Origin: Denitromonas iodatirespirans
Lineage (GTDB): Bacteria; Pseudomonadota; Gammaproteobacteria; Burkholderiales; Rhodocyclaceae
NCBI RefSeq assembly: GCF_018524365.1
Contig: NZ_JAEKFT010000010.1
Span: 62,001 to 126,000 of the forward strand
DNA length: 64,000 nucleotides
Direction of reading: 5' to 3'
Each line of letters opens with the position of its first letter. Position 1 is the stretch's first letter. The notes beneath the pieces were generated by a model, which was not told where the DNA came from, did no database searches, and was given only the letters and a program-made list of their open reading frames with translations. The position numbers and the translations under genes were made by a program. Of the stretch, positions 1 to 64,000 are shown in pieces.

Positions 1-812
1 TCTTCGACGCGGTGTACGAAGGCGCCAGGCACCTGGACGTTCCCCTCGAAGCGCTGATTTCGGAATACGCGGTCGGACAATACGAACTGACCATCCGCTA
101 TCGGGACCTCCTGCGCGCGGCGGACGACGTCATCATCGCAAAACGCCTCGTCCGCGCCGTGGCCCGCCGCTTCGGCTTCGAGGCCTGCTTCATGGCCAAG
201 CCCTTCGGCCAGCAGGCGGGCTCGGGCATGCACTTGCACCTGTCGCTCGCCGACGGGACGGGCGAGAACCTGTTCGGCGATCGCGCGGACGGAACGCTGA
301 GTCCGCTCATGCTGCAGGCCATCGGCGGCATCCGCCACACCATTGCGGAAACGATGCTGATCCTCGCCCCCCATCTGAATTCCTGGCGACGCTTCGCCTC
401 CGTGCTCTACTCGCCCGCCTCGGACACCTGGGGCATCGAAAACCGCACCGTCGCGCTGCGCGTCCCCGAAACGCCGGGAAGTGCGCGCCATTTCGAGCAT
501 CGCGTCGCCGGCGTCGACGCCAATCCCTATCTGGTCGCCGCGGTCACCCTCGCGGGAGCGCTCAAGGGCATCGAGGACCACCTCGACCCTGGCCCCGCCG
601 CGGAAGGCAACAGCTATGGCAACACGCGCGCAGCCCACCTGCCCCGAAGCTGGCTGGACGCGATCGATCGCCTGGACGACTCCGAATTCGTCCGCCAGGT
701 GCTGGGCGAATCCTTGCACCAGGGTTTTGTCGCGATCAAACGCGCCGAATGGCAGCGGTTGGCGATCGATGTTTCGGAAGCGGAATGGGACTTGTATGGC
801 TTCGTCATCTGA
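1..812 (+). CDS. Glutamine synthetase family protein, C-terminal part (5' end outside window)
   Basis: The reading frame is open from the first bases, so the gene starts upstream of the window. About 269 C-terminal residues are visible. They carry the catalytic-domain signatures of class I/III glutamine synthetases: GSGMHLHLSL (ATP/metal site), NRTVALRVP (substrate Arg region) and the R-x-A-G-x-D-A-N-P-Y-L block. Members of this family ligate ammonia or an amine such as putrescine or ethanolamine to glutamate. The N-terminal half needed to separate a true GlnA from a gamma-glutamylpolyamine synthetase (PuuA-like) is missing. A strong terminator lies 130 bases downstream, so the gene ends its transcription unit. 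Confidence 0.88.
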   Translation, partial: FDAVYEGARHLDVPLEALISEYAVGQYELTIRYRDLLRAADDVIIAKRLVRAVARRFGFEACFMAKPFGQQAGSGMHLHLSLADGTGENLFGDRADGTLSPLMLQAIGGIRHTIAETMLILAPHLNSWRRFASVLYSPASDTWGIENRTVALRVPETPGSARHFEHRVAGVDANPYLVAAVTLAGALKGIEDHLDPGPAAEGNSYGNTRAAHLPRSWLDAIDRLDDSEFVRQVLGESLHQGFVAIKRAEWQRLAIDVSEAEWDLYGFVI

Positions 813-941
813 GAGCTTGTGAAGGAGCAATTCACTCTCGGCCCCCAGGCTTGCATGACTGTGGAGAGGTGGCCGCGGATTCGAGCCGGAAGATGACGAG
901 AATGACGGCTGTCGATGACGGTCACGAGCCGCGGAGATCAT

Positions 942-975
942 GCCCCGCCGAGAACGACTCGGCGGGGCGTCTTTC
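942..975 (+). terminator. Rho-independent terminator after the glutamine synthetase family gene
   Basis: A perfect 11-bp stem (942-952 with 958-968, GCCCCGCCGAG / CTCGGCGGGGC) with a 5-base loop is followed by the T-rich run GTCTTTCTT. Confidence 0.85.
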
Positions 976-1066
976 TTGCTGGGTGGCGGAAAAGGCCTAC
1001 TCACATCCGGGAGTCAGTCTTGCCTGAAGCGAACCGGCCAGTTGCCTCTCGCCGCCCCCTTGTATG

Positions 1067-2083
1067 TCAGAAGGTATGGCGAAGGCCTGCCGCCAGCGAG
1101 GTGGAGGCAGCCCCATCATCGGTGGCGAGCACGCCACGCGCGGCGTTGTCGTCGTTGGTGGTACGGTTTGCCATCACATAGACGGTGGTTCGCTTCGACA
1201 ACCCATAGGTGTAGGCAAGCGACAACGACGTCGAGTCGTTGTCAGCATTTTCGTCGTCGCTTAGACGGCCAATGTCAGCATGAATCTTGCCCTTTCCGAC
1301 CGGAACGACCACGCCGAGATAAGCAACCTGTGCATCCACTACGCCGTTCTCCTTGGCGGTTTGGTAGCTTGCAGACAGCTTCGCCACACCAAAATCCATT
1401 GTGCCGCCCAGATAGATCTCTTTCAGGTTGTCTTTGGCACGACGCGAGTTATGGTAGATCGCGCCCACGGTCACTGGCCCTGCCGCATAGGCGGCAGCCA
1501 CCCCCATCTTGTCGTCCTGCCCCCTGTCGTCGCCGCTCTCTGCCGTCTGAAAGGAGTAGATCGCTTCGGCAGAGAAAGCCCCCATTTTGGGAAGCTTATA
1601 AGTGATCGAGTTGTCCCAGCGGGCATCCGTCCCGGGCTGAATTGATGCTCCGGGGATCGAGTTGGTGAGAAATGCCTGGCTGTTGAAGGTAGCGCCGGGG
1701 ACTGCCTGAGAGAACTTGAGGGAATAGTTGTAACCGGGGGCGTATTGGCGCCCCAACCCCACGCTACCGAAATCGCCGCTCAAGCCAACCCAGGCCTGAC
1801 GATGAAATTGCCTTGTCGCCGATGCAGGGGCTCCGGTATCGATGGAAAATCCTTGTTCAAGGGCGAATTCGGCCTTCAAGCCACCACCGAGATCTTCCGA
1901 GCCCTTGAAACCGATCCGGGGGGCGGAGTACGGGCCGCTGACCACACCGTTGAAGGTCGTATCCCCTGCCTTGCCGTAGCCAATGCCGGCATCGACGATG
2001 CCATAGATCTTGACGTTCGATTGTGCAAACACCGGGGCCACCACAAGGCTGGCGGCGGCCGCAACGAGTAGTTTCTTTTTCAT
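1067..2083 (-). CDS. Outer-membrane general porin (betaproteobacterial trimeric type)
   Basis: The 338-residue precursor starts at the ATG at 2083, preceded by AGAGG. The longer frame upstream has no ribosome site. Residues 1-20 are a signal peptide (MKKKLLVAAAASL..., cleavage after VFAQ). The mature protein begins SNVKIYGIVDAGIGYG, the usual first strand of Gram-negative porins of the OmpC/Omp32 group, and ends with a terminal phenylalanine (GLRHTF), the BAM recognition signature. It should form 16-stranded trimers that let small hydrophilic solutes into the periplasm. The TctC-type binding proteins next door suggest that anionic carboxylates are among them; this is inference. It is a stand-alone gene. 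Confidence 0.9.
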   Translation of the reverse strand: MKKKLLVAAAASLVVAPVFAQSNVKIYGIVDAGIGYGKAGDTTFNGVVSGPYSAPRIGFKGSEDLGGGLKAEFALEQGFSIDTGAPASATRQFHRQAWVGLSGDFGSVGLGRQYAPGYNYSLKFSQAVPGATFNSQAFLTNSIPGASIQPGTDARWDNSITYKLPKMGAFSAEAIYSFQTAESGDDRGQDDKMGVAAAYAAGPVTVGAIYHNSRRAKDNLKEIYLGGTMDFGVAKLSASYQTAKENGVVDAQVAYLGVVVPVGKGKIHADIGRLSDDENADNDSTSLSLAYTYGLSKRTTVYVMANRTTNDDNAARGVLATDDGAASTSLAAGLRHTF

Positions 2084-2596
2084 CTCTATTCCTCTTTTGA
2101 TCAGGTCTTGAGTCACTGGTGCTGGCTCCTTGTGCCCTCTCACTCACGAGGCGGCGCACAGAGCCTTTGGCGTGAAATTCATAAAATTCGGATCTGTCTC
2201 CTCCCCTCTGACGTGTTGGCATTGCTAAAGAAGGTCGTTCCGGCCCCTCAGCGGCTATCCCTCCCGGAAGGGAAGGTTCATCGCGGTAGGAAAAAGGCCC
2301 CAGAGACGGTCATGCCCAGCCATGAAGATCGAACGGCATCCGTTCAGCACCGGGCTCTCGCTTGACAACACGCCCTCGCCCACACGAAGGGCTTTCTCCT
2401 GGCAGCCATCAGCCACTTCCGAGCGCGCTCCCTTCGAGATGGGCGGGGAAAACGGCAACACGGAGCCCTGGCAGCTTCCCGCGGAGCGCGGGCTGCCAAC
2501 GTGTTCTTCAAATTTGGGGTACGACGACGTGAGGCCTAGACGCCCTCTGGACCAAAAGGGAACGCCGACGCGAAACGCGCCGACGTGATCAGTGGA
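2084..2596. other. Intergenic region between porin and tctC copy 1
   Basis: No frame here has coding character, a ribosome site or recognisable protein similarity. It should hold the porin promoter next to 2084, but I see no clear -35/-10 pair. Confidence 0.5.
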
Positions 2597-3589
2597 TCAG
2601 TTGGTCGTGATATGAGCAGCCTTGATGACCTTGGCCCAGCGATCGATCTCGCCGCGCACATACTGGTCGTAGGCCTCAGGCGTACTGGCGCTGATCATGA
2701 GCCCCTCCGGCTGCACCCGGTTGCGGAACGCTTCGCTCTGCGCCGCTTTCTTGGCCGCCGCATTGAGCTTGGCGATCACCTCGGGCGGTGTTCCCGCCGG
2801 GGCGTAGATGCCATACCAGCTATCCGCGACATAGCCCGCAAGACCCGATTCGGCCATCGTCGGCAGCTCGGGATGTGCCGGCGAGCGCTCTGCCGTGGTC
2901 ACCGCAATCGCCCTCAGCTTGCCGCTCTCGACGAAGCCTCCCACGGCCGCAGCAGTACCGAACATCATGTCGACCTGCCCACCCAGCAGATCCGTCAGTG
3001 CGGGGCCCGCCCCCTTGTACGGCACATGGATCATGTCGATCTTGGCCAGATGCTTGAACAACTCGCCGGCCAGATGCGCCGAGGTGCCGTTCCCCTGCGA
3101 GGCAAAAGTCAGCGCACCAGGCTTGGCCGTCGCAGCCGCGACAATATCCTTCACCGATTTGTACGGACTGTCCGGACGAACGACCAGCACGTTGGGAGAG
3201 CGCGCGATCAGCATCACCGGCGCAAAGTCCTGGTCCGTGTTGTACGGTAGCTTGGCCATCAGGCTCGGATTGACCGCATGCGCGATCGTCGAGACCACCA
3301 GCGTGTAACCATCCGGATCGGCCTTGGCCACCGTGTCGGTGCCGATCACCGTGCTTGCACCCGGCTTGTTCTCGATGACCACCGGCTGGCCAAGCTCCTT
3401 GGACATCTCGGCACCGAGGGTGCGAGCCACCAGGTCGGTGCCGCCGCCGGGCGAAAACGGCACCACGATGCGAATCGGTTTATCGGGGAAGGCTGCCTGC
3501 GCCGAGGGCAGCATCACCCCAAGCGTAGTCACTGCAACTGCAGCCAGACGCAGGCTGCCCATCAACGTGGAAATAAGGGTAGATCGCAT
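2597..3589 (-). CDS. tctC: TctC-type (Bug family) periplasmic solute-binding protein, copy 1
   Basis: 330 residues from the ATG at 3589, which has AGGAGA upstream. There is a signal peptide (residues 1 to about 32, ending SAQA), then FPDKPIRIVVPFSPGGGTD, the typical first strand and ligand loop of Bug proteins. These capture carboxylates in the periplasm for a TctA/TctB permease; here the only TctAB pair is at 7518-9500. The protein is nearly identical (about 88% by eye over the mature part) to the protein at 18144-19136. Both genes also share their promoter and operator layout, so one is a recent duplicate of the other. It has its own promoter and probably forms a single-gene unit. Confidence 0.93.
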   Translation of the reverse strand: MRSTLISTLMGSLRLAAVAVTTLGVMLPSAQAAFPDKPIRIVVPFSPGGGTDLVARTLGAEMSKELGQPVVIENKPGASTVIGTDTVAKADPDGYTLVVSTIAHAVNPSLMAKLPYNTDQDFAPVMLIARSPNVLVVRPDSPYKSVKDIVAAATAKPGALTFASQGNGTSAHLAGELFKHLAKIDMIHVPYKGAGPALTDLLGGQVDMMFGTAAAVGGFVESGKLRAIAVTTAERSPAHPELPTMAESGLAGYVADSWYGIYAPAGTPPEVIAKLNAAAKKAAQSEAFRNRVQPEGLMISASTPEAYDQYVRGEIDRWAKVIKAAHITTN

Positions 3590-3671
3590 GGTTGTCTCCT
3601 GATTTGCGATGTTGATCTCGTCCCACCGACCGATTTTTTTACCGGCGGCTTCGCTCTTGTTTTGCAAGTCC

Positions 3672-3725
3672 AATGTATGCCATCACACATCATGAAACAC
3701 CCTCGCAATTCCATTCAGTGGAATT
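3672..3725 (-). promoter_or_regulatory. Promoter of tctC copy 1 with IclR-type operator
   Basis: On the minus strand the palindrome AATTCCA-TTCAG-TGGAATT (3707-3725) lies 7 bases upstream of a -35-like TGTTTC (3694-3699), which is 16 bases from a -10-like TACATT (3672-3677). The same geometry, base for base in spacing, is repeated before the second tctC gene. An operator directly upstream of -35 is the position expected for an activator. The rest of the 3590-4034 gap shows no gene. Confidence 0.65.
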
Positions 3726-4034
3726 CACCGAACCCAAGCCCCGACGTACTCGGCACGAAAACGGATATATCGGGCAGCACGCCAAATCGATGGTCAGCGA
3801 AGAACCTCGGTTGCGAATGCGCCGGGCATGAAGACCGGCATCGTCCCCGGAGATACGCGGATGCTGGACGCCGCGTCGATTGACCGACCCAGATCGAACC
3901 GGCGCCGAAGACATCGCCGGCCGCCATATCCCCTACCGAACTTTCGGGGGGCCGGATATCCGGCTCTACCTTGGGGCAGGTATCGTCCACTTCTCCGTAC
4001 CACAGTCCCCCCGAGAGGCCGGACGCTACCGATT

Positions 4035-4478
4035 TCAGTGAAGCACGAGCACCGGAAGCCGGGTCTTGGAGATCAATCTTTTTGCATGAGATCCAAAAAC
4101 AAGCTCCCCGAGCGCCCCTCGTCCATGAGTAATGACCACGATCATGTCGCAGCCGAGCCGTTTGGCTTCTTCGGCGATCGTGCTATCGACCATATACGCG
4201 GTCACGGCAACGCCGGAAAAGTCGACGTCGGCCGCCTTGGCCCGGGCTTCGAACTGTCCGAGTAGTGACTGGGCGTGCATCTCGTTGCCGCTCTGATGCG
4301 CCTGAATTCGCTCCGAAAAAGTCTCGGCATCACGACTCGTGACCGCCAACGGAAGATCGGGCTCGACCACGAGTCCGGTAATGCGGGCCCCCAATTGCCG
4401 GGCCAGTTCAATACTGTCTTCCATCGCCCGCTTGGATAACGCCGATCCATCGATCGGTACCAACAGATGCTTGTACAT
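4035..4478 (-). CDS. Universal stress protein, UspA family (copy 1)
   Basis: 147 residues. The ATG at 4478 is preceded by GGAGG, so the slightly longer frame is not used. The N-terminus HLLVPIDGSALSKRAM and C-terminal ITHGRGALGELVFGS match the Usp fold. The nucleotide-binding motif G-x2-G-x9-G-S is complete except that the first Gly is Ile, so ATP binding is likely but not certain. It ends the leftward run of genes after the chemoreceptor. Usp proteins are cytoplasmic and linked to starvation and respiratory stress; no specific partner can be read from the sequence. Confidence 0.9.
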   Translation of the reverse strand: MYKHLLVPIDGSALSKRAMEDSIELARQLGARITGLVVEPDLPLAVTSRDAETFSERIQAHQSGNEMHAQSLLGQFEARAKAADVDFSGVAVTAYMVDSTIAEEAKRLGCDMIVVITHGRGALGELVFGSHAKRLISKTRLPVLVLH

Positions 4479-4581
4479 AGTCAGAACCTCCATTCAGTGC
4501 ACTAAACGCTCACCACGATTCATGAGCCAACCAGGGCGACTCCCTGTCGAGAGCGGAAATCAATGCCGGTGTGATCTATGG

Positions 4582-6282
4582 CTACCCACGCCCGGCAACG
4601 TGAAAATGCGCCACGCAACCCGCCAGTTTCTCCGCCAACGCGCGCAACTCGCCAGCAGCGACTGCCACGTCCTGTACCGCGCCCGAGTTTTCCGCAGCCA
4701 TCCGGGCGACGCTCTCGACGCGGCGTGAGACGTCATTGGCACCCGTCGCCTGTGCCCGCAACCCCAAGTCAAGCTCGTCGATGAAACCGACCACTTTGCT
4801 CGAGGCTTGCTGGGCACGATGCACCACGTCAGTGGCCTGCCGGGATCTCACCGTCCCTTCGGCGACGGTCGCGACGGCGGTTTCCATTCGCGTCGCCATC
4901 GCACCCGAACCCGTGCGAATCGAAGCCACCAGATCAGTGATCTCCCTGGCGGCTTTTCCCGTCTTTTCGGCCAGACTGCGCACCTCATCGGCAACGACCG
5001 CGAAACCACGGCCATGCTCCCCAGCGCGCGCCGCCTCGATAGCCGCGTTGAGCGCCAGCAGATTCGTCTGTTCGGCCACCTCACGGATCATGTCGACCAT
5101 GCCGGCAATGGCCCCGATCCGCCCGTCGAGCGACCGCGTTTCGACATGAGCCTCTTTCACGGTCTTCACGATGGAGTCGATCTCCCGACCGACCTGATGA
5201 ATGGCATCAACGCCATCGGAGGACAATTCGCCCGATTCGACGCAGACCTGCCGCGCATCGCCCGCGAGCGTCGACACCCTGCCGATACTCACCGAGATAT
5301 CCTCCAAGGCACTGGCAATATCCGCGGAGGTCTCGGCCTGCGAATCGCAACGTTTGCCAACGGCTTCTGACGAACGGGCAAGCTCACTGGCGGCTTCGTT
5401 GATACGGCGCACCGAACACTGGATTTCGACGATGACCGCGGTCAATGCACTGGCCATCCGCCCCATGCCCGCCTCCACCTGAGCCACCTCGTCAGAACCT
5501 ACGACGACGGGCGCGACGCTCAGGTCGCCATTCCCGACCCGCGCCACCACGCTGGACAATCGGCGCATGGAACCGACGATCGACCGGGTCACGAGCCAAC
5601 TGATCACGATCGCCAGCACCAAGGCACTCAGGGTCGCGCCAATCAACAGCTTCAGTGCCTGGTCGGCAGACTGGCCGATGCCTTCGATCCGAGAACGACT
5701 GCGCTCGGCAGCCACTGTCAGATAGGCATCCAGCGCCTGCTGCGCAAGCTGCAGCGCGGGTGCCACATCCTCAGAAAGAAGCAACCGGGCCGTGGACAAC
5801 CCGCTCGGTTCCGTCAAGAGCCCACGGACCTCCACGAGCGTCGCCAAAGCGTCGGCATATTTCGATTTGAACAGCCCGAAAGTCCTGATCTCCTCCGCAT
5901 CGGCACCGTCTCCGACCTGAGCGGCTTCAATCACCTTGGAGGCCCGCTGGACCATCTCGACGGACGCATCGACCGCCCTCAGGACCCGCGTGGCACCATC
6001 GATGGTCTCTGCGGTGCTCATGGAAGCGACCGCCAAGCGAATTCGCGTTGCCCCCTCGCTCAACTCGGTCGCGGCTTCGGCCTGCGACAGATACACGTCT
6101 TCAATGAAACGGGCATGGCCCTTGATGCCATGGAGCAGAACATACAAGCCCCCGCCGAGCGCCATCAGCAGGCAAACCAGGCAGCCGAACCCGAGCACCA
6201 GCCGCTGGCCGATACGCAAGCGCCCCGGCAAAAAACGCCGCCACCGCCCCAAGTGATGGACCGGCCGTTCAACAGGACGCAT
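4582..6282 (-). CDS. Methyl-accepting chemotaxis protein
   Basis: 566 residues from the ATG at 6282, with GGGAGG 7 bases upstream; a GTG two codons earlier is too close to that site. Order: transmembrane helix about 29-51, periplasmic four-helix-type sensor about 52-210, second helix about 213-233, HAMP about 234-290, then the cytoplasmic signalling domain with the invariant hairpin [20 protein letters not shown] and [15 protein letters not shown]. No C-terminal CheR-docking pentapeptide is visible. It starts 12 bases after the stop of the Usp gene at 6295 and is probably co-transcribed with it. Its place at the end of the transport/catabolic block suggests taxis towards the transported compound, which is inference. 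Confidence 0.93.
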
Positions 6283-6294
6283 CGCCACGCCTCC

Positions 6295-6720
6295 CTACTT
6301 CACCAACGTGACAGGCACGGACGAGTGCTGCAGCACCTCCTCAGCGATTGAGCCGAGCAAGACCTGCATCAATCCCGTCCGGCCATGCGTCCCCATGACG
6401 ATCTTGTCGAACCCCTTCTCTTCGGCGTAGCGCAAAATGGTGTCGGCCACATGCCCCACGGCGATATGCACCTGGCACGGCACGCCGGCCGCATCCAACG
6501 CTGCGCGCGCCCCCTCCAGGGCGGCAAAGCCTTCTTCACGGTAGTAGTCTTCCAGCGTGTCATGCTCGACGAACATGCGTACATGACCGGACTCGACGGG
6601 AATCTGCACATTGAGCAGGTGCACCTCGATCTGTGCAGACTGGCGATGCAGCTTGAGCACGTGAGCGATCGCCTTTTCGCCAAAAGCCGACCCATCAACT
6701 GGCACCAGAATCTTCAGCAT
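6295..6720 (-). CDS. Universal stress protein, UspA family (copy 2)
   Basis: 141 residues with AAGGAG before the ATG. It begins MLKILVPVDGSAFGEKAI and carries the complete ATP-binding motif G-T-H-G-x9-G-S (GTHGRTGLMQVLLGS), followed by the hydrophobic C-terminal strand VPVTLVK. Unlike the first Usp gene, the nucleotide site is intact. It lies between terC and the chemoreceptor with gaps of 12 bases on both sides, so the three are likely one transcript. Confidence 0.92.
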   Translation of the reverse strand: MLKILVPVDGSAFGEKAIAHVLKLHRQSAQIEVHLLNVQIPVESGHVRMFVEHDTLEDYYREEGFAALEGARAALDAAGVPCQVHIAVGHVADTILRYAEEKGFDKIVMGTHGRTGLMQVLLGSIAEEVLQHSSVPVTLVK

Positions 6721-6732
6721 GGAAATGCTCCT

Positions 6733-7473
6733 TCAATGATTGGACGTCGAGCTTTCGCCCGCCGCCAGGTCCACCAGGGGCGGCTCTTCTGCGCGCCCCC
6801 TGCCGGCGGCCAACAACCGCCCGATCACAACCACAAGCACAGCCCCGGCTGCGGCCGTGAGGTAGTGCAACCAGCTCGGCGCCCCTTCGAGATACGGTTG
6901 CACCACCACGTCGGAAACGATCATGCCGCCGGCGATCCACCCCAGCAACGCTGCCCCGCCGGTAATGACCATGGGAAAACGGTCCATCAGCCGCAGCACC
7001 AGCTTGCTGCCCCAGACGATGATCGGAATGCTCACCACGATGCCGAAGATGACCAGATTCAGGTCTCCCTTGGCTGCACCCGCCACGGCAATCACGTTGT
7101 CGAGGCTCATCACCGCATCGGCCACGATGATGGTCTTGATCGCCCCGAACAGCGTCGTGCCGCCGTGAACATTCGCGTGCCCATCGTCGTCTTCGGGCTG
7201 CAACAACTTGACGCCGATCCACAGCAGCAGCAGCCCGCCGACCACTTTCAGGAAGGGAAGCGCCAGCAGTTGCAGGGCGAAGAAGATCAACACCACACGC
7301 AAGAGGATCGCCCCCGCAACGCCCCACGCGATGCCCTGGCTGCGCTGCTTCGGGGGCAGCTTCCGGCACGCCAGGGCGATCACCACCGCGTTGTCCCCCC
7401 CCAACAGGATGTCGATGGCGATGATCTGGAGCACCGAGATCCAGAACGACGACTCCATCAAGAACTCAGGCAT
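6733..7473 (-). CDS. TerC family integral membrane protein (YjbE-like)
   Basis: 246 residues, start at 7473 with AGGAGAGGG upstream. About seven transmembrane helices. Both family hallmarks are present: the intramembrane motif LLGGDNAVVIALA near residues 22-34 and the second repeat MSLDNVIAVAGAAKG near 120. The acidic and Asn residues in these motifs are thought to bind divalent metal, and YjbE/Alx members export manganese. The tellurite link in the family name does not apply here. Its place behind tctA is odd for a catabolic operon and may reflect read-through. Confidence 0.88.
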   Translation of the reverse strand: MPEFLMESSFWISVLQIIAIDILLGGDNAVVIALACRKLPPKQRSQGIAWGVAGAILLRVVLIFFALQLLALPFLKVVGGLLLLWIGVKLLQPEDDDGHANVHGGTTLFGAIKTIIVADAVMSLDNVIAVAGAAKGDLNLVIFGIVVSIPIIVWGSKLVLRLMDRFPMVITGGAALLGWIAGGMIVSDVVVQPYLEGAPSWLHYLTAAAGAVLVVVIGRLLAAGRGRAEEPPLVDLAAGESSTSNH

Positions 7474-7517
7474 TTCCCTCTCCTTTCACGTTCATCCTCC
7501 AAACTTTCTGAGCGGCT

Positions 7518-9023
7518 TCACTCTTCCTCACGGAAAGCCTCCTCACGTTTCTTGCGAATGGCTGGCGAGATCACCACGACCAGCGCGATCACTGCGATCA
7601 CGAGCATCGTTCCGCTGATCGGACGCTCGATGAACACCATCGGGTCGCCCCGCGACAGCAACAGGGCTCTGCGCAGGTATTCCTCCATCATCGGTCCCAG
7701 GATGAAGCCGAGCATCAGCGGCGCCGGTTCGCAGTCGAGCTTGCGGAACATGTAACCCACCAGGCCGAACGAGGCCATCAGATAGACGTCGAACGCGTTG
7801 TTGGAGAGGCTGAACACGCCGATCGCGCAGAACACCAGGATGGCCGGGAACAGCAGGTGGTAGGGCACCGAGATCATCTTCACCCACAAGCCGATCAGGG
7901 GCAGATTGAGCACCAGCAGCATTGCGTTGCCGATCCACATGGACACGATCAGCCCCCAGAACAGGGCGGGCTGCTCGGTCATCACCGACGGTCCGGGCTG
8001 GATGCCCTGGATCATCATCGCGCCGATCATCAACGCCATGACAGGATTGGACGGAATGCCCAGCGTCAGCATCGGGATGAACGACGCCTGTGCGCCGGCG
8101 TTGTTGGCCGACTCGGGCGCCGCCACGCCTTCGATGGCGCCTTTGCCGAAGTTCTCCGAATTCGGCGAGATCTTCTTCTCAAGGGCGTAGGAGGCGAATG
8201 AGGAGAGCATCGCACCGCCGCCGGGCAGGATGCCGAGCACCGTCCCCATCCCCGTCCCCCGCAACACCGGACCGACCATGCGCCGGAGGTCCGCCCAGCT
8301 GGGCAGCAGGCCGGTGATTTTGCTCGCTGTCATCGTACGGGTCGTTTCGTGCTGCAGATTGGCGATGATCTCGCCGAGCCCGAACACCCCCATCGCCACC
8401 ACCACGAAGTTGATCCCGTCGGTGAGGTGGGGAGAATCGAAGGAATAGCGCGCCAGACCCGAGTTGATATCCGTCCCCACCATGCCGAGCAACAAGCCCA
8501 GCAAGATCATGCCGAGCGCGTGCAACAACGAGCCGCTGGCCAGAACGATGGATGCGACCAGGCCGAGCGTCATCAGCGAGAAGTACTCCGCCGGCCCGAA
8601 CTTCAGTGCAACCTCGGTCAGCGGCGGCGCCGCCAGCGCAATCAGGAAAGTGCAGATGGTGCCGGCGACGAAGGAGCCGATGGCGGCCACCGCGAGCGCC
8701 TTGCCCGCTTGCCCCTTGCGTGCCATCTGATACCCGTCGATGGCGGTCACCACCGACGAGGACTCGCCCGGCAGGTTCACCAGGATCGCGGTTGTCGAGC
8801 CACCGTACTGCGCGCCGTAGTAGATCCCCGCGAGCATGATCAGCGCCGAAGTCGGTGGCAGACCGAAAGTGATGGGCAGCAACATCGCGATGGTCGCCAC
8901 CGGACCGAGCCCGGGCAGCACACCGATCGCGGTGCCCAGGAATACCCCGATCAAACAATAGAGAAGGTTCGAGAGGCTCGCGGCCATTTCCAGGCCGAGC
9001 CCGAGATTCGCAAGAATTTCCAT
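7518..9023 (-). CDS. tctA: Tripartite tricarboxylate transporter, large membrane subunit TctA
   Basis: 501 residues, about 12 transmembrane helices. The conserved glycine-rich stretch GVLPGLGPVATIAMLLP (about 34-50) and IYYGAQYGGSTTAILVNLPGE are TctA signatures, with the mirrored ILPGGGAMLSSFASYALEK repeat in the second half. TctA is the ion-coupled permease that accepts substrate from a TctC protein. It lies 12 bases after tctB. Three tctC genes but only this one tctAB pair are present, so several binding proteins may share the permease. Confidence 0.95.
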   Translation of the reverse strand: MEILANLGLGLEMAASLSNLLYCLIGVFLGTAIGVLPGLGPVATIAMLLPITFGLPPTSALIMLAGIYYGAQYGGSTTAILVNLPGESSSVVTAIDGYQMARKGQAGKALAVAAIGSFVAGTICTFLIALAAPPLTEVALKFGPAEYFSLMTLGLVASIVLASGSLLHALGMILLGLLLGMVGTDINSGLARYSFDSPHLTDGINFVVVAMGVFGLGEIIANLQHETTRTMTASKITGLLPSWADLRRMVGPVLRGTGMGTVLGILPGGGAMLSSFASYALEKKISPNSENFGKGAIEGVAAPESANNAGAQASFIPMLTLGIPSNPVMALMIGAMMIQGIQPGPSVMTEQPALFWGLIVSMWIGNAMLLVLNLPLIGLWVKMISVPYHLLFPAILVFCAIGVFSLSNNAFDVYLMASFGLVGYMFRKLDCEPAPLMLGFILGPMMEEYLRRALLLSRGDPMVFIERPISGTMLVIAVIALVVVISPAIRKKREEAFREEE

Positions 9024-9035
9024 GATCTTTTCTCC

Positions 9036-9500
9036 TTAGCCGCCGAACCAGGTGCCGAACAAAGGCAGCGGGATGCCAAGCCCCTTGACGAAGACCAGCG
9101 AACAGAATGCGATCAGGCCGAACATGGCGGCCGTCGCCTTCCATTCGAAGCGAAACCGGCTGCTCGCCGACGCGCTGATCAGGATGAGTGCCGTCAGGGC
9201 AAGAACCAGACCCGCGGGCTTGATCAGATAGGCGAATGCCACCGTTGCGCCAACGATCAGCACAATGGGTTTCCAGGCAATCGCACCGATCGCCTCGCCC
9301 CGGCGAAACAGCGAGCGCCCCAGCGACGCGGCACCGAAGATCACCAGCAGTGCGCCCAGTACGGTAGGAAAGTAGCCCGGCCCCATGCGAGCGGCATCAC
9401 CCATGCCGTAGTCGCGGGCCAGCACCACGCCCAGCCCCCCGATGGTCAAGTAGAGGAGCCCGGCCCAGAAATCCTTGGGGCCCTTGATCAATCCGTTCAT
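9036..9500 (-). CDS. tctB: Tripartite tricarboxylate transporter, small membrane subunit TctB
   Basis: 154 residues, four predicted transmembrane helices. It begins with the usual short cytoplasmic lead and the helix DFWAGLLYLTIGGLGVVLA, and has the conserved GPGYFPTVLGALL loop of TctB proteins. It forms the membrane complex with TctA encoded immediately downstream. The 120-base gap to the thiolase gene upstream has no terminator that I can see. Confidence 0.93.
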   Translation of the reverse strand: MNGLIKGPKDFWAGLLYLTIGGLGVVLARDYGMGDAARMGPGYFPTVLGALLVIFGAASLGRSLFRRGEAIGAIAWKPIVLIVGATVAFAYLIKPAGLVLALTALILISASASSRFRFEWKATAAMFGLIAFCSLVFVKGLGIPLPLFGTWFGG

Positions 9501-9622
9501 CGTGTGTCTCCTTCCATCTATTTGTCGTCCGTCGGCGCGCGGAAAGGGTCGCCGACGGCGGGTTGTCGTCCCGTTTGTCCTTGGTCGGTCCCGTTCTCTG
9601 GCGAACGGCGCCTACTGCCCCC

Positions 9623-10831
9623 TCAAACCCGCTCCAGAATGACTGCCACCCCCTGCCCCACGCCGATGCACATGGTGCATAGCGCGAAGCGCCCTTTGAT
9701 TCGATGCAACTGATTCACCGCGGTGGTCGCCAGCCGCGCCCCCGAGGCGCCGAGCGGATGGCCCAGCGCGATTGCGCCGCCGTTCGGATTGACGCGTGAA
9801 TCGTCATCCGCCAAGCCCAGGTCGCGCAGTACCGCCAGCCCCTGTGCCGCGAAGGCCTCGTTGAGCTCGATCACGTCCATCTGATCGAGCGACAGGCCGG
9901 CCAGTGCCAGCACCTTGCGCGTGGCCGGCGCCGGCCCCATGCCCATGATGCGTGGCGGTACCCCGGCGGTGGCCATCGCCACCACGCGGGCGCGGGGGTT
10001 CAAGCCGTGGCGCGCCGCGCTGCCGGCGTCGGCCAGCAACAAGGCGCAGGCGCCGTCATTGACGCCGGAGGCGTTGCCGGCGGTGACCGTGCCGTCGGGG
10101 CGCACCACGCCCTTGAGACGGGCCAGGGCCTCGAGGCTGGTGTCGCGCGGATGCTCGTCGGTATCCACCACCGCCGGGTCGCCCTTGCGCTGGGGCACGC
10201 TCACCGGGGTGATCTCGGCATCGAAGTAACCGCTGCGCTGCGCCGCCAACGCCTTTTGCTGCGAGGCCAGCGCCATGCGGTCCTGCGCGGCCCGGTCGAT
10301 GCCGAACTCGGTGGCCACGTTCTCGGCCGTCTCGGGCATCGAATCGACACCGTAGCGCGCCTTCATCAGCGGATTGACGAAGCGCCAGCCGATGGTGGTG
10401 TCCTCGATCGAATTGGCACGGGTGAAGGCGGCGCTCGCCTTGGGCAGCACGAAGGGCGCGCGGCTCATGCTCTCCACGCCGCCGGCGATCATCAGCCCCG
10501 CCTCGCCGCTCTTGATGGCCCGCGCCGCGGTGCCCAGGGCATCGAGCCCCGAGCCGCACAGGCGGTTGACCGTCGAACCGGGCACCGACACCGGCAGCCC
10601 GGCAAGCAAGGCGCTCATGCGGGCCACGTTGCGGTTGTCTTCGCCGGCCTGGTTGGCGCAGCCGTAGATCACGTCGGTCACGGCCTCCCAGTCCACGTCC
10701 GGGTTGCGCGCCATCAGGGCCTGTAGCGGCACCGCGCCCAGATCGTCGGCGCGCACCCCGGAAAGGGCGCCGCCATAGCGACCGAAGGGTGTCCGGATCG
10801 CGTCACAGATGAATGCATCGATTGTCATCAT
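9623..10831 (-). CDS. Thiolase, 3-oxoadipyl-CoA / acetyl-CoA acyltransferase type (PcaF/PaaJ-like)
   Basis: 402 residues. Catalytic residues are all present: Cys92 in [10 protein letters not shown], His in [16 protein letters not shown] and the C-terminal Cys in [11 protein letters not shown]. The N-terminus ([26 protein letters not shown] ... [19 protein letters not shown]) is of the PcaF/PaaJ group, which cleaves 3-oxoadipyl-CoA to succinyl-CoA and acetyl-CoA. General beta-ketothiolases are close relatives, so the dicarboxylyl substrate is likely rather than proven. It would carry out the last cleavage in the pathway encoded by this cluster. Confidence 0.9.
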
Positions 10832-10864
10832 GATTTCCTCAATGGTTCGATCGGTGGCGCCGAC

Positions 10865-12193
10865 CTACCAGTCCAGCGCCGGCACCGTGTCGAGCACACG
10901 CAGGCGTTCGAGCAAGGCCTGCGCCGCGCCGCTGCCAATCACCGGGGTGGCCAGCTCCAGCATCTTGTCCTCGAGCTCGGCATCGCTCAGCGGCGCCTCC
11001 GGATCGCCTTTCCGATTGGGCTGGAAGTACGAATGGCGTTCGCCCGAGTCGAGCTCGATCTCGATGCGCGCGGCGCGTTTGCCCGGGAAGGCGGCATCCA
11101 GTTCGGGATCGACCGCCACCTCGATGCGTGCCATCAGCGCCCGGGTGGCCGGGTCGTCGAGGCGTGCCGGCGCGTAGGCGGCCAGCCGCACGCTGCCATG
11201 CACCAGCGCCGTGGCGACCACGTACTTGAGGCTGAAGCGCGCCTCGTTGGCGGTGGTGGGTTCCAGGTAGCAGGCGATGTCCAGCGCCGGGCGATAGGTG
11301 CCGACCCGCACCCGGGCGATCCGCTCGGCGCGGATACCCTGCGCACGCTGCAGCGCCAGCGCGCCGTCGATGGCCGCAAAGGTGTGGCCGCAGCCGATAT
11401 GGTTCTTGAAGGTCATGCGGGTGATGTGGAAGTCGCGCCCGAGCGTCTCGCCGATGCGCGACCAGTCCGGCCCATCGCTCATCGCCTTGCCCAGGCCGCT
11501 GTCGCCTTCGAGCACATCGAGCGAGCCGGTCACCCCGCGCGCGGCCAGTTGGGCCGCCAGCACCCCGCCCTCCGCCGCCCGCCCCGGGTGCAGGGGCTTG
11601 GACATCGAGTCCATGCGGAAGGCCTGTTGCAGGCCGGCGGCGAAGGTGGCCGCGGTGGCCAGCGCATGGGCAAACGGCCGGCCCTCGAGTCCGTACAGAT
11701 AGGCGGCGACGGCGGCGGCCCCGAAGGTGCCGATCGTCCCGGTGCTGTGCCAGTAGGTGTAGTGCGGCCGGCCCATGACCACGCCGATGCGCGTCGAGAT
11801 CTCGTAGCCCAGCACCACCGCACGCAGGAATTCGAGGCCGCTGGCGCCTGTCTCCTGGGCCACCGCCAGCGCGGCGGCCACGGTGGCGGCGCCGGGGTGG
11901 TACATGGCATCGCGGAAGCTGTCATCGATTTCCGCGGCATGGGCCGCAGCGCCGTTGATCAGCGCCGCCGTGCGCGCCGTCGCGAGGCGGCCGAAGGCCA
12001 GTCGCGCGCCGCCCCGGTCGAGATCGTCGGCCAGGGTGGCTTCGAGCAGGCGGACCGGCTCGGTGGCCAGACCCGGGAACAGCGAGGCGTACCAGTCGAT
12101 CACCACCCGCTTGGCGTGGTGGACCACCTCGTCGCTCAGCGCGGTGCGGCGGAATTCGGCGGCATGGGCGCCGAACAGTTCGGTCACGGTCAT
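10865..12193 (-). CDS. MmgE/PrpD family protein
   Basis: 442 residues matching the PrpD fold: N-terminal helical domain with HHAKRVVIDWYASLFPG, the central GAAAHAAEIDDSF and the HPGAATVAAALA stretch, then the C-terminal domain with FKNHIGCGHTFAAIDG. Known members are 2-methylcitrate dehydratase, cis-aconitate decarboxylase and imidodisuccinase-like enzymes, so it probably adds or removes water or CO2 from a di- or tricarboxylic acid or its CoA ester. The substrate cannot be told from sequence. It lies 7 bases from the neighbouring bifunctional gene in the operon. Confidence 0.88.
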   Translation of the reverse strand: MTVTELFGAHAAEFRRTALSDEVVHHAKRVVIDWYASLFPGLATEPVRLLEATLADDLDRGGARLAFGRLATARTAALINGAAAHAAEIDDSFRDAMYHPGAATVAAALAVAQETGASGLEFLRAVVLGYEISTRIGVVMGRPHYTYWHSTGTIGTFGAAAVAAYLYGLEGRPFAHALATAATFAAGLQQAFRMDSMSKPLHPGRAAEGGVLAAQLAARGVTGSLDVLEGDSGLGKAMSDGPDWSRIGETLGRDFHITRMTFKNHIGCGHTFAAIDGALALQRAQGIRAERIARVRVGTYRPALDIACYLEPTTANEARFSLKYVVATALVHGSVRLAAYAPARLDDPATRALMARIEVAVDPELDAAFPGKRAARIEIELDSGERHSYFQPNRKGDPEAPLSDAELEDKMLELATPVIGSGAAQALLERLRVLDTVPALDW

Positions 12194-12200
12194 GGGCGGA

Positions 12201-14249
12201 TCACTCCTCGAACAGATGGGTCAGGTCACCGCGCACGAAGCCGGGACCACTCAAACGGGCCAGTTCATCGAGGTCTGCCGCGAGCGCGTCGCGCCCGCGT
12301 TCGCGCGCCCAGAACACCACGCCGCCTTCCCAGCGCGGAAAACCGTAGCCATTGACCAGCGCCACATCCACGTCGCCGGCATGTTGCGCCACGCCCTCAC
12401 CCAAGAGCAGCGCGGCTTCGTTGGCCATCGCCAGCAGCGCGCGGCGCTGGATCTCCTCGGTGCCGAGCCGGCGCGGCGCCAAGCCCTTGGCTTCGCGTTC
12501 GCTCACGATGATGTCGTGCACCGCCGGATCGACCTCGCGCCCCTTGCCCTCGGGCGGATAGCGGTAATAGCCGGCGCCGGTCTTGCGGCCGAGCCGGCCC
12601 GCTTCGCACAGACGGTCGGGGATGGCGACATAGCGGGCGGACGGATCGCGCGTGGCGGCCTGGCTCTGACGCATCCGCCAAGCGATGTCCAGGCCCGACA
12701 TGTCGGCCACCGCGAAGGGGCCCATGGCGAAGCCGAAGGCCTCCAGCGCGCTGTCCACCTCCTCTGGCCAGGCCCCCTCCTCGATCATGAATTCGCATTG
12801 GCGGCGGTAGGCGGCGTAGACGCGGTTGCCGACGAAGCCGAAGGCATTGGCGGTCACCACCGGCATCTTGCGCATGCGCTTGGCCACATCCAGGCCGGTG
12901 GCCAGGGCGTCGGGCGCGGTCTCGGCGCCACGCACCACTTCCACCAGGCGCATCACATTGGCCGGGCTGAAGAAGTGCAGACCGATCATGTCCTGCGGCC
13001 GTGCCGTGGCCGCGGCGATGGCATCGAGATCGAGATAGGAGGTGTTCGACGCCAGCACCGCACCGGGGCGCGCGCATTCATCGATACGCCGGAATACCGT
13101 CTGCTTCACCGACAGCTCTTCGAACACGGCCTCGATCACCAGATCGGCCGCGGCCAGGGTGGCCCAATCCAGACTGGTCTCGAGTCGCGAGCGGCAGGCA
13201 TCGGCCGCCTCCGGCCGGATCTTGCCGGCGGCGACACGGCCCTCGTAATGGGCCGCGATCCGCTCCGCGCCGCGGTTCAGGGCCGCCGCATCCTGCTCCA
13301 GCAGACTCACCCGGTATCCTGCGTCCAGCGCGGCGATGGCGATGCCCGAGCCCATGGTGCCGGCGCCGATCACCGCGATGCGCTCGACCGCACGCGCTTC
13401 GATGCCTTGCAGGTCGGGCTGCTTGGCCGCCTCGCGCTCTGCAAAGAACTGATGGCGCAGCGCGCGGGCCTCGCGCGTCAGTCTCAGTTCCTGGAACACC
13501 AGGCGCTCGTGCGCCAGGGCTTGGTCGAAGGGCTGTCGCGCCGCGGCCACGATGGCGTCGATGGCCGCCTGCACGGCCGGGCGGCGTTTGCCCTTGCGCA
13601 GCGCGGCCTGACTCGCCGCCTCGATGTCGGCCTCGGTGGCCGGGGGCACGGCACGATCCCGCACCCGCGCCTTGGCGCCGCCGAGCGAACGGGCATGCGC
13701 GACCGCGGCGGCGCGCAACTCGCCCTCCGCCACCGCGTCGATCATGCCCATCCGGTAGGCCGCATCGGCTTTGACACGGGTGCCGGCGCAGATCAGTTCG
13801 ATGGCCTTGGGCACCCCGACCAGCCGCGGCAGTCGCTGCGTGCCGCCGGCACCGGGAATGATGCCCAGGGTGACTTCGGGCAAACCGACCACGGTACCGG
13901 GCGCGGCAATGCGCGCATCGCAACCGAGCGCCAACTCGTAGCCCCCGCCGAGAGCCGCGCCATGCAGCGCCGCCACGACCGGTTTGGTACAGGCCTCGAT
14001 GGCGGAAATCACGGTGGGCAGTTGCGGCTCGGCCAAGGGTTGGCCGAACTCCTTGAGATCGGAACCGGCAATGAAGGTCTTGCCGGCGCCGATGATGACG
14101 GCCGCGCTCAGTTGCGGATCGGCATCGACGGCGACAACCGCCGCCAGCAGCCCTTGCCGCACTTCGGTCGACCCGGCATTGATCGGGGGGTTGTCGATCA
14201 CGAGCACGGCAACATCGCCGTCCCGCTCCATGCGCACAGGCGTGCTCAT
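12201..14249 (-). CDS. Bifunctional enoyl-CoA hydratase / 3-hydroxyacyl-CoA dehydrogenase (FadB/FadJ-like)
   Basis: 682 residues. Residues 1 to about 185 are a crotonase domain with the oxyanion-hole segments IAGSDLKEF and [13 protein letters not shown] and the catalytic-region Glu ([21 protein letters not shown]). From about 290 there is an NAD-binding Rossmann fold ([20 protein letters not shown]), followed by the catalytic [17 protein letters not shown] and two C-terminal 3HCDH domains. It hydrates an enoyl-CoA and oxidises the product, two successive beta-oxidation steps. At 682 residues it is slightly shorter than E. coli FadB and is organised like the peroxisomal-type multifunctional enzymes. 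Its start is one base after the stop of the upstream hydrolase gene. Confidence 0.94.
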
Positions 14250-14250
14250 A

Positions 14251-15135
14251 TCATGTCTCCAGCAACGCGTCGCCCAGCCAGTCGATCAGCAGGCGATTCA
14301 CAAGATGGGGCTGCTCGTACTGCAGCCAGTGGCCGGCATCGGGCACGATGACGGTACGGCGCTCGGGGTGACCGGCGGTGAGGGCGGCGGCCACCGGTCC
14401 CGGCTCGACGGTCACGTCGTGCTCGCCCCAGGCCAGCAGCAGCGGTCCGGACAGGGTGTCCAGCACGTCGGCAAGACCGCCGCCGCGGGAGATCTCCTTG
14501 CTGCGAAAGCGCGTCCGCAGGCACGAATCGGTATGGATGCGGACGGCCAGGGCATCCACCGCGGCGGCGGCGTGCAACATCTGAACCGCCAGGTTGTGCC
14601 GCATGATGTCCGCGAGGCTGGCCGTGTCGCGCGCACCGGCCGCGGCGCGCCAACTGCGCAGTTCGCCACGCGGCCGGCGCGCACCGCGATGACCGGCCGG
14701 CGCCAGCAGCGCCAGTCGCCGCACCCCCGGCCAGCGCGACGCCAGGTGCGCGGCGACAAGGGCGCCAAAGGAGAACCCGACCACATCGACCGCCTCCCGC
14801 GCACCGAACAAGGCCTCCATACCAGCCACCAACGGATCGAGCACGGCCGCCAGATCCTTGCCCGCCGGGGCATCCGAATCCCCGTAGCCGGGCAGTTCCG
14901 GCAGCCACACCTGGGCCTGTCCGGCCAGCGCTTCGATGTTGTGAATCCAGTGCATCCAGCTGCCGTGGCCACCATGGATCAGCACCAGCGGCCGCCCCTG
15001 GCCGAAACGCCGCCAGCACATGGCCTGACCGTCATGGACCACGCTGTGCCGCACGGACTGTGCTTCCAGCGCACGAATGCGGGCGCGGGCCATGTCTTCC
15101 GTGTTCGGGCTCGGGGTCGAGGTCGGGGCGCACAT
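14251..15135 (-). CDS. Alpha/beta hydrolase (meta-cleavage-product-hydrolase-like)
   Basis: 294 residues. I chose the ATG at 15135 because the GGAGA ribosome site lies just upstream of it, inside a longer GTG-started frame. Oxyanion segment LIHGGHGSWMHW, nucleophile Ser122 in GFSFG, and a C-terminal His in PDAGHWLQYEQP complete the triad. The fold resembles hydrolases acting on C-C bonds or lactones in ring-cleavage pathways, but thioesterase activity is equally possible. It is embedded in the CoA-pathway operon between the acyl-CoA ligase and the hydratase/dehydrogenase fusion. Confidence 0.85.
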   Translation of the reverse strand: MCAPTSTPSPNTEDMARARIRALEAQSVRHSVVHDGQAMCWRRFGQGRPLVLIHGGHGSWMHWIHNIEALAGQAQVWLPELPGYGDSDAPAGKDLAAVLDPLVAGMEALFGAREAVDVVGFSFGALVAAHLASRWPGVRRLALLAPAGHRGARRPRGELRSWRAAAGARDTASLADIMRHNLAVQMLHAAAAVDALAVRIHTDSCLRTRFRSKEISRGGGLADVLDTLSGPLLLAWGEHDVTVEPGPVAAALTAGHPERRTVIVPDAGHWLQYEQPHLVNRLLIDWLGDALLET

Positions 15136-15165
15136 GGTGGGTTCTCCGGACACCGGTCGATCCGC

Positions 15166-17253
15166 TCAGGCGCCCAGCACCACGACGCCGTCGGCGGCGC
15201 GCACGCCCTGCCCTTCGGTCAGCACGAAGACGGGGTTGATCTCGGCTTCGATCAGCCGCTCGCCCATCTGCGCCGCCATCCGGGAGAAGGCCACGATCGC
15301 CCCGACCAACGCGTCCACATCCGCCTTGGGACGACCGCGGAAGCCGTCGAGCAGCGGCCAGGTCTTGAGATCCTTCGCCAAGGCCAGGGCCTCGTCCCGG
15401 CTCAGGCCGCTGCCCGGCGGCAGCAGCCGCATGGCGGTGTCCTTGAACAGCTCGGCGGTCACGCCCCCCATGCCCAGCAGCACCGCGGTGCCCAGCGGAT
15501 CGCGATGCATGCCGAGGATCAGTTCGGTACCGCCGGACACCATTTCCTGCACCAGGAAGCGCTGCGGCGTCGTGCCGGTGGCCGCCTGGACATCGGCCGC
15601 CATGCGCGCCAGGCGGGCGCCGATCTCCTCGGCGGGCACATTGACGGCGACGCCACCGACGTCGCTCTTGTGCGTGATCTGGCCGGAGAGAATCTTCAAC
15701 ACCACCCGGCCGCCCAATTCGCGGGCCGCCTGCTCGGCCTCGGCCGCCGATTCGACGACGCGCTCGCGCACGCAGGGCAGACCGAAGCGGGAGAACAGTT
15801 GCTTGGCCTGGGCTTCGTCGAGCGAGCCGGCCGGGAAATCCGCCACGTCCACCGGCGCCGGCAGCGCCTCGGCCGTTGCCCCGGGGGTCCAGGTCGAGGC
15901 CTGCAGCATGGCTTCGAGCGCCACGGTGCAGCTCTCCGGCGCGGTAAAGGCCGGCACCCCCCGCTGGTTGAGCAGCGCCGCCAGATCGGGCGCATGCGGG
16001 CTCACGTAGGCGAGCACGGGTTTGTCGCTGTTGGGCAGGCAATCCTTGATCGCGCCGACCATCAGCTCGGGCATCGCCAGGCTCGACGAGCCGACGATGA
16101 TCACCAGCGCATCGTAACTGGGGCTGTCGAGCAGGGTATTGATCGCCCCGCGCAGCAGGTCCGGCTGCAGGCCGGCCAGGGTCACGTCGATGGGGTTGCG
16201 GTCGAGCGCGGCATGGTCGCCGGTCTGCAGGGCGCGCAACCGCTCGGCGGTCGCCTCGTCGGGCGCCGGGGTATCGAAACCGGACACGCCGAGGCTGTCG
16301 GACACCAGCGTGCCCGCCCCACCGGTGGAGGTGAGGATGGCCACCCGCCGGCCCTTGAGCACCCGCGCGGTCGACAACGCGGCGGGGATGTCGAGCAGAT
16401 CGCCGAAGGTCTGCGCGCGGATCACACCGACCTGACGGAACAGCGCGTCGTACATCCGGTCGGCGCCAGCGAGCGCGCCGGTGTGCGACACCGCGGCCTT
16501 GGCACCGGCCTCGGAGCGGCCGATCTTGAAAGCCACCACCGGCTTGCCGGCGCGGGCCGCCTTGAGCGCGGCGGCGCGGAACTTCTCCGGATTGCGGATG
16601 GTTTCCACATACAGCGCGATCACACGGGTGGCCTCGTCGTCGGCCAGGTGATCGATGAAATCCGCCAGTTCGAGATCGACTTCGTTGCTGGTGGAAATCA
16701 GTTTCGACAGGCCGATGCCGCGCGCCGCGGCGCGCGACAGGAAGGCCCCGAGAATGCCGCCGCTTTGCGACACCACACCGATCGAACCGACCGGAAAGTG
16801 TTCCATTTCGAGCGCGCCGCTGGCCGACAGCGGAATGTTGTCGGTGAGGTTCACCAGGCCGATGGTGTTCGGCCCCAACAGGCGCATGGCACCGGCGGCC
16901 TCGATCAGCTCCTTCTGCCGACGGGCGCCCTCGGCGCCGGTCTCGGTGTAGCCGCTGGCGAGCACGATGGCCGCTGCCGTGCCCCGTGCGGCCAGGTCGC
17001 GCACCGCCAGGTGGGCGCGCTCGGCACCGAGCAGCACGATGCCCACATCGGGCACCGCCGGCAGCGAGGCCACATCCGGATAGCAGGGCAAGCCGTCGAT
17101 GAACTCGGCACGCGGGTTGACCGGATAGATGTCCCCGTCGAAGCCGTGCTTGCGCAGGTAGGACACCGGCCGGCCGGCGGTCTTGTTGAGGTCGGCAGAC
17201 GCGCCGATGATGGCCACGCTGCGGGGTTTGATCAGTTTCGAGATGGCATCCAT
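15166..17253 (-). CDS. Acyl-CoA ligase (ADP-forming), fused AcdA-AcdB type
   Basis: 695 residues. N-terminal CoA-binding domain (SVAIIGASADLNKTAGRPVSYL, then GDIYPVNPR), two succinyl-CoA-ligase-like domains in the middle, including the phosphohistidine-type segment VSHTGALAG, and a C-terminal ATP-grasp domain (VVLKILSGQITHKSDVGGV, ELILGMHRDPLGTAVLLGMGG). Such enzymes make an acyl-CoA from a carboxylate, CoA and ATP with ADP as product, and are often active on acetate, aryl or dicarboxylic acids. It is the only obvious CoA-activating enzyme in this cluster, so it should start the pathway. The start is 5 bases from the hydratase stop. Confidence 0.9.
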   Translation of the reverse strand: MDAISKLIKPRSVAIIGASADLNKTAGRPVSYLRKHGFDGDIYPVNPRAEFIDGLPCYPDVASLPAVPDVGIVLLGAERAHLAVRDLAARGTAAAIVLASGYTETGAEGARRQKELIEAAGAMRLLGPNTIGLVNLTDNIPLSASGALEMEHFPVGSIGVVSQSGGILGAFLSRAAARGIGLSKLISTSNEVDLELADFIDHLADDEATRVIALYVETIRNPEKFRAAALKAARAGKPVVAFKIGRSEAGAKAAVSHTGALAGADRMYDALFRQVGVIRAQTFGDLLDIPAALSTARVLKGRRVAILTSTGGAGTLVSDSLGVSGFDTPAPDEATAERLRALQTGDHAALDRNPIDVTLAGLQPDLLRGAINTLLDSPSYDALVIIVGSSSLAMPELMVGAIKDCLPNSDKPVLAYVSPHAPDLAALLNQRGVPAFTAPESCTVALEAMLQASTWTPGATAEALPAPVDVADFPAGSLDEAQAKQLFSRFGLPCVRERVVESAAEAEQAARELGGRVVLKILSGQITHKSDVGGVAVNVPAEEIGARLARMAADVQAATGTTPQRFLVQEMVSGGTELILGMHRDPLGTAVLLGMGGVTAELFKDTAMRLLPPGSGLSRDEALALAKDLKTWPLLDGFRGRPKADVDALVGAIVAFSRMAAQMGERLIEAEINPVFVLTEGQGVRAADGVVVLGA

Positions 17254-17258
17254 GGGGC

Positions 17259-18074
17259 TTATTCCTTGTTCCCGGATTGGGCTTTCTTGGCGTCTCGCTT
17301 GGCGAGGAAATCCATCACCGACGCGCGGTGCTCGGTGCTCGTGTAGCAGATGCCCTGCGCCTGACTGCCCTGCGCGAACACCTGGCTGGCCGACAGTTCA
17401 AAGCTCTGGTTGAGGATGGTCTTGCCCAAGGCCAGCGCGGTGGCCGACCCCCGGCTCAATTCGGCGGCCCAGGCCTGTGCGTCGGCCACCAGGGTGTCGG
17501 CGCCGGTGCGCCGATCGACGATGCCCAGCTGCTGCGCTTCGTCGATGTCCACCGTGCGCCCGCTGAAGATCAGCTCCTTGGCCTTCGACAGGCCAACGCG
17601 GCGCGGCAGGAAGTACATGCCGCCGCCGTCGGGGATGATTCCGCGCTTGATGTAGGACCAGGTGAAGCTGGCCGCCTCGCTGGCGATGATGAAATCGCAG
17701 GCCAGCGCGGTATCGGCGCCCAGCCCCGAGGCCGCGCCGTTGACCGCCGCGATGGTCGGCTTCGGCAGCGTATGCAGCAGGGTCTGGGTGTGATGGACGC
17801 GCTGCTGGCGATGCCAGCCGTTGAAGCCCACTTCGCCCGCAGGCGCCTGCATGCGCCGCTCCATGCCGGTGATGTCGCCGCCAGCGCAGAAGCCCTTGCC
17901 GTTGCCGGTCAGGACCAGAGCCCGGATCGCCTTGTCGGCCGCCACGCGCTCGAGCGCATGGATGAACTGGGTGCGCATCTCGTCGCTCATGGCGTTGCGC
18001 TTGTCGGGACGATTCAGATAGAGGGTGGCGATGCCATCGCGAACCTGAAGATCGATGAAGGTCTGCGTATCCAA
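17259..18074 (-). CDS. Enoyl-CoA hydratase/isomerase (crotonase) family
   Basis: 271 residues with crotonase hallmarks: LNRPDKRNAMSDEM, the oxyanion segments GFCAGGDI and NGAASGLGADTALACD, and a Y-I-K-R-G-I-I-P-D-G-G-G region. The usual second catalytic Glu is replaced by Asp in PDGGGMYFLPR, as in several atypical crotonases. It may hydrate, isomerise or hydrolyse a CoA thioester and follows the acyl-CoA ligase in the operon. Confidence 0.9.
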   Translation of the reverse strand: MDTQTFIDLQVRDGIATLYLNRPDKRNAMSDEMRTQFIHALERVAADKAIRALVLTGNGKGFCAGGDITGMERRMQAPAGEVGFNGWHRQQRVHHTQTLLHTLPKPTIAAVNGAASGLGADTALACDFIIASEAASFTWSYIKRGIIPDGGGMYFLPRRVGLSKAKELIFSGRTVDIDEAQQLGIVDRRTGADTLVADAQAWAAELSRGSATALALGKTILNQSFELSASQVFAQGSQAQGICYTSTEHRASVMDFLAKRDAKKAQSGNKE

Positions 18075-18143
18075 TGGAGTCTTCCTTGAATGTCTGGACG
18101 GATTTCGGGATGGGCGGACGCGCGCAGGCGTCGGTCCGGTCGT

Positions 18144-19136
18144 TCAGTTGGTGGTGATGTGGGCGGCCTTGATGACCTTGGCCCAGCGATCGATCTCGCC
18201 GCGGACGTACTGCTCGTAGGCTTCGGGCGTATCGACGCTGATCATCAGGCCTTCGGGCTGCACCCGATTGCGGAAGGCTTCGCTCTGCGCAGCCTTCTTC
18301 GCCGCCGCGTTGAGCTTGGCGATCACCTCCGGCGGCGTACCCGCCGGGGCGTACATGCCGTACCAGCTGTCCGCGACGAAACCGCTCAGGCCCGCCTCGG
18401 CGACGGTGGGCAGTTCGGGATGCGCCGGCGAACGCACCGCCGTGGTCACCGCGAGCGCCCGCAGCTTGCCGCTATCGAGGAAACCGCCAACGGCCGCCGC
18501 GGTGGCGAACATCATGTCCACCTGCCCGCCGAGCAGATCCGTCAGCGCCGGGCCGGCGCCCTTGTAGGGCACATGGATCAAATCCACCTTGCCTAGGTGC
18601 TTGAACAGCTCACCGGCCAGATGCGCCGAGGTGCCGCTGCCCTGCGAGGCAAACGTCAGCGCGCCGGGCTTGGCGGCGGCGGCCGCAAGGATGTCCTTCA
18701 CCGACGTGTAGGGGCTGTCCGGGCGCACCACCAGGATGTTGGGTGAGCGCGCGATCAGGATCACCGGCGCGAAATCGGTGTCGGTGTTGTACGGCAGCTT
18801 GGTCATCAGGCTCGGATTGACCGCGTGCGCCGCGGTGGAAATCACCAGCGTGTAGCCGTCGGGATCGGCCTTGGCCACGGTGTCGGTCCCGATGATGGTG
18901 CTCGCGCCCGGCTTGTTTTCGATGACGACCGTCTGACCCAGCTCCTTGGACATCTCGGCACCGAGGGTACGGGCGACCAGATCGGTGCCCCCGCCGGGCG
19001 AGAACGGCACCACGAAGCGGATCGGCTTCTCGGGGAACGTGGCGGCCTGCGCAGCAGGCAGACTGAAGGCGCCGAGCACGGCGGAAAGCGTGAGGGTGAG
19101 AGCCCGTTGGAAACGGCGCCCAAAATAGCGTGACAT
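18144..19136 (-). CDS. tctC: TctC-type (Bug family) periplasmic solute-binding protein, copy 2
   Basis: 330 residues from the ATG at 19136 (AGGAG upstream). A signal peptide ends at QAA, then FPEKPIRFVVPFSPGGGTD. The mature protein is almost identical to the copy at 2597-3589, with the differences mostly conservative, and the final 30 residues are nearly the same. It is the first gene of the operon that continues into the hydratase, ligase, dehydrogenase and thiolase genes and finally tctBA, so it is probably the main partner of TctAB for the compound these enzymes degrade. Confidence 0.94.
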   Translation of the reverse strand: MSRYFGRRFQRALTLTLSAVLGAFSLPAAQAATFPEKPIRFVVPFSPGGGTDLVARTLGAEMSKELGQTVVIENKPGASTIIGTDTVAKADPDGYTLVISTAAHAVNPSLMTKLPYNTDTDFAPVILIARSPNILVVRPDSPYTSVKDILAAAAAKPGALTFASQGSGTSAHLAGELFKHLGKVDLIHVPYKGAGPALTDLLGGQVDMMFATAAAVGGFLDSGKLRALAVTTAVRSPAHPELPTVAEAGLSGFVADSWYGMYAPAGTPPEVIAKLNAAAKKAAQSEAFRNRVQPEGLMISVDTPEAYEQYVRGEIDRWAKVIKAAHITTN

Positions 19137-19223
19137 CCTTTGTCTCCTGATCCAGTGTGATCCGATAGGCGCTTTCCGCTGCCCCATTGGCATCCGGTTT
19201 TCGCGCTCTTGTTTCGTGGTTCC

Positions 19224-19277
19224 ACTATATGCATCCTCACCCGCCGAAACACGCTGCCAATTCCACTCAGTGGAAAA
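19224..19277 (-). promoter_or_regulatory. Promoter of tctC copy 2 operon with IclR-type operator
   Basis: Minus-strand order: palindrome AATTCCA-CTCAG-TGGAAAA (19259-19277), 7 bases, -35-like TGTTTC (19246-19251), 16 bases, -10-like TATAGT (19224-19229). Spacing is identical to that upstream of tctC copy 1. The remaining bases of the 19137-19462 gap show no gene. Confidence 0.65.
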
Positions 19278-19462
19278 CATTGGGCGCTGTTCAGCGAGCC
19301 GGACAAGGGGCCCCGAACAACGGGAACATGCCCCACGGCAATGATCGCCATGCACGGGAGCGAGATCGCCCCCTTCGCTTTGCGCGGGGATATGCACCGG
19401 CTCGGAATCCCTGCTGGCGGCGGGCAGCGGCCAGGGCCGCCACCACGCCGGGCCAACCCCGA

Positions 19463-20260
19463 CTACGCCGGATCCGAGTGGGTATCGAGGAACAAGCGCA
19501 GCGCACGGTTGAACTGCGCCGGCTGCTCCACGCAGCTCATGTGTGCCGCATCCGACACCACCGCGAGCACCGAGTCCTGCAAGTGGCGATGAATGTCGAG
19601 CGCGGCGCTCAGCGGCGTACCGATGTCGTGCTCACCGACCATCACCAGCACCGGGCACTGGATCTCGCCCAGACGCTCGGTGGTATGCACCTCGGCAATG
19701 GCCGCGCAGCAACCGCACCATCCATCGACCGACGTGGCGCGGATCATCTGCGCGATGCGTTCGGTCTCCTCGGGCTCGTCGGTGCGGAATCGCTCGGTGA
19801 ACCAGCGCCCGATGGCGGGCGCCACCAGAGGTGCGATGCCGCCCTCGCGGGCGGTGCGGATCCTTTCGGCCCACATCGACGCGGGCGTGGCGGTATGGGC
19901 GCTGGTGGTGTCGGCCAGCACCAGCGAACGCAGACGCTCGCCATGCTTCAGGGCGAAGACCTGACCGATCATCCCGCCCATCGAAAACCCGACCCAGTGC
20001 GCCCGGTCCGCACCGACGTGATCCATCAGTTTGAGCGCGTCGTCGGCGAGCAGATCGAGGGAGTACGGCGCCGGCGTGGCGCCGCTCGCTCCGTGCCCGC
20101 GGGTGTCGTAGCGCAACACGCGATACCGACCTGCCAAGGCATCGAGTTGGTGATCCCACATGCGCTGATCGCATCCGAGCGAATGGGACATGATCACCCA
20201 GGGGCCGGACTCGCCAATCACCGAATACGCCATGCTGACGCCGTTGATCTCGACCTGCAT
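19463..20260 (-). CDS. Alpha/beta hydrolase, 3-oxoadipate enol-lactonase (PcaD)-like
   Basis: 265 residues of the PcaD group: GRYRVLRYDTRGHGAS, nucleophile Ser in VGFSMGGMIGQ, an acidic residue in VLVMVGEHDIGTP and His in SDAAHMSCVEQP. PcaD opens the enol-lactone of 3-oxoadipate, and together with the PcaF-like thiolase this hints at a beta-ketoadipate-like end of the pathway. However, no other pca genes are present, and PcaD-like folds also occur in non-aromatic pathways. It is 16 bases downstream of tctC copy 3. Confidence 0.85.
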   Translation of the reverse strand: MQVEINGVSMAYSVIGESGPWVIMSHSLGCDQRMWDHQLDALAGRYRVLRYDTRGHGASGATPAPYSLDLLADDALKLMDHVGADRAHWVGFSMGGMIGQVFALKHGERLRSLVLADTTSAHTATPASMWAERIRTAREGGIAPLVAPAIGRWFTERFRTDEPEETERIAQMIRATSVDGWCGCCAAIAEVHTTERLGEIQCPVLVMVGEHDIGTPLSAALDIHRHLQDSVLAVVSDAAHMSCVEQPAQFNRALRLFLDTHSDPA

Positions 20261-20276
20261 GCTGCTCTCCTGTTCG

Positions 20277-21290
20277 TCAGTTGGGCTGGATGTTGGCGGC
20301 CGTGGCGATGGCTTTGAACTTCGCCACTTCTTCCGTCAGCAAGGCCTGAAACGCTTCCGGAGAACTGGCCGCGATCGCCACCCCCATCTCGCCCAGCCGC
20401 GTCTGGATATCAGGCTCGTGGAGGATGGCCACCACCTCCCGATTGAGCCGCGCGACGGCTTCCGGCGGCGTCTTCGCGGACACCAGCAGGCCGTACCAGA
20501 AGCTCCATTCATAGCCCGGCACCCCCGACTCCGGGACAGTGGGCACATCGGGCATTTCAGGCATGTGCTGTTTGCCCGCGACGGCCAATGCACGCACCTT
20601 GCCGGCCTGCACCAGTTTGACGGCCGCCACATAGGGGGCAACGGTGAAGTCCACCCGGCCAGCCACCACTTCGGTCATGGCTTGAGCCACACCCTTGTAG
20701 GGCACATGCAGCACCTCGATGCCGGCCTTCTGACGCAGCAGCTCGGCCGCAAAATGCGTGCTCCCGCCGACGCCCGCGGAGGAATAGGTCAGACGTCCCG
20801 GCTCGGCCTTGGCGCGGCGCACCAGATCGGCCATGTCGACCACCGTCGACGCCGCCGGCACGATCACCACCGCAGGGCCGTCGCCGATGAGGGTCACCGG
20901 AGCGAAATCCTTGAGGGTGTCGTAGCGAAGATTGCGGTAGACGGCCGGCGCGGTCGCATGTGCCGGCGTCACGCTCAACAAGGTCGAGCCGTCCGGCGTC
21001 GCATCGAGTACATCTTGAGCGGCCAGCATGCCACCGACACCCGGTTTGTTGACCACAACAGCAGGGATCTGATGCCGCGCCTGGATCTTTTCTGCAATCA
21101 GGCGGGCGGCCAGATCCGGCACCCCGCCCGGCCCGAATCCGACGAAGAAGGTGTAGCGGGATGCCTCCGGTACCGGCGCGGCGCCCTCCTGGGCCGATGC
21201 GGCCATACCGGCATTGGCGGCAGTCCCCATGGCCAAGGCCAGCAGCATGCATCCGAGCGCAGACAAGCGCGTGCGATTTTTGCGTGTCAT
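20277..21290 (-). CDS. tctC: TctC-type (Bug family) periplasmic solute-binding protein, copy 3
   Basis: 337 residues from the ATG at 21290 with AGGAG upstream. Signal peptide with a rather long hydrophobic core (LGCMLLALAMGTAANA). The mature part begins YTFFVGFGPGGVPDLAARL, the Bug ligand loop, and retains the VPYKGVAQAMTEVVAGRVD block. It differs clearly from the other two copies and so probably binds a different carboxylate. It forms a small unit with the PcaD-like gene downstream and has its own operator-like palindrome upstream. Confidence 0.92.
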   Translation of the reverse strand: MTRKNRTRLSALGCMLLALAMGTAANAGMAASAQEGAAPVPEASRYTFFVGFGPGGVPDLAARLIAEKIQARHQIPAVVVNKPGVGGMLAAQDVLDATPDGSTLLSVTPAHATAPAVYRNLRYDTLKDFAPVTLIGDGPAVVIVPAASTVVDMADLVRRAKAEPGRLTYSSAGVGGSTHFAAELLRQKAGIEVLHVPYKGVAQAMTEVVAGRVDFTVAPYVAAVKLVQAGKVRALAVAGKQHMPEMPDVPTVPESGVPGYEWSFWYGLLVSAKTPPEAVARLNREVVAILHEPDIQTRLGEMGVAIAASSPEAFQALLTEEVAKFKAIATAANIQPN

Positions 21291-21378
21291 GACATGTCTC
21301 CTGATGGTTTTATGATTTGACCGAGGACGCATCCTCGCAAACCAGTCTGACCAACACCGCGATCCCCTCAAACCCCTC

Positions 21379-21397
21379 AATTCCACTTAATGGAATT
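21379..21397 (-). promoter_or_regulatory. IclR-type operator upstream of tctC copy 3
   Basis: Palindrome AATTCCA-CTTAA-TGGAATT, with 7-bp arms identical to the site before tctC copy 1. It lies 89 bases upstream of the start codon. I do not see a convincing -10 at the spacing used by the other two copies. Confidence 0.6.
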
Positions 21398-21406
21398 GAT
21401 GGCGGC

Positions 21407-23011
21407 TCAGCGGGGAATCCGTTCGGCAATGCAGCGGGTCACCATCGGCTGCGCCTCGGGCCGGTGGAACGACAGTTTCTGTCGCTTGAGCGCCACGTGG
21501 GTGGCAGTGATTCGTTCGTGGCGACGCAGGTAGTCGGCCCAGGACTCATCGACGAACTGCTCGAAGAAGCGTCCCGAATCGCTCACGTCGCGCAGCAGAT
21601 TCCACGACAGGACGCCGTTTTGCAGCCACACGCGGCGACTCTCGGACATGAGCTGGACAAAATCGTCCGCCCGGGCCGGATCGATGCGGTACTCCACCGT
21701 CACCTGAACCGGCCCACGTCGAAAGTCGATGGGAATGGCCGCTTCCGGCGCCTTCCAGACCGGTGGCATCAGCGGCCCCTCCTCCGGATCGCCCAGGATC
21801 GGCAAACGCCGGGTCAGCAACCAGCCGACCACGGTCGCGCACGCCGCCGCGAGCAGGCCGGTGCGCAGGCTGAAACTGCCGGCCACCTGTCCCCAGCAGG
21901 CCGCGCCCAGGGCGTTGCCCCCCATCATCGCCATCTGGTAGAAGGCCATGCCCCTCGCCCGCACCCAATCGGGCAGGGCGAAATGCGCCGACACGTTGAG
22001 GGCGTTGGCCGTCGAGATCCAGCCCAAACCGCCGGCGAACAGGGCCGGCAGGGCCACATAGAGGTTCGGCGCCAGCGCCGCGCCGACGGCGGCCGAGGCA
22101 TGCAGCACACAGCCCAGGTCCACCAGGCGGTCGCGCCCGAAGCGGCGTCGAATGCGCGGCAGCAGCATGGCGCCACAAATGGCCCCTCCGCCCATTGCCG
22201 CCATCAGTATCGTGAAGGTCTGCGCCCCACCACCGTATTGCTGTTTCGCCAGCAGCGGCAACATCGCCAACAAGGCGATCGACGAGAAGGCGAATGCGAA
22301 CGCCCGACGCAGCACCGCCCGCATCCGGGTCGAGGCCCGTACATGCTGCAGGCCGACACGGATCGCCCCGAAGAAGCGCTCGCTCGGCAGTGCCGTCACC
22401 ACCCGCGGGCGCCGCCAACGGTAGATCGCCGCACCCGCCAGGACGGAGACCATCGCATTCAGCGCGAAGACCGCGACCGGCCCTAGCGTGGCGATGAGCA
22501 TGCCGGCGAGCAAGGGCCCGAGGATCCGGGAGGTATTCATGGCCATGCCGCTCAATGCCGTCGCCACCGGCAACTGTTCGCGCGGCACCAGCTCGGCGAT
22601 CACCGCCGCGAACACCGGCCAGCGCATCGCCAGGCCCAGGCCGTTGGCGAAGGTCAACACCAGCAGCACGCCCGGCGACATCAGGTCGAAGGCCATCGCC
22701 AGACAGATCAGCAGCGCCACCGCCGCCACCCAGAACTGGGTGAACATCAGGTAACGCCGCCGGTCGACGATGTCGGCCAGGGCGCCACTGGGCACCCCGA
22801 ACAGGAACACCGGCAGGGTCGAGGCCGACTGCACCAGCGCCACCATGAGCGGCGTCCCGCTCAGCGCGATCATCAGCCAGGCGGCGGCCACGTCATTCAT
22901 CCACAAGCACAGGTTCGCGGCGAGCCACACCGCCCAGAGCGACCGGAAGACCGGATCAGCCAAGGGCAGAAACGGCGAGGTCGACGTGGCGTCAGGTCCG
23001 GTTTCAGTCAT
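21407..23011 (-). CDS. MFS transporter (MFS_3/EntS-like) with a C-terminal monooxygenase-like domain
   Basis: 534 residues. The first 400 or so form 12 predicted helices with the MFS loop GALADIVDRRR; relatives are drug and siderophore exporters. The last 110 residues (from VTVEYRIDPARADDFVQLM to the end) are soluble and resemble the antibiotic-biosynthesis-monooxygenase fold seen as a tail on this MFS subgroup. It is transcribed divergently from the IclR gene and its operator lies 120 bases upstream of its ATG. A role in export of an intermediate or uptake of a related acid is possible. Confidence 0.85.
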   Translation of the reverse strand: MTETGPDATSTSPFLPLADPVFRSLWAVWLAANLCLWMNDVAAAWLMIALSGTPLMVALVQSASTLPVFLFGVPSGALADIVDRRRYLMFTQFWVAAVALLICLAMAFDLMSPGVLLVLTFANGLGLAMRWPVFAAVIAELVPREQLPVATALSGMAMNTSRILGPLLAGMLIATLGPVAVFALNAMVSVLAGAAIYRWRRPRVVTALPSERFFGAIRVGLQHVRASTRMRAVLRRAFAFAFSSIALLAMLPLLAKQQYGGGAQTFTILMAAMGGGAICGAMLLPRIRRRFGRDRLVDLGCVLHASAAVGAALAPNLYVALPALFAGGLGWISTANALNVSAHFALPDWVRARGMAFYQMAMMGGNALGAACWGQVAGSFSLRTGLLAAACATVVGWLLTRRLPILGDPEEGPLMPPVWKAPEAAIPIDFRRGPVQVTVEYRIDPARADDFVQLMSESRRVWLQNGVLSWNLLRDVSDSGRFFEQFVDESWADYLRRHERITATHVALKRQKLSFHRPEAQPMVTRCIAERIPR

Positions 23012-23130
23012 GGTGCGAGGTCGATGTCAGACACGGGAACACCGTCTGCGGCAACGGCCCGGTCGGCGCGCTCGCAGGTACGGCCCCAAACTGGCAGCGT
23101 ATCTGGCATGCTCCTGAAAATCCCGACACA

Positions 23131-23147
23131 TTTCCATCAGGTGAAAT
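23131..23147. promoter_or_regulatory. IclR-type operator in the divergent MFS/iclR promoter region
   Basis: Imperfect palindrome TTTCCA-TCAGG-TGAAAT, with the same 5-base spacer as the three tctC sites and one arm mismatch. It is 22 bases upstream of the iclR ATG and 120 bases upstream of the MFS ATG, close to the 118 and 123 bases seen for tctC copies 1 and 2. This fits autorepression of iclR combined with activation of the MFS gene. Confidence 0.55.
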
Positions 23148-23168
23148 CAAGCGGAGGCGACGGAACAC

Positions 23169-23960
23169 ATGCCCTATAAGACATCGGCAACGCATGGAGA
23201 GACCGACTCACGAATCCAGAACCGCTCGCTGGAGCGCGGCATCGAGATTCTCCGGGCCTTCCGCCCCGGCTCGGATCTGCTCGGCAACGGAGAAATCGCG
23301 GAGCGCACCGGACTGTCACGGGCGACCGTCAGCCGTCTGACACAGACGCTGGCCGGCACCGGCGTGCTCGAGCATGACCGGCGCGCCCGCGCCTACCGAC
23401 TCGGCGCGCCGGTCCTCTCCTTCGCCCTCGCCATGCGTAACAGCTACCCGATCCTCCAGATCGCCTCGCCCATGATGCAGCGAGTCGCCGAGACCCAACA
23501 CATCAACGTCGGGCTCGCCACACCGGACCGGGACGAAATGGTCTATCTCGAATCGATCCGCTACAACCGCAAGGTCACCCTCCGCTCGGTCGTCGCCGGC
23601 CAACGCGTACCGACTGAACTGACCTCACTCGGCCGCGCCTACCTGTCGACCCTGACGCCGACAGAACGAACCCAGGTCTTGACCATGATCGACGCAAAAC
23701 GCACCAACGCCTGCTCCGCAGAATTGAAAGCGCAGATCGACCGTTCCATGGCAGACGTTCAAGATCAAGGATTCTGCGCGGTTTCGTGGCAACCCGAAGT
23801 CGTTGCACTCTCGACACCATTGGTTGTTGAAAACAGCCCGGCTTATGTGCTGAATGTCAGCGTCACAACCCGATCGACGATAGACGACATTTCCAAAGAG
23901 CTGGCCCCAGAGCTACTGAAGCTCCGTGCAAAAATTCTTGAGCATTTCACCGAACAGTGA
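23169..23960 (+). CDS. IclR-family transcriptional regulator
   Basis: 263 residues, GGAGG before the ATG. Winged helix-turn-helix about 20-85 (SLERGIEILRAF, IAERTGLSRATVSRLTQTL, YRLGAPVLSF), then the IclR effector-binding domain (MVYLESIRYNRKVTLRSVVAGQRVPTELTSLGRAYL ... ALSTPLVV). Members bind palindromic operators as dimers or tetramers and respond to a catabolic intermediate. The divergent arrangement with the MFS gene and the four matching palindromes make it the probable regulator of the whole transport/catabolic block. It is the last host gene before the prophage. Confidence 0.93.
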   Translation: MPYKTSATHGETDSRIQNRSLERGIEILRAFRPGSDLLGNGEIAERTGLSRATVSRLTQTLAGTGVLEHDRRARAYRLGAPVLSFALAMRNSYPILQIASPMMQRVAETQHINVGLATPDRDEMVYLESIRYNRKVTLRSVVAGQRVPTELTSLGRAYLSTLTPTERTQVLTMIDAKRTNACSAELKAQIDRSMADVQDQGFCAVSWQPEVVALSTPLVVENSPAYVLNVSVTTRSTIDDISKELAPELLKLRAKILEHFTEQ

Positions 23961-24087
23961 ATCAACTGCGTCATCGCACCTTCGCATTGATGATCCTGTT
24001 CCAGGGTGTGGTGTAAGAGCGGACAACGTGGGAGGCAAACTGGTGTGAGCCAACATGGGCCAATGGCCCAAGCAGGCCAGAAAGCAA

Positions 24088-24119
24088 AAAACCCAACCAC
24101 CGCTAGGTGATTGGGTTTT
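24088..24119 (-). terminator. Native terminator of the initiator tRNA transcript, now separated by the prophage
   Basis: Hairpin AAAACCCAA (24088-24096) with TTGGGTTTT (24111-24119) and an inner CACC/GGTG stem. On the minus strand it ends in TTTTTTG. It lies 7 bases beyond the tRNA-3'-end fragment at 24127-24141, which is where the tRNA-fMet terminator would be in an uninfected strain. It can also act weakly on rightward transcripts of the iclR gene. Confidence 0.75.
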
Positions 24120-24126
24120 GCAGAAT

Positions 24127-24141
24127 TTGGTTGCGGGGGCA
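24127..24141. repeat. Left attachment site core (attL)
   Basis: TTGGTTGCGGGGGCA is identical to 63782-63796, which is the 3' end of the tRNA-fMet gene including the encoded CCA. Bases on either side differ, so the identity is exactly 15 bp. Confidence 0.85.
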
Positions 24142-24205
24142 CGATTCGGTAGCCAGAGGCGAATCCTCGTGAGTTAGATCCATTCCAGACTTGTTTCAAT
24201 CGACA

Positions 24206-24227
24206 GCCGCCCATGAGGCGGTTTTTT
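24206..24227 (+). terminator. Rho-independent terminator, serves the integrase gene in the circular phage
   Basis: GCCGCC-CATGA-GGCGG followed by TTTTTT. In the prophage nothing from the phage is transcribed into it from the left. After excision and circularisation it lies about 30 bases beyond the alternative stop codon of the integrase gene. Confidence 0.75.
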
Positions 24228-24309
24228 CGTGCACTCAACACAGATACGCGCAAGTGACATGCACGTCAACGACGCACGCAACGGCTAATCTGGCAGAGCG
24301 TCGGAAAAA

Positions 24310-24583
24310 GGTAACATCGGTAACATGATCGATAACACTACGCCGAAAGCCTTTGCAGATGCGGGTTTCTAGATGATCGGTGAAGGTAACTTCATGGTGA
24401 CATTAAGGTAATCATGTTACCTATTCAGTGAGTCACAGAGCTGATAATAAACCCCTTTCAAATCAATGCGTTGCAGAAAGTTACCTTTGAGATTACCTTT
24501 TGTGACCCGTCGAAGGTGACCAATAGATTCGTTTAAATTCATGGGCTTGCAAGAGGCCCCGCGGGGACATTACCGAGGTTACC
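24310..24583. repeat. Cluster of AAGGTAAC-like repeats in both orientations
   Basis: Copies of GGTAAC or close variants (GGTGAC, GGTAAT) start at 24310, 24319, 24385, 24396, 24407, 24515; inverted copies (GTTACC, ATTACC) at 24416, 24480, 24492, 24569, 24578. Several are paired at 9-12 bp. The extended consensus is AAAGGTAAC. The region is non-coding and more AT-rich than the phage average. It may be a protein-binding array for terminase, replication or partition; the role is not known. The rest of the 24142-24857 gap holds the cos candidate and two terminators. Confidence 0.6.
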
Positions 24584-24767
24584 TTTTCCCGACATCGAAC
24601 CCTCCAACCAATCGAATGTGAAGTTGAAACGAGCGCCGATCGGCATGTGCACGCCCTATGGCGCACGCATTCGGACGCCGATTCCTTCTGGTATCCCCGC
24701 GACCCGCCAGCAGCACTGCCCGAACTCAGGATTCGGCACGTACGCACGTTTTCCGACCCATGAAGCG

Positions 24768-24800
24768 GGCAGGCGGGGCGGGGTGCCGAGTGCGCGCGCG
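24768..24800. other. Candidate cos site
   Basis: GGCAGGCGGGGCGGGGTGCC followed by GAGTGCGCGCG resembles, as I remember it, the P2 cos sequence (GGCGAGGCGGGG then a GCACTGCGCG segment). It is in the position expected for P2-like phages, beyond the Q side of the head genes. The cut positions cannot be assigned. Confidence 0.4.
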
Positions 24801-24814
24801 GGGTGCTTGGGCAT

Positions 24815-24838
24815 GAAAAAAGGCCGCTCCGGCGGCCT
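24815..24838 (-). terminator. Rho-independent terminator after dam
   Basis: On the minus strand AGGCCGC-CGGA-GCGGCCT is followed by a run of T (24820-24815). It lies 20 bases after the dam stop codon and ends the leftward Q-com-dam transcription. Confidence 0.8.
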
Positions 24839-24857
24839 GTGGGTGGTTGGGGGGTGG

Positions 24858-25622
24858 TCAGTAGTTGGTGAGGATGAGCTCGCGGGACTGCTGGGCCCGC
24901 CCTGCCCCTCCCACGTTGTAGGTGATTTCAGCGCTGCGACACTTGAGCCCGGAGAACACGCGCCGCATGTCGGGGTGGTCATTGACGGTGACGATGAAGC
25001 GCCCTTGCCTGGTGGTCGCCATCTCGGCAATGGCCTCGTACTGCTCAATGGCGAACGGCACCCCATACCCCTCGGTCTTCCAGTACGGTGGGTCGAGGAA
25101 GAACAGCGTGCCGTTGCGGTCGTAGCGCCGGATGCACTCCTGCCAATCCAGATGCTCGATCGTGGTGCGCGACAGGCGCAGGTGAGCCGCCGACATGTCC
25201 TCCTCCAGACGCATGCGGTTCAGCCGCGGCGGCGTCGTTGCCGATGTGCCGAATGTCAGCCCCGTCGCTTTGCCACCGAAGCACAGCTTCTGGAGGTAGT
25301 AGAACCGCACCGCGCGCTGGATGTCCGTCAGGCCATCGGGCGGTGTTTCCCTGGCATGCAGGAACGATTCCCGGCTTGGCAGAGCCCAGCGGAACTGGCG
25401 GACGAACTCATCCAGGTGATGCTGCACCACGCGGTAGAGATTCACGATATCTCCGTTGACGTCGTTGAGCACCTCGACGCGCGCCGGCGCCTTCATGAAG
25501 AACAGCGCCGCCGCACCACAGAACGGCTCAACGTAGCAGGTGTGATCCGGGAAGATCGGGAGGATGTGTTTAGCGAGTCGGCGCTTGCCGCCGATCCACG
25601 GGAAGAGTGGTCGAGCCTTCAT
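24858..25622 (-). CDS. dam: DNA adenine methyltransferase, D12 class (Dam-like)
   Basis: 254 residues. FPWIGGKRRL (SAM-binding motif I), YVEPFCGAAALFF and the catalytic DPPYW mark an N6-adenine methyltransferase of the D12 class. The recognition sequence cannot be read; relatives often modify GATC. The gene overlaps the end of the com-like gene by 53 bases, and its ribosome site (AGGAGA) is in a hairpin. Modification of phage DNA would protect it from host restriction, as Mom does for Mu. A terminator follows. Confidence 0.9.
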   Translation of the reverse strand: MKARPLFPWIGGKRRLAKHILPIFPDHTCYVEPFCGAAALFFMKAPARVEVLNDVNGDIVNLYRVVQHHLDEFVRQFRWALPSRESFLHARETPPDGLTDIQRAVRFYYLQKLCFGGKATGLTFGTSATTPPRLNRMRLEEDMSAAHLRLSRTTIEHLDWQECIRRYDRNGTLFFLDPPYWKTEGYGVPFAIEQYEAIAEMATTRQGRFIVTVNDHPDMRRVFSGLKCRSAEITYNVGGAGRAQQSRELILTNY

Positions 25623-25764
25623 GACGGTCTCCTGACTTGTCAGATGGGAGGCTCGAGGCCTTCAGGTGGTTGATCCTTCTGCAGCGCGGGCACTTGATCG
25701 ACAGTGCCGTGAATATGCCCTCGCCAAGCTTTCTATTGCATGATCCGCATCGAATAATTTTCAC
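25570..25764 (-). CDS. com: Com-like zinc-finger translational regulator
   Basis: 64 residues. IRCGSCNRKLGEG ... IKCPRCRRINHLKA gives the C-x2-C ... C-x2-C finger of the Mu Com family, with the family's typical Asn-Arg-Lys-Leu and N-H-L-K-A. In Mu, Com binds mom mRNA and opens a stem-loop that hides its start. Here the gene stands directly before and overlaps dam, the place where mom would be, so Com probably controls dam translation. The tail after residue 45 is variable and overlaps the dam start. Confidence 0.85.
   Translation of the reverse strand: MKIIRCGSCNRKLGEGIFTALSIKCPRCRRINHLKASSLPSDKSGDRHEGSTTLPVDRRQAPTR
25629..25650 (-). promoter_or_regulatory. Hairpin covering the dam ribosome-binding site
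   Basis: On the minus strand CTGA-CAAG-TCAG folds, and the adjoining GAG of the AGGAGA site can pair with an upstream CTC. The Shine-Dalgarno sequence would therefore be masked unless a protein such as the com product opens it. Confidence 0.5.
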
Positions 25765-25856
25765 TATTGCCTTCGGGTATCGTGTAGCCTCTGCGCGCCG
25801 TGTGCACGGTGGCGGCGCCTTGGCTGAAGGCAGGCCTGTTCTGCTGGAGGTGGCCG

Positions 25857-25878
25857 CGCGGGTGCTGCAACACCCGCG
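25857..25878. other. Strong hairpin between portal gene Q and com
   Basis: CGCGGGTG-CTGCAA-CACCCGCG, perfect 8-bp stem. There is no T run on either strand, so it is not a typical terminator. It could process or attenuate the leftward late transcript. Confidence 0.45.
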
Positions 25879-25898
25879 TCGGTCGCGCCGTCTCTCTT

Positions 25899-26903
25899 TC
25901 AGGCCGCCGACTTCGTCGGCAGCTGGTACTCATTGAAGGTCACCACCTCTTCGCCCAGCCAGGTGTTGATCTGCTGCATGTCGGACTGGAGCGGCTTGAG
26001 TTCGTTGGCGACGAAGACCCGGGCCGCGGTCTCCGCGTCGCCGAAGCCCGACGTGTTGGTCGGCACGATGCCGAGCAGCTGCGGTGGCACGCGGTGCGCT
26101 GCGAGCATGTCGTCGCGGGTCACCGCCTTGATGTTGAAGAACTCATCCTTGGCCGCCACCTCGCTCACCGGGATCAGCTGCAGCCCGTCCTTCTTGCCGT
26201 TCGGGCTGTACATGAACAGATTGCGGAAGTTGCCCGGGCCCTTGGCTTCCTTCAGCGCCTTGCGCAGGTTGTCCACGTCCTCCGGGTTCTGCGCCGCGTC
26301 AGTCAGGTAGAGGATGAATCCCGCGTGGCTGCCGTTCTTGTAGTACTTCCGGCGGAACAGCGTGGCCGCTTCGTTGAGCCAGGCGCTCTGCAGCGCCGAC
26401 AGGTACTGCGGCAGGCCGTAGATTTCCTGGTTGATGTCCGGCTCCATCATGTGCAGCACGCTCCCGCGGCGCAGCTTCTGCATGTCCTTCCAGCCGCGGA
26501 CGAACCAGTAGTCGGTCAGATTGGTCCCGCGCCGGATGTACTTCGCCGGCGCCGCCTCGATGCGCATCACCCGGCCTGACCGTGCCCGCACCATTTCCGG
26601 GTAGGCATTGCCAAACACCAGGTAGTCGAGCGCGATCTTCTTCAGCGTCGACGCGCTCAGCAGCGGGTGCGGCCGGTAGATGCTGGCAAGGATGTTCGCC
26701 TTCACGTTGATCGGGCTCGAGTGATGGATGCTCGCCCGCAGGCTCTTGGCCAGCCCATCGAAGCTGATCGGCGTCTCGAAGTACTCACCCATGTCCGCCG
26801 CCTCGAGGTAGTCGAGGATCTCGCGCCCTTCCAGCACCGGTTCCGGGTCGCCGAATGAAAAGGCGATGGTGCTCGCCGGGTTGTTGATCTGCTCGTCGCT
26901 CAT
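25899..26903 (-). CDS. Q: Phage portal protein (P2 gpQ family)
   Basis: 334 residues, close to the 344 of P2 gpQ. It contains the family blocks YRPHPLLSASTLKKIALDYLVFGNAY and NGSHAGFILYLTD, and the C-terminal IPTN-like segment LLGIVPTNTSGFGDAETAARVF. The dodecameric ring sits at one head vertex and is the DNA gate and tail attachment point. It overlaps the terminase gene P by 4 bases. Confidence 0.95.
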   Translation of the reverse strand: MSDEQINNPASTIAFSFGDPEPVLEGREILDYLEAADMGEYFETPISFDGLAKSLRASIHHSSPINVKANILASIYRPHPLLSASTLKKIALDYLVFGNAYPEMVRARSGRVMRIEAAPAKYIRRGTNLTDYWFVRGWKDMQKLRRGSVLHMMEPDINQEIYGLPQYLSALQSAWLNEAATLFRRKYYKNGSHAGFILYLTDAAQNPEDVDNLRKALKEAKGPGNFRNLFMYSPNGKKDGLQLIPVSEVAAKDEFFNIKAVTRDDMLAAHRVPPQLLGIVPTNTSGFGDAETAARVFVANELKPLQSDMQQINTWLGEEVVTFNEYQLPTKSAA

Positions 26904-28708
26904 CCGAAAATCTCCATCGAGCTGGTCGTCTGGGCGCTCTGCCCCTCCAGCGGTTCATTGATCAAACAGTGCATCGTTGCCCACGCCAGATCCGCGTGGC
27001 TCGCGTCCTCCGACCGGTCGGCATCGAAGGTCATCTGGTTGCCGCTCTGCGTCATCACCTTGCGGATCGCCATGAAGCTCTGGGCAATGTCCGTCCAGCC
27101 GGCATCGAACTGCAGCCGCCCGCGGCTGATCACGTTCTGCGCCTTCAGCACCATCCGCACCTTCTGGTCGACCGAGTAATTGATCGGCACCGCCGCCGGG
27201 AAGAACTTGCGCACCAGCTGGAAAACCCCGGCGCCCAGCCCCGTGTTGTCGATCGCGATGTGCGTCACCAAGTAGCGCTCGGTCACCTTTCGGATGAACT
27301 CCGCCTGGGCTTCGAAGTCACCCCCGCGCAGCTGGTGCCGCTCCAGAATGCGGAACGGCCCACCCGCCACCAGCGGCGGCGCCACGACAACCAGCCCGGC
27401 CGCATCGCCCGTGTGGCTCGGGTCATACCCGATCCACACCCCGCGCGAGCCAAACGGACGCATCGCGAAGGGCTTGAAGTCCTCCCACACCTCCCAGCTA
27501 TCCACCATGCACAGCTGCAGCTGGGCCAGCGGAAAGGCGCTCATCGAGTCGTCCAAGAACATGCACATCAGCAGGTTCGCGAACTCCTCCGGCCCGTACT
27601 CCAGGCGCAACTGCTCGATATCGAACAGATCGCACCCGCCGGCGATTGCATCCTCCACCGTCACGATCTGGCGCCACTGGCCATCGGCGCACAGCAGGCC
27701 GCCACGAAGCGCCTCATGGCTCACGTCGATCTCGACCCGGTCCTCCTTCTTCCGCCCGCGGTTGTAGAGCGCACCGGTCCAGAACGGATACGCCTCGTGG
27801 CTCGTCGCGCTGGGGGTCGAAAAGTAGGTCTGGCGCCACTTCTTGTGGATCGCCATGCCGGACGCCACCTTGCGCAGCTCGGCAAAGCGCGGCACCCAGA
27901 AGATCTCGTCGAAGTAAAGGTTCCCGTGGTAGCTCTGAGCAGTGCGCGCGTTCGTGCCCAGGAAGTACAGGGTCGCGCCGTTCGGCAACACCATCGGGTC
28001 GCCCTTCAGCTCCACATCGCACACCTCGCGGGCAAACTCGATGATGTACTGGCGGAACACATAGGCCTGCGCCTTCGAGGCCGACAGGAAAATCTGGTTG
28101 CGCCCAGTTCTCAGCGCGTCGTCCAGCGCCTCGCGGGCGAAATACCAAGTCGCCCCAATCTGCCGGCTCTTGAGCAAGTCGCGGATGCGGTACTTCTCGC
28201 CAGCATCGAACCACACCCGCTGGTATTCAAAGATCGAATCCAGAAACGCGTCATGAAGCGCCTTGATCTGCTCATCCGTGAAAGCGTTCTTCTCCGGACG
28301 CTTCTTCGGCCCCGCATTCCGGTTCGCCACCTTTGGATTCAAGTCGGTCTCGTTACCGCCCTCCCGGTACCGCCGGATCCGCTCCGAGCGCTCCAGCTGC
28401 CGGTGCAGCAGGTCGATCTCCTTGAAATCGCGCCCTTCCTTCACGTCCTTCGCAATCAGCTGCACCAGGCGCAGTTCCAGCGTCGCCTCGATCTTCTGCA
28501 GCGACGTCGCCTTGTCCCACTCCCCGCGCCGCTTCCAGCTCATCACGGTATTGACGTTCACGCCCAGATGTCGCGCAATGGCCGTCAGCCGCCACCCCTG
28601 CCAGTACAGCGCGCGCCCCTGCCACCGCGGATCCGTTGGATCTGCGGGCAATCTGGCCTCAATCGAATCTGCCGGTACCGGCCCTGCAGGAGCATTCATG
28701 GCGGCCAT
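26900..28708 (-). CDS. P: Terminase large (ATPase) subunit (P2 gpP family)
   Basis: About 602 residues from the ATG at 28708; an ATG three codons later (28699) or an earlier start is possible because no clear ribosome site is seen. An N-terminal DNA-binding helix-turn-helix (IARHLGVNVNTVMSWKRRGEW) is followed by the packaging ATPase with a Walker-A-like LKSRQIGATWYFA and Walker B YFDEIFW. C-terminal nuclease-type block: GYDPSHTGDAAG ... DNTGLGAGVFQLV. It is transcribed leftward with Q, divergent from the scaffold gene. Confidence 0.95.
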   Translation of the reverse strand: MAAMNAPAGPVPADSIEARLPADPTDPRWQGRALYWQGWRLTAIARHLGVNVNTVMSWKRRGEWDKATSLQKIEATLELRLVQLIAKDVKEGRDFKEIDLLHRQLERSERIRRYREGGNETDLNPKVANRNAGPKKRPEKNAFTDEQIKALHDAFLDSIFEYQRVWFDAGEKYRIRDLLKSRQIGATWYFAREALDDALRTGRNQIFLSASKAQAYVFRQYIIEFAREVCDVELKGDPMVLPNGATLYFLGTNARTAQSYHGNLYFDEIFWVPRFAELRKVASGMAIHKKWRQTYFSTPSATSHEAYPFWTGALYNRGRKKEDRVEIDVSHEALRGGLLCADGQWRQIVTVEDAIAGGCDLFDIEQLRLEYGPEEFANLLMCMFLDDSMSAFPLAQLQLCMVDSWEVWEDFKPFAMRPFGSRGVWIGYDPSHTGDAAGLVVVAPPLVAGGPFRILERHQLRGGDFEAQAEFIRKVTERYLVTHIAIDNTGLGAGVFQLVRKFFPAAVPINYSVDQKVRMVLKAQNVISRGRLQFDAGWTDIAQSFMAIRKVMTQSGNQMTFDADRSEDASHADLAWATMHCLINEPLEGQSAQTTSSMEIFG

Positions 28709-28717
28709 GTTGCCCGC

Positions 28718-28729
28718 CGCGCGCGCGCG
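28718..28729. promoter_or_regulatory. (CG)6 tract before gene P
   Basis: Twelve alternating C/G bases 10 bases upstream of the first P start codon. The identical dodecamer occurs before V and E, and a (CG)4C version before FI. Confidence 0.4.
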
Positions 28730-28840
28730 GCCCGGACACGCCTTGCCGTAACGGCTCACCACACAACCCGGGCGCGTTGCCGCCCATCCCACCGCGCCCG
28801 ACCATGCCGTCAAACGTCACCCGACAACCCCGAGGGGCAG

Positions 28841-29722
28841 ATGGCAAAGACCAAGTTTTTCCGCGTCATGACCGAAGGCGCCACCACCGACGGCCGCAAG
28901 ATCCCGCGCAAGTGGATCGAGCAGATGGCCGCCAACTACGACCCCGCCATCTACGGCGCCCGCATCTGGCTCGAGCACCTGCGCGGGCTGTGGCCCGACA
29001 GCGAATTCCGCGCCTATGGCGACGTGCTCGCGCTCGAATCCCGTGCTGTCGAAGACGGCAAGCTCGCGCTGTTCGCCCAGTTCGACGTCACCGACGACCT
29101 CATCGCCATCAACAAGAAGCGACAGAAGATCTACTCCAGCGCCGAGGTATCCGACGACTTCGCCGAAACCGGAGAGGCCTACCTCGTCGGCATGGCCTTC
29201 ACCGACTCCCCCGCAAGTCTCGGCACCGAAATGCTGCAGTTCTCCGCCCAGGCCAAGGACAACCCCCTCGCGGCCCGCAAGCAGCACCCGGACAACCTGT
29301 TTACCGCCGCCACCCCCTTCATTATCGAACTCGAGGACGACATGACCACCGAAGACAAAGACACCGCCTCCAAGGACGGCGGCACCAAGACCCTGCTCTC
29401 CAAGATCACCGGCATCCTCAGCAAGGATCGCGAAGAGCAGAAAGAGACCGTCCAGAAGCACAGCGCCGACGTCGGCGAAGCCATGGAAGCGCTCGCCACC
29501 GCCCACGCCGAACTGGCCGAGAAATTCAGCGCCGCCACCAAGGCCGACAAGGCCACCATCGACGCCCTCTCCAAGCAGGTCGAAACCCTGTCCGCCGATC
29601 TGAAGAAGGTCACCGACGACTTCGTCGCCTTCCGCGATCAGCTGGACAACACCGAAGACGACGGCGCTGGCCGCAACAAGGCCACCGGCGGCGACACCAA
29701 GGACCCGGACGCCGGTCTCTGA
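28841..29722 (+). CDS. O: Capsid scaffolding protein with protease domain (P2 gpO family)
   Basis: 293 residues (P2 gpO has 284) from the ATG at 28841, GAGGGG upstream. The N-terminal half (KFFRVMTEGATTDGR, YGARIWLEHLRGLWPDSEFRAYGDVLAL, YSSAEVSDDFAETGEAYLVG) is the serine-protease/scaffold domain. The C-terminal half is helical and strongly charged, rich in Lys and Glu with coiled-coil character, as needed for scaffolding. It directs capsid assembly and cleaves itself and the coat protein. Confidence 0.94.
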   Translation: MAKTKFFRVMTEGATTDGRKIPRKWIEQMAANYDPAIYGARIWLEHLRGLWPDSEFRAYGDVLALESRAVEDGKLALFAQFDVTDDLIAINKKRQKIYSSAEVSDDFAETGEAYLVGMAFTDSPASLGTEMLQFSAQAKDNPLAARKQHPDNLFTAATPFIIELEDDMTTEDKDTASKDGGTKTLLSKITGILSKDREEQKETVQKHSADVGEAMEALATAHAELAEKFSAATKADKATIDALSKQVETLSADLKKVTDDFVAFRDQLDNTEDDGAGRNKATGGDTKDPDAGL

Positions 29723-29772
29723 CCGCCTCGCCCCGGAACCAAACGACCCCACGCCGCCACAGGAGCCCCCTC

Positions 29773-30780
29773 ATGCGTAACGAAACCCGCGTCCTCTTCA
29801 ACGCCTACCTGGCCGCCATCGCCGCCGGCAACGGCATCGCCGACGCATCCCAGAAATTCGCCGCCACGCCCAGCGTTCAGCAGCGCCTCGAAACCAAGAT
29901 GCAGGAGTCGAGCGACTTCCTGTCGCGGATCAACGTCATCGGCGTCACCGAGCAGTCCGGCGAGAAACTCGGCCTCGGCATCGGCGGCCCCATCGCCCGC
30001 CGCACCGACACCACCTCGACCGATCGCCCCACCAGCGACCCGACCAGCATCGACGACAGCGGCTACACCTGCAAGCAGACCAACTACGACACCCACATCA
30101 GCTACAGCAAGCTCGATGCCTGGGCCAAGTTCCCCGACTTCCAGGCGCGCATCCGCGACGTCATCGTCAAGCGCATGGCGCTCGATCGCATCATGATCGG
30201 CTTCAACGGCGCCAGCGCCGCCGCCACCACCGACCCGGTCACCAACACCCTGCTGCAAGACGTCAACATCGGCTGGTACCAGAAATACGTCACCGACGCC
30301 GCTGCCCGCGTCATGACCGGCGGCGCCACCCCTGGCACCATCAAGATCGGCGCCTCCAGCGCCGACTACGCCACGCTCGACGCCCTCGTGTTCGACCTGG
30401 TCAACAACCTCATCGACCCGTGGTTCCGCGAAGACACCGCACTGGTGTGCATCCTCGGCCGCGATCTCATGGCCGACAAGTACTTCCCGCTCATCAACGC
30501 CACCCAGCCGCCCAGCGAGCAGATGGCGGCCGACATGATCATCAGCCAGAAACGCGTCGGCGGCCTGCAAGGGGTCCGCGTCCCCTTCGTCCCGGCCGGC
30601 TCGCTCATGGTCACCACCCTGGACAACCTCTCCATCTACTACCAGGAAGGGGCCCGCCGCCGCACCATCGTCGACAACGCCAAGCGCGACCGCATCGAAA
30701 ATTACGAATCGTCCAACGACGCCTTCGTGGTCGAAGACTACGGCCGCGGCTGCATCGCCAAGAACATCGCCTTCGTCTGA
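29773..30780 (+). CDS. N: Major capsid protein (P2 gpN family)
   Basis: 335 residues, AGGAG before the ATG. Typical gpN start (MRNETRVLFNAYLAAIAAGNGI) and blocks FLSRINVIGVTEQSGEKLGLG, DRIMIGFNG and VPFVPAGSLMVTTLDNLSIYYQEGARRR. It forms the HK97-fold shell. The N-terminal 30 or so residues are likely to be removed by gpO. Confidence 0.96.
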   Translation: MRNETRVLFNAYLAAIAAGNGIADASQKFAATPSVQQRLETKMQESSDFLSRINVIGVTEQSGEKLGLGIGGPIARRTDTTSTDRPTSDPTSIDDSGYTCKQTNYDTHISYSKLDAWAKFPDFQARIRDVIVKRMALDRIMIGFNGASAAATTDPVTNTLLQDVNIGWYQKYVTDAAARVMTGGATPGTIKIGASSADYATLDALVFDLVNNLIDPWFREDTALVCILGRDLMADKYFPLINATQPPSEQMAADMIISQKRVGGLQGVRVPFVPAGSLMVTTLDNLSIYYQEGARRRTIVDNAKRDRIENYESSNDAFVVEDYGRGCIAKNIAFV

Positions 30781-30796
30781 TCGCGAGCGCAGCACA

Positions 30797-30819
30797 AAGC
30801 CCCCGCCCGGCGGGGGCTT
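30797..30819. other. Hairpin between capsid and terminase small-subunit genes
   Basis: AAGCCCCCG-CCCGG-CGGGGGCTT without a following T run on the plus strand. It may reduce transcription past the highly expressed capsid gene or stabilise its 3' end. Confidence 0.5.
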
Positions 30820-30853
30820 GATGATGCCCTTGCCGAACCCAAAGGAGCCCACA

Positions 30854-31564
30854 ATGCGCCACAGCCCCGCCCGCGCCCACATGCAACATCACGTCGCCGC
30901 CGCCCGCGCCTCCGCAGACGACGGCACCATTGCCGACCGTGCCCTCGCCACCGGCTACGAACTCATGCTTGCCCAGCTCGGCGAGCACAAGCGCCGCCTG
31001 CGCGATATCAAGAGCAACGAGGCCAAGGCCGAGGCCAAGGCCAAGCTGCTGCCCGAGTACGACGCCTACATCGCCGCCGCGCTGGCCACCGACGCCGGCG
31101 GGCAGGACGACGTGCTCAGCACCCTCATGGTCTGGCACATCGACGCCGGCAACTACGCCCAGGCCATCAAGATCGGCGCCTACGTCATCCGCCACGGCCT
31201 GGCCATGCCCGACCAATACAAGCGCGACCCGGCCGGCGCGCTCGTCGAAGAGACCGCCGACGCTGCCCTCAAAGCCAAGGCCGCCGGCGAGCCCTTCGAC
31301 GTCAGCCTGCTGGTCACCCTCGTGGTCATGACCGAGCCGTGCGACATGCACGACGAGATCCGCGCCAAGCTGCACAAGGCCATCGGCCTCACCCTCGCCA
31401 CCGACGACGCCGACCAGATCGACCTGGAGGCCGCCGTCAAGCACCTCACCCGCGCGCTCGAACTGCACGACAAATCCGGCGTCAAGCGCGACATCGAACT
31501 CATCCAGCGCCGCATCAAAGCGCTGGGCAAAGAACAAGCCGGCGCCACCGACGGCGCCGGCTGA
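30854..31564 (+). CDS. M: Terminase small (endonuclease) subunit (P2 gpM family)
   Basis: 236 residues; the ATG at 30854 follows AAAGGAG, so the upstream Met triplet is not used. The family features are the basic N-terminal helix, LGEHKRRLRDIKSNEAKAEAK, a central MVWHIDAGNYAQAIKIGAYVI and the C-terminal helical hairpin. With gpP it recognises and cuts cos. Confidence 0.93.
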   Translation: MRHSPARAHMQHHVAAARASADDGTIADRALATGYELMLAQLGEHKRRLRDIKSNEAKAEAKAKLLPEYDAYIAAALATDAGGQDDVLSTLMVWHIDAGNYAQAIKIGAYVIRHGLAMPDQYKRDPAGALVEETADAALKAKAAGEPFDVSLLVTLVVMTEPCDMHDEIRAKLHKAIGLTLATDDADQIDLEAAVKHLTRALELHDKSGVKRDIELIQRRIKALGKEQAGATDGAG

Positions 31565-31667
31565 CCGGGCGGTCCCCGCAGCCTGGCGGCGGGCGGGGCT
31601 TCGGCAGGGTTCCCTCCTTTTCCCCACCGATCGCCCCGCCCCCACCGCCACCTGACCGGAGCCACAC

Positions 31668-32132
31668 ATGAGCACCATCGCCATCGGCCAGCCATCCGCC
31701 ACCGAACGCACCATCACCCTGGGCGCGTTCTGGCCAGAGATCGACCCCGCCGCTGCCCGCGCCGCCCAGCGCATCGACGGCACCGTCACCACCGAGCGCT
31801 GGCGCGACGCGCTCATGGATGCCGCTGCCACCGTCATGGGTCAGCTGTCCAGCTGGCGCGTCACCCAGACCGCCGCCGGCTACACCACCCTCGACGCCGT
31901 GCCCGCCGACCAGATCGACGACGAATCAATCCACGTCCAGCGCTTCCTCCGCGCCGTGTACTGCCTCGCCGCCGCCAGCGTCACCGAGCGCTACCGAGGC
32001 TTCGACGCCACCGACAGCGGCAACCGCCTCGCCGACGAGCTCGAAACCCCCATCGACGACCTGCGTCGCGACGCCCACTGGGCCATCAACGACATCCTCG
32101 GCCGATCGCGCAGCACCGTGGAGCTCATCTGA
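31668..32132 (+). CDS. L: Head completion protein (P2 gpL family)
   Basis: 154 residues (P2 gpL 169). It has the GAFWPEIDPAAARAAQRIDGTVT block and the C-terminal RDAHWAINDILGRSRSTVELI of the family. It joins the filled head to the tail. It overlaps X by one base. Confidence 0.93.
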   Translation: MSTIAIGQPSATERTITLGAFWPEIDPAAARAAQRIDGTVTTERWRDALMDAAATVMGQLSSWRVTQTAAGYTTLDAVPADQIDDESIHVQRFLRAVYCLAAASVTERYRGFDATDSGNRLADELETPIDDLRRDAHWAINDILGRSRSTVELI

Positions 32133-32335
32133 TGCAAGTCCGCGCGCGCCAGGGCGACACGCTCGACCTCCTGTGCCACCGCCACCTCGGCGCCACCGCC
32201 GGCGTCACCGAGCAGGCGCTCGCGCTCAACCCCGGCTTGCCCGCGCTCGGCGCCGAGTTGCCAATGGGCACCGCCGTCCAACTCCCCGAGGCGCCAGACG
32301 CCCCGGTCAAGACCCGCACCAAGCTCTGGGATTGA
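32132..32335 (+). CDS. X: Tail protein X (P2 gpX family)
   Basis: 67 residues, the same size as P2 gpX. LysM-like short fold: VRARQGDTLDLLCHRHLG ... VTEQALALNPGL ... LPMGTAVQLPE. Part of the tail tip or baseplate hub. Confidence 0.92.
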   Translation: MQVRARQGDTLDLLCHRHLGATAGVTEQALALNPGLPALGAELPMGTAVQLPEAPDAPVKTRTKLWD

Positions 32336-32336
32336 C

Positions 32337-32666
32337 ATGACAGAACCCACCACCACCGGCACCGCCGCCATCCTTCTGAAGCTCGGCAGCGTCTTCCCCG
32401 GCGTCATCGGCGCCGCCATCGCCCTGCGCTTCAACACCGCCGACCTCTCCGCCCGCAAGCGGATCAGCGCCTTCCTCGCCAGCATCGCCATTGCCCACTA
32501 CCTCGGCGGCGCCGTCGTCGAACACTGGGCCCTGGCAGGCATGGTGGCTGAAGCCGCCAAGCTCGCCGCCGGCCTCTTCGGCCTGTCCATCATCGCCAGC
32601 CTCATGGCCGAAGTGCCCACCATCGTCGGCCAACTGCGCCGCCGCTATCTCGGAGAACGCCCATGA
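32337..32666 (+). CDS. Putative holin (first of two)
   Basis: 109 residues with three possible transmembrane helices (ILLKLGSVFPGVIGAAIAL, ISAFLASIAIAHYLGGAVV, AAGLFGLSIIASLMAEV) and a basic C-terminus. It stands between X and the endolysin, where P2-like phages carry the holin. It would set lysis time by opening the inner membrane. Confidence 0.8.
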   Translation: MTEPTTTGTAAILLKLGSVFPGVIGAAIALRFNTADLSARKRISAFLASIAIAHYLGGAVVEHWALAGMVAEAAKLAAGLFGLSIIASLMAEVPTIVGQLRRRYLGERP

Positions 32667-32917
32667 CAACGCTCATCGCGCTCCTGCAGATCTTCATCAT
32701 CGGCCTGTGCGTATGGGGCGAACTGGCCCGTACCGTGCATCGCTCAAGCCCCGTCAGCACCGCGCTCGGCATCATCGCCATGTCCGCCATCGTCGGCCTC
32801 GCCAAGGGCGGCGCCGGGGCCGGCGCCGTCCTGCTCTGGCTACTCGTCCTCGCCGTCCTCGTCGCCCTGCTGCGATGGGCCAGCCACCGCAACCACCACC
32901 GGAGGCTGCACCTGTGA
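32663..32917 (+). CDS. Putative second holin or antiholin
   Basis: 84 residues, two to three hydrophobic helices and a His/Arg-rich C-terminus. It overlaps the preceding membrane-protein gene by 4 bases and the endolysin gene by 4. Tandem small membrane proteins before an endolysin commonly form a holin/antiholin pair; which is which cannot be decided here. Confidence 0.7.
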   Translation: MTTLIALLQIFIIGLCVWGELARTVHRSSPVSTALGIIAMSAIVGLAKGGAGAGAVLLWLLVLAVLVALLRWASHRNHHRRLHL

Positions 32918-33717
32918 CCATTCTGCGAAAGGGCGCCACCGGCCGCGCCGTCACCCACCTGCAAGGCCTTCTCGGCGCTGCCGGCTTCCCCGTCGTCAAT
33001 GACGGCTGGTTCGGCGACACCACCGAAGCCGCCGTGCTGCGCGCCCAGATCCACCTCGGCATCATTCCCGACGGCATCGCCGGCCCGCAGACCATCACCG
33101 CGCTCACCGCCGGTCGCCGCGACCCGCGGCACATGACCTACGCCGCCATCGAGCGCGCCGCCGCCGAACTGGACGCCCCGATCAGCCACATCCTCGCCAT
33201 CGCCCAGGTCGAAAGCGCCGGCGACGGTTTCTTGCCCGACGGCCGGCCCAAGATCCTCTACGAGCGCCATGTCATGTACCGGCGCCTGGCCGCCGCCGGG
33301 CTCGACGCCGACGCCCTGGCCGACCGCTACCCCGCCCTGGTCAATCCAAGGCGCGGCGGCTACATGGGCGGCGCCTTCGAACACGGCCGGCTCAAATCCG
33401 CCCGCATGATCGACGACACCGCCGCGCTGGAATCCTGCAGCTGGGGCGCATTCCAGATCATGGGCCACCACTGGCAAATCCTCGGCTACGACAGCGTTCA
33501 GCACTTCGTGCTGTGCATGCAGAAAGACGAAGACCACCACCTCGCCGCCCTCGTCCGCTTCATCGTCGCCGACCCCAAGCTCCACGCCGCCGTCAAGTCC
33601 GGCAAGTGGCCCACTGTCGCCCGGCTCTACAACGGCCCCGCCTACGCCGAACACGCCTACGACACCCGGCTGGCCACCGCAGCGCGCCGCTATGCCGTAC
33701 TCGAGGCGTCGGCGTGA
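32914..33717 (+). CDS. Endolysin: peptidoglycan-binding plus N-acetylmuramidase domain
   Basis: 267 residues. Start is GTG at 32914 with GGAGG 8 bases before; it overlaps the stop of the preceding gene. Residues about 5-65 form a PG_binding_1 repeat (LRKGATGRAVTHLQGLLGAAGF ... DGIAGPQTITAL). Residues about 75-265 are the DUF3380 muramidase type (ILAIAQVESAGDGFLPDGRPKILYERHVMYR ... ESCSWGAFQIMGHHW), with the catalytic Glu probably in QVESAG. No signal sequence, so it needs the holin. Confidence 0.93.
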   Translation: MTILRKGATGRAVTHLQGLLGAAGFPVVNDGWFGDTTEAAVLRAQIHLGIIPDGIAGPQTITALTAGRRDPRHMTYAAIERAAAELDAPISHILAIAQVESAGDGFLPDGRPKILYERHVMYRRLAAAGLDADALADRYPALVNPRRGGYMGGAFEHGRLKSARMIDDTAALESCSWGAFQIMGHHWQILGYDSVQHFVLCMQKDEDHHLAALVRFIVADPKLHAAVKSGKWPTVARLYNGPAYAEHAYDTRLATAARRYAVLEASA

Positions 33718-34088
33718 AAATCTACCGCGCCGCCGGCGTCGCCATCGGCATCGAGCCCACCAGCGAGAAGATCCGCTTCTTAGGCTCGGCCGACCCCGCT
33801 GACCCGCGCCCGCCATACATCGGCAGCGCCACCGCCATCCACCTCAACGCCGCCGAACTGCTCATCGCCAACATGAGCGTCACCGGCGTCACCCGCGCCC
33901 ACCTGCGCCTCATCGCCGGCTGGGCCATCGCACGCGGCTACCGCTGGATCTACGCCGAGCGCCTGCCAGGCCACACCCTGCCGCTCGCTCGCCGCCGCAC
34001 CGAGCGCCCCTTTGCCGACCACTTCGAGATCGACCTCGCCGCCATCGCGCGGCACGTCCTGCCGCCGGAGGTGCAATGTGCTGGCTAA
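33714..34088 (+). CDS. Hypothetical protein in the lysis cassette
   Basis: 124 residues from GTG 33714, which overlaps the endolysin stop. The sequence is soluble and has no motif I recognise; a central helix (HLRLIAGWAIARGYRWIYAERLPG) suggests a small alpha/beta fold. It overlaps the Rz gene by 11 bases, so translation is coupled to lysis genes. Confidence 0.7.
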   Translation: MKIYRAAGVAIGIEPTSEKIRFLGSADPADPRPPYIGSATAIHLNAAELLIANMSVTGVTRAHLRLIAGWAIARGYRWIYAERLPGHTLPLARRRTERPFADHFEIDLAAIARHVLPPEVQCAG

Positions 34089-34575
34089 GCTACTGGGCAA
34101 CCCTTGGATCCTGCTGGGTCTCGTGTTGGCGCTTGGCGGCTCACACCTGGCCGCCTGGCGCCTGGGCGCCACACACACCGAAAACGCCGCTGCATCCGCG
34201 CGTGAAGCCCGGCTCGCGGCCGATCTCATCCTTGCCGCCGCCGCACTCGCCGACGAATCCGACCGTGCCGCCGAAGCGGAACGCAGTCGTGATCGCCTTT
34301 CCCGACGCCTACAGGAGATAGACCGTGCGCCCCCTCCACCTCCGCGCCCTGAGTGCCGCCTTACTGATGGCGAATACGGCCTGCTCGATCAACGCCGCCG
34401 CGCCATCGTCGATACCCATCGCGCCGCCGGCGCCGACCCGCTGCCTGATCCTCTGCCCGGAACCCCCAACGATCGACCGCGACCCGATCCAGACCATCAA
34501 GGACCTGCAGGACTGGGGCTCCGACTGCCGCCTGCGGCAGATGGAATGCCGCCGATGGGCCATCGACCGCAATGA
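34078..34575 (+). CDS. Spanin, inner-membrane subunit (Rz-like)
   Basis: 165 residues from GTG 34078 (CCGGAGGTG upstream). One N-terminal transmembrane helix (about residues 8-27) is followed by an Ala/Glu/Arg-rich helical region (REARLAADLILAAAALADESDRAAEAERSRDRL), as in Rz. The C-terminal third is proline-rich because it shares DNA with the Rz1-like gene in another frame. It would link the inner membrane to Rz1 and help rupture the outer membrane. Confidence 0.72.
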   Translation: MLAKLLGNPWILLGLVLALGGSHLAAWRLGATHTENAAASAREARLAADLILAAAALADESDRAAEAERSRDRLSRRLQEIDRAPPPPPRPECRLTDGEYGLLDQRRRAIVDTHRAAGADPLPDPLPGTPNDRPRPDPDHQGPAGLGLRLPPAADGMPPMGHRPQ

Positions 34576-34594
34576 GCACCTTCGACCCCACTGA
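34325..34594 (+). CDS. Spanin, outer-membrane lipoprotein subunit (Rz1-like)
   Basis: 89 residues from GTG 34325 with AGGAGA upstream, in a different frame inside and past the Rz-like gene. A short hydrophobic leader ends in LLMANTAC, a slightly unusual lipobox (Asn at -3), followed by a proline-rich stretch, both typical of Rz1. The nested layout supports the pair. Confidence 0.72.
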   Translation: MRPLHLRALSAALLMANTACSINAAAPSSIPIAPPAPTRCLILCPEPPTIDRDPIQTIKDLQDWGSDCRLRQMECRRWAIDRNEHLRPH

Positions 34595-34799
34595 GCACGG
34601 ATGGGCGCGCACCGGCGCCGACCACATCGAGCGTGACGGCTACCGCATCGTCAAGTCCGGCGTCAGCACAGGCCCGCTCAGCAACCCCACCCACGGCCCC
34701 ATCTATCACGCCTACGCCCCGGTCGGCGCCTTCATCGCCGCCGGCGGCTGCCTGAAAAACGTCTGCGAGATCTGCCTCCGACATGAAAAAGCCCGCTAG
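34572..34799 (+). CDS. Small hypothetical protein with Cys cluster
   Basis: 75 residues. The C-terminus GGCLKNVCEICLRHEKAR has three Cys and a His that could hold zinc. Overlaps Rz1 by 23 bases and gene R by 17. No known function. Confidence 0.65.
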   Translation: MSTFDPTEHGWARTGADHIERDGYRIVKSGVSTGPLSNPTHGPIYHAYAPVGAFIAAGGCLKNVCEICLRHEKAR

Positions 34800-35271
34800 C
34801 CTCCGCGACGCCCTCGAAGCATCCAGCGCCTGGCTCAAAAAGCACCCCGACAACCTGCTCATATTCGCCGAAGGCGGGCGCGTCGCCGCCCGCTACGGCG
34901 ACACCAGCTATCTCACCAGCTACACCCTCGAAATCGTCATCACAGACTTCCCCGAAGACCACGCCACCATCTACGTGCCGCTGATCGCATGGCTCGCCGT
35001 CAACCAGCCAGACGCCCTGCTCAATCACGACACCGGCAACCGCCTCATCGAGTTCGAGGCTGACATCCTCAACCACACCACCTGCGACCTCTCGCTCAAG
35101 ATCGACCTCACCGAGACCGTCGTCGTCACCACCGTCGACGGCGCCACCTCCGCCACCTACACCGACGAGCCGCCCGTCGATCCCTATCACGACGTCAGCG
35201 CCTGGGAAGCCATCTACAACCAGCCCGACACCGCCCCCGACTTCACCGTGCCCGACCCCACCCCGGTCTGA
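34783..35271 (+). CDS. R: Tail completion protein (P2 gpR family)
   Basis: 162 residues, P2 gpR is 155. The family pattern is seen in LRDALEASSAWLKKHPDNLLIFAEGG, TLEIVITDFPEDHATIYVPLIAWL and the DLSLKIDLTETV strand. It caps the tail tube together with gpS. Confidence 0.92.
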   Translation: MKKPASLRDALEASSAWLKKHPDNLLIFAEGGRVAARYGDTSYLTSYTLEIVITDFPEDHATIYVPLIAWLAVNQPDALLNHDTGNRLIEFEADILNHTTCDLSLKIDLTETVVVTTVDGATSATYTDEPPVDPYHDVSAWEAIYNQPDTAPDFTVPDPTPV

Positions 35272-35274
35272 TCC

Positions 35275-35724
35275 ATGGAAGACCTGCAACAGCTCGACGC
35301 CCGCCTCGGCCAGCTGCTCGCCGCCGTTGGCGACGCCCGGCGCCGGCACCTCGCCAGGCGCATCGCCATCGCCCTGCGAAAATCCCAGGCCGAGCGCATC
35401 GCCGCCCAGCAGAACCCCGACGGCAGCGCCTTCGAGCCCCGCAAACCCCAGCCCCAGCTGCGCGGCAAGCGCGGGCGCATCAAGCGCATGTTCGAGTCCA
35501 TCCGCACCCGCCGCCACCTCAAGGCCACGTCCAACGCAGACGGCGCCACAATCGGCTTCTCGGGCCGCGCCGGCCGCATCGCCCGCGTGCACCAGGAGGG
35601 CCTCATCGACGCCGTCAACCGCCGCGGGCTCAAGGTGCGCTACCCCGTGCGAACCCTGCTCGGTTTCAGCCCCGCCGACCTCCGCACCATCCGCGACACC
35701 GCCATCGACCACCTCGGGTCGTAA
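35275..35724 (+). CDS. S: Tail completion / virion morphogenesis protein (P2 gpS family)
   Basis: 149 residues (P2 gpS 150). Features: RHLARRIAIALRKSQAERIAAQQNPDGSAFEPR and the C-terminal RVHQEGLIDAVNRRGLKVRYPVRTLLGFS, shared with Mu gpG-type morphogenesis proteins. Confidence 0.92.
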   Translation: MEDLQQLDARLGQLLAAVGDARRRHLARRIAIALRKSQAERIAAQQNPDGSAFEPRKPQPQLRGKRGRIKRMFESIRTRRHLKATSNADGATIGFSGRAGRIARVHQEGLIDAVNRRGLKVRYPVRTLLGFSPADLRTIRDTAIDHLGS

Positions 35725-35758
35725 GGGCGCGCACCACAACACGCCAGCCGCCCATCGC

Positions 35759-35770
35759 CGCGCGCGCGCG
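35759..35770. promoter_or_regulatory. (CG)6 tract before gene V
   Basis: Twelve alternating C/G bases ending 14 bases before the V start, with CCACAACAC about 25 bases further upstream. A close match to this arrangement precedes FI. Confidence 0.4.
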
Positions 35771-35784
35771 GCATCCTGCCCGAC

Positions 35785-36405
35785 ATGGACGCGCACCTCA
35801 TCGAACTGGCCCGCCGGCTCGACAACCTCATCCGCCTCGGCACCATCCACAGCGTGGATCTGCCGAACGCGCGCGCCCGCGTCACCATCGGCGGCCTCAC
35901 CACCGCCTGGCTGCCGTGGATGGCCGAGCGCGCCGGCACCACCCGCCAATGGTCCGCCCCCACCGTCGGCGAGCAGGTTATGGTGCTCTCCCCGGGAGGC
36001 GACTTCGCCGCCGGCGTCATCCTCATGAGCGCCTACAGCACCGCCAGCGCGGCCCCCAGCAACAGCGACACCGAACACCTCACCGTCTATCCCGACGGCG
36101 CCCGCATCGCCTACGACCACGCCACCGGCGCCCTCACCGCCACCGGCGTGCAAACCGCCACCTTGCAGTCCGCCGGGCTGGTCACCATCGACGCCCCCGA
36201 CACCCACATCACCGGCACCCTCACCGTCGACCAGCTGCTCACCTATGGCAACGGCCTGTCCGGCACCGGTGGTAGCAACGGCAACCAGATCAGCGGCGAC
36301 TTCACCCACGCCTCCGGCCAGCTCTCCAGCAACGGCATCGTGCTCGACAGCCACCAGCACACCGGCGTGCAGCCCGGCGGCAGCACCACCGGAGGCCCGG
36401 TATGA
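35785..36405 (+). CDS. V: Baseplate assembly / spike protein (P2 gpV family)
   Basis: 206 residues (P2 gpV 211). N-terminal OB-fold (IHSVDLPNARARVTIGGLTTAWLPWMAERAG, GEQVMVLSPGGDFAAGVIL) and a C-terminal beta-helical spike that ends in histidine-rich VLDSHQHTGVQPGG, the iron-binding tip motif (HxH) of P2-like spikes. First gene of the baseplate unit. There is no ribosome site; the (CG)6 tract lies directly before it. Confidence 0.94.
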   Translation: MDAHLIELARRLDNLIRLGTIHSVDLPNARARVTIGGLTTAWLPWMAERAGTTRQWSAPTVGEQVMVLSPGGDFAAGVILMSAYSTASAAPSNSDTEHLTVYPDGARIAYDHATGALTATGVQTATLQSAGLVTIDAPDTHITGTLTVDQLLTYGNGLSGTGGSNGNQISGDFTHASGQLSSNGIVLDSHQHTGVQPGGSTTGGPV

Positions 36406-36749
36406 GCTGGCTGGGCATCGCCACCACCGACGGCACACGCCTCGACGGGCTCGACCACATCGCCCAGTCCGTGCGCGACATCCTCACCACCGCCGTTGGC
36501 TCGCGCCTCATGCGCCGAAGCTACGGCAGCAACATCCCGGACCTCATCGACCAGCCCATGAACGGCACCACCCTGCTGCGCCTGTCCGCCGCCGCCGTCG
36601 TCGCCCTGCGCCGCTGGGAGCCGCGCATCCGCCTGACGCGGGTCCGCTTCACCGTCGGCGGCGCCGGTGTGCTCACCGTCGACATGGACATCGCCCTGGC
36701 TGACCAGAGCGCCGCCCAGTCGCTCACGCTCGCCCTCGGAGCCGCCTGA
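36402..36749 (+). CDS. W: Baseplate wedge protein (P2 gpW family)
   Basis: 115 residues, the same as P2 gpW. GLDHIAQSVRDILTTAVGSRLMRRSYGSNIPDLID is the classical gp25/lysozyme-like signature. It overlaps V and J by 4 and 1 bases. Confidence 0.95.
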   Translation: MSWLGIATTDGTRLDGLDHIAQSVRDILTTAVGSRLMRRSYGSNIPDLIDQPMNGTTLLRLSAAAVVALRRWEPRIRLTRVRFTVGGAGVLTVDMDIALADQSAAQSLTLALGAA

Positions 36750-37660
36750 TGGCCGACCTCATCGACCTCTCCCTGCTCCCCGCGCCGGCCGTCATCGAGC
36801 CGCTCGACTACGAGACCATCCTCGCCAAGCGCAAAGCGCGCCTCATCGCCCTCACCCCGGCCGAAGACCAGGCCGCCATGGCCGCCACGCTCGCGCTCGA
36901 ATCCGAGCCCATCGTCAAGCTGCTCGAAGAAAACGCCTACCGCGAACTCATCCTGCGCGGCCGCATCAACGACGCCGCCCGCGCCTGCATGCTCCCCTGG
37001 GCCACCGGCGCAGACCTCGACAACCTCGCCGCCCTCTACGAGGTCGAGCGCCTCACCATCGTCCCCGCCGACCCCGAGGCAATCCCGCCGGTCGCCGCGG
37101 TCATGGAGTCCGACACCGCCCTGCGCCGTCGCGTCCAGCTCGCCCCCGCCGCCATGACCAACGCAGGCACCCGCGACGCCTACGTGTTTCACGCCCTGTC
37201 GGCCGACGGCCTGGTCAAGGACGTCAAGGTCTCCAGCCCCGCCGGCGGCGACGTGCTCGTCACCGTCCTCTCCCACGATGGGGACGGCACCGCCGACGTT
37301 GCCCTGCTCGGCATCGTCGGCACCGCACTGGCCGCCGATGACGTCAAGGCACTGTGCGACACCGTCATCGTCCAGAGCGCAACCATCGTTACCTACAGCA
37401 TCGACGCCACCATCACCGTGCTGCCCGGACCCTCGCCGCAGTCGGTACTCGACGCCGCCCAAGCCGCCATCGACGCCGCCGTGGCCGAGCTGCACGCCAT
37501 CGGGCGTGACGTCACCCTGTCCGCCCTCTACGCCGCCATCCACCAGCCCGGCGCCCAGGGCGTCGCGCTCGCAAGCCCGGTGGCCGACATCGTCGTCAGC
37601 GACACCGAAGCCGCCTGGTGCACCGGCATCACCCTCACCCTTGCCGGGGTGGGAGAATGA
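36749..37660 (+). CDS. J: Baseplate assembly protein J (P2 gpJ family)
   Basis: 303 residues, P2 gpJ 302. The family blocks DYETILAKRKARLIAL, ARACMLPWATGADLDNLAALYEVERL and YVFHALSADGLVKDVKVSSPAGGDVLVTVLS are clear. It builds the edge of the baseplate wedges. Confidence 0.95.
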   Translation: MADLIDLSLLPAPAVIEPLDYETILAKRKARLIALTPAEDQAAMAATLALESEPIVKLLEENAYRELILRGRINDAARACMLPWATGADLDNLAALYEVERLTIVPADPEAIPPVAAVMESDTALRRRVQLAPAAMTNAGTRDAYVFHALSADGLVKDVKVSSPAGGDVLVTVLSHDGDGTADVALLGIVGTALAADDVKALCDTVIVQSATIVTYSIDATITVLPGPSPQSVLDAAQAAIDAAVAELHAIGRDVTLSALYAAIHQPGAQGVALASPVADIVVSDTEAAWCTGITLTLAGVGE

Positions 37661-38229
37661 CCCTGCTGCCGCCCAGCGCCAGCACGCTCGAGCGCCGCCT
37701 CGCCGAAACGCTCGCCGACGCCCAGGCGCTTGCCGTGCCCGCCAACCTGTGGGATCCGTGGGCCTGCCCCGCTGTCGCCCTGCCTGCGCTCGCCTGGGCG
37801 TTGCGCGTTGATGAGTGGGACGACGCCTGGCCCGAGCCGGTACGCCGCCAGGTGTGCGCCGACGCCATCGAGACCCACCGCCGCCGCGGCACCCGTGCCA
37901 GCCTCCAGCGCGCCCTGCGCGCCGTCGGCCTGGTCAACGACGCCTTCGGCTGGACCGCAGAAATCGTCGAAGGCGTCGCCGCCCTGCGCTACGACGCCAC
38001 CGCCAACTACGACGGCACCCGCGACCACGGTTCCGACGTCAACTGGGCCGCCTACACCGTCACCCTCAACCGCCCGGTCACTGTCGAGCAGGCCGCCTCC
38101 GCCCGCCGCCTGCTCGAAGCCACCGCCCCAGCCCGCTGTGAGCTCTACGAGTTCAACTACGAGGCCACCGCCTATCTCTACGGCGGGCAAACCACCTACG
38201 ACGGGTCGATCACCCATGGAGCAGTCTGA
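37657..38229 (+). CDS. I: Tail protein I (P2 gpI family)
   Basis: 190 residues from the ATG at 37657, which overlaps the J stop (GGGAG before it). It contains LWDPWACPAVALPALAWALRVDEWDDAWPEPVRRQV and THRRRGTRASLQRALRAVG, both diagnostic of gpI. It connects wedges to tail fibres. Confidence 0.94.
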   Translation: MTLLPPSASTLERRLAETLADAQALAVPANLWDPWACPAVALPALAWALRVDEWDDAWPEPVRRQVCADAIETHRRRGTRASLQRALRAVGLVNDAFGWTAEIVEGVAALRYDATANYDGTRDHGSDVNWAAYTVTLNRPVTVEQAASARRLLEATAPARCELYEFNYEATAYLYGGQTTYDGSITHGAV

Positions 38230-39185
38230 TGGCAAACCTCACCGAAATCGCCCAATGGGAAAACGGCATCTACCGCATCGAGACCACCGACCCGGTCCTC
38301 GGCGGCGAGAACGGCATCGCCAACGCCGGCATCAAGCAGCTCGCCAACCGCACCGCCTACCTCAAGGCGCTTGTCGACGCCATCAACGGCAACTACGCCA
38401 CCCAGGCCTATGTCGCCGCTCAAATCGCTGCCCTGCTCGACAGCTCGCCGGCAGCGCTCGACACCCTCAATGAACTGGCCGCCGCGCTGGGAGACGACCC
38501 CAACTTCGCCACCACCATGACCAACGCGCTGGCCGGCAAGCAGCCGCTCGACGCCACGCTCACCGCGCTGGCTGCGCTGGCCACGTCGGCCGACAAGCTC
38601 ATCTACGCGACGGGCGCTGACAGCTTCGCGCTCGCCTCCCTGACGGCCTTTGGCCGATCGCTCATTGCGTCGGCTTCCGCGAGCGCTGCCAAAGCGACGA
38701 TGGGCATCGTCGATGCCCCGGTCGGCTCGTTGATCATCATGCCGGGCACCTCGGCGCCGACCGGCTACATCAAGGCCAACGGATCACTGCTGTCTCGCGC
38801 CACGTATGCCGACCTGTGGGCCTATGCATCGGGCAGCGGGAACATGGCGGCGTCCGACGGCGCATGGCAAGACGGCCAATTTTCCCCCGGCGACGGCAGC
38901 ACCACATTCCGCATCCCTGACTGGCGCGGCAATCACTTGCGCGGCTGGGACGACGGCCGAGGCGTCAACTCAGGTCGGGGCATTGGCACCCTGGAGCTCG
39001 ACGACATCAAGGGGCACTCCCACAGCTTCAATTACGCCGCGGGGAATTGGAATATTGGCAACGCGTCGCCGTTCTCTACCGTAAACGCGAACCGTGACAT
39101 CTATGGATCGGGTACCACCGAGTCGACGGGAATCGCTGAGAACCGAGTCAGAAACATCGCTCAGCTCATCTGCATCAAATACTGA
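38229..39185 (+). CDS. H: Tail fibre protein (P2 gpH-type, short form)
   Basis: 318 residues, less than half of P2 gpH (669). The N-terminus (WENGIYRIETTDPVLGGENGIANAGIKQLANRTAYLK) attaches to the baseplate. The middle is the repeat LDSSPAALDTLNELAAALGDDPNFATTMTNALAGKQ. The C-terminal part is the collar/receptor domain (PVGSLIIMPGTSAPTGYIKANGSLLSR ... FRIPDWRGNHLRGWDDG) ending AQLICIKY. It determines host range. Confidence 0.9.
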   Translation: MANLTEIAQWENGIYRIETTDPVLGGENGIANAGIKQLANRTAYLKALVDAINGNYATQAYVAAQIAALLDSSPAALDTLNELAAALGDDPNFATTMTNALAGKQPLDATLTALAALATSADKLIYATGADSFALASLTAFGRSLIASASASAAKATMGIVDAPVGSLIIMPGTSAPTGYIKANGSLLSRATYADLWAYASGSGNMAASDGAWQDGQFSPGDGSTTFRIPDWRGNHLRGWDDGRGVNSGRGIGTLELDDIKGHSHSFNYAAGNWNIGNASPFSTVNANRDIYGSGTTESTGIAENRVRNIAQLICIKY

Positions 39186-39193
39186 GGCCGATC

Positions 39194-39700
39194 ATGGACA
39201 TTTATCACTATCACCCAGACTCTGGCGAGTTCATTGGCGTATCCATTGCAGACCCATCCCCACTTGAACCCGGCACCTATCTAATCCCCGCCTTCGCCAC
39301 GTCTGCGCCGCCACCGGAGCCAGAGCTTGGCAAAATCGCCGCTTGGGTCGGCGGCGCATGGCGCCTTGACCCCGCCCCCGCTCCGCAGCCGCCAATAGAG
39401 CCGCCAGAGCCCACTGAACCCACGGAAGAAGAAATCATTGCCGAGCTCGCCGCCGCAGTGCAGTCCCACCTCGACACCGCTGCGCGCGCCGTCGGCTACG
39501 ACAGCATCGCCTCCGCCGTCACCTACGCAGAAGAGCCCGCTGTCGCCAAGTTTCAGGCAGAAGGCCGCACCTTCCGCGCCTGGCGCTCGCTGGTTTGGGA
39601 GGCGTGCTACCAGATCATGGCCGACGTGCAGTCCAACGCCAGGCCCATCCCGTCAGCTGCCGAGCTGATCGCTGAGCTGCCCGCGCTGGTCTTGCCATAA
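39194..39700 (+). CDS. Tail fibre assembly-type protein (DUF4376-like)
   Basis: 168 residues. Short N-terminal fibre-tip-like part (IYHYHPDSGEFIGVSIADPSPLEPG), a Pro-rich linker, then the DUF4376-like helical domain (VQSHLDTAARAVGYDSIASAVTYAEEPAVAKFQAEG ... FRAWRSLVWEACYQIM). It takes the place of P2 gpG, the chaperone of fibre folding. Confidence 0.8.
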   Translation: MDIYHYHPDSGEFIGVSIADPSPLEPGTYLIPAFATSAPPPEPELGKIAAWVGGAWRLDPAPAPQPPIEPPEPTEPTEEEIIAELAAAVQSHLDTAARAVGYDSIASAVTYAEEPAVAKFQAEGRTFRAWRSLVWEACYQIMADVQSNARPIPSAAELIAELPALVLP

Positions 39701-39719
39701 CACCTTCCGGAGAAACCCC

Positions 39720-40220
39720 ATGACACTCCTCGACCGCCTCCGCGCCATCAAGCCCACCGCCTGGGCCGTGCTGGCCTTCATCGTCGCCATCATCCTCGGC
39801 ATTCTCTCGGCCATTGAAGCCCATGCCGAACAGGGCTTCCGCGTCGCGCTCGGGCGCACCGTCGTCAATTCCTCGGCCACCTTCGGCGAGTTCGGCTACG
39901 AATTCCCCTCCGGCTGGGAACTCACCGGCACCGCCATGGGCGCCACCGACACCAAGCGCGGCCAGCAGGGCGAGGTACAAGCCCTGTCCTTCAGCCGCCT
40001 CGTACGGCCCGACTGGCACCTGGCCGGCGCCAACGTCTACCTGCGACTCGGCGTCGCCTACGTCGATGGTGCCGAGCTGATCGGCGACACCAACTTCCGC
40101 CTCGGGATCGGCCTCGAGTGGCAGCGCGCGCTGCAGATCGAGTATGTGCACTGGTCGTCCGCCGGCATACACCAGCCCAACACCGGCATCGACGGAGTGC
40201 AACTGCGCTTTATCTACTGA
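39720..40220 (+). CDS. PagL-like lipid A 3-O-deacylase (outer-membrane, phage-encoded)
   Basis: 166 residues. Residues 1-37 are a signal sequence with a long hydrophobic segment and cleavage at AHA-EQ. The rest is a small beta-barrel ending in LRFIY with a terminal aromatic residue. The C-terminal motif HWSSAGIHQPNTGID matches the active site of PagL: His144, Ser146 and Asp158 sit at the exact spacing of the His-x-Ser ... Glu triad (Glu replaced by Asp, the oxyanion Asn by Ser). PagL removes the 3-O acyl chain of lipid A. Its place in the tail-fibre region suggests surface modification in the lysogen. Activity is unproven because of the two substitutions. Confidence 0.72.
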   Translation: MTLLDRLRAIKPTAWAVLAFIVAIILGILSAIEAHAEQGFRVALGRTVVNSSATFGEFGYEFPSGWELTGTAMGATDTKRGQQGEVQALSFSRLVRPDWHLAGANVYLRLGVAYVDGAELIGDTNFRLGIGLEWQRALQIEYVHWSSAGIHQPNTGIDGVQLRFIY

Positions 40221-40254
40221 CCCCTCGCCACACAACACCGCGCGCCCAAAAACC

Positions 40255-40263
40255 CGCGCGCGC
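40255..40263. promoter_or_regulatory. (CG)4C tract before gene FI
   Basis: Nine alternating bases in the 40221-40327 gap with CCACACAACAC 27 bases upstream, mirroring the arrangement before V. Probably part of the late promoter of the sheath unit. Confidence 0.4.
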
Positions 40264-40327
40264 ACGGCAAGCTGGCCCCGTATTGATTGACTGACATCCG
40301 GCCGCGACGCTCACAGGAGACCCGCCC

Positions 40328-41500
40328 ATGCCCACCGATTACCACCACGGCGTCCGCGTCGTCGAGATCAACGAGGGCACCCGCCCCATCCGGCTGATTG
40401 CCACCGCCATCATCGGAATCGTCTGCACCGCCGACGACGCCGACGCCACCGTCTTCCCGCTCGACACCCCGGTGCTCGTCACCAACGCGCTCACCGCGAT
40501 CGGCAGCGCCGGCAGCGCCGGAACGCTCGCCAAAACGCTCGACGCCATCGCCGACCAGGGCGGCCCGGTCGTCGTCGTGGTGCGCGTCGCCGAAGGCATC
40601 GACGAAGCGGCCACCACCACCAACGTCATCGGCACCGTCACCGCCGGCGGCCAATACACCGGCATGCAGGCCCTGCTCGCCGCCGAGACCAAGGTCGGCG
40701 TGCGCCCGCGCATCCTCGCCTGCCCGGGCGTCGATACCCTCGCCGTCGCCACTGCCCTAGCCACGATTGCCGAGAAGCTGCGCGCCTTTGCCTACGTGTC
40801 CGCCTGGGGCTGCGACACCGTGTCTGACGCCATCGCCTACCGCGCCAACTTCAGCCAGCGCGAGCTCATGCTCATCTGGCCCGACTTCCTCGAGTGGGAC
40901 GTCGTCGCCAGCGCAGAAGCCACCGCCTGGGCCACCGCCCGCGCCGTCGGCCTGCGCGCCAAGATCGACGAGCAAGTCGGCTGGCACAAAACCCTGTCCA
41001 ACGTCGGCGTCAATGGCGTCACCGGCATCAGCAAAGACGTCTTCTTCGAGCTGCAGAACCCGGCCAGCGACGCCACCTTGCTCAATGCCGACGAGGTCAC
41101 CACCCTCATCCGCCGCGACGGCTTCCGCTTCTGGGGCTCGCGCACCTGCTCGGCCGACCCGCTCTTCGCCTTCGAGAACTACGTGCGCACCGCCCAGGTG
41201 CTGGCCGACTCCATCGCCGAGGCCCACTTCTGGGCCGTCGACAAGCCCATGCACCCCTCGCTGGTCAAGGACATCATCGAGGGCGTGAACGCCAAGTTCC
41301 GCGAACTCAAGGCGCTGGGCTACATCATCGACGGCCAGGCGTGGTACGACGCCGAGGTCAATAGCGAGACCACCCTCAAGAGCGGCAAGCTCTACATCGA
41401 CTACGACTACACCCCCGTGCCGCCGCTGGAAAACCTCGTCTTCCAGCAGCGCATCACCGACCGCTACCTCATCGACTTCGCCGACCGCATCAACGCCTGA
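40328..41500 (+). CDS. FI: Tail sheath protein (P2 gpFI family)
   Basis: 390 residues (P2 396). DYHHGVRVVEINEGTRPIRLIATAIIGIVCTADDAD, the VVVRVAEGIDEAATTTNVIG segment and a C-terminal domain with GYIIDGQAWYDAEVNSETTLKSGKLYIDYDYTPVPPLENL. Forms the contractile sheath. Confidence 0.96.
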   Translation: MPTDYHHGVRVVEINEGTRPIRLIATAIIGIVCTADDADATVFPLDTPVLVTNALTAIGSAGSAGTLAKTLDAIADQGGPVVVVVRVAEGIDEAATTTNVIGTVTAGGQYTGMQALLAAETKVGVRPRILACPGVDTLAVATALATIAEKLRAFAYVSAWGCDTVSDAIAYRANFSQRELMLIWPDFLEWDVVASAEATAWATARAVGLRAKIDEQVGWHKTLSNVGVNGVTGISKDVFFELQNPASDATLLNADEVTTLIRRDGFRFWGSRTCSADPLFAFENYVRTAQVLADSIAEAHFWAVDKPMHPSLVKDIIEGVNAKFRELKALGYIIDGQAWYDAEVNSETTLKSGKLYIDYDYTPVPPLENLVFQQRITDRYLIDFADRINA

Positions 41501-41532
41501 TCGCCTGACCCCGGCCACAACGGAGAACGCCA

Positions 41533-42036
41533 ATGCTCCCCCGCAAACTGAAAAACTTCGCCTGGTTCGCCGATGGTGTCAGCTACGTCGGCCAGGCCTC
41601 CGAAATCACCCTGCCCAGCCTCTCGCGCAAGACCGAAGAGATGCGCAACGGCGGCATGAACGCCCCCATCGACAGCGACATGGGCATGGAAGGCATGACC
41701 ATGGAGGTCACCACCGGCCTGGCGCGCGAGCTCTTCACCGGCTTCGGGCACCCCAAGGCCGACGGCGTGCTGTGGCGCTTCACCGGTGCCTACCAGGAAA
41801 GCACCTCCGGCGCTGTCACCGCCGTCGAGATCGTTGCCCGTGGCCGTTACAAGGAAATCAACATGGGCAACGCCAAGGCCGGCGAAGACGCGCCCATCAA
41901 GCTGTCCATGTCGCTCGCCTACTACAAGCTCACCATCGACAACGAGGTGGTCGTCGAAGTCGACCCGATCAACTTCGTCGAAGTCATCAACGGCGAAGAC
42001 CGCCTGGCGGCCCAGAAAGCCGCGCTCGGCATCTGA
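41533..42036 (+). CDS. FII: Major tail tube protein (P2 gpFII family)
   Basis: 167 residues (P2 172). MLPRKLKNFAWFADGVSYVGQASEITLPSLSRKTEEMRNGGM is a typical gpFII start. Forms the inner tube. Confidence 0.96.
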   Translation: MLPRKLKNFAWFADGVSYVGQASEITLPSLSRKTEEMRNGGMNAPIDSDMGMEGMTMEVTTGLARELFTGFGHPKADGVLWRFTGAYQESTSGAVTAVEIVARGRYKEINMGNAKAGEDAPIKLSMSLAYYKLTIDNEVVVEVDPINFVEVINGEDRLAAQKAALGI

Positions 42037-42056
42037 CCCATCACCTGGAGACCTTC

Positions 42057-43028
42057 ATGAGCACCTCGCGCGAACGTACCGGGCTCGAGCCCCAGGACCT
42101 CACGAACTGGAAGACCGAGCAGAAAACCGACATGGGCTTCGTCGCGGGTAAGAAGTCGAGCACCTCCGTTACCCTTCCGTCACCCCCTCACCAGGTCGCA
42201 GATCAACTCGAGCAGCTCTATGCCAAGCGCACCCTCACCGGGGAGATTGAAATTTTCGGGCCGGGCGGCGAGAAAATCCCGCTCGGCGGAAGCTACGGTG
42301 ATTTGTACCTGGATCGCGTCATCAGCGGTCTAGCGCTCCCGCCGAGCGGCGGACTTGCAAACGTCGTCGGTCCGGGTGTCGCGTATGTCAACGGTGCTCG
42401 TGTCGCGTCGGTCGGGGCGAGCATCACGCTATCGGCGAACTCAGACAACTACATCGACTTTACATCTTCAGGCGCGTTTGTCGTGTCGCCTGTCGCCGCC
42501 GCCGCTGCGGCGCCTTCGGTCGCGTCCGACAGCATCCGACTCGGCTACGTCACCACCAACGCGACGACCGTCACAGCCCGCGTGACTGCTGCGCTCGACA
42601 GCCTCGGCAACTGGATGGGCAATACCATGCAAATGGACGCCTGCCAGCTACGGCGGGCAAATAACGCCAGCCTTGGCGGGACTGTCGTCAGTCTGTCATT
42701 CCCGGCCGGGAGCGTGCTGCTCGACAACGCGCACATGTACGACTCGACGCTTCCGACACGCATCACGATCCAGCGGGCCGGGCTGTACAAGGTCAGCTAT
42801 TCGGCGGTGCTCGGCAACGGCGCGATTGATTCTGTCCGGCTGCGCCTCAACGGTGCAACTGACACCCGATTCCCGACGCTCTTTACTCCGGCCGGCCTGC
42901 TGACGCCGCAGTCTGCATGGGAGGTCTATCTTGCGGTCGGAGACTACATCGAGTGCCAGATCACGCCCAATACGACGACGCAGCCCTACGCGTATTACAC
43001 CTATTTCTCAGCCGTGAGGATTGGCTGA
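42057..43028 (+). CDS. Tail fibre/spike-like protein with C-terminal C1q/TNF-like domain
   Basis: 323 residues from the ATG at 42057 (CTGGAG upstream). The N-terminus (LTNWKTEQKTDMGFVAGKK) is short and charged. A Gly/Ala-rich beta region follows (about 75-170), then a C1q-type jelly roll (MYDSTLPTRITIQRAGLYKVSYSAVLGNG ... LRLNGATDTRFP ... VGDYIECQITPNTTT), a common trimeric receptor-binding head. It lies where P2 has only a short gap between FII and E. Third codon positions here are visibly less GC-rich than in neighbours, suggesting separate acquisition. Confidence 0.72.
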   Translation: MSTSRERTGLEPQDLTNWKTEQKTDMGFVAGKKSSTSVTLPSPPHQVADQLEQLYAKRTLTGEIEIFGPGGEKIPLGGSYGDLYLDRVISGLALPPSGGLANVVGPGVAYVNGARVASVGASITLSANSDNYIDFTSSGAFVVSPVAAAAAAPSVASDSIRLGYVTTNATTVTARVTAALDSLGNWMGNTMQMDACQLRRANNASLGGTVVSLSFPAGSVLLDNAHMYDSTLPTRITIQRAGLYKVSYSAVLGNGAIDSVRLRLNGATDTRFPTLFTPAGLLTPQSAWEVYLAVGDYIECQITPNTTTQPYAYYTYFSAVRIG

Positions 43029-43978
43029 TGGCAAAGCTGCTCATGCCTGAGCACATCAAACTGATCGGCACGAACCTATGCAGCGACGTTACCTATAGCG
43101 GCGTGGGTGAGGCCGGATGGCGGTTGATGTGGGGCGCGAATTGGGATTGGGACGGATGGGTCAAACCACAGATTGACCTGATGATCGGCAACGGCGTCGG
43201 ATGCAATGCGGTACGAGTACAAGGCGCGGCATATGCTGTGCAGAACGGCACGATTGCAATGTCCGACTACCTCGCGCGCTGGTCACAGGTCATCGAATAC
43301 TGTCGCGACCGTGGCGTCTATGTGTATCCATGCGGATGCACGATTGATCTGGATACGAATTTCACGCTGCCCATCGCAACCATCGGGGCTGTGTTTGCCG
43401 AGATTTTCCGGCATCACCAGCAGTACGACAACGTGATTGGCATCGACATCATCCAAGAGACGACGAACACCGACACGGACGGATGGACGGCCATGAAGCC
43501 GCGCATGGCTTCGCTGATCGCTGACATCAAGTCTCGCGGGGTAACACTGCCGCTGACGTTCTCGTCGTCTGAGTTTCTGGATTCCGGGTATCCGCGCCTG
43601 CTCGAAGTCGCGCACTTGTTTGACTACATCGACCTGCACCCGTACTACCGCGCGGCGAACATCTACGACCTCGATTCACTGCTCGCAGCCTACCCTGACA
43701 AAGACATCATCATGGCTGAGTCGGGGGCCGAAGTGAGCTGGACGACGCGCGACAACCAACTCACGCAGATTCGCCGCATGCTCGATCTTGCGCGCATTGG
43801 ACATCCGCGCATGCGCGGGCTGTTTGTCTGGTCCTCGACCGATCCGGCCGACCCCAACATTCTGGCCGGCAAAGCGTGGGGGCAATACGATTGGGACCAC
43901 ATCCCGCGCCATGACCGGCTGAACTTGATCCGGCGCTATACGGGTGGCAGCGTGTCACGTGCCAACCGCGTGCGTTAA
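43028..43978 (+). CDS. GH-A clan glycoside hydrolase-like protein (cellulase/GH5-like), possible tail depolymerase
   Basis: 316 residues, overlapping the C1q-like gene by one base. A TIM-barrel GH-A pattern is visible: Arg63 in NAVRVQG after strand 3, Glu144 in IDIIQET (acid/base, usually Asn-Glu, here Gln-Glu), His204-x-Tyr206 in DLHPYYR and Glu231 in IIMAESGAE (nucleophile). No signal peptide, so export with the virion is likely. Codon use is less GC-biased than in tail genes. It may cut a capsule or exopolysaccharide on the host surface. A non-hydrolytic binding role is possible because of the Gln before the acid. Confidence 0.68.
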   Translation: MAKLLMPEHIKLIGTNLCSDVTYSGVGEAGWRLMWGANWDWDGWVKPQIDLMIGNGVGCNAVRVQGAAYAVQNGTIAMSDYLARWSQVIEYCRDRGVYVYPCGCTIDLDTNFTLPIATIGAVFAEIFRHHQQYDNVIGIDIIQETTNTDTDGWTAMKPRMASLIADIKSRGVTLPLTFSSSEFLDSGYPRLLEVAHLFDYIDLHPYYRAANIYDLDSLLAAYPDKDIIMAESGAEVSWTTRDNQLTQIRRMLDLARIGHPRMRGLFVWSSTDPADPNILAGKAWGQYDWDHIPRHDRLNLIRRYTGGSVSRANRVR

Positions 43979-44010
43979 TTTCTAATCCCCTCAGCACGTG
44001 GCGACCGCGG

Positions 44011-44922
44011 ATGTCCCGTCTTCTCGCAGCAACACTGGGCAGGCTGGCTCCGCGGTACCGCACCCTGAATCAGTGGGCAGAGGTCTATAAACAGATCCTC
44101 GCCGCCCGCCCCATCAGCGACAAGACAAGGGCGAACCGGCGCTGCGCACAGGCGAGGGTGTTTTCCGAGTTCGGTGATCGCACGATCTCATCCATTCGCC
44201 CGCATGAAGTCGGCGCCATGATCCTCCGCCTGCATGCGCGCTACCCGCAGGCCGCCAAGCGAACGCTGTTCGAGGCGCGCGATATCTTCGACGAAGCGAT
44301 CCACTACGGGTGGCTCGACCGCAACCCGGCCGGACCAATCAAAGCGCCCAGGGTGCGCGTTCGCCGGCGCCGACTGTCGCTTGATCAATGGCAGCAGATC
44401 CATGGCTACGCCGCTGCGAATTTGCCCCCGTGGGTATCTCGAATGATGGTGCTGGCACTGGTGACAGGGCAGCGCAGGTCAGACCTGGTGGCCATGCGCT
44501 TTGATCACATCTGGGATGGGCGTCTGCATGTCGAGCAGGTGAAAACCGGCACACGCATCGCCCTGCCGCTACAGCTGCGCCTGGATGCAATCGGCGTCTC
44601 GCTGGAAGACGCCGTGGATGACTGCCGGGCCTATGCCGCTGGCGATGGTCACCTGCTGCGCAAGCACAACGGCCGCCCGCCCGGCCTGGCATCGCTTTCG
44701 TCGCGGTTCGAAGAATCGCGCGAGGCAGTCATGCAGCATCATGACGACGGGCTCCCCCCGTCCCTGCATGAATGCCGCTCACTGGCAGAGCGCCTGTACC
44801 GCGCGCAGGGCATCGACACCCGGATCCTGCTCGGCCACAAGCATCAATCCATGACCGACCTCTATCACGACGATCGCGGCCTCACCGCCGCCAGCTGGCA
44901 GCTTGTGCATCTGCCAAACTGA
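44011..44922 (+). CDS. Tyrosine recombinase (phage integrase family) inside the tail gene cluster
   Basis: 303 residues. SAM-like N-terminal core-binding domain (LNQWAEVYKQILAARPIS ... IRPHEVGAMILRLH) and a catalytic domain with all residues: Arg155 (VTGQRRSD), Lys178 (VKTGT), His253 and Arg256 (HECRS), His276 (LLGHK) and Tyr285 (MTDLYHDD). It lacks the arm-binding domain of lambda-type integrases, which are about 350 residues. A recombinase within a tail operon is not part of P2 and could act on the adjacent fibre cassette or be a leftover of its acquisition. Confidence 0.88.
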   Translation: MSRLLAATLGRLAPRYRTLNQWAEVYKQILAARPISDKTRANRRCAQARVFSEFGDRTISSIRPHEVGAMILRLHARYPQAAKRTLFEARDIFDEAIHYGWLDRNPAGPIKAPRVRVRRRRLSLDQWQQIHGYAAANLPPWVSRMMVLALVTGQRRSDLVAMRFDHIWDGRLHVEQVKTGTRIALPLQLRLDAIGVSLEDAVDDCRAYAAGDGHLLRKHNGRPPGLASLSSRFEESREAVMQHHDDGLPPSLHECRSLAERLYRAQGIDTRILLGHKHQSMTDLYHDDRGLTAASWQLVHLPN

Positions 44923-44968
44923 CGCGGCTGCTCTTCCCCGCGCAGTCACATCGATCAATGGAGGCATT

Positions 44969-44980
44969 CGCGCGCGCGCG
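44969..44980. promoter_or_regulatory. (CG)6 tract before gene E
   Basis: Twelve alternating C/G bases, 40 bases upstream of the E start, in the gap after the recombinase gene. Suggests that E-T-U-D is transcribed from its own late promoter. Confidence 0.4.
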
Positions 44981-45020
44981 GTGCCATGCTCCGGCACAGA
45001 TCCACGCCAAAGGAGCCCCC

Positions 45021-45341
45021 GTGAAGACCATCACCCTCGAAAAGCCCATCGTCCGCGGCAAGGACGACAAGATCTCCGAGATCACCGAAATCGCCCTGCG
45101 CAAGCCGGCCTCCGGCGAGCTGCGCGGCATCGTCCTGTCCGATCTGCTCAAGATGCATGCCGACGCCACCATGGCCGTGCTGCCGCGCATCTGCGAGCCA
45201 AAGCTCACCCCGCCCGAGGTGGCCGCAATGGACCCGGCCGACCTCTTCGCCTGCGCCGTGGAGATCTCCAATTTTTTGCTACCGACGTCGACGCAGCCGG
45301 CAGATGCATCGACGCAGAACCCGGAATCACCCGCCGAGTAG
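45021..45341 (+). CDS. E: Tail protein E (P2 gpE family)
   Basis: 106 residues from GTG 45021, AAAGGAG upstream. ITLEKPIVRGKDDKISEITEIALRKPASGELRGI is the gpE signature. It is the short product of an overlapping pair and probably a tape-measure chaperone, by analogy with lambda gpG. Confidence 0.92.
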   Translation: MKTITLEKPIVRGKDDKISEITEIALRKPASGELRGIVLSDLLKMHADATMAVLPRICEPKLTPPEVAAMDPADLFACAVEISNFLLPTSTQPADASTQNPESPAE

Positions 45342-45472
45342 AAGACGCCATGGCCGACATCGCCACCGTCTTCCACTGGCCGCCAAGCGAGATGGACCAC
45401 ATGCCGCTGGGCGAACTGCTCGCCTGGCGCCACCGCGCCTGGGAGCGCAACCACGTGGAGGATGAGGACTGA
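45021..45472 (+). CDS. E': Extended tail protein E+E' (by -1 frameshift)
   Basis: The ribosome can shift at T-TTT-TTG (45272-45278) into the -1 frame, which stays open to 45472. The result has about 150 residues (P2 E+E' has 142). The E' part ends IATVFHWPPSEMDHMPLGELLAWRHRAWERNHVEDED, a conserved sequence that has no good start of its own. Its stop overlaps the T start. Confidence 0.85.
45272..45278 (+). promoter_or_regulatory. Programmed -1 frameshift site T TTT TTG
   Basis: In the E frame the codons are AAT TTT TTG; the heptamer is the one used in the P2 E/E' overlap. The frame geometry fits a -1 slip exactly. Confidence 0.85.
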
Positions 45473-47661
45473 TGGCATCGGCCACCGAATCGCTCAAGCT
45501 GCAGGTCCTGTTCGACGCTATCGACAAGCTCTCCGGCCCGCTGCGCGGCATGCGCGGCGGCACCGACCGCCTGTCGCGCGCGCTCAAGGCATCGCGCGAC
45601 GAACTCAAGGGCTTCGAAGCCCAGCAGCGCAAGCTGGACGTCCTCGACAAGACCACCCGCGATCTTGCGGAGAACTCCCGCGCGCTCGACACCAACCGCG
45701 GCAAGCTGCGCGAACTGCGCGACGCCCTCGTCGCAGCCGAGAACCCGTCCAAGAACCTGCGCGAGCAGTACAAGGCCCAGCTGCGCGAGATTCGCCAGCT
45801 TGAACGCCGCAATGAAACCCTCACCCGCAGCCAGGCCGACGTGCGCCGCGAGCTGGAGCGCGCCGGCGTGCCGCTCAACCAGCTCACTCAGCACCAGGCG
45901 CGCCTGCGCAGCCAGATGGCCCGCGCCAACACCGCCATCGACCAGCAAGCCGCGCGGCTCGAAAAGCTGCGCACCGCCCAGCGCAGCTACGACCGCATCA
46001 TGGCCGTGCGCGGCCAGATCGCCGGCACCGGCGCCGGCATGGTCGCCGGTGGTGCTGCCATGGGCGCCCCGGTGCTCGCCGCCATCCGCAACTTCGCCAG
46101 CTTTGAAGACGCCATGCTCGGCGTCGCCCGCCAGGTGCAAGGCGCACGCGACGCCAACGGCCAGCTCACCGCCACCTACTACGAACTGGCCGACGCCATC
46201 CAGGCGCTTTCCACCGACGCCCGCATCGGCCTGGCCACCAACGATGTCGCCGCGCTCATCGAGGCCGGCGCCCGCATGGGCATCGAGGGCAAGGACAACC
46301 TGCTCGCCTTCGCCCGCTCAGCCGCCTACAGCGCCGTAGCATTCGACGCCATGGCCGGCGACATCGGCGAATCCATGGCCCGCATCGCTGGCCTGTACAA
46401 GATCCCCATCGCCAACATCGAGCAGCTCGGCGACACCATCAACTGGCTCGACGACCAAGCGCAGTCCAAGGGCGCCGACATCATCGAGGTCATGAGCCGC
46501 ATCGCCGGTATGAGCCAAACGGTGGGCATGAGCTTCAAGGACGCCGCCGCCCTCGGCAGCACCTTCCTCAGCCTCGGCGCCAGCGCCGAAGTGGCCGCCA
46601 CCGCCTCCAACGCGCTCATCCGCGAGCTGTCCATCGCCGCCAACCAGCCCAATCGATTCCAGGCAGCGCTGCAGTCCATCGGCCTGTCGCCCGACGCCGT
46701 GCAGGCCGGCATGATCAAGGACAGCACCGGCACCATCATGCAGGTGCTCGAAGCCATCAAGGCACTACCCAAGGAACAGCAGCTCTCGGCCACCGTCGGC
46801 CTGTTCGGGAAGGAATACGGCGACGACGTCGCCAAGCTCGCCGAAAACATGGAGGAGTACCGGCGCCAGCTCAAGGTGGCCAACGACGAATCCGCCCGCG
46901 GCTCGCAGCTGCGCGAGGCTGAAGCCCGCGCAAACTCCCTCAACGCCCGCTGGCAAGCCGCCGTCAACCGGCTCTACAACGTCAGCGCCAACGCCGCCGC
47001 CACGCTCAAGGGCAGCATCGTCGGCCTCATCGAAATCGCCGCCGACTGGCTCGACGGGCTCAACGGCTGGATCCAGGCAAATCCGGCGCTGGTCGCCGGC
47101 ATCATGAAGGCCGTGGCCGTGGTCGCCGCGCTGGTGACCGGGTTCGGGGCGCTGGCCCTCGGCCTGGCCGCCGTTCTAGGGCCAATGGCAATCGTCAAGG
47201 TGTCTGTCGCCGTTCTTGGTCCGCTGTTCGCCGGTCTCGCTGGCCCCATCGGCATCGCCGTAGCCGCCATCGCCGGCATCGGCGCCGCTGCCTACGCCGT
47301 CTACGACAACTGGGACCGCATCAAACAGGCCTTCGTCGACGTTTTCAAGTTCATCGGCGACGGCATCAAGCGCTACTTCACCGACAAACTGCAGTGGGCG
47401 CTCGACAAGCTCGACGCCGTCAAACGCTTCGCCGGCAACGCCGTGGATTGGGCCTTCGGCGACGACGAGTCCGCCGCCCCCACCAAGCCCCTGCGCACCC
47501 GCTACGCCAGCGGCAACATCACCACCAACAACCATGTAGCCGTCACCGCCGCGCCCGGCCAGAGCGCCGAAGAAGTCGGCAAGGAAGTCACCCGCCAGCT
47601 CGACGAGCGCGACCGCCGGCAAGGCCGCGCGCGGCGCAGCCGCTATGGAGATATCGACTGA
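45472..47661 (+). CDS. T: Tail tape-measure protein (P2 gpT family)
   Basis: 729 residues (P2 815). N-terminal coiled coil (residues about 10-165), TP901-type core (FEDAMLGVARQVQGARD ... GESMARIAGLYKIPIANIEQLGDTINWLDDQ), hydrophobic helices at about 540-615 and a charged tail. The length sets tail length, so the tail should be slightly shorter than that of P2. Confidence 0.94.
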   Translation: MASATESLKLQVLFDAIDKLSGPLRGMRGGTDRLSRALKASRDELKGFEAQQRKLDVLDKTTRDLAENSRALDTNRGKLRELRDALVAAENPSKNLREQYKAQLREIRQLERRNETLTRSQADVRRELERAGVPLNQLTQHQARLRSQMARANTAIDQQAARLEKLRTAQRSYDRIMAVRGQIAGTGAGMVAGGAAMGAPVLAAIRNFASFEDAMLGVARQVQGARDANGQLTATYYELADAIQALSTDARIGLATNDVAALIEAGARMGIEGKDNLLAFARSAAYSAVAFDAMAGDIGESMARIAGLYKIPIANIEQLGDTINWLDDQAQSKGADIIEVMSRIAGMSQTVGMSFKDAAALGSTFLSLGASAEVAATASNALIRELSIAANQPNRFQAALQSIGLSPDAVQAGMIKDSTGTIMQVLEAIKALPKEQQLSATVGLFGKEYGDDVAKLAENMEEYRRQLKVANDESARGSQLREAEARANSLNARWQAAVNRLYNVSANAAATLKGSIVGLIEIAADWLDGLNGWIQANPALVAGIMKAVAVVAALVTGFGALALGLAAVLGPMAIVKVSVAVLGPLFAGLAGPIGIAVAAIAGIGAAAYAVYDNWDRIKQAFVDVFKFIGDGIKRYFTDKLQWALDKLDAVKRFAGNAVDWAFGDDESAAPTKPLRTRYASGNITTNNHVAVTAAPGQSAEEVGKEVTRQLDERDRRQGRARRSRYGDID

Positions 47662-47840
47662 TGACGAAGGGCATCCTCATTCTCGCCTTCTGGGCCTTTG
47701 GATCAATGATTCTCGGCTATGCGGTTTTCACAAACCCGGGGCATGACGTCAAGTTCGGCCTCCAGTTCCTCGGCTTTACCATGGCCTTTATGCTGCTCGG
47801 CGCGCTGATCACGCTGGCATGCTGGAAACTGTTCAGCTGA
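47661..47840 (+). CDS. Small membrane protein between T and U
   Basis: 59 residues starting at ATG 47661, overlapping the T stop. Two hydrophobic helices (ILILAFWAFGSMILGYAVF and LQFLGFTMAFMLLGALITLACW). No family recognised. A membrane protein in the tail unit may act in superinfection exclusion; this is inference. Confidence 0.65.
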   Translation: MTKGILILAFWAFGSMILGYAVFTNPGHDVKFGLQFLGFTMAFMLLGALITLACWKLFS

Positions 47841-48019
47841 TGGACGATTCAGACCGCGCCACCGCCCACGAAGAACTCCGCCGCGACATCGCCCTGCGCG
47901 AGCGCCGCCCGGAAGGCCCGCCCTACACCGGCCAATGCCACAACTGCGACGCACCCCTGCCGCCGCCCATGCGCTGGTGCGACCCTGACTGCCGCACCGA
48001 CTGGAGCGCCCGCCAATGA
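47840..48019 (+). CDS. Small zinc-ribbon protein
   Basis: 59 residues from the ATG at 47840 (overlaps the previous stop). CHNCDAPLPPPMRWCDPDCRTDW has the C-x2-C ... C-x3-C ribbon of small phage zinc-finger proteins often found before gene U. Function unknown. Confidence 0.7.
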   Translation: MDDSDRATAHEELRRDIALRERRPEGPPYTGQCHNCDAPLPPPMRWCDPDCRTDWSARQ

Positions 48020-48444
48020 TGCTCGCCTACGGACTGTTCGTGTTTGGCCTGCACACCCTCGCCTACAGCGAGTTCCAACGCCAGATGGCCTGGCGCCACC
48101 CCACCGCCAGCCGCGTCGGCGAGCGCCCCACCAGCCAGTACGTGGGGCCGGACGTCGAAACCATTACCCTGCCCGGCACCCTGCACCCCGGCATTGCCGG
48201 CGCTCGCATCAACCTCGACATCCTCGAGGCCATGGCCGACGCCGGCGACGCCTGGCCGCTCATCGACGGCGCCAGCGGCAAGATCTACGGCGCCTACAAG
48301 ATCGTCCGCTTCGAGCACACCGGCAGCGTCCACTTTGCCGATGGCACCCCCCGCAAGATCGACTTCACCCTCACCCTGCAGCGCGAGCCCGACGACGCCG
48401 CCCAGCTCGGCACCATCGACGCCGCCCTGCTCGCCCTGATCTGA
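48016..48444 (+). CDS. U: Tail protein U (P2 gpU family)
   Basis: 142 residues. FVFGLHTLAYSEFQRQMAWRHPTASRVGERPTSQYVGPDVETITLPGTLHPG is diagnostic. Tail terminator or adaptor role. Confidence 0.95.
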   Translation: MMLAYGLFVFGLHTLAYSEFQRQMAWRHPTASRVGERPTSQYVGPDVETITLPGTLHPGIAGARINLDILEAMADAGDAWPLIDGASGKIYGAYKIVRFEHTGSVHFADGTPRKIDFTLTLQREPDDAAQLGTIDAALLALI

Positions 48445-48457
48445 CCCGCATCTGCCA

Positions 48458-49483
48458 ATGACCCGGCCCGCATACCGCCTGCTGCTCGACGGCACCGACA
48501 TCACCACCCGCCTGCAGGGCCGGCTCATCCGCCTCACCCTCGCCGACAACCGCGGCTTCGAAACCGACCAGCTCGACATCGAGCTCGACGACGGCGACGA
48601 CGGCCTGGCCCTCCCCCGGCGCGGAGCCACCGTCGCCCTCCACCTCGGCTGGGCCGGCCAGGCGCTCGAAGACAAGGGCACCTACATCGTCGACGAAATC
48701 GAGCACAGCGGCGCCCCCGACCGCCTCACCATCCACGCCCGCAGCGCAGACCTGCGCACCGGCATCACCACCAAGCGCCAGCGATCGTTCCACGGCCACA
48801 CCGTGGGCGACATCGTGCGCAGCGTCGCCGCCGCCAACGACCTCACCCCCGCCATCGGCGCCGCGCTGGCCAGCATCGCGCTCGAGCACATCGACCAGAC
48901 CGACGAGAGCGACGCCAACCTACTCACCCGCATCGCGCTCGATCTCGACGCCATCACCACCGTCAAGGCCGGCCGCCTGCTATTCGTCAAGGCCGGCCAG
49001 GCCACCACCGCCAGCGGCAAGCCCCTCGACACCGTCACCATCACCCGCGCCAGCGGAGACAACCACCGCTACCACGTCGCCGACCGGGCCGGATACACCG
49101 CAGTGCGCGCCCACTACCACGACAAAGCCAGCGCCACCCAGAAAAGCGTGCTCGTCGGCAACGAGACCATCGACGAAGACGAAGAAAACCCCAACGAACC
49201 CACCGCCGCCAACACCAAGACCCTGCGCCACATCTACGCCAGCGCCGCCAACGCCACCCGCGCCGCCAAGGCCGAATGGCAACGCATCCAGCGCGGCGTA
49301 GCCACCTTCCAGCTCACCCTCGCCACCGGCCGGACGGATCTGTTCCCAGAGATCCCGGTCAAGGTCGCAGGCTTCAAACCCGAGATCGACGACGCCGACT
49401 GGCTCATCACCCGCGCCACCCACACGCTGGACGACAGCGGGCTGATCACGGCGCTGGAGATGGAGTACAAGCCGGAGGGGTAG
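48458..49483 (+). CDS. D: Baseplate hub / late control protein D (P2 gpD family)
   Basis: 341 residues (P2 387). ITTRLQGRLIRLTLADNRGFETDQLDIELDD and RSFHGHTVGDIVRSVAAANDLTPAI identify gpD, the tail hub equivalent to T4 gp27. Last gene of the rightward late cluster. Confidence 0.94.
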   Translation: MTRPAYRLLLDGTDITTRLQGRLIRLTLADNRGFETDQLDIELDDGDDGLALPRRGATVALHLGWAGQALEDKGTYIVDEIEHSGAPDRLTIHARSADLRTGITTKRQRSFHGHTVGDIVRSVAAANDLTPAIGAALASIALEHIDQTDESDANLLTRIALDLDAITTVKAGRLLFVKAGQATTASGKPLDTVTITRASGDNHRYHVADRAGYTAVRAHYHDKASATQKSVLVGNETIDEDEENPNEPTAANTKTLRHIYASAANATRAAKAEWQRIQRGVATFQLTLATGRTDLFPEIPVKVAGFKPEIDDADWLITRATHTLDDSGLITALEMEYKPEG

Positions 49484-49488
49484 GCGGA

Positions 49489-50124
49489 TCAGCCGATGCG
49501 GCCTGTCTGGGCCACCAGCGCGTCAGCACGGCAAAGGCGCAGCAACGCGCGCCTGTCCGGCTCTGAACTGGCAGACAACCAGGCGTCGATCTGATCGAGA
49601 TCCAGAACCACGACGGATCGCTTCTCGTCGCCCGGTTTGTGGAAACGCCGCATCACGGGATGCGCATCGGCATTGACGGTCAGCATCGTGTACGACCAAC
49701 TGGGTGCGTCGTCGCCCCACTGCTTGCGCTCCCACAGCCCCGCCAACGCCATGGGGTGGCCGTCCGCGCGTTGAATACGCCACCACACGGCCTTGCCGCT
49801 CTCGTAGCAGGGTTCGTAGATGGCCTCGGCTGGCACGATGCACAGTTGCCGCTTCTGCCAGGCGTGGCGAAATGAGGGCTTTTCGGCGACGGTCTCCGAC
49901 CTGGCGTTGTACGTCCGCTTTGAGAAGGCTCGATCCTTGGCCCACGCCGGCAACAGGCCGAACGTGCCGAGCACCGAAGATCGAGGTGCGCCGTCTCCTG
50001 GACGGTAGATCAGCGGCCCCGCTCCGCCCGGGTAGATATCCCTGGGCAGGATGTCATCATCAAGTGGCGCGGCGCCGAAGTAGTCGATGCCACGCTTTCC
50101 GACCGGTCGGTAGTTTGAACACAT
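49489..50124 (-). CDS. SOS response-associated peptidase (SRAP / YedK / HMCES family)
   Basis: 211 residues beginning MCSN. The essential Cys2 becomes N-terminal after Met removal and crosslinks abasic sites in single-stranded DNA. Asn73 and Arg75 (YNARSETV), Glu104 (PAEAIYEP) and His162 (MRRFHKP) complete the active site. It is the last gene of a five-gene leftward operon and converges with D, 5 bases apart. It probably protects replicating phage ssDNA. Confidence 0.9.
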   Translation of the reverse strand: MCSNYRPVGKRGIDYFGAAPLDDDILPRDIYPGGAGPLIYRPGDGAPRSSVLGTFGLLPAWAKDRAFSKRTYNARSETVAEKPSFRHAWQKRQLCIVPAEAIYEPCYESGKAVWWRIQRADGHPMALAGLWERKQWGDDAPSWSYTMLTVNADAHPVMRRFHKPGDEKRSVVVLDLDQIDAWLSASSEPDRRALLRLCRADALVAQTGRIG

Positions 50125-50169
50125 GGTGTCATCCTATCGAAGCCTGTTCGGCGGCGCCAAGACGCCGGG

Positions 50170-50376
50170 TCAGTCGCCCGGCTGCCGATTGCTCAGAAAG
50201 TCGCTGGTGTGCCCAGACGGCCCTGTGATCACTCGCGCGGTGTAGTCCAGACGCTCGATCACCGTATGACTCTCGTGTTCCTCCTGTTCCGTCATCTCAT
50301 AGCGCGTCACCACCGGCTTCCCGCTCATCGGATTCACAACGCGAAAGCGATAGACAGTGAATGGATAGCTTGTCAT
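50170..50376 (-). CDS. Small hypothetical protein
   Basis: 68 residues, soluble, beta-rich N-terminus (YPFTVYRFRVVNPMSGKPVVTRYEMTEQE). It lies in the accessory operon, 13 bases after the membrane-protein gene. No family recognised. Confidence 0.65.
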   Translation of the reverse strand: MTSYPFTVYRFRVVNPMSGKPVVTRYEMTEQEEHESHTVIERLDYTARVITGPSGHTSDFLSNRQPGD

Positions 50377-50389
50377 CGTTTTGACCTGC

Positions 50390-51424
50390 TCAGCGCGCTC
50401 CAGCCAACTGCCTCACCGGATCGAGCGGATCTTCATCTATCTTCCGGGCTGACAGCACGCGCGCACCGACCACTGATCCGCGGAGCTCAGCTGCTTCGAT
50501 CTCGAGATGGACCGCCACGCCGCCTTTGCTCCACTCGGCTTCTTGAATCAGCTGCTTTTGGTCGGCCGGCAACTCGAACGGCACCGCAGCCGAGAAGGTT
50601 AGGTTGTCGTCCACACGGGTCACACGAATCGTGAAACCATCGCCACGCGAGGCATCGTTCGCCAAAATCAGGAAGGCCCCAGAGATATCGATCGACTCGG
50701 ACCGAGCGCGCTCATGCTGCGTTATCTCTGCCGCATCTGATGCCTTCAGCGGCACGCCTCGAATTACCGTGGTGTCGTTCGGCTTCAGCGTTTTCAGCAA
50801 CCGGTTAGTGCTCTGTTGGACGTCAGCCTGTGCTTCTTTCAGCACAGGCTGCTGACGGGTCGCATCTGCAAGAATCTGCATTCGCGCAGTCTCTTGTTTC
50901 GACAGTTCGAGCTTTACCTCAGCGTCAACTTCGTTCTGCCGGCTTGCAATCCAGTCCTTCGCTACCACAGTCGTTCCAACTATGGTCGCAATGCCGAGAA
51001 TGGTTACTACTGCCTGGCGTGATGTCATTTTCTCAACCGCCTTCTCCGCCAGAACAGAAAATTGCTTTCCTAGATCCGCAGTGAAGTCCGACGACCCTTC
51101 GCCGACATGGACAATGATCTCAAGGGACTCACGATCTTCGTCGCGCATCTTCTTGAGGTTTGCAGATCCATAGGATATGGCAACAAAGTTCCGATGCAAA
51201 TCCTTCTGAACTTCGAGGAGTGGCCCCATGATTCTCGTGGGGACCGTACTCTTCCAGTCTTTTCCGTCGACCTTTAGATCAAAGCGCGGCCAACCATCGA
51301 ACCTGATATCAAGCCGCTCAGGAATATCGCCTCCACTTGTTGCGTGCTCAAGTAGGCGCCAAGCATCGTCTTCCGAGCGGATGACGGCCAAGAACCGGCC
51401 AGTGCCTTCGATCTGCTCAAACAT
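50390..51424 (-). CDS. Hypothetical single-span membrane protein (accessory operon)
   Basis: 344 residues. Residues 1 to about 130 form a soluble domain (FEQIEGTGRFLAVIRSEDDAWRLLEHA start; RESLEIIVHVGEG). One transmembrane helix is at about 140-158 (VVTILGIATIVGTTVVA), then a predicted coiled coil (NEVDAEVKLELSKQETARMQIL) and a beta-rich C-terminal domain (about 215-330). Base composition is less GC-rich than the late genes. No family recognised. Its position in a lysogen-expressed type of operon fits a lysogenic-conversion or defence gene, which is inference. Confidence 0.7.
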   Translation of the reverse strand: MFEQIEGTGRFLAVIRSEDDAWRLLEHATSGGDIPERLDIRFDGWPRFDLKVDGKDWKSTVPTRIMGPLLEVQKDLHRNFVAISYGSANLKKMRDEDRESLEIIVHVGEGSSDFTADLGKQFSVLAEKAVEKMTSRQAVVTILGIATIVGTTVVAKDWIASRQNEVDAEVKLELSKQETARMQILADATRQQPVLKEAQADVQQSTNRLLKTLKPNDTTVIRGVPLKASDAAEITQHERARSESIDISGAFLILANDASRGDGFTIRVTRVDDNLTFSAAVPFELPADQKQLIQEAEWSKGGVAVHLEIEAAELRGSVVGARVLSARKIDEDPLDPVRQLAGAR

Positions 51425-51425
51425 G

Positions 51426-51719
51426 TCAGTTCATCCCCGCCTTAGCCCGCAGTTCCTGCTGGATGCAGCTCTCAAGGATTTGGTAGCTCCCCCCGATCAC
51501 GCTGGCAACTTGGTCGCAATAGCCCATGACCCGGCTTGGGACAGAGGCCTTCGCGACTCTTTGCTTCGCGCTCTTCTCACTAGATCGGCACGAAGCCTCA
51601 ATCTGGTAGCTGCCGCCAACAGTCGCCGACACTTGGGCGCAGTAGGCGTTGATGTCGTATTCCGCTGCAACGGATGACGTCGCAACCAGCCAAAGAACTA
51701 TTCCGAACCACCTCATCAT
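51426..51719 (-). CDS. Small secreted protein with two Cys-GGSYQI repeats
   Basis: 97 residues. Signal peptide (WFGIVLWLVATSSVAA). The mature part has two copies of Y-C-x-Q-V-x4-G-G-S-Y-Q-I-x2-S-C (AYCAQVSATVGGSYQIEASC and GYCDQVASVIGGSYQILESC), each with two Cys that could form a disulfide. It is exported to the periplasm. It lies 1 base before the membrane protein gene and 12 after the nuclease gene. Confidence 0.75.
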   Translation of the reverse strand: MMRWFGIVLWLVATSSVAAEYDINAYCAQVSATVGGSYQIEASCRSSEKSAKQRVAKASVPSRVMGYCDQVASVIGGSYQILESCIQQELRAKAGMN

Positions 51720-51731
51720 CCCCCCCCAATT

Positions 51732-52211
51732 TCAACGATTCCGCCGCCACTGCCACGGCGGCACCCTGTCCCTGTCCGACCAAAGCCCGCGACCTTCCGC
51801 CCGCGCAGCGTCCTGTAATCCATACAGCGCTGTGTCGGTGGCGTACCTGTCATAAACCCAGGCCATCCCAGCCGAAACCATCCTGGCATTCACGTCGACG
51901 CCATCGCACGACACCCGCGCAACTGTCCGATCGTATCTATCCTGAGTAACCACGTTCAGATCAGCGTCCGCGCCGAAGCACGCGTCAGAGAGCGCCTTCT
52001 TCGCCGCCCTGCCGAACGCCTGCCCAAGCTCAGGAGCGTCAATTTCAGAAAGCCGGACCTTGACCGTTTTCGCCTGTTCAACGAGGCAGGTCAGCGAGTC
52101 GCCATCATGGACCCCTACCACCCGGCACCGAACGTCTGCCCTCGCTGGCTCGACCGCGACGGCGAAGACGAATACCAGGCCAACCCAGACAGCAACATGA
52201 AATCGCGACAC
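51732..52211 (-). CDS. Secreted thermonuclease-like nuclease (SNase family)
   Basis: 159 residues from GTG 52211, chosen because GAGGG lies 8 bases upstream; a GTG at 52235 is the alternative. Signal peptide ends EPARA. Catalytic elements of SNase: VHDGDSLTCLV (Asp), VRLSEIDAPELGQ (Arg, Asp, Glu) and YDRTVARV (second Arg), plus a C-terminal tail RGLWSDRD. It should degrade DNA or RNA in the periplasm. First gene of the leftward accessory operon. Confidence 0.88.
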   Translation of the reverse strand: MSRFHVAVWVGLVFVFAVAVEPARADVRCRVVGVHDGDSLTCLVEQAKTVKVRLSEIDAPELGQAFGRAAKKALSDACFGADADLNVVTQDRYDRTVARVSCDGVDVNARMVSAGMAWVYDRYATDTALYGLQDAARAEGRGLWSDRDRVPPWQWRRNR

Positions 52212-52234
52212 TCCGCGCCCTCGGATAGCGTGCA

Positions 52235-52259
52235 CTTGTGTGCATCAATCATACACAAG
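52235..52259. promoter_or_regulatory. Inverted repeat upstream of the nuclease operon
   Basis: CTTGTGT (52235-52241) and ACACAAG (52253-52259) separated by 11 bases. It lies just upstream of the first gene of the leftward operon and could be its operator. Confidence 0.45.
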
Positions 52260-52337
52260 AACGGCGCGGCAGACCCCAGAGACATATGCACTTTGGGATC
52301 AACCTCTGTGACATATTCACGGCACACAAAGGAAGTG

Positions 52338-52352
52338 GTTACATAATGTAAC
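52338..52352. promoter_or_regulatory. Palindrome GTTACATAATGTAAC at a gene start
   Basis: A perfect 5-bp-arm palindrome, GTTAC-ATAAT-GTAAC, ends 4 bases before the start codon at 52357. A bound protein or RNA fold would block translation or transcription of that gene. GTAAC is also the core of the repeats at 24310-24583. Confidence 0.5.
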
Positions 52353-52356
52353 GAGC

Positions 52357-52608
52357 ATGAGCGCACCGACACCGATCCCCCAAATCGTTCCTCTCGTCAC
52401 CCCGGACATTCGATCCGTGGAAGAAACGCTTCTGGCGCTGCTGGACATGGCACGCCACCGCCGCCTCACCGGACTGGCGGTAACCGGAATCACACCGGAA
52501 GGCAAGACAATCGAATGGATTGCGGGCCGGGCCAGGTCAGACCCGGTTACCGCTCACTACGGAGTGTCGCGCTTGGCTGACAGGCTGCTCTGGCCGGATG
52601 AAGGTTGA
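52357..52608 (+). CDS. Hypothetical protein
   Basis: 83 residues, mostly helical (IRSVEETLLALLDMARHRRLTGLAVTGITPEG). No family recognised. It converges with the repressor gene and overlaps its last 52 bases. Ribosome site weak. Confidence 0.6.
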   Translation: MSAPTPIPQIVPLVTPDIRSVEETLLALLDMARHRRLTGLAVTGITPEGKTIEWIAGRARSDPVTAHYGVSRLADRLLWPDEG

Positions 52609-53411
52609 CCGTCCCCTCGGCCTGGCTTTGTCCGTGGCCGCCGGCCTTCGGCCTGGTCTGTTCCGCCGACGCGGCTATTGAATTCGACGCGCCCCCCGGA
52701 TTGAAGATCGGCGCCCTGCTCAAGCGGATCAACCACAACCACTTCGCCCGCGAGCAACTCTGCATGCTCGGCATCCGACAACTGAATCAGTACGTGCTGA
52801 TCGTCGTTGATCGTGAAAGGCTGTAGGCGGTTTGCCCCGTACTCCAGCGTGCCCCCCTCAGCCACCCGGTTACCCCCTGGCCAGAAGAGGTGCACCTCAT
52901 GCGGGGGGCTCCCATCGAGATAGAAGAAGTACCCGAAGTACGTCCGCTCACCGCCGACAGGGAGGCCTGAAGCCTTGATGCGTAATGGCCTCCAGCACGA
53001 AGCCTCCGGCTCGAAAGACGCCAGCCCTGACAGCAGTCCCCACGAAAGCGCGGGCGAAAAATACTGGTGGAACTCGATGTAGTTGAGCAGCCACGCCATT
53101 CCGGTCGATGAGAACCCAACCACCCTGGACCCGAATAGCTTGTCCTCCACGATTGTCACGCCCCGCGCCGCAAGCACATCAACGATCGATGGATCCAAGT
53201 TGGATGGTGATGCCTGTCGCTTCCCAGTAAGGATGTAGTGAACATCCGCACCAAGCTCGGCAAAGGCTGAAAGGTACTCACCGTCTGGCGTCCTCTCCCC
53301 CTTTTCGTATCGCCGCTGCGCCTGCGGAGTAACTCCGAGCGCACTTTGCGTCAGCCCGATTCGCTCGCGCTCTTCGAGAATTCGCGCCCCAATCTGAATC
53401 CTTTGGTTCAT
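52557..53411 (-). CDS. XRE-family repressor, likely the prophage immunity repressor
   Basis: 284 residues from the ATG at 53411, since the helix-turn-helix domain starts there. HTH about 5-65: RIQIGARILEERERIGLTQSALG ... VTPQAQRRYEKGERTPDGEYLSAFAELGADVHYILTG. The long C-terminal part has no Ser/Lys S24 autoprotease motif, so it does not look LexA-cleavable. No ribosome site is seen. It is divergent from the RHH gene with a perfect operator between them, so it probably holds lysogeny. Confidence 0.78.
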   Translation of the reverse strand: MNQRIQIGARILEERERIGLTQSALGVTPQAQRRYEKGERTPDGEYLSAFAELGADVHYILTGKRQASPSNLDPSIVDVLAARGVTIVEDKLFGSRVVGFSSTGMAWLLNYIEFHQYFSPALSWGLLSGLASFEPEASCWRPLRIKASGLPVGGERTYFGYFFYLDGSPPHEVHLFWPGGNRVAEGGTLEYGANRLQPFTINDDQHVLIQLSDAEHAELLAGEVVVVDPLEQGADLQSGGRVEFNSRVGGTDQAEGRRPRTKPGRGDGQPSSGQSSLSAKRDTP

Positions 53412-53420
53412 ATTTCGTTG

Positions 53421-53446
53421 ACAACAGAACCGTTCGGTTCTATTGT
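53421..53446. promoter_or_regulatory. Operator in the immunity switch
   Basis: Arms AGAACCG and CGGTTCT separated by TT (53426-53441), extended by ACAA (53421-53424) and TTGT (53443-53446). It lies 10 bases from the repressor start and 36 from the opposite gene, as expected for a repressor that controls both. Confidence 0.72.
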
Positions 53447-53481
53447 TCGCCTGTGTCCATTCTGTATCGCCAAGTATAGCC

Positions 53482-53679
53482 ATGACAACGCCCGCCAAAT
53501 TGGATTCGGCTACCCGCTATCAAGCCCGCGGCCAAAAGCTCAAGCGCATCCTGGTGATGGTCCCGGAGGCGTTGCACGACCGCTTGGTGACGGACGCATC
53601 GCGCGAACGCCGCTCCAACTCCGCACAGTGCGCCATTGCCATTGAGCGCTACTACGAAGCCATCGACTCCAACGCATGA
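53482..53679 (+). CDS. Ribbon-helix-helix (Arc-like) DNA-binding protein
   Basis: 65 residues from ATG 53482. KLKRILVMVPEALHDRLVTDASRERRSNSAQCAIAIERYYE fits Arc/Mnt RHH proteins (strand, then two helices). It takes the cro position, the first gene expressed when the repressor is absent. Confidence 0.72.
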   Translation: MTTPAKLDSATRYQARGQKLKRILVMVPEALHDRLVTDASRERRSNSAQCAIAIERYYEAIDSNA

Positions 53680-53746
53680 AAAACACCATGCGACCAGCCT
53701 ATCTTCACATCCAGCCCCTGTCCCCATGCGAATTGCAGGTGATTGC

Positions 53747-54220
53747 ATGAACATCGCCGATGCCGTCTACCACACCGTCCACGACTACCCCGGCGGCTGC
53801 GAATCGCTCGCCCCTCGGCTTAAGACAGTAGAGGGCAAACCAATGAGCGCCGGGGTTCTGCGCAACAAGGCCAACCCCAACAGCCACACCAACGTGATGG
53901 GTCTTGCCGAGGCGGATCAGATCATTGCGGTCACCGGCGACCACCGCATTCTCGACGCACTCGAAGCCAACCACGGCCGCGTGGGAGTGCGGGTCGATTC
54001 CGACACCCCCGCCAGTGACATGGCCGTCCTCGAACTGGTTACCCACGTCTGGTGCGCAAACGGCGACGTGGGCAAAGAGGTGGAACGCACCCTAGCCGAT
54101 GGACGCGTCGAGCGTCACGAGATCAAGCGGGTGCGCGCCGCGATCTACCGTACCCAGCAAGCCCTGAATGCCATGCTCATGCGCCTCGAAGACATGGCCG
54201 AACCGGAGGGACACCGCTGA
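53747..54220 (+). CDS. Phage regulatory protein CII/CP76 family
   Basis: 157 residues. It begins MNIADAVYHTVHDYPGGCESLAPRL and has GVLRNKANPNSHTNVMGLAEADQIIAVTGDHRILDALEA, the CP76/CII signature. In P2-like relatives such as 186 it activates repressor synthesis. Overlaps the next gene by one base. Confidence 0.88.
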   Translation: MNIADAVYHTVHDYPGGCESLAPRLKTVEGKPMSAGVLRNKANPNSHTNVMGLAEADQIIAVTGDHRILDALEANHGRVGVRVDSDTPASDMAVLELVTHVWCANGDVGKEVERTLADGRVERHEIKRVRAAIYRTQQALNAMLMRLEDMAEPEGHR

Positions 54221-54507
54221 TGGCCCGCAACCGATCCAGCCGCATGGGCTGCCCCAACTGTGGTGCTACGGCCCACATCCGCACCAGCCGGGCGCTCAGC
54301 AACAAGAGCCGCGAGCTGTACTTCCAATGCACCGACCCGGACTGCGAGGCCGTCTTCAAGGGTGTGCTGGAGGTGGTGAGCATCGTGGGCGACAGCAAGC
54401 TGCCCGTCGAAGCGCGCATGGGCGACCTGCTGCGCCCGGCCGATCGCCGCAAGGCGCCCGACGAGAACCAGACCGACATGTTCGCCCAGCCCGCGCCATC
54501 GGGCTGA
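54220..54507 (+). CDS. ogr: Ogr/Delta-like zinc-finger activator of late genes
   Basis: 95 residues. Zinc site: CPNC ... QCTDPDC (C-x2-C and C-x4-C), with the family's central HIRTSRALSNKSRELYFQC. It activates P2 late promoters through RNA polymerase alpha. In P2 the gene follows D; here it is in the early operon after CII. Confidence 0.85.
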   Translation: MARNRSSRMGCPNCGATAHIRTSRALSNKSRELYFQCTDPDCEAVFKGVLEVVSIVGDSKLPVEARMGDLLRPADRRKAPDENQTDMFAQPAPSG

Positions 54508-54602
54508 TCGCCCGCCCCTGACCCCAACCGAGCGACACACCGCCCGCACCGTGTTTTCACGGCGCGCGGCTCAACTCACGCCAAAAGAACCGACACACGA
54601 CG

Positions 54603-57311
54603 ATGGATCCACGCCTTCACGCCGATATCACCGCCCGCCTCGACCGCGACTTCGCGTTCAAGGCCAAGGGCAAGTTCCTGCAGCAGGGCCGGTGCCCGAG
54701 CTGCGAGAAGAAGGAGATGTGGACCTGGTCGGAGTCCCCCTGGGTGCTCAAGTGCGGACGGGCCGACAAGTGCGGCGACGAGTTCCATGTCAAGGAGCTG
54801 TACCCGGACCTGTTCGACAAGTGGAGCGAGCGCCACCCGGTTACCGAGGCCAACCCCAACGCCGCCGCCGACGCCTACCTGCGCGACGATCGCCGCTTTG
54901 ACCTGGCGCGCATCCGGGGCTGGTACTCACAGGAGCACTACTGGGACCGCGAACTGGGCATCGGCAGCGCCGCGGTGCGCTTCGCGGTGGCCAATGGCTA
55001 CTGGCAACGCCTCATCGACCAGCCGCACCGCTTTGGCAAGAAGAAGGCCTTCATCAAGCCGGGCACCACCTACGGACACACCTGGTGGGTGCCGCCCGGA
55101 CTCAATCTGGTCGAAGCCAGCGAGGTGTGGATCGTTGAGGGCATCTTCGACGCCATCGCGCTGCTGCACCACGGCATCACCGCTGTTACGGGCCTGAGCT
55201 GCAACAACGATTGCGCCGAAAGCCTCAAGGCGCTGGCCGAAGCCTGCACCGCCGCCGGCAAGCCGAGGCCCAAGATCGTGTGGGCGCTCGACGGCGACCG
55301 CGCCGGGCGCAGCTACACCGTGCGCTGGGTCAAGCAGACCATCGAGGCCGGCTGGGAGGCCACCGCCGCCCAGATCCCGGCCGAGGGCCGCCACCGGCTT
55401 GACTGGTCAGACCTGCACCAGCGCGGCCGCATCACCGAAGAGTCGCTGGAGGAATACCGCTACCACGGCGCCTTGCTGGTGGCCACTCGCCCCGGCGACA
55501 AGGCGGTGCTCATGTACAACCATGGCAGCGGCAGCACCTTCCCCTTCGAGTTCGCCGACAAACTGTTCTGGTTCAAGCTGGATCTGGAGAAGTACCACAA
55601 GGCGGCCGAGGCCATTGAAGAGGCCGACCCCAAGTTGTCCAAGAAGGATGTGCGCGAGCGCGCCCTGCTCGAGGCCCACGCGGTCACCGAGATCGCCAAC
55701 TGCTACCCAGAGCCGCTGTACTTCCAGCGACACGAGATCACCGACGAGAGCTGGTACTACGTGCGCGTGTCCTTCCCGTCGAGCAAGCCGACGGTAAAGA
55801 GCACCTTTACCGCTGCACAGATCTCCAGCGCCGCCGAGTTCAAGAAGCGCCTGCTGGCCATGGCCAACGGCGCCTACTTCACAGGCACCACGGGCATGAT
55901 CGACGCCCACATGAAGCGCCTGACCGAGAAGATCCCCGAGGTCGAAACCTGCGACTTCATCGGCTACGTGAAGGGCGACCGCCTGCGCGAGGGCTGCTAC
56001 GTGTTCGGCAACCTGGCCGTGCAGGGCGGCCGGGTGCATGAGCTCAACGACGAGGACTACTTCGAGCTGCCCAAGCGGGCCATCAAGAGCCTCAACCAGT
56101 CGGTCGACCTCCACATCAACCCCGACGATTCCGAATTCACCACCGAATGGATCGGCCACCTGTGGCATGCCTTCGGGGCCAAGGGCATCGTGGCGCTGGC
56201 CTTCTGGTTCGGCTCGCTGTTTGCCGAGCAGCTGCGCAGCATCGACAAGAGCTGGCCCTTCCTCGAGATCGTGGGCGACCCCGGCACCGGCAAAACCACG
56301 CTGATCGAGTTCCTCTGGAAGCTGGTCGGCCGCAACGACTACGAGGGATTCGACCCGAGCAAATCCACCCTCGCCGCCCGGGCCCGAAACTTTGCCCAGG
56401 TGTCTGGCCTGCCGGTGGTGCTGATCGAGTCCGACCGCGACAGCGACGCCGCCAAGAAAGGCCAGTTCGACTGGGACGAGCTCAAGACCGCCTACAACGG
56501 CCGCAGCGTGCGCGCCCGCGGCGTCAAGGACGGCGGCAACGCCACCTACGAGCCGCCCTTCCGCGGCACGGTGGTCATCGCCCAGAACGCGCCGGTAGCC
56601 GCCTCCGAGGCCATCCTGAGCCGGATCGTGCATCTGCGCTTCGTCACTGGCGAGCAAACGCCCCGCTCGGCCGTGGCCGCCCGCGCCCTCGAATGCACCA
56701 GCGTTGAGCAGGTCAGCGGCTTCGTGCTGCGCGCCACCAAGGCCGAGGCCCGGGTGCTCGAGCGCTACAGCCAGATCAACGACACCTTCAAGGCCGTGCT
56801 CTCCGAGAAGGACGGCATCCGTTCCCAGCGGATCATCAAGAACCACGCCCAGATCGCCACCGTGGTGGAGCTGCTGCGCGAGGCCATTGAATACCGCACC
56901 GAAACCGCAAGCCTCGATCGCATGATCGAGACCGCCCACGACGCCATCATCGACATGGCCCGGGCCCGGCAGGAAGCCATCAACGAAGACCACGAGATCG
57001 TCCAGGCCTTCTGGGATGCCTTCGAGCTGCTCGAAGACGACGACACCAGCAACGACCAGGGCGTGGTGAACCACGCCCGCAAGGTCGGCCAGATCGCCAT
57101 CAACCTGCCCCACTTCGCCCAGGTGTGCGCCGACCGCCGCATCCCCTGTCCCGAAATCGGCGAGCTCAAGCGCCACCTGCGCACCAGCCGCCGCCACAAG
57201 TTCGAGCGCCTGGCCACGGTCAATTCCGAGATCCACGCGCGCCACAACGCCAACAGCGCCAGCAACGTGCGCAAGCCATCCAGCGTGAAGTGCTGGGTGT
57301 TCAAGGTGTAA
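54603..57311 (+). CDS. Primase-helicase replication protein
   Basis: 902 residues. N-terminal zinc-binding primase part (CPSCEKKEMW, CGRADKCGDEFHVK), TOPRIM-type core (VWIVEGIFDAIALLHHG, IVWALDGDRAGRSY), then a helicase with Walker A GDPGTGKTTLIEF and a Walker-B-like VVLIESDRD. C-terminal helical part. It combines primer synthesis and unwinding, and replaces the P2 gpA rolling-circle initiator. First large gene of the early operon. Confidence 0.92.
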   Translation: MDPRLHADITARLDRDFAFKAKGKFLQQGRCPSCEKKEMWTWSESPWVLKCGRADKCGDEFHVKELYPDLFDKWSERHPVTEANPNAAADAYLRDDRRFDLARIRGWYSQEHYWDRELGIGSAAVRFAVANGYWQRLIDQPHRFGKKKAFIKPGTTYGHTWWVPPGLNLVEASEVWIVEGIFDAIALLHHGITAVTGLSCNNDCAESLKALAEACTAAGKPRPKIVWALDGDRAGRSYTVRWVKQTIEAGWEATAAQIPAEGRHRLDWSDLHQRGRITEESLEEYRYHGALLVATRPGDKAVLMYNHGSGSTFPFEFADKLFWFKLDLEKYHKAAEAIEEADPKLSKKDVRERALLEAHAVTEIANCYPEPLYFQRHEITDESWYYVRVSFPSSKPTVKSTFTAAQISSAAEFKKRLLAMANGAYFTGTTGMIDAHMKRLTEKIPEVETCDFIGYVKGDRLREGCYVFGNLAVQGGRVHELNDEDYFELPKRAIKSLNQSVDLHINPDDSEFTTEWIGHLWHAFGAKGIVALAFWFGSLFAEQLRSIDKSWPFLEIVGDPGTGKTTLIEFLWKLVGRNDYEGFDPSKSTLAARARNFAQVSGLPVVLIESDRDSDAAKKGQFDWDELKTAYNGRSVRARGVKDGGNATYEPPFRGTVVIAQNAPVAASEAILSRIVHLRFVTGEQTPRSAVAARALECTSVEQVSGFVLRATKAEARVLERYSQINDTFKAVLSEKDGIRSQRIIKNHAQIATVVELLREAIEYRTETASLDRMIETAHDAIIDMARARQEAINEDHEIVQAFWDAFELLEDDDTSNDQGVVNHARKVGQIAINLPHFAQVCADRRIPCPEIGELKRHLRTSRRHKFERLATVNSEIHARHNANSASNVRKPSSVKCWVFKV

Positions 57312-57316
57312 CGGCC

Positions 57317-57526
57317 ATGACTACCCCCATCACCGACACCGACCTGCGCTGGGCCTACGACTGCACCGGCTGGGCCGCACGGGGCATCAGCTTCGAGACC
57401 GCCACCGCATCCCCCGATCTGGCCGCCGGCCTGCGCCTGCGCGCCACCGTCCGCCTCCGCCGCATTGCCCGCCTCAAGGCGAGCAACACCGGCGCCGGCA
57501 TCGAACGCAGCACCAGAAACGACTGA
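57317..57526 (+). CDS. Small hypothetical early protein
   Basis: 69 residues, soluble, Arg-rich C-terminus. Begins 5 bases after the primase gene. No family recognised. Confidence 0.6.
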   Translation: MTTPITDTDLRWAYDCTGWAARGISFETATASPDLAAGLRLRATVRLRRIARLKASNTGAGIERSTRND

Positions 57527-57540
57527 ACAGGAGCCCCACC

Positions 57541-58041
57541 ATGCGCCAGCACGTCAGCACCACCGAAATCAACCCGCACACCGCCCGCCTGATCGCCGCT
57601 GCCCAGTCCGTGCAGCTGCTGCTCGACAACGGCGACATGTTCTCCGGCGACGAGGCCGGCACCGATCGCGCCGTGAAGGCGCTCGACGAACTGCAAGCCG
57701 CCAGCACACTGGCCGACCAGTACCAGAGCGCGGCCCTGCTCAGCCCCTTCGAGCGCTACCGAAACGAGATCCTCGGCTGCCACAGCACCGCATACCGGCT
57801 GCAGGCCCTGGTGCTTCACCTGTGGAACAACGATGACTGGCCGGTGAAGCTGGCCAACCTCATGGCCAGCGCCGACGAGCGCTACGAGCGCATTGCCATC
57901 GAGCTCATCGCCAGCTACGGCCACAACGGAGAGAACGACCCGCACTTCATGGCACTCGGCCGCCTGCTCGCAGAGGAGCGGATGGCCGAGCTTGCCGAAA
58001 CCACCGAGCAAGTCTTCGGCCGGCTCGGCGAGCAGGGCTGA
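57541..58041 (+). CDS. Hypothetical early protein
   Basis: 166 residues with AGGAG upstream. Mostly helical; STAYRLQALVLHLWNND and YERIAIELIASYGHNGENDPHFMALGRLLAEER are well-ordered helices of a type common in phage early regions. Function unknown. Confidence 0.7.
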   Translation: MRQHVSTTEINPHTARLIAAAQSVQLLLDNGDMFSGDEAGTDRAVKALDELQAASTLADQYQSAALLSPFERYRNEILGCHSTAYRLQALVLHLWNNDDWPVKLANLMASADERYERIAIELIASYGHNGENDPHFMALGRLLAEERMAELAETTEQVFGRLGEQG

Positions 58042-58044
58042 GCC

Positions 58045-58185
58045 ATGCGCGCCGCCATCACCATTGCCGCCCTGCTGCTGGCCTACGGAATCGTCGGCCG
58101 GATCGACGCCGACGTGGCCGAGGCCGAAGCCGCCAACTACGCCACCCTGCCCGCCCCCGTGGAGATCGCCCATGCACCCCGATGA
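58045..58185 (+). CDS. Very small membrane or secreted protein
   Basis: 46 residues. One hydrophobic N-terminal helix (ITIAALLLAYGIVG) then an acidic, Ala-rich tail. Starts 3 bases after the previous stop and overlaps the next gene. Real by context, function unknown. Confidence 0.5.
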   Translation: MRAAITIAALLLAYGIVGRIDADVAEAEAANYATLPAPVEIAHAPR

Positions 58186-58324
58186 CCCCAACACCGTACT
58201 GGACGACGGTCGCTGCCCAGACGACGAACCCATGCACCTGCTGGCCTTTCTGGGCATGTGCGCGGCAGTGGCCGCCCCGGTGCTGTCTGCCGCCGCGCTG
58301 CTGCTGATCGCAGTCACGCACTGA
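58172..58324 (+). CDS. Very small membrane protein
   Basis: 50 residues. An acidic N-terminus is followed by one transmembrane helix (AAVAAPVLSAAALLLIAV). Overlaps the preceding gene by 14 bases. Confidence 0.5.
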   Translation: MHPDDPNTVLDDGRCPDDEPMHLLAFLGMCAAVAAPVLSAAALLLIAVTH

Positions 58325-58346
58325 TATCGCACAGGAGACCATCGCG

Positions 58347-58802
58347 ATGCTCGACCTCAACGAAGTACGACAGGAGTTTGCCCAGCACCTGGCCCAGGCC
58401 CCCACCGCCCGCTGGCGCATGGACTCGGCGCTGGCCCATGTGGCCACCATGGCCTATGCCGCCGGCGCAGCAGACGCCACCGGCGCAGACGCCCGGCCGC
58501 ACGCCGTGTGCATCGACCACACCACCAGCACGCTCACCATCACCAGCAACCTCGCCAACTGGCAGCGCGACACGCTCAACCGCTTCGCCGCCGAGGTGTA
58601 CCACGGCTTCATCCAGCACGCCCGCCACCGCGACGCGCTGTACGAAATCACCCGGCAGCTCATCCGCCTGGCCGACCAGGACCCCGCCAACACCATCGGC
58701 AACGTGCTCCACCACTGCATCGACCGCAACACCCTGAACCGCGTCATCAGCGAGATCGAAGCGGACACGGGCCGCACCCAGGCCCGGCTCGCTGCCGCCT
58801 GA
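58347..58802 (+). CDS. Hypothetical early protein
   Basis: 151 residues, AGGAG upstream. Helical protein with LADQDPANTIGNVLHHCIDRNTLNRVISEIEADTGRTQARL at the end. No family recognised. Confidence 0.65.
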   Translation: MLDLNEVRQEFAQHLAQAPTARWRMDSALAHVATMAYAAGAADATGADARPHAVCIDHTTSTLTITSNLANWQRDTLNRFAAEVYHGFIQHARHRDALYEITRQLIRLADQDPANTIGNVLHHCIDRNTLNRVISEIEADTGRTQARLAAA

Positions 58803-58838
58803 CCACCTACCCCACCGCACACGAGAAAGGAGAAACCC

Positions 58839-59057
58839 ATGTGCCAAGCCACCGAAAACCCCCGCACCGTCCGCGCCCGCCTCAAGCTCAACCAGACCGA
58901 GTTCTGGCGCCGAGTCGGCGTCACCCAATCCGCCGGCAGCCGCTACGAATCCGGCCGCCCGCTCCCCAAGCCGCTGGCCACCCTTCTGACCATCGCCTAC
59001 GGCACCGACAAGCAGTCCCGCACCGCCGTCGGCCAGCTGCGCGGAGGTTCCCAATGA
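58839..59057 (+). CDS. Small XRE-type helix-turn-helix protein
   Basis: 72 residues, AAAGGAG upstream. VRARLKLNQTEFWRRVGVTQSAGSRYESGRPLPKPLATLL is a complete HTH_3 domain with little else. Possible early-gene repressor or recombination directionality factor. Confidence 0.78.
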   Translation: MCQATENPRTVRARLKLNQTEFWRRVGVTQSAGSRYESGRPLPKPLATLLTIAYGTDKQSRTAVGQLRGGSQ

Positions 59058-59494
59058 CCAACCCATCGAGTTACAAGTCAAGCCCGACCGGAGGGCGCAT
59101 CGCCCGCCTTCTGGAGACCGGATTCTCCGGATCGGCCGCCGAGATCGCTGAGCGCGTCCATTGCGTGACGATAGTCGCGCGGCTATACCTATCCGGCATG
59201 ATCGAAGACGGCGCCGCCCACGTCTGTGCATGGCGCCGAAACGTGCGCGGCCCATACATCGCTGTCTATATGGCAGGCAAAGGAAAAACCCCGCCCGCGC
59301 CCGCCAAACTGACAAACAGCGAGAAGGCCAAGCGCTACAAGCGCCGCCTGTGCGAGCACCTCGGCCCGACCGTGGCCAGGGCCGTGCTCAACGGAATGAA
59401 GTCAGAAAACCGCGCCTCCGCGATCATTATTGGCGGCGTGACGGTCTGGCGCCGTGGCGTTGGCGTTGATCGTAGTGTGGAGGTGGAGGCATGA
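59054..59494 (+). CDS. Hypothetical DNA-binding-type early protein
   Basis: 146 residues, overlaps the HTH gene by 4 bases. RIARLLETGFSGSAAEIAERVHCVTIVARLYLSGMIEDG looks like a winged helix-turn-helix. The C-terminal half is basic (EKAKRYKRRLCEHLGPTVARAVLNGMK). Regulatory or recombination role possible. Confidence 0.65.
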   Translation: MTNPSSYKSSPTGGRIARLLETGFSGSAAEIAERVHCVTIVARLYLSGMIEDGAAHVCAWRRNVRGPYIAVYMAGKGKTPPAPAKLTNSEKAKRYKRRLCEHLGPTVARAVLNGMKSENRASAIIIGGVTVWRRGVGVDRSVEVEA

Positions 59495-59982
59495 CCACCA
59501 AAACCAACATCCTCGACCGCCTGAGCCGCCTGAACCTGTTCATCGGCGCCGCCATGACGGCCGTGACAGCGGACGACTACGCCGCCGCCGACGCCCTCAT
59601 CAACGACGCCCGGCGAGACATCGCGGCCATCGACGATCTCATCACGTCGAACACCCTCGGCGTCCCTCAATTCGACCTTGTCGCCCACCTGCATCGACAG
59701 AAAGCCTTCTCGCTCGAAGCCTTCGGCCCAGGAATTCGCACCCAGGGCGTGTGTGACCACATCCGCAAGGAACTGTTGGAGATCGAAGCCAACCCGGAAG
59801 ACATCATGGAATGGATCGACGTCGTCCTGCTGGCCCTTGATGGCGCCTGGCGCTGCGGAATCCGCCCGGAATGGATCGCCTACTGCCTCGACGACAAGCA
59901 GACCATCAACGAAAGCCGAACCTGGCCCGACTGGCGCACCGCCGATCCGGGTAAGGCCATCGAGCACGTGCGGGGGGCCTGA
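59491..59982 (+). CDS. dATP/dGTP diphosphohydrolase-like protein (DUF550)
   Basis: 163 residues. The C-terminal two thirds have the DUF550/MazG-like pattern: RQKAFSLEAFGPGIRTQGVCDHIRKELLEIEANPEDIMEWIDVVLLALDGAWRCG and NESRTWPDWRTADPGKAIEHVR, with the metal-binding Glu residues in KELLEIE and EWIDV. It would hydrolyse dNTPs and alter the nucleotide pool. It is followed by a DUF4406 gene. Confidence 0.85.
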   Translation: MTTKTNILDRLSRLNLFIGAAMTAVTADDYAAADALINDARRDIAAIDDLITSNTLGVPQFDLVAHLHRQKAFSLEAFGPGIRTQGVCDHIRKELLEIEANPEDIMEWIDVVLLALDGAWRCGIRPEWIAYCLDDKQTINESRTWPDWRTADPGKAIEHVRGA

Positions 59983-59984
59983 AC

Positions 59985-60686
59985 ATGAAAACCATCTACC
60001 TCTCCGGCCCAATGTCCGGCCACCCGGACCACAACCATCCCGCTTTCCATGCTGAAGCCGACCGCCTGCGCGCCCACGGCTACCAAGTCATCAACCCGGC
60101 CGAGATCAACGTGGAAGGCGGAGCGTGGCATGACTGCCTGCGTGCCGACATCCGCGCGCTGATGGACTGCGACACCATCGCCCTGCTGCCCGGCTGGGAA
60201 GCCAGCCAGGGCGCGCACCTGGAGCTGCACATTGCCCACCGGGTGGGCATGCGGGTGGTGATGGCGGCCGATGTCAAGAAAGGCCTCGACTGGTGTTGCG
60301 AGAACGGATGCGGACCGTGCACGCCGAAGCTCGCCGACTTCGAGTACTACCGCTCGGAAGACATGTCCGGTCGGGTTCTTTCCAGCCTCACCCAGAAGGT
60401 CTGGGTAAGCAAGTGCTGCGGCGCCGATCTGGCGCTGTGGGACGAACAGCAGAAAGCGTTCCTCGACGATTCACACCCGGTCAATCCGCCAAGGAATGAG
60501 CCGCCAGAGATAGGCGACGCCTGCCTGTGGATCGAAAACAACGAAGCCATCTGGAACACCGCGTGCGGCGAGGCGTGGAGCTTTGTCGACGGCGGACCTG
60601 CCGACAACAACGTCAAGTTCTGCCACGGATGCGGCAAGCCAGTGCTGGCCGTGCCGTGCATGGCCAACGAGGAGGCCTCAGCATGA
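59985..60686 (+). CDS. DUF4406 (nucleoside 2-deoxyribosyltransferase-like) protein with zinc-ribbon-like tail
   Basis: 233 residues. Residues 1 to about 90: YLSGPMSGHPDHNHPAFHAEADRLRAHGYQVINPAE and DTIALLPGWEASQGAHLELHIAH, the DUF4406 fold related to deoxyribosyltransferases. Residues about 100-230 hold several Cys pairs (DWCCENGCGPC, SKCCGADL, KFCHGCGKPV). The fusion of both parts is not common. It may bind or hydrolyse nucleotides. Confidence 0.78.
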   Translation: MKTIYLSGPMSGHPDHNHPAFHAEADRLRAHGYQVINPAEINVEGGAWHDCLRADIRALMDCDTIALLPGWEASQGAHLELHIAHRVGMRVVMAADVKKGLDWCCENGCGPCTPKLADFEYYRSEDMSGRVLSSLTQKVWVSKCCGADLALWDEQQKAFLDDSHPVNPPRNEPPEIGDACLWIENNEAIWNTACGEAWSFVDGGPADNNVKFCHGCGKPVLAVPCMANEEASA

Positions 60687-61267
60687 AAGAGCGCCCCATC
60701 CTCATGAGCGCACAGATGGTGCGCGCGATCCTAGACGGAACGAAGACGCAGACACGTCGTGCCTTGAAGGATCAACCCGTCGAGCTTCCCGACTACAACC
60801 GTGGCAGCCTTTCGATAAACATCGGCGGCGGCCGATACACGGCATGGAGCGACCGATTCCCGCCAGTTCCATGCCCCTACGGCAAACCAGGCGCCCGGCT
60901 GTGGGTACGCGAGACGTTCTTCGACACGGCCCCCTTCGAAACCGCACCTATTTTCGCAGGCAGGTCGTCACGGTATGCCTACCGAGCAGACGACGAATTC
61001 ATCGGGTGTCACCGGTGGAAGCCGTCCATTCACATGCCACGCGCGGCCTGCCGAATCCTGCTGGAGATCACCGCGGTCCGCGTCGAGCGGCTGAAGGACA
61101 TCACGGTCAGCGATGCGATGGCCGAGGGATACGACGGCAGTATCGATGATCCGCTCGATCCGTCGATCCAGTGGTATTCGGCGCTGTGGGAGCAGATCAA
61201 CGGCCCCTGCAGCTGGGACGCCAACCCGTGGGTGTGGGTGATCGAGTTCAGGAGGGTGCAGCCATGA
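60683..61267 (+). CDS. ASCH-like morphogenetic/RNA-binding domain protein
   Basis: 194 residues. ERPILMSAQMVRAILDGTKTQTRR is the typical start of phage ASCH-type proteins, followed by CPYGKPGARLWVRETF and IHMPRAACRILLEITAVRVERLKDIT. These domains resemble RNA-modification or RNA-binding folds. Overlaps neighbours by 4 bases on each side. Confidence 0.82.
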   Translation: MKERPILMSAQMVRAILDGTKTQTRRALKDQPVELPDYNRGSLSINIGGGRYTAWSDRFPPVPCPYGKPGARLWVRETFFDTAPFETAPIFAGRSSRYAYRADDEFIGCHRWKPSIHMPRAACRILLEITAVRVERLKDITVSDAMAEGYDGSIDDPLDPSIQWYSALWEQINGPCSWDANPWVWVIEFRRVQP

Positions 61268-61488
61268 TCGCCCCGACCGAAGCCGATCAGGCGGCAGAAA
61301 TGATGCTGGCCACCTACTGCCGCGCCTGCGGCGTGACATCACCCGACGACGTGCGCAAGGCCGGCGAAATGATGATCAGCAAGGCCGCGCGCGCGATCGA
61401 GAAATACAACGGCGCGCACGTGGCCGTGGCAGTCCTGAAGCGCACCACCCTGAATCTGATGCCGGTAGAAGGAGGCGCAGCATCATGA
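61264..61488 (+). CDS. Small hypothetical early protein
   Basis: 74 residues, helical, one CRACG motif. Overlaps the ASCH-like gene by 4 bases. Function unknown. Confidence 0.62.
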   Translation: MIAPTEADQAAEMMLATYCRACGVTSPDDVRKAGEMMISKAARAIEKYNGAHVAVAVLKRTTLNLMPVEGGAAS

Positions 61489-61919
61489 CCCGACGCAAAC
61501 GCAAGCCGCGGCCGTGCGCCGCACCCACCATGGTGCTGATCCAGATCACCCACCTCGAGCTGCATGAGCGCCTGAGCGTGCAGGCCTTCGTGGGCGGCTG
61601 GGCGAACACCGAGCACTTCGACAACCTGGCCGACTGCCACGACCTGCTCAACCTGGCCGCCGCCGACAAGCGCGACCAGGCCACGCTGGCCGTGTGCGAC
61701 ATCTCCGGCATCGCCCTGTTCAACATCAAGGATCGCTACGCCGAGACCGGCCGCTTCGGCGTCACCGGCGAGGAACACAAGGCGCTCGAGCTGCTGGCCG
61801 ACACCAGCAAAGACTTCTGGTCGCGGCAGGCGGGCACGTTCTTCCACCAGACCTATCTGGCACTCAAGCGGCTCCGCGCGCTGCAGAAGGAGCGGCGGGC
61901 ACAGGAGATGGCGGCATGA
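61485..61919 (+). CDS. Hypothetical early protein
   Basis: 144 residues. Basic N-terminus, then HLELHERLSVQAFVGGWANTEHFDNLADCHDLLNLAAAD and a long C-terminal helix. Resembles host-inhibition type small phage proteins only in size; no family recognised. Confidence 0.65.
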   Translation: MTRRKRKPRPCAAPTMVLIQITHLELHERLSVQAFVGGWANTEHFDNLADCHDLLNLAAADKRDQATLAVCDISGIALFNIKDRYAETGRFGVTGEEHKALELLADTSKDFWSRQAGTFFHQTYLALKRLRALQKERRAQEMAA

Positions 61920-62128
61920 GCGCGCACAAGAACCACCGCCGCCCAAGCCCTCCGCCGTGCGCCCGGTTTGCCGTGGTCCTACACCCAGGCACCTTGTTCG
62001 AGACCGTGGACGTCTATGCGCTCACGCTCAAGGACGCGCTCGCATGGGCCGCAGACACGCGGGAGCCGGGGGTCGAAGTCGATGTGATGCGGGTCACGTC
62101 GAACGGCTCGCTGACGACAGAGATCTGA
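61916..62128 (+). CDS. Small hypothetical early protein
   Basis: 70 residues; basic Pro-rich start and a beta-alpha-beta-like rest (FAVVLHPGTLFETVDVYALTLKDALAWAADT). Function unknown. Confidence 0.6.
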   Translation: MSAHKNHRRPSPPPCARFAVVLHPGTLFETVDVYALTLKDALAWAADTREPGVEVDVMRVTSNGSLTTEI

Positions 62129-62133
62129 CTACG

Positions 62134-62307
62134 ATGAACGATCACGACCGCCGCGCCGCCCGCTCCGACCTCATCCGCTGGCTTGCCGAGCAGCTGGTGG
62201 ACGACGCGCTTGCAGAGCGGCGGCTGGATACACAGAATCAAGCACATGACAAACGCAGCCATCTACGCCCGGTTCTCAACCGACCGGCAGAACGATCGAT
62301 CCCTTGA
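62134..62307 (+). CDS. Small hypothetical protein overlapping the integrase start
   Basis: 57 residues with two acidic-basic helices at the start (DRRAARSDLIRWLAEQLVDDALAERRLD). The end overlaps the integrase gene by 62 bases, so translation may be coupled. Confidence 0.55.
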   Translation: MNDHDRRAARSDLIRWLAEQLVDDALAERRLDTQNQAHDKRSHLRPVLNRPAERSIP

Positions 62308-63826
62308 CGATCAGGCGCGGGTCGCCCAGGCCCGCGCCGACCTGCTCGACCTCACCGTTACCACCATCCACCGCGACGATGCCGTATCTGGATCGACGCC
62401 GGTGGCCGCCCGCCCGGGCGGCGCGCGTCTGCTGGCCGATGCCATGGCCGGGCGCTTCGAGGTGCTGATCATGGAGGGGCTGGATCGCCTCTCGCGCGAC
62501 CAGGTGGAACAGGAACGCACCGTGCGCCGGTTGGAGCACCGAGGCATCCGCATTATCGGCGTGGCCGACGGCTACGACTCGGAGGCGGCCGGGCGCAAGA
62601 TCCACCGCACCATGCGCGGGCTGATCAACGAAATCTACCTGGACGACCTGCGGGAGAAGACGCACCGCGGCCTCGCTGGCCAGCTCGCGCGCGGCGGCCA
62701 CGCCGGCGGGCGGGCCTACGGCTACCGCAGCGTGCGCGATGGCGACATCAGCCGCCTCGAGGTGGTGCCCGAGCAAGCCGAGGTGATCCGCTGGATCTAC
62801 ACCCGCTATGCCGAGGGCTGGAGCTGCCAGCGCGTGGCGGCCGATCTGAACGCGCGCGGCGTGAAAAGCGGCTTCGGCGGCACCTGGGCGGTGTCGGCGC
62901 TGTATGGCTCGCCGAACAAGGGCAGCGGCGTGCTCAACAACGAGCTCTACATCGGACGGCTGATCTGGAACCGCAGCCAGTACGTGAAAGACCCGGACAC
63001 CGGCAAGCGGACGCGCATCGACCGCCCGCGCGACGAGTGGCACATCGAGGAGCGCCCGGAGCTTCAAATCGTGTCGCACTCGCTGTGGCTGGCCGTGCGC
63101 GAGCGCATGGCGCGTCCGACGCGTCAGGGCGGCAACGCCGGCAAGGGCGCCCGACCGCGATCGCTGTTTGGCGGACTGCTCAAGTGCGGGATCTGCGGCG
63201 GCGCCGTGGTGGCCACCAGCGGGCGTCACTACGGCTGCGCCGCCAGAAAGGACCGCGGCCCGGCCGTGTGCGCCGGCGTGCAGGCCAACCGCCAGAAGGT
63301 CGACCAGCGCCTGCTCTACGCCATCCGCGAGGAACTGCTGAGCCCGTCCGCCATCGCCGAGCTGCAGGAAACGGTAAAAGAAGTGCTCGCCGCCCGCCGG
63401 CGCGAGGCGGCCGAACTGGCCCAGGCCGCCCGGGCCCGCATCGCCGAGCTGGATAGCGAGATTGCCCGCCTGGTGGATGCCGTGGCCACGGTGGGGATAT
63501 CCCCCGCCCTGACGGCCCGCCTGCAGCAGGCAGAGGCCGAGCGTGAGCGCGTGACAGCAGAGCAGGATTCCAACGTGCCCGGCGGCGCCGTGATCGACGC
63601 GCTGCAGCGCTACCGCAAGCTGCTGGCCGACCTCGAACAGTCCCTGAGCACAGACACCGACCGCGCCCGCGAGATCCTGCGCCGCATGATCGCCCCGGCC
63701 GAGATGGTCGCGCGCGAAGGGCAAGTGTTCGTGGAAATAGAGACAGGCCGAGCAGCAATCGCTGTCGGCCTGTCTCTGGGATTGGTTGCGGGGGCAGGAC
63801 TTGAACCTGCGACCTTCGGGTTATGA
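62246..63826 (+). CDS. int: Large serine recombinase (prophage integrase)
   Basis: 526 residues from the ATG at 62246, where the catalytic domain begins (AAIYARFSTDRQ, nucleophile Ser11). Resolvase domain about 4-150 (LIMEGLDRLSRDQ), recombinase domain about 160-265 (GGRAYGYRSV ... VPEQAEVIRWIYTRYAEG), zinc ribbon about 310-340 (CGICGGAVVATSGRHYGCAA), coiled coil and C-terminal part. The last 14 codons lie in the attachment core and the antisense of the tRNA gene (ending GLEPATFGL). Adjacent to attR, so it is the probable integrase. Confidence 0.93.
   Translation: MTNAAIYARFSTDRQNDRSLDDQARVAQARADLLDLTVTTIHRDDAVSGSTPVAARPGGARLLADAMAGRFEVLIMEGLDRLSRDQVEQERTVRRLEHRGIRIIGVADGYDSEAAGRKIHRTMRGLINEIYLDDLREKTHRGLAGQLARGGHAGGRAYGYRSVRDGDISRLEVVPEQAEVIRWIYTRYAEGWSCQRVAADLNARGVKSGFGGTWAVSALYGSPNKGSGVLNNELYIGRLIWNRSQYVKDPDTGKRTRIDRPRDEWHIEERPELQIVSHSLWLAVRERMARPTRQGGNAGKGARPRSLFGGLLKCGICGGAVVATSGRHYGCAARKDRGPAVCAGVQANRQKVDQRLLYAIREELLSPSAIAELQETVKEVLAARRREAAELAQAARARIAELDSEIARLVDAVATVGISPALTARLQQAEAERERVTAEQDSNVPGGAVIDALQRYRKLLADLEQSLSTDTDRAREILRRMIAPAEMVAREGQVFVEIETGRAAIAVGLSLGLVAGAGLEPATFGL
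63782..63796. repeat. Right attachment site core (attR)
   Basis: TTGGTTGCGGGGGCA, identical to 24127-24141. It is the reverse complement of the acceptor end of tRNA-fMet with CCA plus one base. Confidence 0.85.
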
Positions 63827-63858
63827 GCCCGACGAGCTGCCAACTGCTCCACCCCGCG
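63783..63858 (-). tRNA. tRNA-fMet (CAT), initiator
   Basis: 76 bases with encoded CCA. Initiator hallmarks: unpaired C1-A72 and three G-C pairs in the anticodon stem (GGGCTCATAACCC). The gene is complete because the phage core restores its 3' end. Its original terminator is now at 24088-24119. Confidence 0.95.
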
Positions 63859-63918
63859 TCAGAGAAACGAGACTTTAGACCATTACAGATGTTTCGTCAA
63901 GGATCCAAAGCATAAATC

Positions 63919-63994
63919 TGGTGCCGGTTGCAGGAGTCGAACCCGCGACCTACCGCTTACAAGGCGGTTGCTCTACCAACTGAGCTAAACCGGC
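63919..63994 (-). tRNA. tRNA-Thr (TGT)
   Basis: 76 bases with encoded CCA. Acceptor GCCGGTT / AACCGGC, anticodon arm ACCGC-CTTGTAA-GCGGT with anticodon TGT, T-arm GCGGGTTCGACTCCTGC. Host gene upstream of tRNA-fMet in the same direction. Confidence 0.93.
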
Positions 63995-64000
63995 AGGGCG

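Follow-up and report, generated by a model that had tools for sequence, protein, structure and literature searches.

Phage receptor-recognition and glycan-enzyme segments are very probably exchanged as cassettes, that is, as units bounded by two short conserved DNA sites, LEFT and RIGHT. One such unit lies in a P2-like tail operon within the 64,000-nt stretch of Denitromonas iodatirespirans DNA that was analyzed (the window), where three genes are inserted between FII and a gpE-like gene (Table 1). Taken together, the observations are probably best explained by a platform for receptor-domain cassettes.

Table 1. Features of the inserted locus and its neighbors, in window coordinates
Feature	Position	Strand	Basis
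FII tail tube gene, left neighbor of the insert	41533..42036	+	Phage_tube PF04985, 190.1 bits
Fibre gene (323 aa), comprising the anchor and the part encoded by the cassette	42057..43028	+	ORF calls
Fibre N-terminal part before LEFT, 59 codons, inferred virion anchor	42057..42234	+	Position relative to LEFT
LEFT site TCACCGGGGAGATTGAAATT, in frame (T-G-E-I-E-I)	42235..42254	+	PWM 31.0 bits
Inferred exchangeable cassette: rest of fibre gene plus glycosidase-like gene	42235..43981	+	Bounded by LEFT and RIGHT
Glycosidase-like gene, 316 aa	43028..43978	+	GH5-like below cut-off; low-confidence model
RIGHT site CTAATCCCCTCAGCAC	43982..43997	+	PWM 26.2 bits, leave-one-out rank 1
Tyrosine recombinase, arm-less lambda-Int-type, 303 aa	44011..44922	+	PF00589, PF22022, lambda Int profile match
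gpE-like tail gene, right neighbor	45021..45341	+	tblastn to relatives
Tape measure gene	45472-47661		PhageMin_Tail

A three-gene insert in a P2-like tail operon

An earlier, sequence-only reading of the window had proposed that a fibre gene, a glycosidase gene and an intact recombinase gene were inserted between FII and E. Comparison within the family bears out the insertion: all 16 FII loci, from 15 other genomes (297 genomes searched, the window's own included), lack a comparable insert. The gene next to FII in these loci is E-like or small, in some cases identified by eye from its translation, and tail genes come after it. The gpE-like gene of the window is 33-66% identical (tblastn) to E-like genes in relatives. 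The exact edge of the insert could not be fixed against these FII-E loci because the nearest relative, with 57% FII identity, is too diverged.

The same reading had set the first two genes apart from their neighbors by codon use. GC3 is indeed lower in the fibre and glycosidase-like genes (0.74-0.80) than in FII, E and the tape measure gene (0.87-0.89), but the distinction extends to the recombinase, whose GC3 of 0.75 also differs from that of the neighboring tail genes. All three genes are real, and the glycosidase-like ATG overlaps the fibre stop. The names that had been given to the products of the first two, C1q-type and GH-A, are plausible but weak. The C-terminus of the fibre matches BclA_C (E 0.0016) and the glycosidase-like protein matches GH5 Cellulase (E 0.0086), both below cut-off. 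Structure prediction from single sequences gave poor models (pLDDT 44.1 and 40.5), and the Foldseek outcome is indicative only: for the glycosidase-like model (pLDDT 44), the best matches were mostly sugar epimerases with a few chitinases, at a query TM-score of at most 0.40. No clear sequence relative of either protein was found in the PDB, no relative of the fibre gene in the phage collection, and no relative of the glycosidase-like gene in viral contigs with the six patterns used.

An arm-less recombinase clade in unrelated phages

The recombinase is intact, as had been proposed. It matches PF00589 at 47.3 bits, above the cut-off, and R155, K178, H253, R256, H276 and Y285, the R-K-H-R-H-Y catalytic residues of a tyrosine recombinase, are invariant in 20/20 aligned members of its clade. 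The clade profile matches residues 74-349 of lambda Int and, because the match begins only at residue 74, the clade has no arm-binding domain; the open frame of the window recombinase extends just 32 codons above its start. Profile matches to PHROG integrase families 7244 and 1 were obtained as well. Relatives with more than 50% identity are found on viral contigs and a few bacterial contigs, mostly metagenome-assembled, and genome searches at strict cut-offs recovered the recombinase in 5/297 genomes of the family and 1/399 of the order (own genome included). In three loci (L006, L008 and L080) only the 3' end of the gene is present, which prompted a scan for a recombination site within it; the peaks of synonymous conservation were modest, reaching at most 1.31 times expectation.

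Clade recombinases occur in unrelated phages, at differing places of structural operons: between Mu gp29- and gp30-like genes (L003, L093), between portal and protease (L007), between tail tube and chaperone (L094, L096, L097), and ahead of head-tail connector genes (L091, L100), these neighbor labels being partly assigned by reading translations. Where sequence suffices, the gene upstream is usually a fibre or glycan-enzyme gene. The upstream enzymes include GDSL/SGNH esterases, polysaccharide deacetylase, rhamnosidase, SASA esterase and, in the window, the GH5-like protein; some fall below Pfam cut-offs, two are fused to a phage cement domain, and for others Pfam gave no match. Unrelated phages have cassettes of the same kind, in line with the earlier suggestion that the cassette moves between phages. 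That the recombinase follows fibre or enzyme genes in such different phages can be attributed to two short conserved DNA sites.

The earlier view that the recombinase would not be needed for integration if the serine enzyme did that work is supported by the other integration enzymes of carriers. A serine recombinase lies at about window position 62255-62698 (PF00239, 85.9 bits), and several other carriers have further integration enzymes: a second tyrosine integrase is present in 6/12 carrier records and a Mu-type transposase match in 2/12, one of the latter below the curated cut-off.

Two conserved sites, LEFT and RIGHT

Both sites were initially chosen by eye, before being tested by leave-one-out scoring. 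LEFT (consensus TCACCGGGGnGATTnAAATT) lies within the first cassette gene, where it is read as (V/L/F)TGxI. It ranks first in 18/19 loci, the exception being L174, where it is seventh; the window LEFT ranks first over 64 kb and both strands. The Gly codon of LEFT is GGG in 17/18 loci, as compared with a usage of 0.143 in the same loci (P 6.5e-14), and the Ile codon is ATT in 9/9, as compared with 0.31 (P 2.7e-5), with the P values treating loci as independent. The GGG bias indicates that DNA is conserved here, beyond protein alone. The part of the gene preceding LEFT is conserved among close relatives in other phages.

RIGHT, with the consensus CTAAyCCCCTCwkCAC and a length of 16-20 nt, is located past the stop of the enzyme gene and ahead of the recombinase gene. 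It ranks first in 21/21 loci when both strands of the whole locus are scored, in a set that omits two variants, L003 (extra base) and L171 (interrupted). L099 has no upstream sequence, and no clean site was found in six clade members (L013, L014/L138, L015, L139, L175 and L176). The distance from the end of RIGHT to the start of the recombinase is 0-18 nt in 19/21 loci and 103 and 106 nt in the other two; the window RIGHT follows the glycosidase-like stop and precedes the recombinase by 13 nt. Three loci have a second RIGHT-like copy 3-5 nt past the enzyme stop (L092, 14.8 bits; L097, 12.5; L003, 9.9), and one or two small ORFs separate the copies. No RIGHT-like site was found downstream of the recombinase in 21 downstream stretches. 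Two other explanations of RIGHT were discarded. It is not a control element of the recombinase, since it occurs without that gene, and it is not a constant companion of a 146-aa cassette ORF: a site (score of at least 14 within 200 nt of the stop) was present in just two of 80 loci, L314 and L097's own record. Nine loci (L001, L012, L113, L138, L142, L145, L238, L239, L342) were dropped as repeats of other loci ahead of the counts.

Scored at 14 bits or more, the window contains one LEFT, one RIGHT and no inverted copy of either, which argues against the earlier proposal that the cassette may be inverted. A general search for repeats, a check that had been suggested at the same time, returned only short, imperfect repeats, none of which marks a border; LEFT and RIGHT escape such a search because they are too short and too unlike each other. 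The two sites share few central bases. A tyrosine recombinase normally needs an overlap between its sites, for which this central match offers little. GATT occurs at a fixed distance after RIGHT in 5/25 loci of the blind set described below, and RIGHT plus GATT would match the LEFT form AATC-N13-GATT. This symmetry is only suggestive, because the LEFT pattern used in the search demanded that form and because the window RIGHT is without GATT.

A blind search of viral contigs

Additional evidence for paired sites came from a search of IMG/VR with the LEFT pattern AATCCNNTCACCGGGGNGRTT, which returned 42 stretches, 40 of them new; the sample that contributed most was IMG/VR 3300020045. Among the 30 with at least 2.1 kb downstream, to which the test was limited, 23 had RIGHT (at least 14 bits) no more than 2.6 kb from LEFT on the same strand, as compared with 1/68 other intervals of the same contigs; the remaining 7/30 had no RIGHT of 14 bits. 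On the minus strand, 6/30 intervals scored, and in four of these the match falls at a single position, 34-37 nt past LEFT. In 36/40 new stretches, LEFT is read in the T-G frame within an ORF no shorter than 60 aa, and three of the four sites without a covering ORF are at contig ends. Anchors of at least 20 residues numbered 34 and fell into 16 clusters. A stop codon lies -3 to +10 nt from RIGHT in 18/26 cases. Of 20 cassette proteins scanned, 10 matched GDSL/SGNH esterases (several below cut-off), one matched a deacetylase and one a beta-helix (both below cut-off), and eight had no match. A clade recombinase was found in 0/30 of the blind-set records tested (of 40 records) and any tyrosine recombinase in 3/27, many of these records being fragments.

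The sites do not accompany every extra fibre that occupies a structural slot. No strong LEFT-RIGHT pair was present in twelve Mu-like tube loci that lack a recombinase but contain other inserts; three of these loci are truncated at contig ends, and two probably belong to the same phage. The best LEFT scored 15.1 bits and the best RIGHT 15.2, in different loci. In three loci with the recombinase, LEFT scored 24-31 and RIGHT 16-23 bits.

Replacement of cassettes between the sites

Alternative cassettes at the same place, for which the sequence-only reading had suggested a search, were found among related phages at other loci. Pairwise comparison of the 26 loci that have both sites (325 pairs) gave 14 pairs with at least 70% identity on one flank. 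These pairs are 81-97% identical before LEFT and 52-57% identical between the sites, within the level obtained with shuffled inside sequences (48-58%, mean 52.7), which indicates that the sequences between the sites are unrelated. Beyond RIGHT, identity is 88-94% in nine pairs, 64-67% in the four pairs with L329, and 55% in L353/L100, in which the recombinase comes in between. Since the 14 pairs are drawn from groups of five and three loci plus one pair, they are not independent. The sites themselves are conserved, and replacement coincides with them in two groups and, on the upstream side, in one pair. From these alignments, exchange at LEFT and RIGHT is close to shown. Exact swaps of the corresponding segment were seen in other phages and in none of the window's relatives; neither an empty site nor another cassette was found in any close relative of the window.

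The earlier idea of an exchangeable cassette stands for the fibre and enzyme segment but not for the three genes as a unit. Codon 60 of the fibre gene is where the exchanged unit begins, and its end lies ahead of the recombinase. The recombinase is outside this unit, and a near relative of another carrier has none at that place: L353, with no recombinase, and L100, with one, are 97.1% identical up to LEFT and 84.5% identical beyond RIGHT or the recombinase. Similarly, L341 (no recombinase) and L009 (recombinase) are about 75% identical before and 76.5% identical after. In L097/L172, 206 bp are 99.5% identical up to RIGHT, after which the recombinases are 57.8% identical; only the end of the L172 cassette is visible because its contig starts there. 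In three further pairs (L011/L095, L007/L090 and L094/L098), recombinase homology begins at or within RIGHT and the upstream genes differ. The homology of related recombinases ends near the gene end.

A cultured phage, P26059A (KY981271), carries a tandem pair of paralogues. Their DNA similarity stops within LEFT, each is followed by a RIGHT, and an HNH endonuclease gene lies between the two. P26059A is described as lytic and with HNH genes in an excerpt of PMC5964084, in which the word integrase does not appear.

Proposed mechanism and alternatives

Three features make the recombinase the candidate catalyst, and we consider it the probable one: it has a fixed place beside RIGHT, its active site is intact, and near relatives differ in whether they have it at RIGHT. 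The N-terminal segment of the fibre would be the virion anchor, fused in frame through LEFT to an interchangeable part that recognizes receptors or attacks glycans. The cassette would end at RIGHT, mostly at or just past the stop codon, and be followed by phage genes or, in the window, by the recombinase. Replacement of whole LEFT-RIGHT units would allow one anchor to display unrelated enzymes, presumably with changed host recognition as the effect. The recombinase next to RIGHT would cut and join at LEFT and RIGHT in its own phage and might, as a conjecture, act in trans for co-infecting phages that bear the sites without the gene; a circular cassette intermediate is likewise conjectural. Counting against this explanation are the blind-set records without a recombinase, the blind hits and clade members that have no RIGHT of sufficient score or no clean site, the small number of central bases common to LEFT and RIGHT, and the few independent groups behind the 14 pairs. 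In the fullest form of this proposal, a dedicated arm-less recombinase, in a system unlike integrons, shufflons or retroelements, would recognize LEFT and RIGHT and swap segments in frame. It would do so within the temperate phage that encodes it and in trans, giving unrelated phages that inhabit one environment access to a common cassette pool. This form is offered tentatively, as a reading that falls just short of probable.

The most serious alternative is that homologous or annealase-driven (Rad52-like) recombination acts at short conserved borders, the recombinase being a passenger at RIGHT. The absence of any tyrosine recombinase from 24/27 blind-set records, and of a clade recombinase from 30/30, speaks for this alternative, as do the exact swaps among those recombinase-less records. 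Moreover, relaxed homologous recombination is given as the main maker of lambdoid phage mosaics in an excerpt of PMC3945230. On the other hand, the borders are common to 16 anchor clusters and conserved at the codon level, and a passenger would have no need to lie 0-18 nt from RIGHT, as the recombinase does in 19/21 loci. Sites of 16-20 nt are also short for annealases. While homologous exchange is thus a possibility to be reckoned with, we regard it as unlikely; if it were true, the system would be a variant of ordinary phage mosaicism.

Less likely again is that the recombinase is a mobile gene that inserts at RIGHT, using the site without swapping LEFT-RIGHT cassettes. Its presence and absence at the same place (L353 and L100; L341 and L009) speak for this, as does the homology of related recombinases, which spans RIGHT to near the gene end; yet none of the 21 downstream stretches has a RIGHT-like site after the recombinase, and an enzyme that inserts at RIGHT would probably act on RIGHT-ended cassettes too. 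That the phage has in this enzyme its normal integrase, with the gene relocated to the tail operon, is very improbable: the profile matches to lambda Int and PHROG integrase families 7244 and 1 fit that view, whereas the arm-binding domain is absent, other integration enzymes are present in the window and several other carriers, and the position of the gene differs among phages. An inversion switch of fibre genes, as in Mu or P1, has the slightest chance of all, since beyond the nearness of a recombinase to fibre genes nothing speaks for it; the window has single sites in one orientation and no strong inverted repeats, and no second set of alternative ends was found.

Comparison with known systems

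Dedicated exchange by the recombinase, the preferred reading, has parallels with integrons. As in integron cassettes, to judge from an excerpt of PMC9892861, a unit ends in a short site, the recombinase lies beside the site in some genomes, and orphan units occur without the enzyme in others; that excerpt reports integrase-less clusters of attC sites in virulent phages. Unlike in integrons, the units here are in-frame C-terminal protein parts rather than whole genes, the two sites are unlike each other, with LEFT in coding sequence and RIGHT at a stop, and the recombinase is downstream and co-directional, with a RIGHT of 16-20 nt. No match to the NCBIfam integron integrase was found at E 0.01 in four clade members, the window's included. 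Integrons are further marked by attC sites that fold and are used as single strands, and by arrays of units that all end in a common site; as regards arrays, the observation here is the second RIGHT-like copy in L092, L097 and L003.

The recombinase resembles lambda integrase in its core-binding and catalytic domains and its catalytic residues, and differs from it in the lack of an arm-binding domain and in the location of the gene in a tail operon. A prophage integrase is marked by a gene at the attachment site and by being the sole integration enzyme; here the gene lies between FII and E, and a serine recombinase lies elsewhere. An ordinary P2-like integrase is described in the available part of PMC8986868.

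Site-specific recombination that diversifies an adhesin C-terminus is familiar from the R64 shufflon with its recombinase Rci and from invertible phage fibres. In these systems, segments are inverted within one genome, between inverted repeats, whereas the sites here are direct and exchange would take place between genomes. The inverted site copies around alternative ends that characterize a shufflon were not found in the window. A diversity-generating retroelement, with its reverse transcriptase and its template and variable repeats, was not noticed among the ORFs that were read.

Receptor-binding proteins of Klebsiella phages are modular, with an N-terminal structural and a C-terminal enzyme module (PMC8262889, start of the abstract). 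The proteins described here share this arrangement; conserved DNA sites at the junction and a linked recombinase are not mentioned in that opening part. A search of the open PubMed Central literature found no description of LEFT and RIGHT, which is weak evidence of novelty. The system lacks the tested hallmarks of integrons and shufflons.

Precise trading of host-recognition domains, in which the virion anchor stays and the tip changes, is usually ascribed to illegitimate or relaxed homologous recombination. With two conserved borders common to unrelated phages and a candidate enzyme, the question of how such domains are traded becomes directly testable. As a simple pattern for DNA searches, the borders could also serve to discover receptor-recognition and glycan-active enzymes in metagenomes. 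These data suggest a natural plug-and-play system for changing the grip of phages on their hosts.

Recombinase relatives and genes near cassettes

Arm-less tyrosine recombinases at two compared loci, L013 and L175, share 94% identity, and both genes are oriented opposite to the adjacent phage genes. Neither LEFT, the short conserved site inside the fibre gene, nor RIGHT, the site after the glycosidase stop, is present at these two recombinase loci. A small KVYV-type ORF comes after the recombinase in L175 and L176. At three loci, L006, L008 and L080, similarity to the recombinase is confined to the 3′ end (residues about 246–303), with a LEFT-like site additionally present in L008. The RIGHT-like sites of L091 and L171 are interrupted, and the stretch of about 20 nt that splits them is common to both.

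An HNH endonuclease gene separates two tandem genes in phage P26059A, each composed of an anchor (the N-terminal part ahead of LEFT) and a cassette, and reading of the translation identified an HNH-like gene on the opposite strand within the L011 cassette. It is possible that an HNH endonuclease acts as a second driver of cassette exchange. The 146-aa protein of L097 has 108 matching stretches in viral contigs.

Within the window, the PagL-like gene has a fibre-assembly-like gene on one side and the tail sheath gene on the other. The right end, with its serine recombinase domain and two tRNA genes, is a possible integration end.

Coordinates of recombinase relatives, interrupted sites and other features
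Feature	Locus	Position	Remark
PagL-like lipid A deacylase gene	window	39720–40220	PF09411, 35.5 bits
Serine recombinase domain	window	62255–62698	near right end
Two tRNA genes	window	63783–63994	near right end
Arm-less recombinase	L013	7946–8916	
Arm-less recombinase	L175	7946–8919	
HNH endonuclease gene	L370 (KY981271)	4383–4943	between tandem anchor–cassette genes
ORF, 146-aa protein	L097	5684–6121	carried as cassette
Interrupted RIGHT-like site	L091	about 515–548	
Interrupted RIGHT-like site	L171	about 7940–7975	

Comparison with Mu-like phages

In Mu-like phages (L142–L170), the interval from tail tube to chaperone is a slot of varying content. Some of these slots are empty, others hold fibres but lack LEFT and RIGHT, and in two of the loci the slot is occupied by the recombinase cassette.
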